Assembly (NCBI GenBank): GCA_013375375.1
Contig: JABXJX010000001.1
Coordinates: 15,517 to 67,194, forward strand
Source of the DNA: Desulfobacterales bacterium
GTDB taxonomy: Bacteria > Desulfobacterota > Desulfobacteria > Desulfobacterales > C00003060
Direction of reading: 5' to 3'
DNA: 51,678 bases
The notes beneath the pieces are model-generated. The model was given only the letters and a program-made list of their open reading frames with translations. It did not search any database and was not told the DNA's origin. This document shows positions 1 through 51,678 of the stretch, in pieces. Position 1 is the stretch's first letter. Each line of letters begins with the position of its first letter. The translations under genes were made by a program, and so were the position numbers.

Positions 1-3
1 GCT

Positions 4-798
4 GTGGCGGAGGCCGCTGTGCCTTCAGAGACAAAAGATACTGAAGCAGGTCCTGACGATTCGCCTGCGGATGCGGCCGGTGAAGAGGATGTTGGCGAAT
101 CGAGCGAGTCGGCTGATGCAGATGATGCTGTGGCGGAGGCCGCTGTGCCTTCAGAGACAAAAGATACTGAAGCAGGTCCTGACGATTCGCCTGCGGATGC
201 GGCTGGTGAGGCAAGCAGCCGATCAGGAAAGAGCCGGTATCTACAGACATACAAGAAGGTCGTTGCAGGTCTTGTTTTTGTACGGGAACATAAAAAGGTC
301 GCTGCAGGTCTTGCTTTTGCGCGGGAACACAAGAAGCTTGTCGCAGGTCTTGTCCTTGTGTTGTGTATACCCCTTGTAGTGTACGGGCTGGAATATTGGC
401 GTATGCATCCGGGAATAGACCATAAAAAGATCGCTACCGCGCGTATCTACCGGGCTCCTATTACGATGGGGGATTCGGGCGGCACGATGGAGGATTCGGG
501 CGGCATTTTGGATCTTGCCACTTTTGTTATACTATTTTCCGAGGATCAGGATCGGACTTATTTGTCGTTAAATATTTCACTCAAGCTGTCGAACAGTAAT
601 ATATCTAAAGAGATAGAGGAGAAAAAGACCCTTTTAAGAGGAGCCATTTACGAGGTTTTAGACAAGGCGGTTAAGGCTGTCAGTCCCCAAATGATGACAA
701 AGGAACAAATGAAGCGGGATATTATTAGCGCGCTTAATGACTTGCTGGTAACCGGGACTATAGATGACGTTTATTTTACCGAATTTTTAGTGGTTTAA
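4..798 (+). CDS. fliL: FliL-like flagellar basal body-associated protein with repetitive acidic N-terminus (5' end may be cut by the window edge)
   Basis: Single TM segment (LVLVLCIPLVVYGL) followed by a C-terminus of FliL type (LRGAIYEVLDKAVKAVSPQMMTKEQMKRDIISALNDLLVTGTIDDVYFTEFLVV); first gene of a flagellar cluster. Confidence 0.6.
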   Translation: MAEAAVPSETKDTEAGPDDSPADAAGEEDVGESSESADADDAVAEAAVPSETKDTEAGPDDSPADAAGEASSRSGKSRYLQTYKKVVAGLVFVREHKKVAAGLAFAREHKKLVAGLVLVLCIPLVVYGLEYWRMHPGIDHKKIATARIYRAPITMGDSGGTMEDSGGILDLATFVILFSEDQDRTYLSLNISLKLSNSNISKEIEEKKTLLRGAIYEVLDKAVKAVSPQMMTKEQMKRDIISALNDLLVTGTIDDVYFTEFLVV

Positions 799-850
799 TA
801 TGAATGTATTGCAACGACATTATACTCTTTAGTCAAGGAGAAAGAATGCC

Positions 851-1147
851 ATGGCAAGCGCAGTCGACATAAAAGTCGCGCTGGGGCAAGGCAATTTGGT
901 CAAAAAGGTACAAAACGTAAAACATCAGACCTTTAGGCGAAAGAAGTTTCCAGCGGTTCGGGATCAAAAGGAGGAGAAGAAAAAAGAGAAAGAGGCATTG
1001 GCGGAGGAATTTGCCGATTCCGACAAAGGCAGAGTTCGCGACGATGGGACAAAAGCTGATTCAGAAAGTGAAGAACAACTCCAAGATTCCGGGAACAAGA
1101 AGAAGAAAAAAAAGGTTCGTGGTGGTCTGGTGGATGTGGTCATTTGA
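851..1147 (+). CDS. small, highly charged, probably disordered protein in flagellar cluster
   Basis: 98-aa ORF with Lys/Glu-rich runs (KEEKKKEKEALAEE, KKKKKKVRGG), tightly packed between flagellar genes. Confidence 0.5.
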   Translation: MASAVDIKVALGQGNLVKKVQNVKHQTFRRKKFPAVRDQKEEKKKEKEALAEEFADSDKGRVRDDGTKADSESEEQLQDSGNKKKKKKVRGGLVDVVI

Positions 1148-1198
1148 TTGCGAATTGTGGAGATCCGCAATCCCAAATCCGAAATCGGGACTTATTAT

Positions 1199-1699
1199 AT
1201 GATCTTGTCAGAAGCCGTAGGGTTTTGGGTGGTCATGCAGGTTGTAGTTGACCTGCTTTTGATCATCTTTTTTATTATCTTTATTAGGCAGTTCAGGGCT
1301 ACCAAGGACAAGCGATCATCATCCGGCTTAGAGCCGTTGCACCGGGTGCTGGAACCCTTGCTGAAAGAGGCTAAAAAAGTGGCCGGGCAATTCGAGACCC
1401 AGATAAAAGAGAAACAGCGTATTATAAGAAGATTGAACGATCACCTCGACAGCCGAATCATCAGCTTGAACCTGTTACTTAGCCGGACTGAGGTTTGCCT
1501 TGCTTCTCATGATAAGGAGTCACGGGGAGAAAGCAACCCCCACAGACACGTTTACGACGTACAGCAGGAGATCATAACACTTGGAGAAAAGGGGTTCGGT
1601 CCTCAGGAGATAGCAAAGCATATGGGGATTTCAAAAGGAGAGGTGACGCTCGTTCTGGAATTGAAAAAAAAGTTCGAGGAAATGGAGAGAAGTAACTAA
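1199..1699 (+). CDS. DUF2802-like membrane-anchored protein
   Basis: N-terminal TM then coiled coil, then C-terminal HTH-like segment ITLGEKGFGPQEIAKHMGISKGEVTLVLELKKKF typical of DUF2802 proteins in flagellar operons; ATG at 1199 preferred over TTG at 1148. Confidence 0.55.
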   Translation: MILSEAVGFWVVMQVVVDLLLIIFFIIFIRQFRATKDKRSSSGLEPLHRVLEPLLKEAKKVAGQFETQIKEKQRIIRRLNDHLDSRIISLNLLLSRTEVCLASHDKESRGESNPHRHVYDVQQEIITLGEKGFGPQEIAKHMGISKGEVTLVLELKKKFEEMERSN

Positions 1700-1720
1700 A
1701 CGTCGCTCCAAACAACCCCA

Positions 1721-2833
1721 ATGGACCCGACAAACCCAATAAACCCAACCAAGCTTATCCTTCAGAGCAAGTCCGGCCAAAGCAAGGTCCTGCCATTTAA
1801 TAAAGGCGAGGTCATTCAGGGAAGAGTCATCAGGCCGATTTCCCCGCATCACACCTTACTTCTATTTGGAAACGAAGAAGTCACTGCTCGGACATCAGTG
1901 CCCCTGCAAGAAGGTCAGATCGCCTTTTTCAAGGTTGAGCAGGTTTCGCCGCAGTATGTCCTGAAATTGATCGAACCGCGAATTGGTGATTTAGGCGGTA
2001 TAGCCGGTTTGTTGACAAGTAATGCTTTGCGTGAATCTCCTTACAAGAGCTTAATTAAAATATTGGCTCCATTCATGCAACCCAGAGAAGAGTCGTCCGT
2101 GTCTAAAGTTCCGAACATGCTGGTGAAGTTATGGGGCTTGATCAATCGTATTTCGTTTCCACCCGAACAAGTGCATCACGGGCCATTTCTTAAATCATTC
2201 ATAGATGGGTCCGGAATGATCTGGGAAAATAAACTCAAGTCCTTCCTGCTTTCTGAGTTTCAATCCATGAATAGCCCGGAGATCCTGATAGAACAGGACT
2301 TGAAAGGCCTGGCATTAAAGATTTTGGCAGATGGTGTGACATATAAGTCGGTTACTACTGAAGCTATTAGCAGATTCATTGATAGCCTTGAACAGTTTCA
2401 ATTGTTGAATGTCTCCAGATTAGAAGGGCAAAGGGAGCTTTTTTTTACGATTCCTCTGCAATTCCACAATCAGTTTGGTTTTGGGGAATTCTTAATCAAG
2501 CTTCCCCGAGAGAGAAAAGATGAAGGGGCCGGCAGAGATGGGAACAAGGTGCTTAGGGTGTCCCTTTTTTTGCAGATGTCCCGTCTTGGGCCGGTCCGTG
2601 CGGATGTTTCAGTCTTGCAAAAAGCTATCAGGGTTGCTTTTTTGGTGTCCGAAGAGGAAATACAATCTCTTTTTAATAATTACGCAGATTTGCTGAAACA
2701 CCAACTTGAAAGGCACGGTTTTTATCTGCAGGAGGTCACATGCCGCTTGCAGGAAGCAAATGTGTTGACTCAGACCTCTTTAGTTGAAGATCTTTTTGAT
2801 TCTGAAGATCACCAGATCAATCTGGTTATATAA
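1721..2833 (+). CDS. FliK-like flagellar hook-length control protein
   Basis: C-terminal segment with VSLFLQMSRLGPVRADVSVLQ...VAFLVSEEEIQSLFNNYADLLKHQLERHGFYLQEVTC resembles the FliK C-terminal domain; position in flagellar cluster. Confidence 0.55.
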   Translation: MDPTNPINPTKLILQSKSGQSKVLPFNKGEVIQGRVIRPISPHHTLLLFGNEEVTARTSVPLQEGQIAFFKVEQVSPQYVLKLIEPRIGDLGGIAGLLTSNALRESPYKSLIKILAPFMQPREESSVSKVPNMLVKLWGLINRISFPPEQVHHGPFLKSFIDGSGMIWENKLKSFLLSEFQSMNSPEILIEQDLKGLALKILADGVTYKSVTTEAISRFIDSLEQFQLLNVSRLEGQRELFFTIPLQFHNQFGFGEFLIKLPRERKDEGAGRDGNKVLRVSLFLQMSRLGPVRADVSVLQKAIRVAFLVSEEEIQSLFNNYADLLKHQLERHGFYLQEVTCRLQEANVLTQTSLVEDLFDSEDHQINLVI

Positions 2834-2871
2834 AAGAACCGGATAAATTATTCTAACGGGTTTAATAGGAC

Positions 2872-3150
2872 TTGAAGATGCCCTCGAAACGAAAAAAGGC
2901 TGCTGCTCTCAAATACAGACCGGAACAGGATAGCGCCCCAAAAATCACCGCAAAGGGCACCGGACTGATTGCGGAGAAGATCATCGATATCGCGCGTAAA
3001 CACGGCGTCCCTGTTAAGGATGATCCTGACCTTGTTGAGGTGTTATCGAGGCTTGATCTTGATGAAGAGATCCCTCCCGAACTCTATGTCATCGTGGCGG
3101 AGCTGCTTGCCTTCATCTACAGCCTGAACCGGAAAAAAGGCTCAAACTAG
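2872..3150 (+). CDS. FlhB C-terminal-domain-like small protein
   Basis: AAALKYRPEQDSAPKITAKGTGLIAEKIIDIARKHGVPVKDDPDLVEVLSRLDLDEEIPPELYVIVAELLAFIY matches the FlhB/EscU cytoplasmic domain pattern without the NPTH cleavage site or TM region. Confidence 0.8.
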   Translation: MKMPSKRKKAAALKYRPEQDSAPKITAKGTGLIAEKIIDIARKHGVPVKDDPDLVEVLSRLDLDEEIPPELYVIVAELLAFIYSLNRKKGSN

Positions 3151-3435
3151 GAAGATTTTTCCCTAATCCCGCAACCCAAACCTGCCATTATTTTTATTTA
3201 GTCTCGCGGTAATTAGAGCATTTCAAAAATATGCCTTTCGCGGTGTTTGTCGTGCCTGGAGATTGCAGATTGAGGTTTCAGATAGTTACTTATATTTCAG
3301 ATAGTTGCGACTTAATAGCCGTGATTGGAGAACAAACCTGCAATCCGCAATCCGCAACCCAAAATCCCCAGGAAGCCTTGGCATCTTCGTTGCATTGGTA
3401 GTGTTCAAAGCTCTCAAAAAGGAGGATCGAGAGGA

Positions 3436-4116
3436 TTGGACATAGGTGTTTTAAATGCTGTCAGGGGCAGCCGCGTTCAAGGGCGCAGGTTTGATATTAT
3501 CTCCAACAATCTTGCCAACGTGGGTACTGCCGGGTTCAAAAAGGACATGCTCACTTTTGACCAGACTCTTCAGGGATCCGTCAGAACCGACCTGCGACAA
3601 GGGAACCTAAGGCTTACAGGCAACTCTCTCGATATTGCATTACATGGTGACGGGTTTTTTGAGATCAGAACTCCCGACGGCGTTCGATATACGCGAAACG
3701 GAAGCTTTTCTCTGAATGCCGATAGTGCGCTTGTCACACAAAACGGTGATCCGGTCTTGGGTGAAAACGGGGTCATTCGTGTAGAAGGCGACAATATCAA
3801 CATCGATACCAAAGGGCAGATAACGGTAGACGAATCAGCGGCGGATACCTTGTCGATTGTCTCATTTGTTCGCCCTGAGCTGCTCCGGAAAGAAGGCTTA
3901 TCCTATTCAGTCTACAATGGTGATCAAAGAGAAATTGTGAAGCCGGAAGAGGTCTTTGTCAAGCAGGGATATCTTGAGGAGTCGAATGTAGTAGTTGTGG
4001 AGGAGATGACCAGGATGATCGAAGCCCTCAGGACTTATGAATCTTACCAGAAGGTCCTTCAGACATTTGATGAGACAACCTACAAATCGGTCAATGATGT
4101 GGGGAGAGTGCAGTAA
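3436..4116 (+). CDS. flgF: flagellar basal-body rod protein FlgF
   Basis: N-terminal rod motif DIISNNLANVGTAGFKKDMLTF and C-terminal EESNVVVVEEMTRMIEALRTYESYQKVLQTFDE; likely TTG start at 3436 with GGAGG/AGAGGA upstream (track ORF begins at 3325). Confidence 0.85.
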   Translation: MDIGVLNAVRGSRVQGRRFDIISNNLANVGTAGFKKDMLTFDQTLQGSVRTDLRQGNLRLTGNSLDIALHGDGFFEIRTPDGVRYTRNGSFSLNADSALVTQNGDPVLGENGVIRVEGDNINIDTKGQITVDESAADTLSIVSFVRPELLRKEGLSYSVYNGDQREIVKPEEVFVKQGYLEESNVVVVEEMTRMIEALRTYESYQKVLQTFDETTYKSVNDVGRVQ

Positions 4117-4314
4117 TCGGGCTTCGCCCAGATTGGAGTAATGGAGTGATGGAGTACAGGAAAGATATACATAATTGTTATTCGAATAACTAATAACGAA
4201 TAACGAATAACGTATGCCGGTACAAATTAACCTTTACTAAAAGCTTTATGATTTTCCGCCACAGGCGGATAGAAATTCCGAGACGTACCAACAACAAGCC
4301 ATGGAGGTGACAAG

Positions 4315-5100
4315 ATGTTAAGGGGATTATGGACAGCTGCTTCAGGAATGGCCGCCCAGCAATTAAATATTGATGTTATTTCACACAACCTGGCCAACGT
4401 AAACACCGTGGGATTCAAGAAAAGTCGTTCCGACTTTCAGGATCTTATGTACCAGACACTTCGTATTGCGGGTGCCACGACAGCCGCAGGCACCCAGCTT
4501 CCAACCGGTATCCAGGTTGGAATGGGTACAAAACCGGCCGGGGTGCACAAGATATTCTCGCAGGGGGACTATAACCAGACGGATAATGAACTTGATCTGG
4601 CAATTGAGGGGAAAGGCTTTTTCAAGGTAGTGAGCAATGATGAAGAGGTCTATACCCGGGCCGGTAATTTCAAGATAGACAGTGAGGGATATATTTGTAC
4701 CTCTGCCGGCGAAAGGCTGCAGCCCGAGATCACAATTGACCCCGAGGCCGTTTCTATTTCTATCGATTCCGGTGGGAAACTTGTGGTCTATGGCCAGGAC
4801 GCAGATGCGCCCCTGAATGAGGAGGATATCAACTTGTATTCATTTCCCAATCCTGCCGGCCTCTACAGCATGGGGCGGAACCTTTATCGGCCTACTGAAG
4901 CCTCCGGGGAGGCTACCGAAGGCGCACCCGGCTTAGACGGCCTCGGCACTATTGCCCAGGGGTATTTGGAAATGTCGAATGTGAATGTGGTCGAGGAGAT
5001 GGTCTCGATGATCGTTGGTCAGCGGGCATACGAGGTAAACTCCAAGGCGATTCAGACTGCCGATAATATGCTCCAGATGGCCAACAATATTAAGAGGTAA
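4315..5100 (+). CDS. flgG: flagellar basal-body rod protein FlgG
   Basis: [50 protein letters not shown]-terminus [43 protein letters not shown]. Confidence 0.97.
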
Positions 5101-5101
5101 A

Positions 5102-6079
5102 ATGAGAAATCTCAATGCCATACTACTTGCCGTAATTATTGCTATAGCGGCGGCATTCGGCTTTTGTGAGGCCTGGGCGGATGCGCGGACTTGCGTTGCC
5201 GTGAAGGAGGAGGCCTGGGTCAAAGGCGAAAAGGTCTATTTAAAAGATGTCGCCGGCATAGAGGGCACGACTCGTTTGCAGGAGCGATTAGGTGCGATTT
5301 ATCTTGGCTATGCCCCGAGACCGGCCGGTCACAAGATTTTGAAAGGTTCATGGATTGAATCCAAGATCCGTTCAAAAAGATGGTTGCCGGCAGATATTGC
5401 CGTGAGCATACCGGAGTCCGTCAGGGTCAGCCGGACCTGGCAATCTATCCAGGAGGAAAGATTTTCAGATCTTTTCAATGACTATATGGCCAAGCAGCTC
5501 AAGGGACACGAGGGGGATTTCAGGGTCGGCCGTTTTAAAGTAGTTGGTAACGGCCCGCTTCCTGATGGTGAGATAAGCATTGAACTTGTGCGCCATACTG
5601 ATGGAAAGCTATTTGGATATATTAGCCTGACCGCTATCGTCCGGGTGGACGGCAAGGTCGAGCGGCGGGTTGTGCTGTCAGGGTGGGTAGACAGATTTGA
5701 GAATGTCCTTTGCATAAGGCATTCGCTTAAGCGCAACAGCATTATAACCGAAGAGGATATTTGTATAAAGCGGAGAAATATTTCCAGGTTGCCGTACAAT
5801 GTCCTGACAAGCAAGGAGGAGGTCGTCGGCAAGAGGGTCAAGCACAACCTAAAATCCAATACAGTGATGTTGGCCAATATGGTTGAGGATCCACCGCTGA
5901 TAAAAAGGGGCGACAAGGTTACCATTGTGGCCGAATCACCCACCCTTCTGGTAACAGCCTTGGGTATCGCACGGGGTAAAGGGGGCCTGGGGGATCAGAT
6001 CCGTGTCGAAAACTGTATAAACCGAAAAGAAATAATCGCACGCGTAGTTAATGGATCAACAGTAATGGTCGAATTTTAA
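5102..6079 (+). CDS. flgA: flagellar P-ring formation protein FlgA
   Basis: Signal peptide; SAF-type C-terminus (RHSLKRNSIITEEDICIKRRNISRLP...VVGKRVKHNLKSNTVM...KRGDKVTIVAES); between flgG and flgH. Confidence 0.85.
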   Translation: MRNLNAILLAVIIAIAAAFGFCEAWADARTCVAVKEEAWVKGEKVYLKDVAGIEGTTRLQERLGAIYLGYAPRPAGHKILKGSWIESKIRSKRWLPADIAVSIPESVRVSRTWQSIQEERFSDLFNDYMAKQLKGHEGDFRVGRFKVVGNGPLPDGEISIELVRHTDGKLFGYISLTAIVRVDGKVERRVVLSGWVDRFENVLCIRHSLKRNSIITEEDICIKRRNISRLPYNVLTSKEEVVGKRVKHNLKSNTVMLANMVEDPPLIKRGDKVTIVAESPTLLVTALGIARGKGGLGDQIRVENCINRKEIIARVVNGSTVMVEF

Positions 6080-6130
6080 ATGATGTCAGTTGTCCGTTGT
6101 CAAGAATAAGAATGAAGGTGGATTGATTTT

Positions 6131-6928
6131 ATGAACTATCTCATTTTCGTAAAAAATGCCCTTTTGGGTCAAATTCAAAATTCAAAATTCAAAATTCAAA
6201 ATGCTATAGTTTGTCTTATGATTTTAGGGATGGCGAATTTGTCAGGGTGTTCCACCATTATGCATAAAGCCTCTGCTCGGGCTCCCGGCGGCGATATCCG
6301 GGTCCCACAGCCGGAGAGTTACCCGATCCCGATCCCTGAACCGAGCGAAGGCTCATTATGGGCGGATAGTGGCAGCACCAAGCTGTTTGTGGATATGAGG
6401 GCCAGAGAGGTTGGCGATCTTGTCACTGTGACGATTTCCGAGACTCCAAGCGCCAAGCTGGACGCAAATACCAAGACCAGCCGCGATTCAAGTATTGAAG
6501 CCGGTATCACGGACCTTTTGGGTTATATGAAGGCACTGGAGGAAAAGAACCAGGGGGTTTGGAGTAGCCCCTCAGGCAAATTGGACCGGACAAGCATGTT
6601 CAAGGCGAGTCTCAAACCGAGCTTTGACGGCAAGGGGTCGAGTGATCGAAGCGGAAACGTGATTGCCTCGATTACAGCGCGAGTTGTTCAGGTATTGCCC
6701 AATGCAAATCTTCGCATATTGGGCAAACGTGAGATCAAGGTAAATAACGAGACCCAATACATTACTATTTCAGGAACCATACGCCCGGAAGATATTGCTG
6801 AAGACAATGTAATTCAGTCTACCTATATTGCCGATGCCAGGATAGAATATACGGGCAGGGGCGTAATCGCGGATAAACAGAAGCCGGGTTGGCTTATGCG
6901 AATCCTTGACCATGTGTGGCCGTTTTAG
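6131..6928 (+). CDS. flgH: flagellar L-ring protein FlgH (lipoprotein); true start probably downstream of 6131
   Basis: Lipobox LSGC; GSLWADSGSTKLFVDMRAREVGDLVTVTISE; C-terminus IEYTGRGVIADKQKPGWLMRILDHVWPF. Confidence 0.9.
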   Translation: MNYLIFVKNALLGQIQNSKFKIQNAIVCLMILGMANLSGCSTIMHKASARAPGGDIRVPQPESYPIPIPEPSEGSLWADSGSTKLFVDMRAREVGDLVTVTISETPSAKLDANTKTSRDSSIEAGITDLLGYMKALEEKNQGVWSSPSGKLDRTSMFKASLKPSFDGKGSSDRSGNVIASITARVVQVLPNANLRILGKREIKVNNETQYITISGTIRPEDIAEDNVIQSTYIADARIEYTGRGVIADKQKPGWLMRILDHVWPF

Positions 6929-7035
6929 TCATTGGTCAATGGTCATTAGTCAGTGGTAAGAAATGATTTATCAATGCAAAGTGCAAAATAACCAATGACC
7001 AGTGACCAATGACAAATGATCAATCAGGAGTGAGA

Positions 7036-8220
7036 ATGATGAAAATAATATGCAGGTCGATGGCGGTTACTTCAATTATCTTAACCCTGCTGCTGTCTCT
7101 TTCTGCTGAAGCCCCTGCCGTCAGAATCAAGGACCTATCCTCCATTAAAGGGATAAGGCATAACCAGCTTATCGGATACGGCCTTGTCGTGGGACTGGAC
7201 GGTACGGGAGATAAGGCAGGAACCGATTTTACTGTTCAGTCGCTTGTCAATATGGTCGAGCAGATGGGTATTCACGTGGACAAGAACGATGTAACGGTCA
7301 AGAATGTTGCAGCTGTCATGGTGACAGCCAACATCCCTCCATTTTCAAGGATAGGGAACAAGATAGATGTATTAATATCTTCTGTTGGAGACGCCAAGAG
7401 TTTACAGGGGGGAACGCTCCTTTTGACACCCTTACGCGGTGTGGACCGTAAGGTTTATGCCTTGGCCCAGGGCCCGATCTCCGTGGGCGGGTTTGCCGCC
7501 GGCGGGGCCGCAGGGGGCGGTGTGACCAAGAACCATCCGACTGTGGGCAGGATTTCAAGGGGTGCGACCATTGAGCGGGAAATCCGGGTTTCAATGCAAG
7601 ATAAACAGAACCTCATTATTACTTTGAATAATCCTGATTTTACAACGGCCGTAAGGACCTGCAATGCAATCAATGAAAAGTTTGGCCGGGCGCTTGCTGC
7701 CACGACGGACTCGGGGACCCTTAAGCTTAACATCCCCGAAGATTTTCAAGATCGTGTTGTACAGATGATTGCGATTGTTGAAAATCTTGAGGTCACGCCG
7801 GATATTGTTGCCAAGGTCATTTTGAACGAAAAGACAGGCACAGTGGTCATTGGTGAAAACGTGAGGATTTCCACGGTGGCGGTGGCCCACGGCAATTTGA
7901 GTATCCAGATAAAAGAGCGCACAACAGTGACGCAACCTTTACCTTTTGCGCCGTCTCCGCCGGCCGGTACCGATGCCGCTCAGTTTGAACTTGAGAAAGG
8001 TCCTGTTGTGGCCCCGGGCGGACAGACCGTTGTGTCGCCGGATACGGACGTAACGGTCGAGGAGGAAAAGAACAGGCTCCTCATAGTCCCCAGCGGCAGC
8101 ACGATCGGCGAACTGGTACGTGCCCTTAATGCAATCGGGGTTTCACCAAGAGACCTGATTACCATTTTTCAAACCATAAAGGCCGCCGGGGCGCTTCAGG
8201 CAGAGTTGGAAATTATTTAA
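7036..8220 (+). CDS. flgI: flagellar P-ring protein FlgI
   Basis: VRIKDLSSIKGIRHNQLIGYGLVVGLDGTGDKAGTDFTVQSLVNMVEQMGI; C-terminus LVRALNAIGVSPRDLITIFQTIKAAGALQAELEII. Confidence 0.96.
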   Translation: MMKIICRSMAVTSIILTLLLSLSAEAPAVRIKDLSSIKGIRHNQLIGYGLVVGLDGTGDKAGTDFTVQSLVNMVEQMGIHVDKNDVTVKNVAAVMVTANIPPFSRIGNKIDVLISSVGDAKSLQGGTLLLTPLRGVDRKVYALAQGPISVGGFAAGGAAGGGVTKNHPTVGRISRGATIEREIRVSMQDKQNLIITLNNPDFTTAVRTCNAINEKFGRALAATTDSGTLKLNIPEDFQDRVVQMIAIVENLEVTPDIVAKVILNEKTGTVVIGENVRISTVAVAHGNLSIQIKERTTVTQPLPFAPSPPAGTDAAQFELEKGPVVAPGGQTVVSPDTDVTVEEEKNRLLIVPSGSTIGELVRALNAIGVSPRDLITIFQTIKAAGALQAELEII

Positions 8221-8394
8221 ATGCGGATTGCGGAATGTGGAATAAAGAACGGGGAAGGCGGATTTAGCGCAAGCTTCACTTCGTGTCGGAATGTGGATTT
8301 TGGGTTGTTTTTCTGGAAACGGAAGGATAGGGGCACGGACACGGACACGAATCACGGACACGTTTTTTAATGACCAGTGACCAATGACTAATAT

Positions 8395-8682
8395 ATGGAT
8401 ACAATAACCAACATACATACGGAGTCCGGGATTTCGCCGACCAGTGCCGCACAAAACGCCCGGCTCAAGAAGTCCTGTGCTGATTTTGAATCGATTTTTA
8501 TCTACTATATGTTTAAATCCATGCGAAAGTCCACTCCCCAAAATGGGGTTTTTGGCAACACCCACGGGAGTGAGATTTATAAGTCGATGACGGATCAGGC
8601 CATGTCTGACCATATTGCAAGGGGGAGAGGGATGGGCCTTGGAGAATTGCTTTACAATCAATTGAAAAGGAGCACTAAATAG
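8395..8682 (+). CDS. flgJ: rod-binding protein, FlgJ N-terminal domain type
   Basis: CADFESIFIYYMFKSMRKSTPQNGVFGNTHGSEIYKSMTDQAMSDHIARGRGMGLGELLYNQL. Confidence 0.85.
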   Translation: MDTITNIHTESGISPTSAAQNARLKKSCADFESIFIYYMFKSMRKSTPQNGVFGNTHGSEIYKSMTDQAMSDHIARGRGMGLGELLYNQLKRSTK

Positions 8683-8744
8683 CATCCCGCTTTAGCGAAT
8701 CAGCATTTCATCCGATAAGAAATTTATAAGACAGGAGAACTTGT

Positions 8745-9254
8745 ATGCAAACAGCCATTCAGACCCTTGAAGCCCTCTTCTATGAAAAAATTCTATTATA
8801 TCAAGAACTTGTAGCATGCCTGAAACGGGAACGCGACGCTCTTATTAAGACGGATATGGACGTGCTATGGGAGATCGCAGACGAAAAACAGTCGATCGTA
8901 TCTCGCATAGCAACCGTGCGCGAAAAGATTCTGGCGGCCCTTTCAGAGGCCTCGATAGACCATGGCATGAATGTCTCTTCGTTTAGCCTTGCCGACGTGT
9001 TGGCACTTATTCCACAGGGGCATCGTGCCCGCCGGTTCAAGAAGACTTACCTGTCTCTGGTGGCCTTGAAAGACGAAATCCACCAGCGCAGCCGGGAAAA
9101 TAGACTTTTTATTGAAGAAAGCCTTGATTTTTTGGATGAACTCATCGGGGTTATAGTGGGCGCCGCCGATAAACCAAAGCCTGTTTACAATAATGGTCGA
9201 TCTTTAACCTGCGGCAAACGTCACGCGAACCTGTTACTGCACAAAGAGGTGTAA
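8745..9254 (+). CDS. flgN: FlgN-family flagellar chaperone
   Basis: Helical protein of FlgN size and pattern (LYQELVACLKRERDALIKTDMDVLWEIADEKQSIVSRI) directly upstream of flgK. Confidence 0.75.
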   Translation: MQTAIQTLEALFYEKILLYQELVACLKRERDALIKTDMDVLWEIADEKQSIVSRIATVREKILAALSEASIDHGMNVSSFSLADVLALIPQGHRARRFKKTYLSLVALKDEIHQRSRENRLFIEESLDFLDELIGVIVGAADKPKPVYNNGRSLTCGKRHANLLLHKEV

Positions 9255-9256
9255 CC

Positions 9257-11872
9257 ATGTCCGGTATAGGATTGGTATTGAGTATTGCCAAGGTCGCCCT
9301 GGCAGCCCAGGCGTCCAGCATGGATGTGACCGGCCACAATATTGCCAACGTGAACACACCCGGCTACTCAAGACAGAGCCCTGTGTTCACGGCGAAACAT
9401 CCTGCAGCTTACGGCGGGGTACTCCTCGGTCGTGGTGTAGACATGACTCAGGTGATGAGTTTCAGTGACCAATTTATTGAAAACCGACTCATGCAGCAAA
9501 AGTCGGGCATGTTTTCCTACGAAGAGATGGAGAATTACATGCAGGTCTTGGAGGGCCTATTTAACGAAAGCTCGGTAAGAAGTATCAGTACGATGCTGGC
9601 AGATTTCTGGAACTCGTGGCACGATATTGCAAACAACCCCTCCCAGGCTCCGGAACGGATCGCCTTTTATGAACACAGCAGCTTGCTCTCGGAGCAATTT
9701 AATACCCTGGACGCTGATTTGAGGCAACTTGAAACGGATTTAACCAATTCAGTGAGTGCCGGGATATATAAAATCAATCAGATTACAGAAGAGATCGCCC
9801 AGCTCAACAGTCAACTCGTTGGGATGGAAACAGCAGCCGGCAATGCCAATGACCTCAGGGATAAGCGCAACACACTGGTTTCGGAACTATCCGAATTTAT
9901 AGACTTGAAGACCTTTGAGCAGGAGAACGGTTCACTCAGTGTTGTCGTGGCCAAGGGTTGTATCCTGGTTTACGGCAATGACAGCTATAAACTGGAGATG
10001 GGTGGAGATGCTGGAGACAGGATAGAATGGCAGGGCTCGGGTGGCGCTACCATTGACATAACCGACAGTATCATCACCGGGAAGCTGGGTGGATGGCTCG
10101 ATATGCGGGATGAGGTCATCGCAAAGTACAAAAAAGATCTGGATGCCCTGGTCAAAGAATTCGTCTGGGCTGTCAACCAGCAGCACAGCCAGGGAGTAGG
10201 GCTGCAAGCTTTCAGTGGGACTTTGACAGGTACGTACAAAACGGGTTCAAGCGGTCTTTTATCAACCCTTACCTACGGCAATAAAATCGACTACACAAAA
10301 GATTTCAAGATGTGGACCTATGACAGCGGCCTGACTTCTCCTGTGCCGGTCGAGATCGATATGGCAATTTCCGCCGCAAGTCCAAGCTATGGTGGAAATT
10401 TTAGTGTCGCTGACACCACTTATACAATTGAGGTGACACAAGGTGGTATAGTTAATACTGATGCCATACAATTTAGTTGGAGTGAAACCAAAACGCCGTC
10501 GTCTGGAACAGCGACTATGGCGGCAGGAAGTACAAATGTTACTATTGATGGGAACACATTAAATTTTACGGCTGGTGATATCCTTGTTGCCGGGAATACA
10601 TTGAAGATTAATACCGTAGCTGCAGGTGCACCCAAACCCATGAGCTTGACCCCTACAGGGACTGCAAATAGCATTTTAGATACCTATACGTTCACAGTGA
10701 CTTCAGGCGGAACAATAGGAACGGATACGCTGGGAATAGACTGGTCAAACAGTATTACCTCTGGTAGTTTCACCCTGACTGCAGCCACCACTACGGTAAC
10801 GGTTGATGGTATGACACTTCCTTTTACTTCAGGAGACTATTTGTATGCCAACGATGTTTTTACAATCACCACTGATGCAGATGGGACACCGACTGCCAAC
10901 TTGCCGTCAGACTGGCACTGGACACTCGATTCCTTTATAAACCAGTTCAATAGGCAGACACCGCGCGTAACAGCGTCCAAGACATCTGACAACGCCTTGA
11001 AATTTGCTCCTGATACAAGCGGAGCCAGCAATGAGCTCACCAATTTTAGCTATAGTGGCGGAGTTACCGCGTCTAACACAACAATAACCGTGAACAATTA
11101 CGATAAGCTGACCACGACCGGGGCGTTTCAACTGCAGAGGACAGGAGTCGATACATGGAGTATTGCGAAGAATCCCGGATACGGCGCTGCTGCCCTCATG
11201 CCTGCTGGAGGTGATGATGACGGGTTTGGTGTCGACCTTGACGGTGATGGGAGTATAGACATAACTGTCAGTTTCGATACCGCTGTGGCTGGAAATGGCT
11301 ACGTAGAGTTTGACATAGCCGCCGCCACAGGCACTTACAGTTTTGCTTTTTCCGATGACGAGGCTCAAGACTCTGGGCTTATAGCAGCCCTTGGGATTAA
11401 CACGTTTTTCACGGGCTCCACTGCCGGGGGCATGGGCATAAACGATAAAATTGGCTCTGACAAGAATTACATCGCGGCCGCTCAGATCAATAGTAGCACC
11501 GGGGATTTTGCCGCAGGAGACAATGCCAATGTCCTGGCTATTACCGACCTGCAATACACATCCATAGACATCGCACAGTGGACTTGCGACAGGCGTCTCG
11601 GAGACATCCCGGGGACTGTCAATGCAACCATTGAAGGCTACTATCATTCCATGGTGGGTTCCATCGGGATCAAGGCGGAAAGCATCTCAAGGGGCAGGGC
11701 CTTTAATGAGGTGATGGTTAACAAACTGGGTCAGGTACGCGACAACATTTCGGCTGTTTCCCTTGACGAGGAGATGACGAACCTCATAAAGTTTCAGCAT
11801 GCCTATGCAGCAGCAGCCAAGCTTATTAACATTTCAGATGAAATGCTCAACACCTTGCTCAGTGTGAAGTAG
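9257..11872 (+). CDS. flgK: flagellar hook-associated protein FlgK with long central insertion
   Basis: N-terminus LSIAKVALAAQASSMDVTGHNIANVNTPGYSRQ; C-terminus SLDEEMTNLIKFQHAYAAAAKLINISDEMLNTLLSVK; 871 aa. Confidence 0.95.
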   Translation: MSGIGLVLSIAKVALAAQASSMDVTGHNIANVNTPGYSRQSPVFTAKHPAAYGGVLLGRGVDMTQVMSFSDQFIENRLMQQKSGMFSYEEMENYMQVLEGLFNESSVRSISTMLADFWNSWHDIANNPSQAPERIAFYEHSSLLSEQFNTLDADLRQLETDLTNSVSAGIYKINQITEEIAQLNSQLVGMETAAGNANDLRDKRNTLVSELSEFIDLKTFEQENGSLSVVVAKGCILVYGNDSYKLEMGGDAGDRIEWQGSGGATIDITDSIITGKLGGWLDMRDEVIAKYKKDLDALVKEFVWAVNQQHSQGVGLQAFSGTLTGTYKTGSSGLLSTLTYGNKIDYTKDFKMWTYDSGLTSPVPVEIDMAISAASPSYGGNFSVADTTYTIEVTQGGIVNTDAIQFSWSETKTPSSGTATMAAGSTNVTIDGNTLNFTAGDILVAGNTLKINTVAAGAPKPMSLTPTGTANSILDTYTFTVTSGGTIGTDTLGIDWSNSITSGSFTLTAATTTVTVDGMTLPFTSGDYLYANDVFTITTDADGTPTANLPSDWHWTLDSFINQFNRQTPRVTASKTSDNALKFAPDTSGASNELTNFSYSGGVTASNTTITVNNYDKLTTTGAFQLQRTGVDTWSIAKNPGYGAAALMPAGGDDDGFGVDLDGDGSIDITVSFDTAVAGNGYVEFDIAAATGTYSFAFSDDEAQDSGLIAALGINTFFTGSTAGGMGINDKIGSDKNYIAAAQINSSTGDFAAGDNANVLAITDLQYTSIDIAQWTCDRRLGDIPGTVNATIEGYYHSMVGSIGIKAESISRGRAFNEVMVNKLGQVRDNISAVSLDEEMTNLIKFQHAYAAAAKLINISDEMLNTLLSVK

Positions 11873-11891
11873 AAGAAAGGAGTAGATTGCC

Positions 11892-12776
11892 ATGAGAGTG
11901 GCCAACAAAACCATTTACGATATGATAAAGTTTAATTTAAGCAGTACTACCGAGGAGTTGAATAAAGCCAACGAGGTCGTGGCCACCGGAAAACGTATCA
12001 CAGACCTTTCTGACGACCCAGTAGGGCTCACCCAGGTGCTCAACATCAAGTCTTCTCTGTCCAATATCGAGCAGATGGGCTGCAACATAGCCATTGGCAA
12101 ATCCTGGCTTACCGCCTCTGAAAGCGCCTTGACCAATGTACAGAACATGATTTCCGATACCAAAGCCCTGTGCGTTCAGATGGCCACCGCGACGATGAGC
12201 GCTGCAGGGCGTGAGGCTGCTGCAAAGACCGTTCAAAACACCCTGGAGGAGATGGTTTCTTTGGCCAATACCGACGTGAATGGACGGTATGTTTTTGCGG
12301 GGTCAAAAACGAATGCAACAGCGTTCACCCTGGCAGGCAGCAGTGTCACATACAACGGGGATAACACCGCCTTTACTATAAAGATAGGGAGGGATGCCAC
12401 AATCCAGGTAGGAAGCGATGGTGAGGCCGTGTTCCAGTCTCCGGGCAATGATATCTTCACAACCTTGAAGGACTTGAAAAGCGCCCTTGAGGGCGATGAC
12501 GTCGACGGGATTCAGGCGGCGATAGGCGAACTGGGTAGTTGTCTTGACCATATTTCCGCCAAGATCTCCGACGTGGGTTCCAAGATGAACCGTATGGAGA
12601 TCAAGGGAAACATTCTTCAGGATATGAACATCACCAATACTGAAAGGCTTTCGAAGATTGAGGATGCGGATATCACAGAAGCGATCATGGATTTAAAGGT
12701 CAAAGAGGTTGCCTATCAAGCGGCCTTGGCTGCGTCTGCCAAGATGCTGCGTGTGAGTTTAGTCGATTACCTGTAA
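11892..12776 (+). CDS. flgL: flagellar hook-associated protein FlgL
   Basis: MRVANKTIYDMIKFNLSSTTEELNKANEVVATGKRITDLSDDPVGLTQVLNIKSSL; flagellin-like termini; downstream of flgK. Confidence 0.92.
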   Translation: MRVANKTIYDMIKFNLSSTTEELNKANEVVATGKRITDLSDDPVGLTQVLNIKSSLSNIEQMGCNIAIGKSWLTASESALTNVQNMISDTKALCVQMATATMSAAGREAAAKTVQNTLEEMVSLANTDVNGRYVFAGSKTNATAFTLAGSSVTYNGDNTAFTIKIGRDATIQVGSDGEAVFQSPGNDIFTTLKDLKSALEGDDVDGIQAAIGELGSCLDHISAKISDVGSKMNRMEIKGNILQDMNITNTERLSKIEDADITEAIMDLKVKEVAYQAALAASAKMLRVSLVDYL

Positions 12777-12832
12777 GATTGACAGTGATCAGTGGGCAGT
12801 GACCACTAATATCCCGTGCCATGGAGGGCGCT

Positions 12833-13087
12833 ATGCTTGTACTGACAAGGAAGTCTGGGGAAAAGATAACCATCGGGGATGACGTTGTTGTCAAGGTCCT
12901 GGAGATCAAAGGCTCACAAGTCAAGATTGGGATCGAGGCCCCAAAGGGCGTTGCCGTCCATCGAGAGGAGATTTATGACAGGATCCAGAAAGAAAATCTA
13001 TTAGCAGCAGGTGTAGAGGCGGCCGATTTTGAGGCAGCAGAGAAACTTTGGACCCCGAGGAAAAACATGAAGGAAAAGACACAGTGA
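12833..13087 (+). CDS. csrA: carbon storage regulator CsrA
   Basis: [58 protein letters not shown] at 12833. Confidence 0.97.
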
Positions 13088-13530
13088 AGATTGAAACCAC
13101 TCGATTTGGGATTGTAGAAGTCCAGAACGAAAAAATTATTACCATGCCGCACGGACTTCTTGGGTTTCAGGACAAGAAGCGGTTTTGTATTTTTCAGCAC
13201 AAGGAAAGCTCACCATTCTTTTGGTACCAGTCTCTTGATGACCCGGCCTTGGCCTTTGTGATTACAAATCCCTGGCTATTTAAGCCCGATTACCATGTTG
13301 ACCCGGCATCTGCGATCAATGCGATGGGGTGGGAGGGGGAACCGGACAGTCTCCCTTTGGAGTGTCATGTAATCGTTACAATCCCCAGGGGGATGCCGGA
13401 AAAAATGACGGCGAACCTGATCGGGCCGATTGTCTTGCATACGGAGAGACGCGAGGCAGTGCAAATCGTTTTACCTGATGACACCACCTATTCCCACAAA
13501 TATCCCCTTGCGAAGCAGGCGGCTGCTTGA
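13084..13530 (+). CDS. fliW: flagellar assembly factor FliW (CsrA antagonist)
   Basis: [62 protein letters not shown]; likely GTG start at 13084, 4-bp overlap with csrA. Confidence 0.92.
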
Positions 13531-13542
13531 CGAGACGTAATG

Positions 13543-13737
13543 TTACTGATCGTGCTTCTCACCTTCGTAATCCTTGGCCTTGAACAACAGGCAGGGCATG
13601 CCTGAGCTTCTTCCCACCACGCAAGAGGACAGTTCCTTGGATTTGAATTTCATTGCCCGGCATCCATGAGGGAAATGCTTGTCCCATGTGACGTAATAGT
13701 GCTTGCACTTGTGGCAGTCGATATATTTACGCATCAC
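13543..13737 (-). CDS. small Cys/His-rich protein
   Basis: 64-aa ORF with CHKCKHYYVTWDKHFPHGC...SSCVVGRSSGMPC; start overlaps the stop of the upstream cyclase gene by 4 bp. Confidence 0.7.
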   Translation of the reverse strand: MMRKYIDCHKCKHYYVTWDKHFPHGCRAMKFKSKELSSCVVGRSSGMPCLLFKAKDYEGEKHDQ

Positions 13738-16433
13738 CCCTGTTTCTGGTTCATGTTTTTGATGGTTCTAAGAACGGCGAATAATAATGCGGATATCCCC
13801 CCACCAATAAGAATCAGCTTTTGATAAGACCAGATGTTGACGATAGTGGGTATTCCCAATGTCGGCAGGAGAAAATTCAGGTAGTAGATCGTAATTGGGA
13901 AAATAATGATGGCGAAAAAGACAATAGCCGATTGAAGAACCAGGCTTTCCTTCAAAAATCTGGCGAAAAACACAGCTGCCACCTGGACAGCGCCCAGGCC
14001 CTTCAGCTTTGACTCAATTTGATCCAATTCCGCGGAGAGTTCTCCGGGCCTGGCAACAGCCTCCCTGAATTCCTCGGGAACGTTAGATTGAGCCATGACC
14101 CTGGTTTGGTGGATCTTTGCTTGAATAAGGTTTAATTGTTGATAAGGAGTACCGATTAGATTCTGATAAGGATAATTGCTGATAAGGGCAAGGTATTTCT
14201 CAGCACGGTTCTCTAACTCATAAAGAGCTTCTAAAAGATTTCCTCTCTGTTCTTGTATGTTTCTGTGGCCGATAGCAAGGATAGATTCGCCATAGTGAAT
14301 AATGTCCTGATAAGCGAAGTAACTATCAGCTTTTGATAGTTTTCTGAGCTTTAATTGCAGGGATTGGGCTTCTTTGATTTCTTGTTCACCCATCAGTTGT
14401 TCTAATTTACTCAGGTCATTTTCTGTTTTATTAGGAACTCCCTCCGCATCGTCTTTAGCCTGGTCAAAAAGGCTCTTGAGTTTAGGATGAATTATCTCGC
14501 TGAACTGCGCAAGCTCTGGATCAATCAAGGCATTGATATAAAATTGTCTGTTTTGTTGAATAAGCTTGATTAATCGGTGAAGGGCCTCAGATTCTTTTTC
14601 TCCCTTAAATTTGAATATGATGTCCTGATATTTCGCTTCTTCGCAAAAAGGATTGATCAAAAGTATTTCTCTTATCTTTTCCTCAGCCTTGAAAGGACGA
14701 TCATGTATATCATAAAGGCGACAAAGTAAGAGAAGAAGGAAAATCTTCTGCGGTTCGGTTGCGGCATAGTCCAGGGCTTTATCAAAATAGTGCTCTGCCG
14801 CCAGGAACTCATTCTTTTCCACATTCAAAAATCCAATGGCGCAATAGGGCCTGTAATCCTTGGGGTATTTTTCCAGAGAGGATTTCAAAAGGGCTTCGGC
14901 CTTGGCAAGATTCGAGACTCGAAGACAATCTAAAGCTATCCAGAGAAACCCTCCCTTATCCTCTTCAGTACTTGTTTCCTTGATCTTGTTCCAGTTTTCG
15001 CTTGTAGCACTCCAGATGTTTGTGAAAAAACGGAGTTGCAAGTGCCTCTTGAGTTCATAAAACCCGTAACAGGCCAATTGAGCCGATTTGTCGGTTTCTA
15101 TTTCTTCGGGTCCTTTACCTGATGATTCCAGATCCGGCCTCCCTTCGGCGATATAATTAAAAAAAAGCCTGTCAATTGTATCAAAAGAGAAATATCCTAA
15201 TTCTTCCAAAGCCCGGGTTATCTGAGGTAGGTGCTTAGAGGGACAGTTTGTCGTGAAGTGTTTTTTATCGCCGCAATAGTAACAAGGTGGGTTGTTGCCC
15301 TGAATCAGGGCTTTCTGGTACGAAAAGAGATATAGACCACTCTTTGCCCGGTCTGGTTCCGAGATAAGTTTATAGAAAGACTTGGGTTGAATAGTATCAG
15401 AGTCGGGGACAACATCAAGAGGGTACTCATGTTGTATCAGTTTATAAACAAGGGACGAAACGTAGATCTCGCCCGGATCAACTTCTTCCCAGTTGACTTC
15501 AAGGCCTTGCGTGACTATCCTATCTGCCTTGAGATAGGCCCCTAAATCAATGATTATTTGGATTGGAAGGATCAGAGGATCCTTTTCATATCCCGGGCTT
15601 TTCCTGATAAACTCTATGACCCCCTTAGCTATGGATAGAGCCGACAGGGCTTTATTTACAATTAAGATAACAGACTTATCCGAAAGGATACTTTCCTTCT
15701 CAATTATGTCTCCCCAGACATTATCCTTTTCCGCAAGCAGGTGATTCCATGTATTATCAAAGTCATCTTTGGCGATGTTCCAGACAGGTTTGAAATAGAG
15801 CAGGGTTTTCATGAGAGGGTCGAACTTGACAGTTTCTTCCCATGTCACTCTGTAGATAGTAAGCCCCTTAGGTGCGTCTTTTTTGCCGGAAAGATCGACC
15901 ATTTCGAAACGAACGAAAGTCAGGTCATGAACCAACTCATAGACCTCCTTGGATATGTAAATTTGATCACGCTCTACCAAGGGAGTCAGTTTGGCCGCTG
16001 TATTCACAACATTACCGAATATGTCCTTGTGTTCAATAATGCCGTCGCCAAAATGAACACCGATTCTGATGTGAATCTGATTTTGTGGGTCTTTGTGACG
16101 ATTATGAATCTGTAGTTGTTGCTGTATTTTTATGGCCGACTTCAGGGCTTCTTTGGCATTAACAAAATAGGCCATAACCGAATCGCCCAAGATTTTAACC
16201 ACAGCGCCACCGTGTTCGGTTACACATCTTGAAGCTATATCCTGATGTTGCTGGAGCATTTCTCGGCCGGCCAGATCACCCTTGGACTTAAAGAATTTGG
16301 TAGAGCCGACTATATCGGTAAAAAGGACGGCTATCTTTTGGATAGAGTCATTGGAGTACTCATCGATCGGTCGTTGTGATGAGATCCGGGATGGATCGAT
16401 CTTTGAGGCTGAACGTGGTTTCATTCTTATCAT
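13734..16433 (-). CDS. class III adenylate/guanylate cyclase with degenerate second cyclase-like region, CCHC zinc knuckle, TPR-like repeats and C-terminal TM region
   Basis: FTDIVGSTKFFKSKGD...VVKILGDSVMAYF...IRIGVHFGDGIIEHKDIFGNVVNTAAKL; CYYCGDKKHFTTNC; helical repeats; hydrophobic C-terminus. Confidence 0.88.
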   Translation of the reverse strand: MIRMKPRSASKIDPSRISSQRPIDEYSNDSIQKIAVLFTDIVGSTKFFKSKGDLAGREMLQQHQDIASRCVTEHGGAVVKILGDSVMAYFVNAKEALKSAIKIQQQLQIHNRHKDPQNQIHIRIGVHFGDGIIEHKDIFGNVVNTAAKLTPLVERDQIYISKEVYELVHDLTFVRFEMVDLSGKKDAPKGLTIYRVTWEETVKFDPLMKTLLYFKPVWNIAKDDFDNTWNHLLAEKDNVWGDIIEKESILSDKSVILIVNKALSALSIAKGVIEFIRKSPGYEKDPLILPIQIIIDLGAYLKADRIVTQGLEVNWEEVDPGEIYVSSLVYKLIQHEYPLDVVPDSDTIQPKSFYKLISEPDRAKSGLYLFSYQKALIQGNNPPCYYCGDKKHFTTNCPSKHLPQITRALEELGYFSFDTIDRLFFNYIAEGRPDLESSGKGPEEIETDKSAQLACYGFYELKRHLQLRFFTNIWSATSENWNKIKETSTEEDKGGFLWIALDCLRVSNLAKAEALLKSSLEKYPKDYRPYCAIGFLNVEKNEFLAAEHYFDKALDYAATEPQKIFLLLLLCRLYDIHDRPFKAEEKIREILLINPFCEEAKYQDIIFKFKGEKESEALHRLIKLIQQNRQFYINALIDPELAQFSEIIHPKLKSLFDQAKDDAEGVPNKTENDLSKLEQLMGEQEIKEAQSLQLKLRKLSKADSYFAYQDIIHYGESILAIGHRNIQEQRGNLLEALYELENRAEKYLALISNYPYQNLIGTPYQQLNLIQAKIHQTRVMAQSNVPEEFREAVARPGELSAELDQIESKLKGLGAVQVAAVFFARFLKESLVLQSAIVFFAIIIFPITIYYLNFLLPTLGIPTIVNIWSYQKLILIGGGISALLFAVLRTIKNMNQKQG

Positions 16434-16605
16434 TTCATCGACAAAAGGTTAGCTCAACTTTAATCTCTAATCTCCGCTAGTGCTATAAAGTATCTTAACA
16501 AAAAACTTGATTTTTGCCAAGAGAACAAATAATGGAAGGACTTACTAAATGACCTCCCTGTATAATGTCGGGTAGCAGTAATTAAAGTAAGGAGGAGAGC
16601 GATTA

Positions 16606-17901
16606 TTGCAGATGAAGCGGGATCTCTCTGAAAAACTCTTTGCGCAGGCCAAAAAAGTCATACCTGGTGGCGTGAACAGTCCGGTACGGGCTTGCCGTTC
16701 GGTGGGCGCAGAGCCTGTTTTTATCCAGCGAGCCGAGGGCTCCAGGGTGTTTGATGCCGACGGTAATTCCTACATAGATTATGTAGGTTCCTGGGGCCCC
16801 ATGATCTTGGGGCACCGCCATCCTGAAGTGATTGCGGCTATCCAAAACGTGCTGGAGCGAGGGACCAGCTTTGGGGCTCCAACAGATCTGGAGATAGAAC
16901 TGGCCGAGGTTGTGATCGAGGCGGTCCCATCGGTGGAAATGGTCAGGATGGTTAACTCCGGCACGGAGGCGACCATGAGCGCCATTCGCCTGGCACGGGG
17001 CGTCACGGGCCGGGATCTTTTGATTAAGTTTGACGGTTGCTATCATGGCCACGCCGACACCCTGTTGGTGCAGGCGGGCTCAGGGGTGGCGACACTGGGT
17101 ATTGCCGGTAGCCCCGGAGTCCCCGAGGCGTTCGTGCAAAACACCCTTTCACTTCCGTACAACGACGTAGATCGGGTAACCGACGTGGTTTCCAAGAAGG
17201 GTGACAATATCGCTGCCATTATTGTTGAGCCTGTGGCCGGAAACATGGGACTCGTTCCGCCTGAGCCGGGGTTCTTGGAAAGCCTGCGGGCCTTGACTCA
17301 GCAACACGGGATCATACTCATATTTGATGAGGTTATGACCGGTTTTCGTGTTGCTTATGGTGGTGCGCAGCAACTCTATGGGATTATGCCGGATCTTACT
17401 TGCATGGGCAAGATCATAGGGGGAGGCCTTCCAGTAGGGGCCTATGGTGGGAAGTTAGAGATTATGAGCAAGATCGCCCCTGACGGTCCGGTCTATCAGG
17501 CCGGGACCCTTTCAGGGAACCCAGTGGCTATGGTAGCCGGAATCGCCACATTGAAATGTTTGCAGCAACCCGGGTTCTATGAAAGGCTGGAAGCCGGATC
17601 AGCTATGCTGGAGGCGGGCATAGGGGAGATTGTCGGCAGGGCAGGACTCCCTGCAGTGACCAACCGGGTCGGTTCCATGATGGGACTCTTTTTTACCGAA
17701 GAGCGTGTCTCAAACTTTGCCGAGGCCCAGACGAGCGATTTGACAATGTTTTCCAAATATTTCAAAGGGATGCTGAAGCAGGGTATCTACCTTGCCCCGT
17801 CTCAATATGAGGCCCTTTTCGTCTCAAGTGCCCATAGTGAAGAGGACATCCAGGCGACGATTTCGGCAGCTGAAGAGGTTTTTGGTGCTTTAGGAATTTA
17901 G
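16606..17901 (+). CDS. hemL: glutamate-1-semialdehyde 2,1-aminomutase
   Basis: [99 protein letters not shown]. Confidence 0.97.
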
Positions 17902-17998
17902 GGATTGACTTGGAAACCGCGATATGGTACGAGGCGCTTTATTTCTCAGAAACCGGATATTCTGTCATACACGGTCTTTTGAGTAAGCGCTCTTTGTC

Positions 17999-18220
17999 AT
18001 GAAAGAAGACACCAAAAAACTGTTTAGGGAGCTATGGTATTACAGCAGCCTGAGCTTTTCTATTGCTCTGGCTATGCTCATCGGCTTGGGCATTGGGTAC
18101 TGGCTTGATATGCGGGTATTTAACACCTCACCGTGGTTTACCCTTATCTTTCTTGGCCTTGGTATCATTGCCGGATTCCGGAACATATATCTGGCCATGA
18201 AAAGGAGCCGGAGACTGTAA
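17999..18220 (+). CDS. AtpZ/AtpI-type small membrane protein
   Basis: Two-TM protein (SLSFSIALAMLIGLGIGYWLDMRVFNTSPWFTLIFLGLGIIAGFRNIY) directly upstream of F0 genes. Confidence 0.8.
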   Translation: MKEDTKKLFRELWYYSSLSFSIALAMLIGLGIGYWLDMRVFNTSPWFTLIFLGLGIIAGFRNIYLAMKRSRRL

Positions 18221-18237
18221 AAGGAAGGCTTCAGGCT

Positions 18238-18624
18238 GTGCGTATAGAAAAGAGATTGCTCAGATTTATCACACTGACGAACTGGATCATTTTTTGTATA
18301 GTCACAACCTCCGGCTTTATCCTGGTGCCAGGGCCTTTTGCATGGGGAATCCTGGCCGGCGGCCTTATTGTGACCATTAATTTTCAACTGATGTATCGAT
18401 CCCTCAAGTCGGCCCTGACGCCACCACATGTTGCCAATATAAGGGTGGTTTTAGGTAAATACTATCTTCGTTTCTTGGCCAGTGCTCTCATTATATATGT
18501 CCTTATAGCGGACCATTATGTAAACCCCTTAGGGCTTATCATCGGCCTATCTGTCGTGGTTACGAGTATCTTTATTGCAACAGTCAATGAAATAAGGAGA
18601 ATCATCTTTAAGGAGGCGGCGTGA
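18238..18624 (+). CDS. ATP synthase subunit I-like membrane protein
   Basis: Hydrophobic ~129-aa protein (ITLTNWIIFCIVTTSGFILVPGPFAWGILAGGLIVTINFQLMYRSLKSAL), GTG start at 18238, immediately upstream of atpB. Confidence 0.75.
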   Translation: MRIEKRLLRFITLTNWIIFCIVTTSGFILVPGPFAWGILAGGLIVTINFQLMYRSLKSALTPPHVANIRVVLGKYYLRFLASALIIYVLIADHYVNPLGLIIGLSVVVTSIFIATVNEIRRIIFKEAA

Positions 18625-18625
18625 T

Positions 18626-19315
18626 ATGGAACATCCAATTCTCTTTCTGGTGCAGCTCTTTGACCTTATAGGGCTGGGCGATTTCGCCCACCACTATCCA
18701 CATGTGATTTATTCGTGGCTTGTGATGCTCATCCTCATCGTTTTTGGGCTTCTTGCCACCAGAGCGATCAGCATAGTGCCGAACAAGTGGCAAAGCGTTT
18801 TCGAGGTTGTGATTGGTGGGATGGAGGATTTCACCGTGGACATTACCGGTGAGGAAGGCCGCCGCTTCTTTCCGATTCTTGCCACAGTGTTCCTCTATAT
18901 CTTTGTGTGCAATTTTATAGGCCTAATGCCAGGGCTATTACCGCCTACCGCTAACCTTAATACGACCCTGTCTTGTGCAATCCCTGTGTTTATTATGACG
19001 CATGTGATCGGTGTGATGACTCACGGTGTCAAATACATCAAGCAGTTTACGGGGCCGATATGGTGGTTGTCACCGCTTATGCTTGTACTTGAATTGATAG
19101 GCCACTCGGCCCGCGTGATGTCGCTCTCCATCCGTCTTTTTGGAAACATGATGGGCAAGGAACTGGTCTTGGGGATTCTGTTCATGCTGGCCGGTGCCTT
19201 TTTTGCCCCGCTCCCCATGCTGGTCCTGGGCCTCCTTGTGTGCTTTATTCAGGCCTTTGTGTTTTACTTGCTTTCTACTATGTACTTTACTCTTGCATTG
19301 GAAGAAGCCCATTAA
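18626..19315 (+). CDS. atpB: F0F1 ATP synthase subunit a
   Basis: ELIGHSARVMSLSIRLFGNMMGKELVLGILFML signature with essential Arg in aRLFGNM. Confidence 0.96.
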   Translation: MEHPILFLVQLFDLIGLGDFAHHYPHVIYSWLVMLILIVFGLLATRAISIVPNKWQSVFEVVIGGMEDFTVDITGEEGRRFFPILATVFLYIFVCNFIGLMPGLLPPTANLNTTLSCAIPVFIMTHVIGVMTHGVKYIKQFTGPIWWLSPLMLVLELIGHSARVMSLSIRLFGNMMGKELVLGILFMLAGAFFAPLPMLVLGLLVCFIQAFVFYLLSTMYFTLALEEAH

Positions 19316-19346
19316 TAAAATCCTAAAGTAAAGGAGGAAAAAGTCT

Positions 19347-19718
19347 ATGTTCAAGAAACTGTCATTTTCCACGTTGGGGTCTGCATTTTTGCTGTTTGCC
19401 CTTTCCACAGTGGCCTATGCCGCAGGTGACGAGATAGGCATTAGCGCCTTGAAGTACTTCACGGTATCCGTATTTGCCGCCGGCTTTGCTATTGCCCTCG
19501 CAGCCTTTGGATGCGGTCTCGGCATGGGTACTGCAGTCAAGAGTGCGGTCGAAGGTATTGCCAGGAACCCGGAGTCCTCAGGTAAGGTGACCGTGACCAT
19601 GTTGATCGGTCTGGCCTTGATCGAGGCCCTGTGTATTTATACCCTGGTTATTGCCTTGATTCTGATTTACGCTCATCCGTACTCTGACGCGATCTCAAAA
19701 CTATTTGCAGTCCATTAA
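19347..19718 (+). CDS. atpE: F0F1 ATP synthase subunit c
   Basis: GCGLGMGTAVKSAVEGIARNPESSGKVTVTMLIGLALIEALCIYTLVIALILIYAHP; loop RNP and ion-binding Glu. Confidence 0.96.
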   Translation: MFKKLSFSTLGSAFLLFALSTVAYAAGDEIGISALKYFTVSVFAAGFAIALAAFGCGLGMGTAVKSAVEGIARNPESSGKVTVTMLIGLALIEALCIYTLVIALILIYAHPYSDAISKLFAVH

Positions 19719-19736
19719 TTAGAAAGAAAAAGAGGG

Positions 19737-19795
19737 CAGGGTTGCAGCCGCCAGTTCTTGGCGGTGTGCAACCCTGTTTTCTTTCTTACTTTGTT
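19737..19795 (+). terminator. Rho-independent terminator downstream of atpE
   Basis: CAGGGTTGCA (19737-19746) pairs with TGCAACCCTG (19767-19776), inner GCCGCC/GGCGG stem, followed by TTTTCTTTCTT. Confidence 0.9.
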
Positions 19796-19854
19796 TTAAG
19801 CCCTTTCTTACAAAGACTACCCCAAGATTATTAATCGACTGAAAAATTGCTACC

Positions 19855-20520
19855 GTGAAATCTGTGAAAATTCCCTCAATCGCAATCTCTCGCCTGTCGG
19901 TTTATGCAAGAAATCTTGATCTGTTGGACCAAAAGGGCGTAGAGGTGGTTTCATCAGTGCGCCTGGCCGACATCTGCGGCATTAATCCCGCACAGATCCG
20001 GAAGGATCTGGCCTACTTTGGTCAGTTCGGAGTTAGGGGCGTCGGCTATTATGTAAAAGAACTCCTGTTTGAGATTAGAAGGATCCTTGGCCTGGACAAA
20101 GAATGGCGTTTAGGCTTGGTTGGGGTAGGGAATCTTGGCTCTTCCCTCTTAAGGCATGCCCAGCTTGTGATGAACGGCAACTACACCTTTGTGGCAGGAT
20201 TCGACAGAAAACCGAAGAGAATCGGCTTAAAAGTTGAGGGTATAGAAGTTGCGCCCCTGGGAGACATGAATCGTTTGATAAGAGAGAAGGGCATAGAGAT
20301 CGGTGTGATTGCCGCAAAGCCGGGATGGGCTCAACAGGCTGCGGACATGCTGGTAAAGGCTGAGGTTTGCGGCATCCTGAATTTTTCACCCATCCAGCTC
20401 CAGTGCCCGGCCGATGTCTTTGTCGAAAATGTCGATTTTAGCCTCAAGCTTGATGTCTTACGTTACAGGCTTATTTCAGCAGGGTCACGGCCACGTATCC
20501 GCTCAAAATCGGCTGCATAA
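19855..20520 (+). CDS. rex: redox-sensing transcriptional repressor Rex
   Basis: IPSIAISRLSVYARNLDLL...VSSVRLADICGINPAQIRKDLAYFGQFGVRGVGYYVKEL; LVGVGNLGSSLL Rossmann motif. Confidence 0.95.
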   Translation: MKSVKIPSIAISRLSVYARNLDLLDQKGVEVVSSVRLADICGINPAQIRKDLAYFGQFGVRGVGYYVKELLFEIRRILGLDKEWRLGLVGVGNLGSSLLRHAQLVMNGNYTFVAGFDRKPKRIGLKVEGIEVAPLGDMNRLIREKGIEIGVIAAKPGWAQQAADMLVKAEVCGILNFSPIQLQCPADVFVENVDFSLKLDVLRYRLISAGSRPRIRSKSAA

Positions 20521-20623
20521 TTGAAGCCGAAGGTTGAACTGCAATAGCGAGCGCATTCCACGTCCGCCTAAGGCGGACTGCTGGGAATCTTCAAAGCTTA
20601 AGGCTCACCTGCCCTTTCAGCTT

Positions 20624-23530
20624 TCAGCGCCGGCCTGAGCCGGTACGTAGCACCTTACTTAGGAAGCTGCCGGTGTGGGATGCCGGGAGTTGGGCAATCT
20701 CCTCAGGTGTACCGTATCCCACTACATAGCCCCCTTTATCTCCTCCTTCCGGTCCGAGGTCGATGATGTGATCGGCCGACTTGATGACGTCCGTATTGTG
20801 CTCGATTATGATAACGGTATTGCCGGCGTCCGTAAGTCGGTCTAACACGTCCAAGAGCCTCTGAATGTCGGCAAAATGGAGCCCCGTTGTAGGCTCATCC
20901 AATATGTAGATGGTTCTCCCTGTTGCCCGCTTGCCGAGTTCTCTTGATAACTTGACCCGCTGGGCCTCTCCGCCGGAAAGGGTGGTCGCTGGTTGCCCGA
21001 GGCGAATGTAGCCCAGGCCCACATCGGCCAAGGTCTGAAGCTTGTTTCTTATCTTCCTTATCTTGATAAAGAAGTCGAGGGATTGGTCTATGGTCATATC
21101 CAGCACCTCGGAGATGTTTTTCCCCTTGTACCTGATATCCAGGGTCTCCCGATTGTACCGCTTTCCTCGGCACACGTCGCACGTTACATAGACATCAGGG
21201 AGAAAGTGCATCTCGATCTTAATGATTCCCTCACCGCGACACGCCTCGCACCGTCCCCCCTTCACGTTGAAGCTGAAGCGTCCAGGTTTATATCCGCGTG
21301 CCCTGGCCTCAGGCGTTTTGGCAAACAAGTCCCGAATATCGGTAAACACACCGGTGTGGGTGGCTGGGTTGGAACGCGGGGTTCGTCCGATAGGAGACTG
21401 GTCTACGTTGATGACTCTATCTATCTTTTCAAGACCGGCCAGTCGGCTGTATTTGCCGATCGCTTTCCTGGAATGATAGAGGTGACGAGCCAGGGCTTGA
21501 TACAGCGTTTCGACAACCAAGCTCGATTTGCCAGAGCCCGACACCCCGGTGACACACACAAAACATCCCAGCGGGAACCGAACAGTGATATTTTTCAGGT
21601 TGTTGGTCGATGCTCCTTCCACGGCAATGTAGCCCTTTTTCAATTGGCGACGTTTCTGAGGCACCGGTATGGTTTTACGACCTGACAGATACTGACCCGT
21701 AACAGAGGTCTCGTGTTGAATCAAAGCCTCAGGCGGCCCATTAAATACAAGGCGCCCGCCGTTGGCCCCGGCTCCGGGTCCCATATCGATCACGTAGTCA
21801 GACAACAGGATCGTTTCTGCGTCATGCTCCACCACAAGGACCGTATTTCCAAGGTCACGCATCTGTTTGAGAGTGCTAAGGAGTCTTTGGTTGTCCCGCT
21901 GGTGGAGCCCGATACTCGGTTCGTCCAGGACATATAGTACGCCTGTTAGCTTGGAGCCGACCTGGGTGGCCAGGCGAATCCTCTGACCCTCCCCTGCCGA
22001 AAGCGTGGCCGAAGCCCGATCGAGCGTCAGGTAGCCTAATCCCACTTGGGTCAAGAAAAAGAGCCTTTCTGTTATCTCTTTTAGTATAGGATCTGCGACG
22101 ACTCTGTCTTGGGGGGCGAGATGAATCGCCTCGAAAAAGTCAAGGAGTTCAGTGATCGAACGCCTGCACACCTGATGGATGGACTCTTCTCCAACCTTTA
22201 CCGCAAGGCTTTCCGGTTTGAGCCTTGCGCCATGGCAGTCAGGGCAGGGTCGCACGTTCATAAACCGCTCAATCCATTCACGGGCGTGGTGTGATCGGGA
22301 CTCCATATAACGCCGTTCAAGGTTCGGGATCACGCCTTCAAAGGGTCTGGAGTAGGTATGGCGTCTGCCGTCCCGTTCAATATAAAATGGAAGGACCTTA
22401 CCCTTGGACCCATAAAGGATGAGGTCTTTCAGGGTTTCAGGGAATTCATTGAGCGGCGTATATACGTTTACGTGAAAGTGTCGCGTGATGGCGTCTAATA
22501 CCTGATAAAAGTACACCGAGTGTCGATTTTCCCACGGAACAACAGCACCGTCCCTTAGCGAAAGCGCAGGGTCGGGGACTATCAGGTCGGGGTCAAAGAC
22601 CATCATGGAGCCGAGGCCGTTGCAGGCAGGGCACGCCCCCTGGGGGCTGTTAAACGAGAAACCGGCCGGATTGAAAGGAGGATAACTGATACCGCAAAGC
22701 ACGCAAGCTGCCTTTTCGCTGAAGATGAGCGGCCGGCCTTGTAACAGATCCACGTTGACCAGGCCCTCTGACAGCCCAATGGCAAGTTCGATAGAGTCGG
22801 CCAGACGATTTCCGGCCGACTCTTTGACAACCAGGCGGTCTACCACCACCTCTATGTTATGTTTTACATTTTTATCAAGTGAAATCGTATCATCCAGATC
22901 AAACATCTTGCCGTCCGCCCTGACTCGCGCAAAGCCGTCCTTTTGCAGTCTTTGAAACAGCCTTTGATGGGTTCCTTTATGACCGGTGACGACAGGAGAC
23001 AAGATAATGACCTTGGTACCTTCTTTAAGGGCCATGACTCGATCCACGATCTCTTGGGTGCTCTGGGCTGTAATGGGTTGTCCGCACTTGTGGCAATGCG
23101 GCTTGCCGATGCGGGCAAAGAGGAGTCGAAGATAATCGTAGATCTCAGTGACGGTACCGACCGTGGAACGGGGATTCTTGGTGATTGCTTTTTGCTCGAT
23201 GGCGATGGCCGGGGCAAGGCCTTCGATGCTGTCCACATCCGGCTTGTCCATCTTCTCCAAAAACTGGCGGGCGTAAGTCGAAAGCGATTCAACATATCGC
23301 CTCTGACCTTCGGCGTAGAGCGTATCAAAGGCCAGGGTCGATTTGCCGGAGCCGGAAATACCGGTTATTACGACGAATCGATTTCGAGGGATATCGACAT
23401 TGATATTTTTCAGGTTATGCTGGCGAGCACCGCGTACGGCAATCTTGTCTAAAGACATCTTTTCACTCTGCCACCCCGTTTGTTCGGTTCCGACTCTATC
23501 TGCAAGCTTAGGGATGTTGTCATTCGGCAT
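20624..23530 (-). CDS. uvrA: excinuclease ABC subunit UvrA
   Basis: Two ABC ATPase modules ([44 protein letters not shown]), zinc motifs, [15 protein letters not shown]. Confidence 0.98.
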
Positions 23531-23548
23531 CTACAACTTGAGCTTTGT

Positions 23549-24319
23549 TTATTCTTTTAGGCGGAGTGTGTGGATTACTATTCTATGAAACTCATCCTCT
23601 CCCCTCAAAGTTTTTTCTATATTTTCGATCTCAAATCGCCCTGGAACCATTCCAATAAACTTCACCATACATTTACGTCGTGAGTCATGGGCAATGAATA
23701 CAGTACCTTCGGGTTGTAGATATTTTCGAGACAGATCTATGATCGGTTTTATAGATGCTTCCTTGTAAATCAATTCAGAGCCGCAGATAATATCATATTT
23801 TCCTGTCAAATCCGGGTTGCTCCAATCCATTTTTTTTATAGATACGTTATCCAATCCATTATGCTCCGCATTCATTTGTAGGAGTTCAAGGGCATCCTCT
23901 TCATAGTCGGTGATCGTCACCTTGTATCCAAGGGCCCCGAGAAACAGGCCCGTGATCCCCATCCCCGCACCGATTTCAAGTATTTCTTTTTCCTTTTCAA
24001 AACCGATTTGAATCAAATGATCTGCCAACACTATTGACGCCTCCCAAATCTTAACCCAAAAAGGGAATTCACTGATATATGCTTCTCCTCGGTGTACAAG
24101 ATTGTTAACAAAGATGTCCCAGTTTCTTATCCCGTAAAGCTCAAGCCTTTTCCCTCCTATTGTAATCGGCATCAGCTCGAGTTCGTATTTTCCTCTGATA
24201 GGTATTGTCTCCATCTTTAGAATCCTTCCGCCCCAAATTCCCTCAAAGCCATGATTTGGGCAACAGCCCGTTGAGACCCTATTTTGTTTCCTCATAGCCG
24301 CTTGCTTGATTCCCGGCAA
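23549..24319 (-). CDS. class I SAM-dependent methyltransferase (methyltransferase-16-like)
   Basis: KEKEILEIGAGMGITGLFLGALGYKVTITDYEEDALELLQMNAEHNGL; DIICGSELIYKE. Confidence 0.8.
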   Translation of the reverse strand: MPGIKQAAMRKQNRVSTGCCPNHGFEGIWGGRILKMETIPIRGKYELELMPITIGGKRLELYGIRNWDIFVNNLVHRGEAYISEFPFWVKIWEASIVLADHLIQIGFEKEKEILEIGAGMGITGLFLGALGYKVTITDYEEDALELLQMNAEHNGLDNVSIKKMDWSNPDLTGKYDIICGSELIYKEASIKPIIDLSRKYLQPEGTVFIAHDSRRKCMVKFIGMVPGRFEIENIEKTLRGEDEFHRIVIHTLRLKE

Positions 24320-24832
24320 ATCTTTTCAACCAAACCGAGAACCAAATAGAGATTTGTATTTTTTACAACGTCTCTATCATTACTGTCAATCAAAAGCCAC
24401 AAAGATTATACTGCCTTATACTGTATAGAAACTACACAGTTGGGCCACGATTTGAAGGGTTTTACTGTATGAAAAAGTTACAATTTTCGGTTGTTCTGCC
24501 GGGTCCTGTTTTGGTTTGGGTGCAGTTACAAGGCATCAAGTACTGGAGATTGTTAGACAAGGCGATCTTGTAATCTGTTTGTGCATGTTTTTTGCCTACC
24601 CTTTTGACGTCTAAGTCAAGCAGCACAAATTTATTAACCGCCAACTCGCTGCACTCGTTCGACACTAAAAGCCCAGAGAGGAGGCCTTTTTCTTTATCGG
24701 GAGATACTGACAAACAAAAACCGTCGGTCCGCCGTGGGCGGAGCAACCGCGCGAACTCTGTAGTTCAAGTGAGTGAAACGAACAGGCGGTGAATGTTCAA
24801 TTTTTTTGAGGCTATGATTTTGTGGAACTGCT

Positions 24833-27076
24833 ATGAATCTGTTATCGTTAAAGCTTAATTTCTGGGTCATGCCACCGTTTGTCAGTTTTCTGACCTTGTT
24901 TGGCCTGGCTGCCCTTGCCCTGGTCAAGGGAAAGAGGCGGAAGGTCAATCTCCTTTTTGCGGGTATCTGTTTACTTGGTGGACTTTTAAGTATCGACAAG
25001 GCCCTGGCCTCAGTAGTTACCGATTCTGACCTGGCATTGCGGATCAGCCGTATAGATCACATCTTCGTCGTCTTTTTTGTCCCTGTATACCTCCACTTCA
25101 CTTACACATTTCTGGGAATAACCAGAAGGAAATGGTTGATTTGTCTTGCCTACGCCTTCAGCGGGTGTCTTAGCCTCCTATCTCAAGGGGACTATTACCT
25201 GTCAGGGATGAGGCAATATTTTTTCGGGTATTATGCAAAGGGGGGCTCCTTGATGTATGTGTTCGGGGCCGCCACAACCATAAATACTCTCTATTGCCTA
25301 TATCTCCTTTTTCATAGTCTTGGGAATGAGAAAGACCCTGATCGAAAGAACAAGACCAAGTACATTATCTTGGGGTTGGGGGTGGCCGCGGTCATGACCC
25401 ATTTCGACCTTTTGCCGCTGGCGGGCATCGGCTTTTATCCCTTGGGGAACCTCGCTTTTATTCCTATCCTGCTTTTGGGCTTTGCTATATTGAGGCACGA
25501 TTTGCTGGACATTGAAATTGCCGTGCAAAAAGGGCTCATTTACTCTCTCCTGACAGGTCTGCTAACCGGTTCTTATGCCCTGATGATCATCTTATTCAAT
25601 CAGGCCTTTAAGGGGATCGGACGAAGCGGTTCCATCCTTTTTGCGGTCTTCTCTTTTCTTGTGATCGTCTTTGTCTTCGAACCCCTCAAAAAGCGGGTGC
25701 AACTTGTCATTGATCGCCTGCTCTTCAAAGGCAAGTACGATTATCAAAAGACACTGATGGCGTTGAGTGACACCATGGCTTCCATGCTGAACCTGGATGA
25801 GATCATGGAAAAGGCGCTTAGGGCGCTGACCGAGGTCATGTATCTTGATTGGGGTTATGTGATGCTCGTAGACGAAAGCCGAGGCGTGTTTCATGTTTAT
25901 AGTCAAATGGGCGTTCCTCCAAACGTAAAGGGGTTGTCGATCAGCAGATCAAGGCCCCTTATTCGCGAAATGGGAAGCCGTAAGAGGGAGGTAACCCGGT
26001 ACACGGTTGGTGAGTGGTCGGGCTCTTATGATGATCCGTCTCTTTTAAAGGAAGATTTCAAAAACCTGGGCGGAGCCGTGATCATACCAATGGTTTTTAA
26101 GGGGGAGATCAACGGGCTCCTTGTTTTAGGGAACAAAAAATCAGGGGATCTTTTCACGTCGGATGATTTGGGACTCCTGCGTACCCTGGCAAACCAGTGC
26201 GCTATTGCCATCGAGAATGCCAAGTCGTATCAGCTAATCGAAAATCTAAACAGAAACCTCGAGAAGATGGTGGGAAAACGTACTAAAGAACTCAAAAAGG
26301 CCCTGGAGGAGAAAGAAAAGACGCAGGACTTGCTCATAAGATCAGAAAGCCTTGCTGCTGTTGGGGCGCTTGTGGCAGGGGTTGCACACGAGCTGAACAA
26401 CCCGATTGCCAGTGTATCGAGCCTGGTTCAGTCATCAGTTGAGACCATGGAAGAGATTCCCGCTGAGGAGTTTATCGGCTCGGGTATGGGTGCCGAACAA
26501 AAAGAAGAGTTGATTGATGATCTCAAGTTCAGCTTGAAAGAATTGAATCGCGCCAAAGATATTGTGGCAAGCCTCCTCGGGATATCCCGTAAGACCGATG
26601 AATACTCAGAATCCGTGGTAGTGAATGACGTCTGCAATGACGCGTTGAAGGTCCTTTATAACCAGTACAAGCGTACGGAGACTGAGATTATTGAGGCCTA
26701 CGAAGAGGGCCTACCCGAGATCAGAGGGAATTTTGCCAACCTGGGACAGGTCTGCCTGAATATCATAGCCAACGCCCTCCAGGCCGTGGACGGTCGTAAA
26801 GGGAGGATTGTTGTAAGGACACGATACGACAAGCAGAAGGCAATGGTCGTCTTCGAATGTGAGGACAATGGTCCAGGAATGTCCAAGAAGGTTATAAAGG
26901 ATATCTTCAAGCCTTTCTTTACGACCAAGGAAGTTGGAAAAGGTACGGGGCTCGGCCTGTATATCTCCCATGAGATCGTGCGCCGGCACAACGGGAATAT
27001 CTTTGCTCAAAACAATTCCCAGAGCGGCGCTACTTTCAGGGTGGAACTACCCGTCACCGGATCGCCATCCTATTAA
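24833..27076 (+). CDS. membrane sensor histidine kinase (N-terminal multi-TM, GAF, HisKA, HATPase_c), no adjacent response regulator
   Basis: H-box AVGALVAGVAHELNNPIASVSSLVQSS; N/G boxes NIIANALQAVDGRKG, CEDNGPGMSKKV, FFTTKEVGKGTGLGLYISHEIV. Confidence 0.93.
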   Translation: MNLLSLKLNFWVMPPFVSFLTLFGLAALALVKGKRRKVNLLFAGICLLGGLLSIDKALASVVTDSDLALRISRIDHIFVVFFVPVYLHFTYTFLGITRRKWLICLAYAFSGCLSLLSQGDYYLSGMRQYFFGYYAKGGSLMYVFGAATTINTLYCLYLLFHSLGNEKDPDRKNKTKYIILGLGVAAVMTHFDLLPLAGIGFYPLGNLAFIPILLLGFAILRHDLLDIEIAVQKGLIYSLLTGLLTGSYALMIILFNQAFKGIGRSGSILFAVFSFLVIVFVFEPLKKRVQLVIDRLLFKGKYDYQKTLMALSDTMASMLNLDEIMEKALRALTEVMYLDWGYVMLVDESRGVFHVYSQMGVPPNVKGLSISRSRPLIREMGSRKREVTRYTVGEWSGSYDDPSLLKEDFKNLGGAVIIPMVFKGEINGLLVLGNKKSGDLFTSDDLGLLRTLANQCAIAIENAKSYQLIENLNRNLEKMVGKRTKELKKALEEKEKTQDLLIRSESLAAVGALVAGVAHELNNPIASVSSLVQSSVETMEEIPAEEFIGSGMGAEQKEELIDDLKFSLKELNRAKDIVASLLGISRKTDEYSESVVVNDVCNDALKVLYNQYKRTETEIIEAYEEGLPEIRGNFANLGQVCLNIIANALQAVDGRKGRIVVRTRYDKQKAMVVFECEDNGPGMSKKVIKDIFKPFFTTKEVGKGTGLGLYISHEIVRRHNGNIFAQNNSQSGATFRVELPVTGSPSY

Positions 27077-28073
27077 TTGCGTGCCGGGCGGCCATGCGAA
27101 TGGCGGCCACAAGGCTTCCGGGATCTGCCCTGGCTGTGCCCGCGATATCGTATGCCGTTCCATGATCGACAGATGTCCGTACAATGGGAAGCCCTAATGT
27201 GGTGTTCACGCCGTCTGAAAAATGGACCATCTTAAATGGGATAAGGCCCTGGTCGTGGTACATACAGACGATTGCATCCCACCTGCCTTTTAGGGCCAAA
27301 TAGAACAGGCTATCCGGTGGGTGCGGGCCGGATACATCGATGCCTTCCTCTTCGGCCTGACGTATGGCCGGCGAGATGATCCGGCCCTCTTCATCTCCAA
27401 ACAAGCCGTTTTCCCCTGCGTGCGGGTTTAGGGCTGCCACAGCGAGTCTCGGCTTCGGGATATCAAAGGATTTTCTAAGGGCCTCTTCTGTAATACGAAT
27501 CGTCTTAAAGACCGCCTCGGTGGTGAGTTTTTCGGAAACTAGGGCCAAGGGGATATGGATAGTTGCCAGGGCCACGCGGAGCCTGCTTCCGGCCAGCATC
27601 ATGACATAGTCCGATGTCTTGGTACGTTGCGCCAGGAGTTCGGTATGTCCGTCAAAGTCGGCTCCTGCCATATGCATGGCCATCTTGTTAATGGGACAGG
27701 TTGCCAGGCCGTGAATGAGCCCCTGCATTGCCCAGTCGATACCCTGGGTTACGTAGGCCGCCATGGCAAGGCCGGTCTCCTGGGTGGGGTGCCCGTATTC
27801 AAGCTGATTGTAATCGAGGTCAGAGAGCCCGATCACATCGATACTGCCCGATTGGTATAGCCCTGCTTCAGGAACATCCACAGGGCGAATCGCCGGCCCG
27901 GTTCCAAGCCGCTTGCCTGTAGCCGTCATTACTGCTACATCGCCCAGTACCAAGGGGCAACAGGTTTCATAAAGAGACCTTTCAGCAAGGGCTTTTAAGA
28001 TGATTTCCGGTCCGATCCCGACAGGATCGCCCATGGTGATTCCGATGATGGGGCGTTTTGTCGTGGCTTTCAT
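27054..28073 (-). CDS. pdxA: 4-hydroxythreonine-4-phosphate dehydrogenase
   Basis: RPIIGITMGDPVGIGPEIILKAL; PHAGENGLFGDEE; MYHDQGLIPFKMVHFSDGVNTTLGLPIVRTSVDHGTAYDIAGTARADPGSL. Confidence 0.97.
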   Translation of the reverse strand: MKATTKRPIIGITMGDPVGIGPEIILKALAERSLYETCCPLVLGDVAVMTATGKRLGTGPAIRPVDVPEAGLYQSGSIDVIGLSDLDYNQLEYGHPTQETGLAMAAYVTQGIDWAMQGLIHGLATCPINKMAMHMAGADFDGHTELLAQRTKTSDYVMMLAGSRLRVALATIHIPLALVSEKLTTEAVFKTIRITEEALRKSFDIPKPRLAVAALNPHAGENGLFGDEEGRIISPAIRQAEEEGIDVSGPHPPDSLFYLALKGRWDAIVCMYHDQGLIPFKMVHFSDGVNTTLGLPIVRTSVDHGTAYDIAGTARADPGSLVAAIRMAARHAINRMAIR

Positions 28074-28320
28074 CGATGACCTACAACTACTGTGTGTTGC
28101 GAGTTATGGGTTATGGCTTTCTCGTCAGTGACTTCCAGATAAGAGCCTTTGAACTGCAAAAGCGAGCGCATCTAAAAATGGCAAACTTCATTATGGTCGA
28201 AGATTCCCTACAGCTTGCCGCAGGGAGTTTCAAAAACGTCTTTTCACTACAAGTTCGGCCGGCAAAAGTCAAATCAGCGTGGTTTCGGCGGCACTGAGCA
28301 CGGCCGGGTACGTAAGATTG

Positions 28321-28380
28321 CCGCAAGGGATTCTTTTCCCGGCAAGAATTTACCGCAAGGGATTCTTTCCCCGGCAAGAA
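28321..28380. repeat. tandem duplication of a 28-bp unit (32-bp period)
   Basis: CCGCAAGGGATTCTTTTCCCGGCAAGAA (28321-28348) and CCGCAAGGGATTCTTTCCCCGGCAAGAA (28353-28380). Confidence 0.9.
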
Positions 28381-28884
28381 AAAGTTTTATGTTGAACTGC
28401 AAGATGGCGCTATTAGAATTTTTAGAAAATAGAAGAAAATAGAAGAGAAACGGAGATTTTTCAGAACTTCATGATGTTGAAAACGTTGGGTGAAGTCGGC
28501 CAAGGCTTTAAAATGCTAAAATAATTTGGTGGCCTGAGAAAAGATACAATTGTAGAGCCTTTGAGCAAGTCTTCATCCAGAGTATTATTATATTAATTAG
28601 TTATAAACTGTTGATAAATATTTCACGAACCAATAAAGACCCCAGACTTTCCGGCTTGACAACCCATCAGCGATGTTTTAGAAACGGCACACCTTACAAG
28701 ACAGATAATTACTTCTCTTCTTCAACATCTGTCAGAATCCAGCATTTTTACATTTTTTCCCGAACTAATGGATTATTAATGGACTTCCGTGTATTTATAG
28801 AATCTATATTTTTTTCGTGCTCTTGTGTGAAAACCTATGGCCCTGCCTTGTGCAGCGGAACTTCTGAGTAGGCGAGGAGGCGGC

Positions 28885-30225
28885 GTGCAATCTGTCTGGA
28901 ATCAGGTCAAGACCCAAATACACAAAAAGATACCGCACCACAGTTTCATGGTCTGGATTGAACCTTTGGAGTGGTTAGCCCATCGGGATGATGAGGTCGT
29001 TTTGGGTTGTCCCAACGAATTTGCCAGAAAGTGGATAATTAATCATTATATCGACTTGATGGAGGCGGAGGTTAACAAGGTCTTCCAGGAACCTTGTCGG
29101 ATTACCCTGGAGGCCTCTGATGAGCCTAAGGGAAATAGTGACCATTATCCGGACGAGGAGCAGCTTCCCCTTCCCAATGTTAAACGCAAGCAACATGCGC
29201 TGTATGTTTTTCACAAGGACTATACTTTCGATCAATTTGTTGTTGGTATGTGCAACGATTTTGCCTACAAGGCGGCGCTGGCCCTGGCATCCGGAGGGGA
29301 TGATTACCAAAACGCACTCTTTATTTTGTCAAAGACGGGCCTTGGCAAGAGTCATCTTTCCCAGGCCATAGGGAACCACATCCTGAATCAGGATTCTGAC
29401 ATCCGCGTTTGCTATACCACGGCAGAGGATTTTACCAATGCCATGGTTCACGCGCTCCGGCATAACAGCATCGAACAGTTCAAAGAGAAGTATCGGAGCC
29501 AGTGCGACGTCCTGCTTCTGGAAGATGTGCAGTTCTTGAGCGGCAAGGAGAAGACCCAGCACGAGTTGGGTTACACCCTTGATGCCTTGCTTACAGCAGG
29601 GAAGAAACTTATTTTTACAAGCAGTCATCTGCCTGATGATATCCCTAAGATGGACGGAAAACTTGCGTCTCAGCTCTCTTCCGGTATAATATCCGGTATA
29701 GAATCACCAGACTACGGTACTCGTGTGCGTATTATCGAAAAAAAGGCCGCCTCGAGGTCGCTTGAGATTCCGCAAGACGTGGTCCATCATCTTGCCGGCG
29801 AACTCACCGAGAATGTAAGACAACTCGAAAGCGGCCTGATCGGAGTTGCGGCCAAGGCCTCGCTTCTTAAACTCCCCATGGACGTCAAACTGGCTGAAAG
29901 CGTTGTTAAGAATATTGTTCGACGTGCCAAGAAAATCACCATAAAAAACATTCAAAAATTCGTTTGCAAATATTACAAGATCAGCCCAGAAGATATGCTC
30001 TCCAGCTCCCGTAAGCGGAGCATTGCCCAGCCCAGACAGATTGCCATGTACCTTGCCCGCCGCTACACAGACCAGTCTTTTAAGACGATTGGCCGGAATT
30101 TCAATCGCTACCATGCCACCACTCTTCATGCCGTCGGCACAATTGAAAGGCTTATTCGAGAACAGGGCCCCATACAGAAACAGGTGGAGTTTTTTTGCAA
30201 GGGACTGGAATCAGGCAATCTTTGA
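28885..30225 (+). CDS. dnaA: DnaA-family replication initiator (divergent)
   Basis: YTFDQFVVGMCNDFAYKAAL...TGLGKSHLSQAIGNHIL...LLLEDVQFLSGKEKTQHEL; ENVRQLESGL; C-terminal domain IV ...RRYTDQSFKTIGRNFNRYHATTLHAVGTIE. GTG at 28885 with GAGGAGG upstream preferred over 28837. Confidence 0.9.
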   Translation: MQSVWNQVKTQIHKKIPHHSFMVWIEPLEWLAHRDDEVVLGCPNEFARKWIINHYIDLMEAEVNKVFQEPCRITLEASDEPKGNSDHYPDEEQLPLPNVKRKQHALYVFHKDYTFDQFVVGMCNDFAYKAALALASGGDDYQNALFILSKTGLGKSHLSQAIGNHILNQDSDIRVCYTTAEDFTNAMVHALRHNSIEQFKEKYRSQCDVLLLEDVQFLSGKEKTQHELGYTLDALLTAGKKLIFTSSHLPDDIPKMDGKLASQLSSGIISGIESPDYGTRVRIIEKKAASRSLEIPQDVVHHLAGELTENVRQLESGLIGVAAKASLLKLPMDVKLAESVVKNIVRRAKKITIKNIQKFVCKYYKISPEDMLSSSRKRSIAQPRQIAMYLARRYTDQSFKTIGRNFNRYHATTLHAVGTIERLIREQGPIQKQVEFFCKGLESGNL

Positions 30226-31655
30226 CCTCAATCATACCTAAGATCGAGGCAATCGTTGGTCGAGAGCACGTTACGACCGCAGAAGAGGACCTGCTCTGTT
30301 ATGCCTACGATGCCGCCAACCGTCACTACCGCCCGGATGCCGTGGCCTTTCCGGCAACCGCAGATGAAGTCTCGAATATCCTAAAACTCGCCAATGAGAA
30401 TCGGTTTTTTGTGGTTCCCCGGGGAGCCGGTACCGGCATGACAGGTGGAGCGCTTGCGGTTCAAGGCGGGCTGGTTCTGGCTATGACACGTTTCAACCGC
30501 ATCCTGGCCATTGATATTGACAATCTCGTGGCAGAGGTAGGGCCCGGCGTCGTTACAGGGCATTTTCAGGAGGTTGTGGAAGGGAAGGGCCTTTTCTATC
30601 CACCCGATCCGTCAAGCGCCTCATTCAGTACATTGGGGGGGAATGTCGCCGAGTGCGCGGGCGGCCCTCGTGCCGTCAAATATGGCGTGACGCGCGATTA
30701 TGTCCTGGGCCTTGAGGTAGTGCTTCCCACCGGAGAGATCATTGGCACCGGCGTGCGTACGGCCAAAGGTGTGGTAGGGTATGATTTGACCCGTCTCATG
30801 GTCGGTTCGGAGGGTACCCTTGGGGTTATCACGAAGATTGTGCTCCGGTTGTTCCCTCTCCCTGAAGCGGTTCGCACGTTGAGTGTTGTATTTTCCCGGA
30901 TCCAGGACGCTGCAAGCACGGTTTGTGAGATCATCCGCTCAGGGGTTATACCGAGGACTATCGAGTACATGGACCATTGGGCCATAAGATGTGTTGAGGA
31001 CTATCTGACCCGCCTGCCATCGCCAGACACTGCATACAGCTTACGTAATAGCATGCACGGCAATGGCGGGCAGGAAACGGGGCTTTCAGCAGACGCTGGT
31101 GCCATGCTCCTGATAGAGGTGGACGGAAGCGTGTCTGCTGTTGAGGCCGCCATGCGTGATCTGACCGAGACCTGTAGGAAGTGTGGCGCTTATCAGGTCA
31201 ATGTGGCTAGCTCGGCACAAGAGGCAAAAGAGCTTTGGAGGGCGCGTCAGAGTATATCGCCCGCCCTTTTTAGGCTCGGTCCAGACAAAATCAATGAAGA
31301 CATAGTCGTGCCGCGCAACCGAATCCCGGATATGGTCGAATGGATAGATGAGCTGAGGAACAAGACCGGCTTGACCATAGTGACTTTTGGTCATGCGGGT
31401 GACGGCAATATCCACTTCAATATTATGCTGGACCGGCGTGACAAGGAGGCCCTTGAAAAGGCGGAATCTGCAATCGAAGAACTGTTTGCGCAGACGCTTG
31501 CACTGGGGGGAACCATCTCCGGCGAGCACGGGGTCGGGATCACTAAGGCCCCGTATATAGGCATGGAGATCGGCAGCCAGGAGCTTGCCCTGATGAAGCG
31601 TATCAAGGCCGTGTTCGACCCCAACGGCATTTTGAACCCTGGAAAGATATTTTAA
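30195..31655 (+). CDS. glcD: FAD-linked oxidase, glycolate oxidase subunit GlcD-like
   Basis: VVPRGAGTGMTGGALAVQGGLVLAMTRFNRIL; FSTLGGNVAECAGGPRAVKYGVTRDYVLGLEVVLPTGE; GHAGDGNIHFNIM; GTISGEHGVGITKAPY; true start may lie a few codons downstream (overlaps dnaA end). Confidence 0.9.
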   Translation: MQGTGIRQSLTSIIPKIEAIVGREHVTTAEEDLLCYAYDAANRHYRPDAVAFPATADEVSNILKLANENRFFVVPRGAGTGMTGGALAVQGGLVLAMTRFNRILAIDIDNLVAEVGPGVVTGHFQEVVEGKGLFYPPDPSSASFSTLGGNVAECAGGPRAVKYGVTRDYVLGLEVVLPTGEIIGTGVRTAKGVVGYDLTRLMVGSEGTLGVITKIVLRLFPLPEAVRTLSVVFSRIQDAASTVCEIIRSGVIPRTIEYMDHWAIRCVEDYLTRLPSPDTAYSLRNSMHGNGGQETGLSADAGAMLLIEVDGSVSAVEAAMRDLTETCRKCGAYQVNVASSAQEAKELWRARQSISPALFRLGPDKINEDIVVPRNRIPDMVEWIDELRNKTGLTIVTFGHAGDGNIHFNIMLDRRDKEALEKAESAIEELFAQTLALGGTISGEHGVGITKAPYIGMEIGSQELALMKRIKAVFDPNGILNPGKIF

Positions 31656-31706
31656 GGGGTACGCTTACGGCGGGCCAATCCGAAAAAAGAGGCAAATCCA
31701 GAGCCA

Positions 31707-31887
31707 GGGTCGATGTCTCATCCTATATGTTCCATATAGATGCGGTGAGACTAAATGTCGCCACAGGCCCCAGAATTCTGCTTTAAAACAAAATAAGCAC
31801 TGAATATGGCGTGGTCAAGAAAAAGAAAAGCCCCAGAGGAAGGGAATTACCCGCAACCCCCAGGGACTTAGGATGAGACATCGACCC
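31707..31887. repeat. 19-bp perfect inverted repeat enclosing a short non-coding element
   Basis: GGGTCGATGTCTCATCCTA (31707-31725) and TAGGATGAGACATCGACCC (31869-31887); inner palindrome CTATATG-TTC-CATATAG. Confidence 0.85.
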
Positions 31888-32103
31888 CGGAACCGGAGCC
31901 TATATGCTTATACCTTTTATCACCCCAGACAGAAAAATCAAGACAAAAAAATTTTAGTTCAATAGAATTTGCGGCAAAAATCTGCCACACACCCCTTAAC
32001 CCCGCATTATCCTTATTAAACCCGCCTATTCCCGCTTTGTCACCAAATCTATCCCTCCCCCACAAAATTATAACTTACTTTCACAACAGGCTGTTGACCA
32101 AGC

Positions 32104-32130
32104 AAAAAAGGTTGGCCAACTCGGCTAACC
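32104..32130 (-). terminator. Rho-independent terminator downstream of tRNA-Thr
   Basis: On minus strand GGTTAGCC-GAGTT-GGCCAACC followed by TTTTTT. Confidence 0.8.
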
Positions 32131-32142
32131 CTTTGAAATTCC

Positions 32143-32217
<75 letters not shown>

Positions 32218-32400
32218 CAATTTGGTGAAATACTTTGTACCATGCGGATTTAAAGCCGGTCAACGAAATTTTCAAGCTCGGGGAAAGCGTCTCAAAACGG
32301 ACAAAATGGAGCGGCAAAAACGCTCCATTTCCGCTCCATGATCAGGTCAGGATTTGGTAGAGGGTTCGCCTACTCAAATCGTGCTGGCATAGACAATCCG

Positions 32401-32488
32401 GCGTCAGCCGAGCGAAGGAAAGGGGCCAGAGGCTGGCGTCAGAAAAGCACCTGCTTCTGGACGTCGAAACAAACGCATGAATGCATGA
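32401..32488 (+). repeat. 88-bp dispersed repeat, copy 1
   Basis: gcgtcagccgagcgaaggaaaggggccagaggctggcgtcagaaaagcacctgcttctggacgtcgaaacaaacgcatgaatgcatga; same length as copies 2 and 3. Confidence 0.93.
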
Positions 32489-32610
32489 CCAGCCTTTTCT
32501 ATGATCCCACTCAATAAATCACGCCATGGAATTCTTATGTCACCGACCCGTGCGGGCTTTGTGAGAGCGAGCTGCTGCCCCTGGAATTTCTGGGAATTTG
32601 TGGAAAATCC

Positions 32611-32660
32611 TTGACAAATACTCACAATCTTGAGTAAATTTACTCAAAACATTGAGTAAA
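32611..32660 (+). promoter_or_regulatory. putative promoter overlapped by palindromic operator upstream of the AAA_14 ATPase gene
   Basis: TTGACA at 32611; perfect 18-bp palindrome TTGAGTAAATTTACTCAA (32630-32647) plus an additional half-site TTGAGTAAA at 32652-32660. Confidence 0.65.
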
Positions 32661-32682
32661 TTGTAAACAGCAAGGAAATCAA

Positions 32683-33876
32683 ATGTTTAAGAGGACAAAT
32701 TACAGCGTACTTCTGGGCAGATTGTCCGAATCCAGGCGCTTTATTCAGGTGCTGTCCGGCCCGAGGCAAACGGGGAAGACCACCCTCGCCCACCAGGTCA
32801 TGGCCGATTCCCAGTTGCCGAGCCACTATGCCTCTGCAGATGAGCCTACCCTGAAGGATCGCACCTGGATGGAACAGCAGTGGGAAGCAGCGCGGGCACA
32901 ACTCAAATCCGGACAGTACGCGAGAAAGGCGGTACTTGTTCTGGATGAGGTGCAGAAGATCACCGGCTGGTCCGAAACAGTAAAGCGATTATGGGATGAA
33001 GATACGTCCAACGGACTGCCACTCCATGTGATCGTTTTGGGATCATCGCCCCTGCTGGTACAGCGGGGCCTCACGGAAAGCCTTGCCGGACGATTTGAGG
33101 TCATGCCGGTTACACACTGGTCGTTTGCGGAAATGCACGAGGCGTTCGGGTGGGATGTGGAACAATACGTTTTCTATGGGGGATACCCCGGAGCCGCTGA
33201 TCTCATCCATGACCAGCAGCGGTGGTCCAGTTACATCATGAATTCCCTCATAGAGACCACGATTGCACGGGATATTTTGCTCATGACCAGGGTTGACAAA
33301 CCGGCTCTTTTGCGTCGCCTGTTCGAACTCGGCTGTTCCTATTCAGGCCAGGTTCTTTCATATCAGAAGATGCTGGGCCAGCTTCAGGATGCTGGCAATA
33401 CCACTACCCTTGCCCACTACTTGAATTTGCTCGGAGGCGCTGGGCTTCTGGAAGGCCTGCCGAAATATGCAGGCCAGCGGGTTCGCCAAAGGGCGTCCAG
33501 CCCGAAGCTTCAGGTACTTAATACGGCCCTGATAACGGCTCAATCCCAATTCAGCATGGAGGAAGCCAAGCGGGATACCAATTACTGGGGCCGGCTGGTT
33601 GAATCAGGTGTCGGTGCAACTCTAATCAATGGACTCAGAGGCAAAGGCATCGAGGTCTTCTACTGGTCGAGCCGTAATCAAGAAGTCGATTTTGTATTGT
33701 CCCGAGGTAATTCTCTGGTAGCCCTCGAGGTAAAGAGTGGACGTAGAAGGACCAGCTTGCCGGGTATTGAGGCTTTTTCTAAAGAATTTAGCGTAACGAG
33801 GAAGTTGTTGGTTGGGGCTCAAGGTATTCCGTTACGGGAGTTTTTGCTCGCGCCGCCAGAGGAATGGCTGCGCTGA
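32683..33876 (+). CDS. AAA_14 / DUF4143 family ATPase
   Basis: Walker A SGPRQTGKTTLAHQ; Walker B VLVLDEVQKI; GSSPLLVQRGLTESLAGRFEVMPVTHWSF; C-terminal ...VDFVLSRGNSLVALEVKSG nuclease-like fold segment. Confidence 0.93.
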   Translation: MFKRTNYSVLLGRLSESRRFIQVLSGPRQTGKTTLAHQVMADSQLPSHYASADEPTLKDRTWMEQQWEAARAQLKSGQYARKAVLVLDEVQKITGWSETVKRLWDEDTSNGLPLHVIVLGSSPLLVQRGLTESLAGRFEVMPVTHWSFAEMHEAFGWDVEQYVFYGGYPGAADLIHDQQRWSSYIMNSLIETTIARDILLMTRVDKPALLRRLFELGCSYSGQVLSYQKMLGQLQDAGNTTTLAHYLNLLGGAGLLEGLPKYAGQRVRQRASSPKLQVLNTALITAQSQFSMEEAKRDTNYWGRLVESGVGATLINGLRGKGIEVFYWSSRNQEVDFVLSRGNSLVALEVKSGRRRTSLPGIEAFSKEFSVTRKLLVGAQGIPLREFLLAPPEEWLR

Positions 33877-33907
33877 ATCTCCCCCCCCCTTTTTGTGCAC
33901 CGATCCA

Positions 33908-33995
33908 GCGTCAGCCGAGCCAAGGAAAGGGGACAGAGACTGGCGTCAGAAAAGCATCTTCTTCTCGACGCCGAAACAAACGCATGAATGCATGA
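33908..33995 (+). repeat. 88-bp dispersed repeat, copy 2
   Basis: gcgtcagccgagccaaggaaaggggacagagactggcgtcagaaaagcatcttcttctcgacgccgaaacaaacgcatgaatgcatga. Confidence 0.93.
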
Positions 33996-34014
33996 CTCTT
34001 TTTCACATACACAA

Positions 34015-34896
34015 TCACTGAAGTCTCAACTCCAACTCCATCTTGGCTCTAAGTTTGGTTTTCAGTTTGGCAACAAAAGCGTCCTTAGATGGAATGTTCG
34101 GGTTATTACGGAAAGCCTTAAAAAGATTGTCGATGGTGGAAGATTCAATTCTTCTCCGGTACAGTTCGTACTTTTCCCTCTTGTCTCTCAGGTCATATAT
34201 TGCAAAGACAGTGGAGTGCTCTTTATTGTACCTCATTCCATTAAGGTTATAACGATCCAGAAGGTTCTGATACACTGGTTCTTGCACTACCCAATATATC
34301 TTGTGACCCCACTTTTCGAGGACAATACCCTTGTTCAGAATCTGGGTGAATGAGCGCTTCCAGATATCAGCCATATTTAGCCCGAATGCGTAAGACTTCC
34401 CTTTAATATCTTTTCCCCCAAGACAATCTTTGAGTGCTTGAACCAACTTGCCTGTGCTTGTCGTCTGTCCTGTCTGAAATTCTATAATGACGAAATCCTC
34501 AATATCGCTGCTAAGCGGCTTGTGTTTCACCATCACGAAATCAAAATTTCCAGTGCCAGCGAGACCCACCTCACTAAAAAGCAATAGATTATCCCTTGTC
34601 TTGAAATAATGGTCTGCAATGTCTTTAAAGACAGTGTTGTTTTGCAGAAACCTCCTTGGAGATAACGCTATAACCTGATTGCCATACTGCACAGAGCATA
34701 CTCCCATAGGATATTTAACGAGACGGCTTTGTTTGTTGCATTTCTCATTTGCAAAAGGGCACCAATACCTCTTGCGGGCTGCTTTAGCTTTTGCTGATCT
34801 TGCCCTGATCGGATACCCAAATACTTCAGCGGGATGTTTTACCACTACCGTTTCCTCCAAGCAAGTGTTGCCACTCTCTGCGCATACTTTTTTCAT
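34015..34896 (-). CDS. NotI-family type II restriction endonuclease
   Basis: PAEVFGYP...YWCPFANEKCNKQSRLVKYPMGVCSV (Cys-rich metal site), FDFVMVKHKPLSSDIEDFVIIEFQTGQTTSTGKLVQAL, IWKRSFTQILNKGIVLEKWGHKIYWVVQEPVYQNLLDRY. Confidence 0.85.
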   Translation of the reverse strand: MKKVCAESGNTCLEETVVVKHPAEVFGYPIRARSAKAKAARKRYWCPFANEKCNKQSRLVKYPMGVCSVQYGNQVIALSPRRFLQNNTVFKDIADHYFKTRDNLLLFSEVGLAGTGNFDFVMVKHKPLSSDIEDFVIIEFQTGQTTSTGKLVQALKDCLGGKDIKGKSYAFGLNMADIWKRSFTQILNKGIVLEKWGHKIYWVVQEPVYQNLLDRYNLNGMRYNKEHSTVFAIYDLRDKREKYELYRRRIESSTIDNLFKAFRNNPNIPSKDAFVAKLKTKLRAKMELELRLQ

Positions 34897-36928
34897 TTAT
34901 ATCTGAGGCCAGAAACCAGCCTAACGCTGTTCCACAGTCACGGCAGAACGAATAGCTATCTGTGGTGTCAATTTTGCGAGGTTTGGACCATTTACGAGGT
35001 TCTCTCCTAACCGTCTTTGGTCTCAGAACCAGAATAGCATCGTGTTTGAGAGACTTAAGACCGAGGATATGCACAGAAACCGGGTTTTCGGAAAACACAA
35101 TGTAGCGGTTAACCAACAAGAATCCCGCCCTTTTCAAAGAGAGAGCTAGTTCGGCCCATGCCTCGTGACGCCAGTGATGGAAGGTAAAGATGAGCCGCCC
35201 TCCCTCTTTCTTGAGAGCACGGCAGCACATCTTCCAAATGTCTGCCAGTACCTCACCATATTTGCGACCGCTGGAAACGGTTCCATCCGATACGGCCGAG
35301 GCAAGGGGATTGTAATGCCAATCCGCTTCTCGAGGCGAAAATAGACGGAGCCAGACTCGAAAGAAGTTGGATAAATCGCTGTATTGGACACTATCATAGT
35401 AAGGGGGATCGGTAACCACATAATCAACGGTGTTTTCGGGAACATTAAGGGCGGATGCATCGCCCTGGAGTATTAAGACCTTGCGTTCTCCTGCGGTCAG
35501 AGCCTTCCAGTTGGATACTGGTTTTCCCCCGTCAATCTCGCCTATGACAGGAACTTTTACACGGTGGTTACCTACGATGCGGGTCTCAATCGGCTGAACG
35601 GCCCACTCCCCCGCTCTTATAATACGGTCGTTAAAGAGCCGGTTCAGCGTCCCCGATGTATTGCCGGAAAACACCATATTGTTTTCCAATGCCGTGTAAG
35701 GAAAAGAATAAGCGTGGTGAGAAAACACATGACGGATAGCCCCAGGTCGGCGAATATCACGTCCCTTATAACCGCAGAGAAGCGAATTAAACTCCAAGGA
35801 CGTTGAGATTAATAACACCATCCACAAACGATTCTCATCGGACAGTCGCGATAAGAAGTCCAGAGAAATGCTCAGATAAAGCAGCTGACGAGGCGTGAAT
35901 AACTCCTGAAAACTGCTAATGCCTCGCCTGAGGAGGTCGCCAGATTTGGGGCCGTCGGGGACACGAAAATTCTGTAAGTCTCCGAAATTGAGTGATTGAG
36001 CCAAAACACGGGCCTGTCGCAGCAACTCCAGATCGTTTTTGGTCACTTTTTTGAAGAACCTCCCATGCTTGGGACAGATTCCAGCAATGGCCAGAGGAAC
36101 GTAACGATCTGAAAACGGCTCGTCCAAGATGTCGACAAATGGCGTATCACATTTTTCGCAACGTTTAGTGCCTTTTACCATTAAGGACCTGTCCGTCCTG
36201 TGTCGGCACTTATGTTTCACGTTGTCAGTAAAAACGTCTCGGCATCTGTGACAGATGCGTACATCATGGTGATTACCCTCCCGCAGAAGAAAATCGTCAA
36301 CAAAGAGTACTTCTCTGCAGGAACATTTTCTGCGCAATCCGTACAAGAGAAATTGAGTTTCCGCGGTTTTCTTACAGGTAGGGCAGGCAGTTCGATACAA
36401 GGGAGCAAGTTTGTTTCTCAATGTATTGACAAATTGATCAAAGATGAGCTTCTTGTGACGCAGGGGTGATAGGTTTAGACTGGCTTTTGTTTGAAGAACG
36501 GGAACCGGATCGATGTCTACACCAATAACGTTAGCTCCCATCCGGATGGCCTCATGAAGCGTCGTCCCACCGCCCATCATGGGATCGAGTATGATCTTAC
36601 CCTCCAGACCCCCTGATTCGTAGAAATTCCGTTTACCTGATTCGGGAACAAGTTGCTTGAGAATGTAACGAAACGTGGTGCCTGAACGACGCGCCCACCA
36701 TTTGTGAAGGTAAGTATTGGGCCGATAGAGATGCTTGTTGTACGACTCAAGCTGTGCGAGCTTGTTTGCTGCCCCCTCGGGGAATGTCTCGTCAATGGGT
36801 ATCTCTTCTGTGCAAGGTTTTTCAGGTTGGTGGCCCTGAAAGTCGAATCCTATTTGAAGCGGTATGTGCATTAGATCTTTCATAGAATCGTGCGTGCGAG
36901 GACCGATTATACTGCCGTGAGAAAACAA
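34826..36928 (-). CDS. DNA methylase with Zn-ribbons (DUF1156-related / DPPY-type N6-A or N4-C methyltransferase)
   Basis: YRPNTYLHKWWARRSGTTFRYIL; GKIILDPMMGGGTTLHEAIRMGANVIGVDIDP; VDYVVTDPPYYDSVQYSDLSNFFRVWLR; several CxxC zinc motifs. Confidence 0.9.
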   Translation of the reverse strand: MFSHGSIIGPRTHDSMKDLMHIPLQIGFDFQGHQPEKPCTEEIPIDETFPEGAANKLAQLESYNKHLYRPNTYLHKWWARRSGTTFRYILKQLVPESGKRNFYESGGLEGKIILDPMMGGGTTLHEAIRMGANVIGVDIDPVPVLQTKASLNLSPLRHKKLIFDQFVNTLRNKLAPLYRTACPTCKKTAETQFLLYGLRRKCSCREVLFVDDFLLREGNHHDVRICHRCRDVFTDNVKHKCRHRTDRSLMVKGTKRCEKCDTPFVDILDEPFSDRYVPLAIAGICPKHGRFFKKVTKNDLELLRQARVLAQSLNFGDLQNFRVPDGPKSGDLLRRGISSFQELFTPRQLLYLSISLDFLSRLSDENRLWMVLLISTSLEFNSLLCGYKGRDIRRPGAIRHVFSHHAYSFPYTALENNMVFSGNTSGTLNRLFNDRIIRAGEWAVQPIETRIVGNHRVKVPVIGEIDGGKPVSNWKALTAGERKVLILQGDASALNVPENTVDYVVTDPPYYDSVQYSDLSNFFRVWLRLFSPREADWHYNPLASAVSDGTVSSGRKYGEVLADIWKMCCRALKKEGGRLIFTFHHWRHEAWAELALSLKRAGFLLVNRYIVFSENPVSVHILGLKSLKHDAILVLRPKTVRREPRKWSKPRKIDTTDSYSFCRDCGTALGWFLASDINEKSMRREWQHLLGGNGSGKTSR

Positions 36929-37040
36929 GTGCGGCTTTCTGCTCAGTATAAGATTAGAGTTGATCTGTGTAAATAGAAAAACTTACTATTTCGGCTTGTC
37001 CCGCATCGCCTTCTATCAATAGATAGTTTTTAAAATGGTC

Positions 37041-37076
37041 TATATTGTGGTATACATAAACCTAAAGCACAATATA
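37041..37076. promoter_or_regulatory. inverted repeat upstream of the methylase gene (possible operator)
   Basis: TATATTGTG (37041-37049) and CACAATATA (37068-37076), perfect 9-bp arms. Confidence 0.4.
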
Positions 37077-37237
37077 TTGCGTTTGTCAAGCGAAAAGGGG
37101 CTCCTGTTTAAGACCAAACACGCGTGTAAAAGAGGGGCGGCCATGTGTTTATGCGTTGCCAGTGGTAGGGAAATATGAATAAGGCTCGAATAAGGCGCGA
37201 AGAGCTTGCATCGATGCGCCGGGCGGGCAACATCACA

Positions 37238-37325
37238 TCATCTGCCGAGCGAAGGAAAGGGGACAGAGACTGGCCTCAGAAAAGCACCTGCTTCTTGACG
37301 TCAAAAGAAACGCATGAATGCATGA
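37238..37325 (+). repeat. 88-bp dispersed repeat, copy 3
   Basis: ...gccgagcgaaggaaaggggacagagactggcctcagaaaagcacctgcttcttgacgtcaaaagaaacgcatgaatgcatga; first ~6 nt diverged. Confidence 0.9.
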
Positions 37326-37579
37326 TCGTCCCTCTTATTCACTCCAAATGTCAATATTTCACGATGTCCCCTCTTTCACAGACAGGCGGGCGGTGGGATA
37401 GAGGGGTATTTTTAGTCTGAACATACTGGACTCACCCTTTTCTGGTAACGGTGGGTTCTTCTTGTTGGAATTTCTTGACAAAATTGAATATTTATATTTT
37501 AGTTGTTTTTCACAAGTCACCCTAAATTCAAACATAAGTCTATTTCCATTAATTCACAGAAAAGAGGAGATTGGATCAA

Positions 37580-38206
37580 ATGAACCTCGAAACTTCGCAA
37601 ACAGAACTAGAAGTCGTTAACATGATCATTCGTGAGTTGTCACACTTTGGCAAGGATATCCAGGCCAGACTAGTTCAAACAGTAGCAACATTTCTCAAGG
37701 TTGATATTTCGGGTAGCCCTGCGTCTCCGGGCGCAACAGCGCCCTATCCCCACAGGCTGAAGGAAACGGAATCTTCCGCATCCGGAGTCGGTTTTTCTGA
37801 AAGGGAGGACTTAAGCCCAAAAGACTTTCTTCTTGAGAAGGAACCAAGGACAAACCACGAGAGAGTTGCCTGCCTTGGATACTACCTGGCCCACTTTCGT
37901 GACACTCCTCACTTTAAGACTCTTGACATCAGCAAACTTAACACAGAAGCGGCGCAGGCAAAATTTACCAACGCCGCAGTTGCAGTAAAGGAAGCCACAA
38001 GAAGGGGAGTCCTTGTCCCAGCTGGGAAGGGGAAGAAGCAGTTAAGCGCTTTGGCTGAGCAGTATGTTCAAGCGTTGCCTGATACTGAAGCTGCAAAGAA
38101 GATTTTAAAACGCATTAAGCCAGCTCGGAAGAAGGCAGCCTCAGCCAAGGAAGGACAAACAAGAGCCCGGTCCGAAAGAAAACCGCTCGGGAAAAGCAAA
38201 TTATGA
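37580..38206 (+). CDS. small protein with basic C-terminal tail, first gene of ParA/RelA-SpoT operon (possible winged-helix)
   Basis: SPKDFLLEKEPRTNHERVACLGYYLAHFRDTPHFKTLDISKLNTEAAQAKFTNAAVAVKEATRRGVLVPAGKGKKQLSALAEQYVQALP; K/R/A-rich tail; ATG at 37580 with AGAGGAG upstream. Confidence 0.75.
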   Translation: MNLETSQTELEVVNMIIRELSHFGKDIQARLVQTVATFLKVDISGSPASPGATAPYPHRLKETESSASGVGFSEREDLSPKDFLLEKEPRTNHERVACLGYYLAHFRDTPHFKTLDISKLNTEAAQAKFTNAAVAVKEATRRGVLVPAGKGKKQLSALAEQYVQALPDTEAAKKILKRIKPARKKAASAKEGQTRARSERKPLGKSKL

Positions 38207-39189
38207 GTAAAGAAGCATTGCGGATAGCAATATTCAATCACAAAGGAGGAGTCGGGAAAACCACCCTAACCGTTAATATAGCGACAGCCCTGTCGGATTT
38301 AGGGAAGCGAGTCCTGTTGGTCGACTCCGATCCTCAGTGTAACCTCACATCGTACCTGATTGAAGATTCCGTAATCGATGACCTGTTAGATAAGTCCGAT
38401 GGACGGAACGGGGACACAATATGGTCAGCACTGAAACCAATAGTTGAAGCACGCGGCGGTCGGAAGAAAATTGCTGGCATTGAAGTGATAGACGATGGGA
38501 CCTATTTGATACCTGGTGACATAAGGCTTTCTGAGTTCGAAGCTGAATTGTCTGACTATTGGTCTGCATGTGTGGAAAGGAAAATAAGAGGATTCAGCGG
38601 TGTATCAGCGTTGGCCGAACTTGTCTCCGAATATGCCAAGAACAAAACAGTCGATTATGTTTTCTACGATACGGGTCCGAATATTGGGCCATTGAATAAA
38701 GTAATTCTCTTGGACTGTGATTATTTCATTGTGCCGGGAAGCTGCGATCTATTCTCAGTGCGAGCGCTCAAGACTTTAGGTCATACTCTCGTCACTTGGA
38801 TTACTAATTGGGAGACGATTTCTAAACTTGCACCAGACGGCTTACACTTATTGCGTGGGAAACCTAAGTTCCTCGGTTATATTCCCCAGGGATTCAGAAT
38901 TTATGCACAGACAATGGCCCGCAGGCCCGCTAGATACGCAGCAAGATTCGAAAAACAGTTACACAGTGATTTGATAGTTTTGCTTAGAACGGTAGACAAG
39001 GCCTTGTCAAAACCAGAAGTCAGGGGAGCAAGATTGGGCGAAGTTAAAGATTTCGGCTCATTGGTCCAAATGAGTCAGGAACAAGGTGTTGCATTTTGGT
39101 ATGTAGATGGCGCTCCGGAATACCAAACTAATGAGGCACGTGACGCTTTCCATGACATAGCGAAGTCCATTATTGCTAAGACAACTTAG
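38203..39189 (+). CDS. ParA/MinD-type ATPase
   Basis: Deviant Walker A FNHKGGVGKTTLTVNIATALSDLGKRVLLVDSDPQCNLTSYL; 4-bp ATGA overlap with upstream gene. Confidence 0.92.
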   Translation: MSKEALRIAIFNHKGGVGKTTLTVNIATALSDLGKRVLLVDSDPQCNLTSYLIEDSVIDDLLDKSDGRNGDTIWSALKPIVEARGGRKKIAGIEVIDDGTYLIPGDIRLSEFEAELSDYWSACVERKIRGFSGVSALAELVSEYAKNKTVDYVFYDTGPNIGPLNKVILLDCDYFIVPGSCDLFSVRALKTLGHTLVTWITNWETISKLAPDGLHLLRGKPKFLGYIPQGFRIYAQTMARRPARYAARFEKQLHSDLIVLLRTVDKALSKPEVRGARLGEVKDFGSLVQMSQEQGVAFWYVDGAPEYQTNEARDAFHDIAKSIIAKTT

Positions 39190-39198
39190 GCATAGGCT

Positions 39199-39924
39199 AT
39201 GCCCAAATCTAAACTGACTAAATCTATTCTGTCTCAGATTGATGCTGCGGTTAAGGTTTACGTGGAAAACCGAGATGACTTTAAGCATCTCGCAAAGACC
39301 TTGAGGGATGATCTGGTTGAAAACAAAAATCTTAGAAAATTCATTCATTCTACCAAATTCCGTGCGAAGAAGCCTGATAGTCTTCACGAGAAGCTGAAGC
39401 GACAAGCTATTGAGCGGATGGAGAAGGGTAAGCCATTTGAGATTACGAAAGACAATTTATTCAGCCAGATTACCGATCTTGCTGGTGTAAGAATTCTTCA
39501 TCTGCATACCAAACAAATGTCTGACATGCATTCAGCTATTCTGGATATTTTTCAAGAATACATGTACAGAGTCGTTCGCAAACCCGTAGCATATACATGG
39601 GATTTCGAAAACAAGCAGCTATTCGAAGACATGGGTTTAAAAACAAATATGCGTCGTTCCATGTACACAAGTATTCATTATGTTGTGGAGCCAAATCGAA
39701 GGACGAAATACCGGTGTGAGCTTCAGGTGAGAACATTAATGGAAGAAGTGTGGGGGGAAGTTTCCCATACCATCAACTATCCGGATCAAATTGATAGCGT
39801 AACATGTCAGGAGCAGCTAAGGGTGCTGGCCCGGGTTGCGTCAGGATGCACACGCCTAGTAGATTCAATCTTCCTTTCATACATAGAGCACGGAAAATTG
39901 GCCCCGAAAAAGCCGGGAAAATAG
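39199..39924 (+). CDS. RelA/SpoT-domain nucleotide pyrophosphokinase (synthetase-only)
   Basis: KFRAKKPDSLHEKLKR (RxKxxxSxxxK), ITDLAGVRILHL, RSMYTSIHYVV (YxSxH), CELQVRTLMEEVWGEVSH; no HD hydrolase domain. Confidence 0.92.
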   Translation: MPKSKLTKSILSQIDAAVKVYVENRDDFKHLAKTLRDDLVENKNLRKFIHSTKFRAKKPDSLHEKLKRQAIERMEKGKPFEITKDNLFSQITDLAGVRILHLHTKQMSDMHSAILDIFQEYMYRVVRKPVAYTWDFENKQLFEDMGLKTNMRRSMYTSIHYVVEPNRRTKYRCELQVRTLMEEVWGEVSHTINYPDQIDSVTCQEQLRVLARVASGCTRLVDSIFLSYIEHGKLAPKKPGK

Positions 39925-39944
39925 GGGACATTCTATGCTCTTCC

Positions 39945-40237
39945 TGTCAAGCGAAAAAATGCCCTCCTAAATATCTTGATAAATCAGCAAGATATAGATC
40001 TTCGCAAAATCGGTGCATACTTCTCCCATCAAGTGTAACGTGTTTACTCGGCGAGTCTCTCACCTGTAAGTGAACCTCATACCTTATCGTTACGTTTATC
40101 CGGCCTACTGCATTGAGCAGTCACCCATCATTCTTTATCCAGGTTACAAGGTTCGATGAGAGGCCCTGTTATTGTCCCGCCCGAGGTCATATGCCTCTAC
40201 GTTCGTGAACGGGCTCTCTCGCCGAAGAGTCTAAATA
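39945..40237 (-). other. right-end non-coding segment of IS110-family remnant, possible (inactive) bridge-RNA region
   Basis: Structured non-coding stretch downstream of the transposase remnant, including a perfect 8-bp hairpin ATATCTTG/CAAGATAT (39971-39995), CTCT-TCGGCG-AGAG and CGTT-CACG-AACG. Confidence 0.35.
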
Positions 40238-40753
40238 TTATTCTACGTTCAAGTAACCTGGATCAAAGGGCTCCTTTTTCTTCATCAAGGTCCATGCAAT
40301 GACTAACAGCTTTGCTGCAAGCTTCACGCGCATTTTGGTCCGGATGCCCTTTTCTCGCTCCCGGCCTCTGAGCAGTGTGGTGAAATAGGCCATAAAGCGA
40401 GTATTGGACACTGATGCGATAAGACCGGCTTGATATAGCGCATAGCGCAGATGCGCTTTACCCTTTTTTGAAATAACCGGTACAGCAGACGAGCTTTTCT
40501 GACCGCTTCGTTGAGCGCATAGATCAAGGCAGGCAAGCTTCAGGACTTGGCTTTGGTTTTCAAACCGATGAGCATTTCCTATGGCTGACAGAACAACAGC
40601 GGCAATGTATGGACCAAAACCCGGAATCGTCAAAAGTATCCTGTATTCATCAAAGCCCTTGCACAGTTGCTCGATAGAGGCTTCCACCTGGCTAATGTTT
40701 GGAACGGGGTCGGACCAAGCCAACTCGTTGACTTTACCTGACAATCTTTTCAA
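40238..40753 (-). pseudogene. IS110-family transposase, C-terminal (Transposase_20) part only
   Basis: LLTIPGFGPYIAAVVLSAIGNAHRFENQSQVLKLACLDL...VISKKGKAHLRYALYQAGLIAS; N-terminal DEDD catalytic domain absent. Confidence 0.85.
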
Positions 40754-40800
40754 ATTACTGTCAATTTCGACCTTAGAATGGTCTTTTTGTGGCTAAAATC

Positions 40801-40860
40801 ATCACCTTTCCTTCCTATGATATTCTTCCCTTCAAGCCAGTGGCGTATCATCCCCAGACC
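40801..40860 (+). pseudogene. fragment of a diverged mfd gene
   Basis: Encodes ITFPSYDILPFKPVAYHPQT, ungapped match to IVFPPYDILPFKPVAYHPQT of the intact mfd (42509-42568); 48/60 nt identical by manual count, most differences synonymous. Confidence 0.85.
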
Positions 40861-40869
40861 ATTTAAAAA

Positions 40870-40922
40870 ATGCGCAACAATGCGCAGATTACGCAAAATA
40901 ATAGTTGCGCATTATTGCGCAA
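40870..40922. promoter_or_regulatory. TGCGCAA operator array upstream of fic
   Basis: TGCGCAA at 40871, TGCGCA at 40881, and perfect inverted repeat TTGCGCA-TTAT-TGCGCAA (40905-40922). Confidence 0.75.
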
Positions 40923-40966
40923 TATGGTATGTTCCCTGATAAAACCTATCTTACTCAGGAGGCCAT

Positions 40967-42094
40967 ATGCTCTCTTTTACCCCCAGCAATAAAATAGAAA
41001 ATGAACTGAAGAGGCTCCAGGGGTTATTCGTGGAAACATATAAAGACCTGGAGGCTTTACCTCCTGACGAGGCAAGATATCTTCATCGTTTTGCCTTAAT
41101 CAGCAATATCGGAGCCTCCACCAGGATAGAAAATGCGGTTCTAACAGACCAAGAGATAGAATGGATCGATACGGCCTTGAACAAAAACGGTAAAGTAACC
41201 GCGTTTGAGGAGAAGAGAACTTTTATTCTGGATAAGTTGTCAAAAGATAGAGAACGAAGCGTTGAGGAGGTGGTTGGTTGCCGACAGGTGCTGACAACCG
41301 TCTACCTGCAAGCGAATGAACTTTTACCCTTAACGGAAGCTGTCATTCGGGGGCTTCATCATGATTTACTTCGATACCATCCCAAGGCTGCGAGTTATGC
41401 AGGAGGATATAAGACAACGCCGAGCCGAGTGGTTTCTATCAATCGCGACACTGGAGAAGAGCAGGTGGTTTTAGATCCATCTCCTCCGGGAGTTATCACG
41501 AGTACTGCAATGGCGGAGCTGGTGAAATGGTATAACAATGCCATCCGAGAACACCCTTGGCCCCTCTTGGTTGCCTCTGAGTTTGTTTTTCGATTCCTGG
41601 CCATCCACCCTTTCCAAGATGGTAATGGGCGGCTCGGGCGAGCCCTTTTTATTTTGGCCTTATTCCAGTCAGATGATAAGTATTTATCTGGTATTACCCC
41701 CTATATCGCCATTGACCGTCATGTTGAGCAAAACCGCCCCCTTTATTACGCCGTCCTTCATAAATGCTCTGGCGGCAGGTTTCAAGCTGAACCCACACAG
41801 TATAAGTTAGAGCCTTTAGCATGGTTTTTTATCAAGGCTATGGAATCTTCGTTAGCCGATGTTAAGTTCTACCGTAAGAAATATGCCAGCCTACAGAAGC
41901 TTTCAATATCGGCTCTGGCCGTTTTGAACTGCTTTAGATCCAGCCCGGAAAAACGCCTGAAGGTAGCTGAAATCGTAGAAGAGACGGAGCTACCCCGCCG
42001 CACCGTTCAATATGCCCTCAAGACACTTACCAGCCAACACTTTCTCAAGTCACTTGGGCGAGGAGCCGGAAGCCGTTATCAGCTTGTGTTTTGA
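40967..42094 (+). CDS. Fic-family protein with N-terminal inhibitory motif and C-terminal winged helix
   Basis: Fic motif IHPFQDGNGRLGR; STRIEN inhibitory (S/T)xxxE(G/N) motif; C-terminal VAEIVEETELPRRTVQYALKTLTSQHFLKSLGRGAGSRYQL HTH. Confidence 0.94.
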   Translation: MLSFTPSNKIENELKRLQGLFVETYKDLEALPPDEARYLHRFALISNIGASTRIENAVLTDQEIEWIDTALNKNGKVTAFEEKRTFILDKLSKDRERSVEEVVGCRQVLTTVYLQANELLPLTEAVIRGLHHDLLRYHPKAASYAGGYKTTPSRVVSINRDTGEEQVVLDPSPPGVITSTAMAELVKWYNNAIREHPWPLLVASEFVFRFLAIHPFQDGNGRLGRALFILALFQSDDKYLSGITPYIAIDRHVEQNRPLYYAVLHKCSGGRFQAEPTQYKLEPLAWFFIKAMESSLADVKFYRKKYASLQKLSISALAVLNCFRSSPEKRLKVAEIVEETELPRRTVQYALKTLTSQHFLKSLGRGAGSRYQLVF

Positions 42095-42283
42095 TGTAGG
42101 AAGAATGGTTCACATCCTATCCACGCCCGCCCCCTTGAATCAGCCGACATAGTGTCATATAGAATACGGGGGGCTTCGCCCTGATTGGAATACTGGAGTG
42201 GTGGAGTGGATGGCGCAAATCAGTTGTCGCTGAAAGATGTGTGACTGTAATAAGGTACAGAATTTTGAAGACATGGACATTTT

Positions 42284-45200
42284 ATGAAACTCTTGGGTCA
42301 TTCTATTGCTGATTTGCTGGAGATGATCCGGCATGCATCGGGGCGGGTCAATTGTACCGGGCTGTCAGGGGCCGAGCAGGCTTACCTGTTGTGCCGATTA
42401 TATGCCGGGCTCAATCGCCCTGTTTTTGTCCTTTGTGCAGGAACTAAAGAGGCCGAACTTCTCGCTGCAGACATTAGGTTTTTTTCCAATACATCCGACA
42501 TTCCCGTCATCGTGTTCCCACCCTACGACATTCTTCCCTTCAAGCCTGTGGCCTATCACCCCCAAACCGCATGCAAGCGCATTGAAGCGCTCTACCGAAT
42601 GCTAACCGACCATCAACCCCCGATCATTATAACCACGATCTCTGCCCTTCTTCAAAAGGTGATTCCCAGGCAGGTCGTGTCCCGGTTTGCAGAATATGTC
42701 GTGGCGGGTGAGGGGATTGATCGGGAGGCGCTTATCCGAAAACTGATTCAAGGCGGATACCAAGAAACAGCCCTGGTAGAGGACCCAGGTGATTTTGCCG
42801 TCCGTGGGGGACTGATCGATCTCTTCCCACCCCTTTATCCTGATCCGATCCGCATTGAATTCTTTGGTGACATGGTAGAGTCGATAAGGACGTTTTCAGC
42901 AACGGACCAGAAATCATTAACGTCTCGGCCCGAGATTACCATCCTGCCGGCAACAGAGACCGTCTTGGATCCATCAGAGATAGACCAGGTCGCCGAGCGG
43001 GTTCGCAAACAGGGCGAAGCCCTTGAGATGCCTGGTATGCGTATTGAAGAAGTCATAGACAGGCTCAGAAGCCTGGATCAATTCCCTGGGATCGGAGGAC
43101 TCATATCTCTCATCTATCCTTTGTTGGACACATTATTCGATTATTGCCCGAGACAGTCCTTGCCGGTCCTGATCGATCCCGGGACCATTGAAAGGCAGGC
43201 CCTTGACACTGAAGAAGCAATAACCAAGAGTTATCTTTCGGCCCGCAGTGACGGCAAATTGTGTGTAGAACCTGAAGACCTCTATCTGCCCTGGTCTGAA
43301 GTAGATGCCGGACTTAGCCGTAGAGCCCATCTTGTCTTCAGGATGGTTCCCGTAGCAGATATTGATGCTGCGACCTGCGACCTAACAGTTGGACATAATG
43401 ATCTCATTATCCAACAGCTCAAGGCCAGGGGACAACCAGGGGAATTGTTACGGCCCTTGGTAGACTGGATTAACCGTGTTCGTGGAAACGGTTTGGCTGC
43501 ACATCTTGTTTGTCGGACCAAAAAACAGGCTCAGCGCATGGAGGAGCTTCTCATGCCGTATGGGATTCGTCCTCAACTCCTCGAGACTTTCCAAGAACGC
43601 GTCGAGGCACCTATCATATGTTTGGGGGAGGTCTCCTCCGGGTTCATCTGGGCCCGGGAAGGCCTTGCTATCATAACCGAAGATGAGATCTTTGGTGCCA
43701 AGCGCCGGCTCCCAAAGGTCTCAAGAAAAGAGGCAAAGGCCCGATGGGCCACTTTTGAAGACCTAAAAACAGGCGATCTTGTCGTCCATGTGGAACACGG
43801 TATTGGCCGGTACAACGGGCTCATCAAACTTGAGGTGGCAGATATTGCTAATGATTTCCTTACGATAGAATACAGGGATTCAGACAGGCTCTACGTGCCG
43901 GTGGACCGCATGAACTGCATGCAAAAATATGTCGGTGTGGACGGCATTGCCCCGCGTTTGGACAAGATGGGAGGCAAATCGTGGGGGCGGGTGAAGGACC
44001 GGGTGAAAAAATCGATCCAGAAGATGGCCGGTGAGCTCCTTAAACTCTACGCTTGGCGCAAGGTTCAGAAGGGACATCCATTTTCACCGCTGGGCCGCTA
44101 TTTTCGAGACTTTGAGGCTGCGTTCGATTATGCCGAGACACCTGATCAGGGGCGGGCTATCGAGGAGGTCATGGCAGATATGGAATCTCCAGTGCCCATG
44201 GATCGGCTGGTTTGTGGTGATGTAGGTTATGGCAAGACCGAGGTCGCCCTGCGTGCAGCATTCAGAGCGGTCTGGGACCACAAGCAGGTGGCGTTTCTGG
44301 TCCCGACGACGATCCTTGCCGAGCAGCATTTCCATACCTTTAAGAATCGATTTGAGCCGTATCCGGTTATCATCGAGAGCCTGAGCAGGTTTCGCTCTCC
44401 CAGCAAACAGCGAGCTGTTGTACGAAAACTAAAGGAAGGGCAAGTGGACATTGTCATTGGGACTCATCGCCTTTTGCAAAAAGATATCGGCTTTAAGGAT
44501 ATAGGGCTGCTTATTATCGACGAAGAGCAGAGGTTCGGTGTAGCCCACAAGGAAAGGCTAAAAAAACTCCGTCGATCAGTGGACGTCCTCGCCATTACCG
44601 CCACGCCCATACCCAGGACACTGCACATGTCTTTGATGGGCGCCAGGGACCTGAGCGTCATTGCAACACCGCCGGAGTACCGTTATTCTATAAAGACGTA
44701 CATATGCCCGTTTGACGATACAGTGGTAACAGAGGCGATTCATAGAGAACTTAAACGAGGAGGCCAAATATTTTTTGTCCACAACAATATCAGTACTATT
44801 TGGGGGGTGGCCAGTCACCTTGAAAGGCTGGTACCGGGTCTGCGGATTGGGGTAGCCCACGGACGCCTAAGTGATGAGGAGCTGGAAGAGGTTATGCTCG
44901 AGTTCTTGCATCGTGAAATTGATCTTTTGGTCTGTACCAGTATCATAGAGTCAGGGCTCGATTTTCCGGCGGCCAATACCATTTTGATCAACCGGGCCGA
45001 CAAATTCGGTCTGTCCCAGATCTATCAGCTTCGAGGTCGCGTGGGCCGGGCAGATGAGCAGGCATATGCCTATCTATTCATACCGCATGAGAGCGCCTTG
45101 ACAAAGGATGCTCAGAAGCGGCTTAAGGTCCTTATGGAACACAGCGATCTTGGGGCAGGTTTTCAGATCGCCATGAGTGACCTGCAGATAAGAGGGGGCG

Positions 45201-45751
45201 GCACCATTCTCGGGGCCTCGCAGTCCGGGCGCATTGCGTCGGTGGGCTACGAGATGTATCTTCAACTCATGGAACGCACCATTAATGAGATGAAAGGGGA
45301 GCCTGTTGAACCAGAGGTGGAACCGGAGATTAAAGTGAACCAATCGGCCTACATCCCTGAAACATATGTATCTGATATTGACCAGAGGCTGGTATCTTAC
45401 AAACGTTTAGCCAGGATGACCGAACCAACTGAAGTTGTGGAGTTTAATGAAGAACTCAGGGACCGGTTCGGCGCTCTTCCTGAGCCGGCAAGAGTTCTTC
45501 TGGACAAGATCATGCTGAAAGTGATGTGCAAGAAGATAGGTATCCAGCGCTTGGACTTGGTCGATCAAAGACTCGTCCTCTCCTTTTCCGGGGATTGCCG
45601 CTTGGGGCCGGAGAAAATAACCTGTTTCATCCAAAGAGACCCTATGCAATTCCGGCTAACGCCGGATGGGGTGCTCGAGGTGTTAATGCCGTCTGGTGAG
45701 CCTGCGAACCCCTTGGAAGCAGCCAAAAAGGTCTTGCAAGATCTGGCCTGA
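42284..45751 (+). CDS. mfd: transcription-repair coupling factor Mfd
   Basis: LKTGDLVVHVEHGIGRYNGLIKLEV; RLVCGDVGYGKTEVALRAAFRAV; IIDEEQRFGVAHKERLK; ATPIPRTLHMSLMGARDLSVI; QIYQLRGRVGRADEQAYAYL. Confidence 0.98.
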   Translation: MKLLGHSIADLLEMIRHASGRVNCTGLSGAEQAYLLCRLYAGLNRPVFVLCAGTKEAELLAADIRFFSNTSDIPVIVFPPYDILPFKPVAYHPQTACKRIEALYRMLTDHQPPIIITTISALLQKVIPRQVVSRFAEYVVAGEGIDREALIRKLIQGGYQETALVEDPGDFAVRGGLIDLFPPLYPDPIRIEFFGDMVESIRTFSATDQKSLTSRPEITILPATETVLDPSEIDQVAERVRKQGEALEMPGMRIEEVIDRLRSLDQFPGIGGLISLIYPLLDTLFDYCPRQSLPVLIDPGTIERQALDTEEAITKSYLSARSDGKLCVEPEDLYLPWSEVDAGLSRRAHLVFRMVPVADIDAATCDLTVGHNDLIIQQLKARGQPGELLRPLVDWINRVRGNGLAAHLVCRTKKQAQRMEELLMPYGIRPQLLETFQERVEAPIICLGEVSSGFIWAREGLAIITEDEIFGAKRRLPKVSRKEAKARWATFEDLKTGDLVVHVEHGIGRYNGLIKLEVADIANDFLTIEYRDSDRLYVPVDRMNCMQKYVGVDGIAPRLDKMGGKSWGRVKDRVKKSIQKMAGELLKLYAWRKVQKGHPFSPLGRYFRDFEAAFDYAETPDQGRAIEEVMADMESPVPMDRLVCGDVGYGKTEVALRAAFRAVWDHKQVAFLVPTTILAEQHFHTFKNRFEPYPVIIESLSRFRSPSKQRAVVRKLKEGQVDIVIGTHRLLQKDIGFKDIGLLIIDEEQRFGVAHKERLKKLRRSVDVLAITATPIPRTLHMSLMGARDLSVIATPPEYRYSIKTYICPFDDTVVTEAIHRELKRGGQIFFVHNNISTIWGVASHLERLVPGLRIGVAHGRLSDEELEEVMLEFLHREIDLLVCTSIIESGLDFPAANTILINRADKFGLSQIYQLRGRVGRADEQAYAYLFIPHESALTKDAQKRLKVLMEHSDLGAGFQIAMSDLQIRGGGTILGASQSGRIASVGYEMYLQLMERTINEMKGEPVEPEVEPEIKVNQSAYIPETYVSDIDQRLVSYKRLARMTEPTEVVEFNEELRDRFGALPEPARVLLDKIMLKVMCKKIGIQRLDLVDQRLVLSFSGDCRLGPEKITCFIQRDPMQFRLTPDGVLEVLMPSGEPANPLEAAKKVLQDLA

Positions 45752-45871
45752 CATGATAGCGGGGTGCCACTGGTCATTGGTCATTGGTCACTGGTCATTG
45801 GACTACTGATTTCTGCTTATTACCTATTATTGCTTACTGCTTACTTCGCTCTGGCCTATGCAGATTGAAAA

Positions 45872-46810
45872 ATGAGAAACCATAGAAAAATACTGATTGA
45901 AGCTCTTATCTTATTCCTGCTTATTTCAGGGTGCTCCGACAAGGGCACTTCGGTTGAAAATCAAGTGGTGATCCGCGTGGGTGACCGCGTGCTCACCTTG
46001 GCCGAATTCAACGAGTATTTTGAGCCGATCGGAATGAACCGTGACAAAGAACAGGCCAAAAATAGTATTGCCGTACGAGATTCTCGACTTGCCTTCCTTT
46101 TACAACTCGTTGAGGAGATGATCGTTCTAAGGCGGGCCGATGAACTCGGCCTATATATCTCGTCCCAAGAATTGGATGAGGCCGTGCATGATTTTCAAAA
46201 GAATAGTTCTGAAACGGGCTTTGAACGTCTATTTCTCAAGCAGGCAATTTCCCCTGAGGCATGGAAAGAAATGCTCAAGAGACGGCTACTGGTAGAAAAG
46301 GTAATCAACAAAGAGCTTTTAAAAGAGGTTTCGATTACACCGCAAGAAATAAAGGATTATTATGACAAACACTGGAAGGAATGGAGCTATGGGGAAGAGG
46401 TGCGAGTCCGCCACATTTTGCTCCCAAGCGAGGATCAGGCAAAGAAGATCTCAGAACAGCTTCAAAACGGCGATGACTTTGCCACATTGGCCCGTCTCCA
46501 TTCTGTAGCACCGGAGGCAAAAGAGGGCGGAGATATGGGGTATGTGGTCCGTGGTCAACTTCCCGAATGCCTTGAAAAACCGATTTTCAAGCTGGAACAG
46601 GGGGGGGTGAGTCCGGTGGCTAAGACATCCTATGGGTTTCACATTTTTCAGGTCATCGAAAAAAGAAGGACGACTAAGCCGGAGATCGAGGATTACATCG
46701 AAAGAATTAAGAAGAACATACGGAGGGAAAGAGTGGAGAAAGCTTATGGGCCATGGTTGGCCAAACTCCGATCACGGTATCATATCGAGATCAACCAGGG
46801 AATAATTTGA
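45872..46810 (+). CDS. parvulin-type peptidylprolyl isomerase, lipoprotein
   Basis: Lipobox LLISGC; VRVRHILLPSEDQAKKISEQLQNGDDFATLARLHSVAPEAKEGGDMGYVVRGQLPECLEKPIFKLEQGGVSPVAKTSYGFHIFQV. Confidence 0.9.
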   Translation: MRNHRKILIEALILFLLISGCSDKGTSVENQVVIRVGDRVLTLAEFNEYFEPIGMNRDKEQAKNSIAVRDSRLAFLLQLVEEMIVLRRADELGLYISSQELDEAVHDFQKNSSETGFERLFLKQAISPEAWKEMLKRRLLVEKVINKELLKEVSITPQEIKDYYDKHWKEWSYGEEVRVRHILLPSEDQAKKISEQLQNGDDFATLARLHSVAPEAKEGGDMGYVVRGQLPECLEKPIFKLEQGGVSPVAKTSYGFHIFQVIEKRRTTKPEIEDYIERIKKNIRRERVEKAYGPWLAKLRSRYHIEINQGII

Positions 46811-46909
46811 TGCCTCACAAGTTTTATAACTTACTAATCAGAAACTTTCCTATTCGACATTGGTTTGGGCACATGATATCTTTTCCTCTATTCCGAGTCT
46901 CCCGGGCTG

Positions 46910-47009
46910 GTGTTTTTTGCAACTTATCTGAGGGGGCATTCCTTGCCCCCTCCGCATTCTCCCGCAAGCGGGAGCTGCGGTCTCCCCCACAGATAAGTCA
47001 CAAAAACAC
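46910..47009. repeat. large imperfect inverted repeat with two internal hairpins (cloverleaf-like)
   Basis: Outer arms GTGTTTTTTG-CA-ACTTATCTG (46910-46930) and CAGATAAGT-CA-CAAAAACAC (46990-47009); inner hairpins GAGGGGGCA/TGCCCCCTC and CCGCA..CTCCCG-CAAG-CGGGAG..TGCGG. Confidence 0.9.
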
Positions 47010-47108
47010 GGCGCCCTACCGCCGGTCATTCCGGAAAAGACATCATTGTGCCCTATCTATGATGTTGGGTGATTAATGTACTTCTTAGTATGAGCAAAGC
47101 GAACTAAC

Positions 47109-48101
47109 TTGATGAAGAGACGATCGATTCAAATAAGGTTTTTCAATTTTTTTATCATCCTGTGCAGCGTGGCTTTAGGAACTGTGGCAGGTTACGCTGA
47201 ACTGGCAGATCGCATTGTGGCCGCAGTCAACGATGATGTCATCACCCTTTCAGAATTAGATGAAGCCGTTGAGCCTTATGTCCTGAAAATACGTGAGGCT
47301 CATTATCCGCAAGAGGTGGAGCGCAGGATGCTATTCAAGCTTCGTGAGGATATCTTGAACAAAATGATCGACCACAAGTTGACCGATCAGGAAACCGAAA
47401 AATTGCGTGTATCGGTTGACGACAACGAGGTGGATCAGCACATAGAACAGATCAAGAAAGAACATTTCCTAACAGATAAAGAACTAAGGAAGTCTCTTGC
47501 AGTCGAAGGCTATTCTTTGGAAGAGTATCGTAAACAGATCAAAGAGCAGATACTTCGGATCAAGCTTCTCAATATTAAGGTTAAATCTAAGATTGCTATC
47601 ACTGAAAAAGACATTCGTGATTATTATGAAAAGCACAAGGAAAGCTATCAGGGAGCGGATAAATACCACCTCCGCACGATCCTGATAAAGGTGCCGGCGT
47701 CGGCTAATGTCGATCCAAACAAGGCGGCACGTGAAAAGATCGAATTAATTGCAAAAGAGTTGAAGTCCGGGGCGGATTTTGATGAACTGGCTAAGCGATA
47801 TTCACAGGACAGCACTGCCGCGACAAGAGGAGACCTTGGTCTATTTACCCTGGATGAGCTTTCAGTCGAATTTCGGGAGATCGTCCGAAATATGGCGGAA
47901 GGCCAAATCAGTCCGATTTTACAGACGACGGTGGGGTATCAGATCCTCATGCTTCAAGAGATAAAGAAAATGCCGAGAAAAACCTTGAAGGAGGCCAGAA
48001 TAGAGATTCACGAAAAGCTGTACCGTCAGTTAGTGGAAGAGAAATACAAAGGGTGGCTAAAGGCGCTTAGGGGTCGGTCCTATGTGAAGATTATTAGGTG
48101 A
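47109..48101 (+). CDS. SurA-like periplasmic chaperone/peptidylprolyl isomerase
   Basis: Signal peptide; ADRIVAAVNDDVITLSELDEAVEPY SurA N-terminal motif; parvulin domain YHLRTILIKVPAS...ARGDLGLFTLDELSVEFREIVRNMAEGQISPILQTTVGYQILML. Confidence 0.9.
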   Translation: MMKRRSIQIRFFNFFIILCSVALGTVAGYAELADRIVAAVNDDVITLSELDEAVEPYVLKIREAHYPQEVERRMLFKLREDILNKMIDHKLTDQETEKLRVSVDDNEVDQHIEQIKKEHFLTDKELRKSLAVEGYSLEEYRKQIKEQILRIKLLNIKVKSKIAITEKDIRDYYEKHKESYQGADKYHLRTILIKVPASANVDPNKAAREKIELIAKELKSGADFDELAKRYSQDSTAATRGDLGLFTLDELSVEFREIVRNMAEGQISPILQTTVGYQILMLQEIKKMPRKTLKEARIEIHEKLYRQLVEEKYKGWLKALRGRSYVKIIR

Positions 48102-48163
48102 AGCTTAGTCGGCATTACATCCATAACTTTAGTTCACTTTAGGCACTTAGAAAGAAATAGAAT

Positions 48164-49516
48164 ATGGCTGTTGACCAAACAAAACTCCTTTTGGACACCG
48201 TCAAAAGACTCCTCAGACGAGAGGCCAGGGTCCATCTTCACAAGATTGTTAATAAGACCCATGGCGCGGATCTGGCCGTCGTCTTCCGGTTTCTGACACT
48301 CCGTGAGCAGGAAGCCCTTTTTGATTTCATGGAGACTGTTGAGCAAAAGGCCATACTATTCAGCGAACTGGAGGAAGAAGTCCTCGTTAGGCTGATAGAA
48401 GATATGCCGGCAGGAAAAATCGCCGAGATTCTTGAGCAGATGCCGAAAGATGATGTGGCCGACCTGTTGGGAAAACTCTCTGATGAACGGGCTCAGGCCT
48501 TGCTCGATCTTATGACAAAAGAAGAGTCTGAAGAGGTGGAAGGGCTGCTCGGTTACGATACCGAAACCGCCGGCGGCATCATGCTGCCCGATTTTATTGC
48601 CCTGAAAGAGGAAACTACCGCCAGGGAGGCTATCGAGGCACTGCAGAAAGAGTATGTAGATATTGAAATGCCTTTCTATCTGTATGTGGTTGACGATCAC
48701 GACCGCCTGGTCGGCGTTATCTCGCTTCGACAACTTGTTGTGGTGCCCCCTCATACAAAATTGAAGGCGATCATGGCAACCGATTTCGTGAGTGTCGAGA
48801 CGAACACGGACCAGGAAGAAGTGGCCAGGATCGTGGCACGTTACAATATCCTGGCCGTGCCGGTGGTTGATGAGAGCAATAAGCCGGTCGGCATCGTAAC
48901 AGTGGATGACGTTATCGATATTATTCGCGAGGAAGCCACGGAAGACATCCTGAAAATGGCTGGGGCGGGTGAGGACCTGGTGGAATCCGAGTCCGTCCTG
49001 AAGAGCACTCGAATCCGACTCCCCTGGCTGTTAGCCAGTTGGCTTGGAGGTATTATTGCCTTTTTTATTATCGGTCACTTTGAGAGCAGCCTGAACAAGC
49101 TTGTCTACCTTGCGGCTTTCATTCCGATTATCATGGGTATGGGTGGAAATATCGGTACACAGTCCTCCACGATTGTTGTTCGCGGACTTGCCACCGGGCA
49201 GCTAAATATAAAACAAATGTGGAATGTTGTTGCAAAAGAACTGGCTGTTGGATTTCTCCTCGGCTTTTTCTATGGACTTCTCCTCGGGGTGGTAGCAAGC
49301 TTCCGCTATGACCTATGGTCGCTTGGAATGACGGTGGGGCTTGCCGTAGTCAGCTCCATGACTATAGCCGCAATGGTCGGCTCACTTGTTCCAATGGTCT
49401 TTGCCCGCATAAACATTGATCCGGCTGTTGCCACCGGACCTTTTGTGACCACCTCTATTGACATCCTGAGCGTATTTTTCTACTTCCAGATAGCAACCTT
49501 GCTGCTCCGCTTATAG
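48164..49516 (+). CDS. mgtE: magnesium transporter MgtE
   Basis: N domain LEEEVLVRLIEDMPAGKIAEILEQMPKDDVADLLGKL, CBS pair, TM motif ALAAFIPIIMGMGGNIGTQSSTIVVRGLATG. Confidence 0.96.
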   Translation: MAVDQTKLLLDTVKRLLRREARVHLHKIVNKTHGADLAVVFRFLTLREQEALFDFMETVEQKAILFSELEEEVLVRLIEDMPAGKIAEILEQMPKDDVADLLGKLSDERAQALLDLMTKEESEEVEGLLGYDTETAGGIMLPDFIALKEETTAREAIEALQKEYVDIEMPFYLYVVDDHDRLVGVISLRQLVVVPPHTKLKAIMATDFVSVETNTDQEEVARIVARYNILAVPVVDESNKPVGIVTVDDVIDIIREEATEDILKMAGAGEDLVESESVLKSTRIRLPWLLASWLGGIIAFFIIGHFESSLNKLVYLAAFIPIIMGMGGNIGTQSSTIVVRGLATGQLNIKQMWNVVAKELAVGFLLGFFYGLLLGVVASFRYDLWSLGMTVGLAVVSSMTIAAMVGSLVPMVFARINIDPAVATGPFVTTSIDILSVFFYFQIATLLLRL

Positions 49517-49521
49517 CCCTC

Positions 49522-50298
49522 ATGCCGCATATATCTTCCCCGGCTATTATGCTTCGTGCAACCGAGCACGGCGACTATGATAAAATTATTGCTTTTTTTA
49601 CCCTTAAGCGAGGAAAAATTTCTGTTATAGCCAAGGGCGCGAAAAAGAGCGTTAAGCGTTTTGCAGGTGTTTTAGAGATATTTTCGATCCTGAACCTGGT
49701 GTGGAGCTATGGTCGGGGAAGGGGGCTGCCGATCCTTAAAGAGGCATCTCTATCCCATCCTTTTGAGCAGATCCGAACCGATATCACCAAGACGGCCTAT
49801 GCCAGTTACTGGTGCGAGTTGGTTTATATATGGATGGAGCAAGGTCAGAAGCAGGTCTCTGTTTACAGGCTCCTTGAGCATATACTGGATCAGCTCAACC
49901 GTGGCAGCCTGTTTGAACATGTCCTTCACATAACTTTTCTGCTTCGTTTCATGACCATAAGTGGTTTTAGGCCGGTCCTTGATTATTGCAACACCTGCCG
50001 GACGACCTTAGAGCAGTTTGAGCGTTCTTCTGTTGTATTCGATATTAGCAGGGGAGGGGTATTGTGCGAAAAATGCGCTCCTCAAGAAGCAGGTCGTCTC
50101 TCCCTTTCAAAGGGGACCGTCAAGCTTCTCCTGTGGGTTTTGAATGCACCATTAGAAAAGCTTGATCGCCCCCGGTTTTCCAGACAGGCAATTGAGGAAA
50201 GCCTTCGAATGCTTGAGGTCTTTGTGCCGTACCATCTCGGGAAAGAGACAAAGAGTTTGAAGTTCTTGAAACAGCTTGATTCCGTGTTACCCCATTGA
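49522..50298 (+). CDS. recO: DNA repair protein RecO
   Basis: AIMLRATEHGDYDKIIAFFTLKRGKISVIAKGAKKSVKRFAGVLEIFSIL; CxxC...CxxC zinc site (CNTCRTTLEQ...CEKCAP). Confidence 0.92.
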   Translation: MPHISSPAIMLRATEHGDYDKIIAFFTLKRGKISVIAKGAKKSVKRFAGVLEIFSILNLVWSYGRGRGLPILKEASLSHPFEQIRTDITKTAYASYWCELVYIWMEQGQKQVSVYRLLEHILDQLNRGSLFEHVLHITFLLRFMTISGFRPVLDYCNTCRTTLEQFERSSVVFDISRGGVLCEKCAPQEAGRLSLSKGTVKLLLWVLNAPLEKLDRPRFSRQAIEESLRMLEVFVPYHLGKETKSLKFLKQLDSVLPH

Positions 50299-50594
50299 CC
50301 GCTTTACAAACGGAGCGTTTCGGTGTATCCATGGCGCAAAATCAGGTTAAAGTTTGTCGTTTATGGGTTGCGCTACTCGTTACGTCTATCGTCTGTCGGT
50401 TGGGTCATTTCTCAAAACCCTGGCCCAGACCGGGTTGCCAAGGCGTGTGTGCTCATATATTGATGTCGCGCCAGGGCGGGCCGTTTGACGTGAGCCGAGC
50501 GCCCAAACGAGCTGCGCAACCGCAACCGTTTGACGAATATGTGTGAGGCAGGAAAAGGAAATCCCTGTTCTGTCGAAGTAGAGAAAACACCATA

Positions 50595-51467
50595 ATGACC
50601 TTTCAGAAACTCATCAAGACTTTAGAGAATTTTTGGGCGCGGCATCGTTGCATCTTGCAGCAGCCCTATGACATCGAGGTCGGGGCAGGCACATTTCATC
50701 CAGACACTCTTTTGAGGGTGCTCGGTCCCGAACCGTGGCGGGTGGCCTATGTGGAGCCTTCTCGTCGTCCCTCGGACGGCCGTTACGGAGAAAACCCCAA
50801 CCGGCTTCAGCACTACTATCAGTATCAGGTCATCCTGAAGCCTTCTCCTCTCGACGTGCAGGAGATCTATTTAAGGAGCCTCAAAGCGCTCGGTATCGAC
50901 CTCCCGGCCCACGACATTCGCTTTGTGGAAGATGATTGGGAATCGCCCACCCTCGGAGCGTCGGGCCTTGGGTGGGAAGTATGGCTTGATGGAATGGAGA
51001 TTACACAATTTACCTATTTTCAACAGGCGGCAAGCGTCGAACTCGATCCCGTTTCTGTTGAAATTACGTACGGCCTGGAACGGATTGCCATGTACCTGCA
51101 GGGTGTGGACAATGTCTTTGCCCTGAGATGGAACGATTCCATCTCCTACGGAGACTTACACCACCAGGCCGAAGTCGAACATTCAACGTACAACTTTGAA
51201 AAGGCAGACGTGAAAATGCTGCTGGCCTTGTTTGACATGTATGAAGCTGAATGCAGGCGGGTTGTTGAGGATTCCCTTGTGCTGCCTGCATATGAATATT
51301 GCCTGAAGTGTTCCCACACTTTTAACCTGCTCGATGCTCGTGGCGCCATTAGTGTGACCGAGAGGACCGGCTACATTGCCCGTGTGAGGAACCTGGCCAG
51401 GGCCTGCGGAGAGGCCTACCTTGAGCAAAGAAGAGAGATGGGATTTCCGTTACTTGGTGAATCGTGA
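50595..51467 (+). CDS. glyQ: glycine--tRNA ligase alpha subunit
   Basis: [85 protein letters not shown]. Confidence 0.98.
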
Positions 51468-51474
51468 ATCGCAA

Positions 51475-51514
51475 ACCGGATGCATGATACCGGATGCACG
51501 ATGCCGGATACCGG
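51475..51514. repeat. short tandem repeat (14-bp unit ACCGGATGCAYGAT)
   Basis: ACCGGATGCATGAT (51475-51488), ACCGGATGCACGAT (51489-51502), partial GCCGGATACCGG (51503-51514). Confidence 0.85.
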
Positions 51515-51678
51515 TCAAGACATTTATCCTTGATAGGCAAGCAGGTACAAAATATCAGGCATCAGATGGAAACGACTTAGCGCTGCCACGGGATCTCTGA
51601 ATTACTTATTGCGAATGAGACGATAGGGGGTCAAGTCTCCGTTTGACTCTTGCTGGGTTCTGTCAAAGGTCAAACGGA

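Follow-up and report, generated by a model that had tools for sequence, protein, structure and literature searches.

A ParA-family ATPase and a synthetase-only RelA/SpoT enzyme form a conserved gene pair that looks like an anti-phage module

A gene for a ParA-family ATPase and, directly downstream, a gene for a synthetase-only RelA/SpoT enzyme (SAS) form a conserved and strongly linked two-gene unit. In the stretch of Desulfobacterales DNA analysed here (the window; 51,678 nucleotides), this unit is preceded by a gene for a basic winged-helix protein (gene 1). The ParA-SAS pair is the core of the system; gene 1 is an optional addition that goes with a separate subclade of ParA. Rather than a one-off cluster, the pair looks like an undescribed and widespread module directed against phages, an unlisted description being possible. 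A sequence-only reading of the window had proposed that gene 1 and ParA sense or restrain and that SAS is the effector; our results favour the division of roles between ParA and SAS but speak against gene 1 as a required partner.

Results

The locus and its surroundings

In the ORF listing, the three genes run in the same direction on the plus strand of the window (37580-39924), with a 4-bp ATGA overlap between genes 1 and 2 and a 9-bp spacer between genes 2 and 3 (Table 1), just as the sequence-only reading had described. Gene 1 likely starts at ATG 37580 rather than at TTG 37571 of the listing; AGGAG is found at 37565-37569, ten bases before this ATG, and an identical layout of AGGAG and ATG is seen at the locus of a relative from the same genus (L125). 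The left edge previously given to the locus, 37475, is the first base of a TTGACA box, at which no promoter was called in the promoter scan (weak -10).

Table 1. Positions of the features in the window
Feature	Position	Strand	Remarks
94-nt repeat, first copy	32396-32489		
DUF4143 ATPase	32683-33876		profile search
94-nt repeat, second copy	33903-33996		85-91% identical to first (second and third copies)
NotI-like endonuclease and DNA methyltransferase genes	34015-36928	-	endonuclease PF12183, 2.5e-12
94-nt repeat, third copy	37233-37326		
TTGACA box, candidate -35	37475-37480	+	upstream of gene 1; weak -10
Gene 1	37580-38206	+	208-aa basic protein; helical hairpin at the N terminus, disordered linker, winged helix at the C terminus, and basic tail
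Winged-helix domain of gene 1	37811-38119	+	residues 81-183 counted from TTG 37571; pLDDT ~97
Gene 2, ParA-family deviant Walker ATPase	38203-39189	+	328 aa; proposed sensor/switch
Identity break against L125	38241-38300	+	inside parA; likely recombination junction
Deviant Walker A KGGVGKTT of gene 2	38242-38265	+	invariant in ParA alignment
Gene 3, synthetase-only RelA/SpoT enzyme (SAS)	39199-39924	+	241 aa; proposed effector
Donor-nucleotide motif RxKxxxSxxxK of SAS	39361-39393	+	R55, K57, S61, K65
AYTWDFE motif of SAS	39589-39609	+	stretch without clear counterpart in solved RelP/RelQ
Acceptor-site loop YTSIHYVV of SAS	39664-39687	+	YTS form typical of ParA-linked SASs
Catalytic motif ELQVRT of SAS	39718-39735	+	E174, Q176, R178
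IS110-type transposase fragment	40238-40753		profile search
Fic protein	40967-42094		profile search

The neighbours that had been named for this locus, i.e., a restriction-modification (R-M) system, a DUF4143 ATPase, and a Fic protein, were all recovered when the window ORFs were searched with profiles. The endonuclease gene overlaps a DUF1156/N6_N4-type methyltransferase gene, which is an unusual architecture for a NotI-like nuclease. ORFs farther out, as read from their translations, presumably encode proteins resembling DnaA, a GlcD-type oxidase, Mfd, and PpiC/SurA. With core-like ORFs outside and accessory genes inside, therefore, the segment resembles an accessory island set among core genes. 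The 94-nt repeat flanks the DUF4143 ATPase gene and has one copy upstream of the three genes (the triad). In L125, unlike in the window, the triad is immediately preceded by the DUF4143 gene; the island has thus been rearranged, perhaps through the 94-nt repeat.

ParA and SAS share 98-99% protein identity with their homologues in L125, and gene 1 with its upstream region is about 66-73% identical. Identity to L125 is about 60-88% before a break near 38300 and mostly 95-100% after it, and the position of this break inside parA points to recombination between triads. The dN/dS ratio of parA against the congener is 0.10, indicating purifying selection, and that of the SAS gene against L125 is 0.48, a value resting on 14 differences. 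Of the 22 genus members listed, only 2 have a homologue of gene 1. The source genome is a 2.18-Mb draft in 197 contigs (87% complete) with one further RelA_SpoT gene, which lies in a 733-aa open frame and is taken as a long Rel.

Gene 3 encodes a synthetase with distinctive motifs

The product of gene 3 matches the RelA_SpoT family (PF04607; 3.7e-16; 59.9 bits against a cut-off of 27), and no HD hydrolase domain was detected in the profile search. The motifs RxKxxxSxxxK, DLAGVRI, YTSIHYVV, and ELQVRT are all present, and the protein is hence the synthetase-only enzyme with intact motifs that it had been taken for. Across 18 homologues, R55, K57, K65, D93, R98, Y156, E174, and Q176 are invariant, and S61 is kept in the window protein but variable among the homologues; all of these residues, S61 included, correspond to residues of the ATP and acceptor sites in FaRel2, in which the donor motif is formed by R64/K66/S70/K74 (PMC11782079). 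The match to the synthetase domain stops at residue 197 of 241. When profiles were searched against solved structures, SAS was closer to RelP/RelQ (1e-12) than to CapRel (about 0.08-0.09). Donor-site residues are common to ppGpp, ppApp, and tRNA enzymes.

Among SASs linked to ParA, ELQVRT is kept in all cases (93/93), and the acceptor loop has the YTS form in 92 of the 93. None of the other SASs checked has this form; their loops read YRS, YKS, YSS, YAS, or YDS. A strict AYTWDxE pattern is likewise confined to the ParA-linked SASs (72/93), being found in none of the others checked, so that this stretch and the YTS loop set the ParA-linked enzymes apart.

Gene 2 encodes a ParA-family ATPase

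Gene 2 matches AAA_31 (8.7e-29), and the intact deviant Walker A motif (KGGVGKTT) claimed for it can be read directly in the sequence; a deviant Walker A is also present in 91 of 93 SAS-linked ParAs. The predicted model is confident (pLDDT 89.5) with structural matches to 3PG5 and Soj, and the nearest solved structure is DIP2308 (PDB 3PG5; phmmer 2.5e-33; Foldseek 3.5e-17). With both the KGGVGKT[T/S] motif and the ParA fold, gene 2 belongs to the ParA family. No dedicated PADLOC model matched it, and the best match there (PDC-M28B, 8.5e-8) covers the Walker region only.

Gene 1 encodes a winged-helix protein

The gene 1 product has a pI of 9.8, and its domain layout (Table 1) comes from an AlphaFold2 model made with 26 homologues, in which the winged helix that had been noted as a possibility is indeed found. 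A Foldseek search with this domain retrieved generic winged helices only, none at E <= 0.001. No significant family match was obtained in Pfam, NCBIfam, PADLOC, PHROGs, or PDB sequences, nor was a ParB-family match seen in the profile search. The PDB sequence matches were designed helical proteins aligned over 30 residues and were judged spurious; membership of gene 1 in a described family was thus rejected for the libraries searched.

ParA is linked to SAS across distant genomes

The sequence-only reading had staked itself on the recurrence of the ParA-SAS linkage in other genomes, and the linkage proved to be strongly conserved. In a scan of bacteria and archaea (one genome per species), 204 relatives of SAS were confirmed and 80 loci kept, 79 of them analysable, and ParA was encoded directly upstream of SAS in 73 of the 79. 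The count becomes 76 of 77 after correction for start choice and for contig ends: ParA lies upstream in L139, L148, and L158 when the start codon is set inside an over-long ORF, and the SAS loci L161 and L197 are truncated where their contigs end. The sole true exception is L199. In loci of other SAS families (~3-9 kb of DNA each), ParA was found in none of 14. Because the scans were queried with SAS sequences only, the linkage is not built into them, and ascertainment bias was rejected as its source; chance neighbourhood was also rejected, given the linkage counts, the 0/14 controls, the recurrence in distant genomes, and the purifying selection on parA.

As for L199 itself (L199:5905-7329), a ParA-type SAS and a methyltransferase-like region share one ORF, which may result from gene fusion or from the assembly.

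The linkage extends to mobile elements. Viral contigs contained 20 SAS relatives, and in all of the 18 with a readable SAS ORF and upstream DNA, a ParA ORF was immediately upstream (gap, -47 to +4). The best plasmid relative (42%), on a Caballeronia megaplasmid, directly follows a ParA-like gene with a frameshift in its Walker A region; in Caballeronia sp. NK8 (L017:4850-5977), SAS is intact despite this frameshift in the preceding ParA gene. Overall, ParA-tied SASs are spread patchily over archaea and at least 16 bacterial phyla. Neighbours of the ParA-SAS loci include R-M, DUF1016, and integrase genes, but most flanking genes were not recognised defence genes in this survey, which had no control set.

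Triads and dyads are separate lineages

A gene 1 homologue is directly upstream of ParA in 28 of 94 ParA-SAS loci and absent from the other 66, and gene 1 as an essential part was rejected on this count. The two-gene form (the dyad) is thus commoner than the triad and is often in prophages; no conserved DNA-binding partner gene was found upstream in the dyad loci. The triad branch covers 13 phyla, counting L136, which is cut before the gene 1 position. Viral contigs gave a single triad (L208), and no gene 1 homologues were found in plasmids.

Triad ParAs form one clade (support 99; median 334 aa), and dyad ParAs a separate one (support 100; 62 of 63 members; median 369 aa). The SAS tree splits in the same way except for L190, in which a triad-type gene 1 and ParA are paired with a dyad-type SAS; in the ParA tree, L162 is the odd one, its ParA being placed near the triad branch. 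Since the two trees split alike, the pair evolves together and its parts are only rarely exchanged.

A group of phage-borne ParAs (L045-L050) is closest to the triad ParA (40-44% identity) as a sister clade, and these ParAs have neither an adjacent effector nor gene 1. The opposite strand next to ParA carries an integrase-like gene in L045 and L049.

The enzyme behind ParA is exchanged, and E. coli pairs sit in the P2 hotspot

On plasmids of Neorhizobium, Vibrio ponticus, and Burkholderia, the gene for the ParA relative overlaps a SIR2-family gene just downstream, and the gene after viral ParA relatives encodes SIR2 in six loci, SAS in six, and HEPN_RiboL-PSP in three. The nearest PADLOC model for the alternative effector SIR2_2 is ThsA (7.9e-16). 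Many other viral ParA relatives have no close downstream gene, and the ParA clade can therefore act without an effector. Two viral ParA relatives (L072:1617-2300 and L079:6056-6727) are followed by a 223-227-aa protein with the stretch FVAFLDILGF/IVAFVDLLGF, which is suspected to be cyclase-like, possibly of class III, and had no match in Pfam.

The ParA-SAS pair is present in 7 of 5,426 E. coli genomes, in P2-like prophages, where it is flanked on one side by the replication endonuclease gene gpA with a DinI-like gene and on the other by the portal gene, gpQ. A ParA-SIR2 pair is present in 12 E. coli genomes and lies in the gpA-portal interval in all three looked at. In the flanks of the viral set, five genes match gpA, and portal and terminase genes are also present. 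According to the main text of Rousset et al. (PMC9122126), the gpA-gpQ interval is a P2 anti-phage hotspot housing old, tin, and other tested systems; RelA and ParA are not mentioned in that main text. The E. coli ParA-SAS pairs are thus in a known defence locus. In one E. coli P2-like prophage (L229:3158-5050), a gene annotated as a P-loop NTPase fold protein precedes ParA-SIR2 in the same hotspot.

Discussion

We consider it probable that ParA-SAS is a ParA-gated toxic-effector module, most likely acting against phages through abortive infection or dormancy. A role in defence is suggested by the P2 hotspot, the prophages, and the neighbouring R-M genes. Because ParA relatives pair with SIR2 or HEPN genes instead of SAS, ParA would be the sensor or switch and the second gene the effector; with the ATPase constant and the enzyme behind it variable, sensing and control would be carried by the ATPase, and the damage would be done by SAS, SIR2, or HEPN. 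It is this modularity that suggests a sensing ParA, which may restrain or activate SAS. In the mechanism we propose, ParA would alternate on DNA between an ATP dimer and ADP forms and would hold the synthetase off in the uninfected cell. The trigger would be infection, perhaps perceived as a phage protein or as altered DNA. In triads, the signal would be read through DNA-bound gene 1, which would be a DNA-binding adaptor of this one branch. The shifted ATPase state would then release or activate SAS, which would move pyrophosphate from ATP either to the 3' ends of tRNA or to a nucleotide, giving (p)ppGpp or (p)ppApp, and growth would be halted before phage release.

More tentatively, and with slightly more doubt than belief, we suggest a ParA-switch immune family, in which a DNA-bound ParA/MinD-type sensor hub is combined with an exchangeable toxic enzyme and, in one branch, with a winged-helix recognition adaptor. 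The exchangeable enzymes would be an alarmone/tRNA pyrophosphokinase, a SIR2 NADase, a HEPN RNase, and perhaps the cyclase-like protein. Under this reading, some "plasmid partitioning" annotations in prophages would denote immune regulators.

No named system with the ParA-SAS architecture was found in Pfam, NCBIfam, and PADLOC (libraries dating from 2023-2026) or in the open-licence full-text literature, in line with the sequence-only reading, which had recognised none. PADLOC-DB 2.0 gave no full-length system match, the hits being weak or partial (PDC-M28B, PDC-S33, and mad8). PARIS, OLD, and other ATPase-effector systems are likewise small units of an ATPase and an effector, and OLD is native to the gpA-gpQ hotspot according to the main text of PMC9122126. 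The ATPase here is, however, of the ParA/MinD type and not of the ABC type, and the effector is SAS or SIR2/HEPN and not TOPRIM. Similarly, SIR2-based defence (ThsA, DSR, and SIR2-HerA) resembles the ParA relatives that have SIR2_2 as an alternative effector, but the partner here is a ParA ATPase.

The toxSASs (FaRel/FaRel2, PhRel, and CapRel) share with ParA-SAS a synthetase-only enzyme with intact donor and acceptor motifs and a regulator gene. The regulator here is, in contrast, a ParA ATPase, accompanied in some loci by a winged-helix protein, and the toxicity of the SAS is putative. No antitoxin family was matched by genes 1 and 2 in the libraries, and the SAS, at 241 aa with its domain ending at residue 197, has no fused C-terminal antitoxin domain of the CapRel type; its similarity to CapRel structures is also weak. 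Nonetheless, a small unit of two overlapping genes carried by prophages and mobile islands could be read as a toxin-antitoxin (TA) or addiction module that stabilises these elements, with ParA (with or without gene 1) as antitoxin and autoregulator and with SAS killing the cells that lose the element, defence being secondary or absent. SAS toxins are indeed known in TA modules (PMC11782079), and the alternative effectors SIR2 and HEPN are also toxin-like. Given, however, that ParA is a conserved ATPase larger than its effector, whereas usual antitoxins are small, and that the E. coli pairs occupy a slot where tested anti-phage systems cluster, we regard an addiction module as unlikely. The TA and anti-phage readings do overlap, since the prophage-borne, anti-phage CapRel is both (PMC9712102).

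Gene 2 shares its fold and deviant Walker A with the partition ATPases ParA/Soj, but it is tied to an effector enzyme and not to parB. A partition or positioning system, in which ParA (with gene 1 as a ParB-like partner) would move or tether element DNA and SAS would be a coupled regulator or a passenger, would agree with the strong ParA fold, with the ParB-type layout of gene 1 (N-terminal helices, flexible linker, and DNA-binding domain), and with the putative plasmid partitioning system that the main text of PMC9122126 reports at the same hotspot in roughly one in four E. coli P2-like phages. Such a system is, however, quite improbable, as the dyads, which are the majority, have no conserved DNA-binding partner gene upstream, the loci lie in chromosomes or are integrated, a search of the DNA before the window module (36900-37620) gave no array of direct repeats, and the presence of SIR2 in place of SAS would be left unexplained. 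A non-defence regulator, in which an ATPase would control a (p)ppGpp synthetase serving ordinary adaptation to stress, would accord with RelP/RelQ-type (p)ppGpp synthetases as the closest solved enzymes, with the long Rel also present in the source genome, and with extra SASs for stress being common, but it has little to recommend it against the patchy, mobile distribution, the prophage hotspot location, and the exchange with SIR2 and HEPN effectors.

ParA ATPases are usually viewed as machines for positioning DNA and organelles. If ParA-SAS is a ParA-gated defence module as we favour, the ParA ATPase cycle would have been recruited as a switch of immunity or toxicity, and many "ParA" genes in prophages and islands would be explained. 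The SASs concerned are a large family with clear sequence marks (YTSIHY and AYTWDxE), and the occurrence of both the SAS and SIR2 versions in P2-like prophages of sequenced E. coli offers a ready model.

Distant relatives of the gene 1 winged helix are also present in other gene contexts. In L222 (3869-5330) and L219 (1052-2471), a distant gene 1-like winged-helix protein is encoded in each case by a gene overlapping that of an unassigned protein; the partner ORFs, of 274 and 313 aa, have features in common and may represent another two-gene unit.
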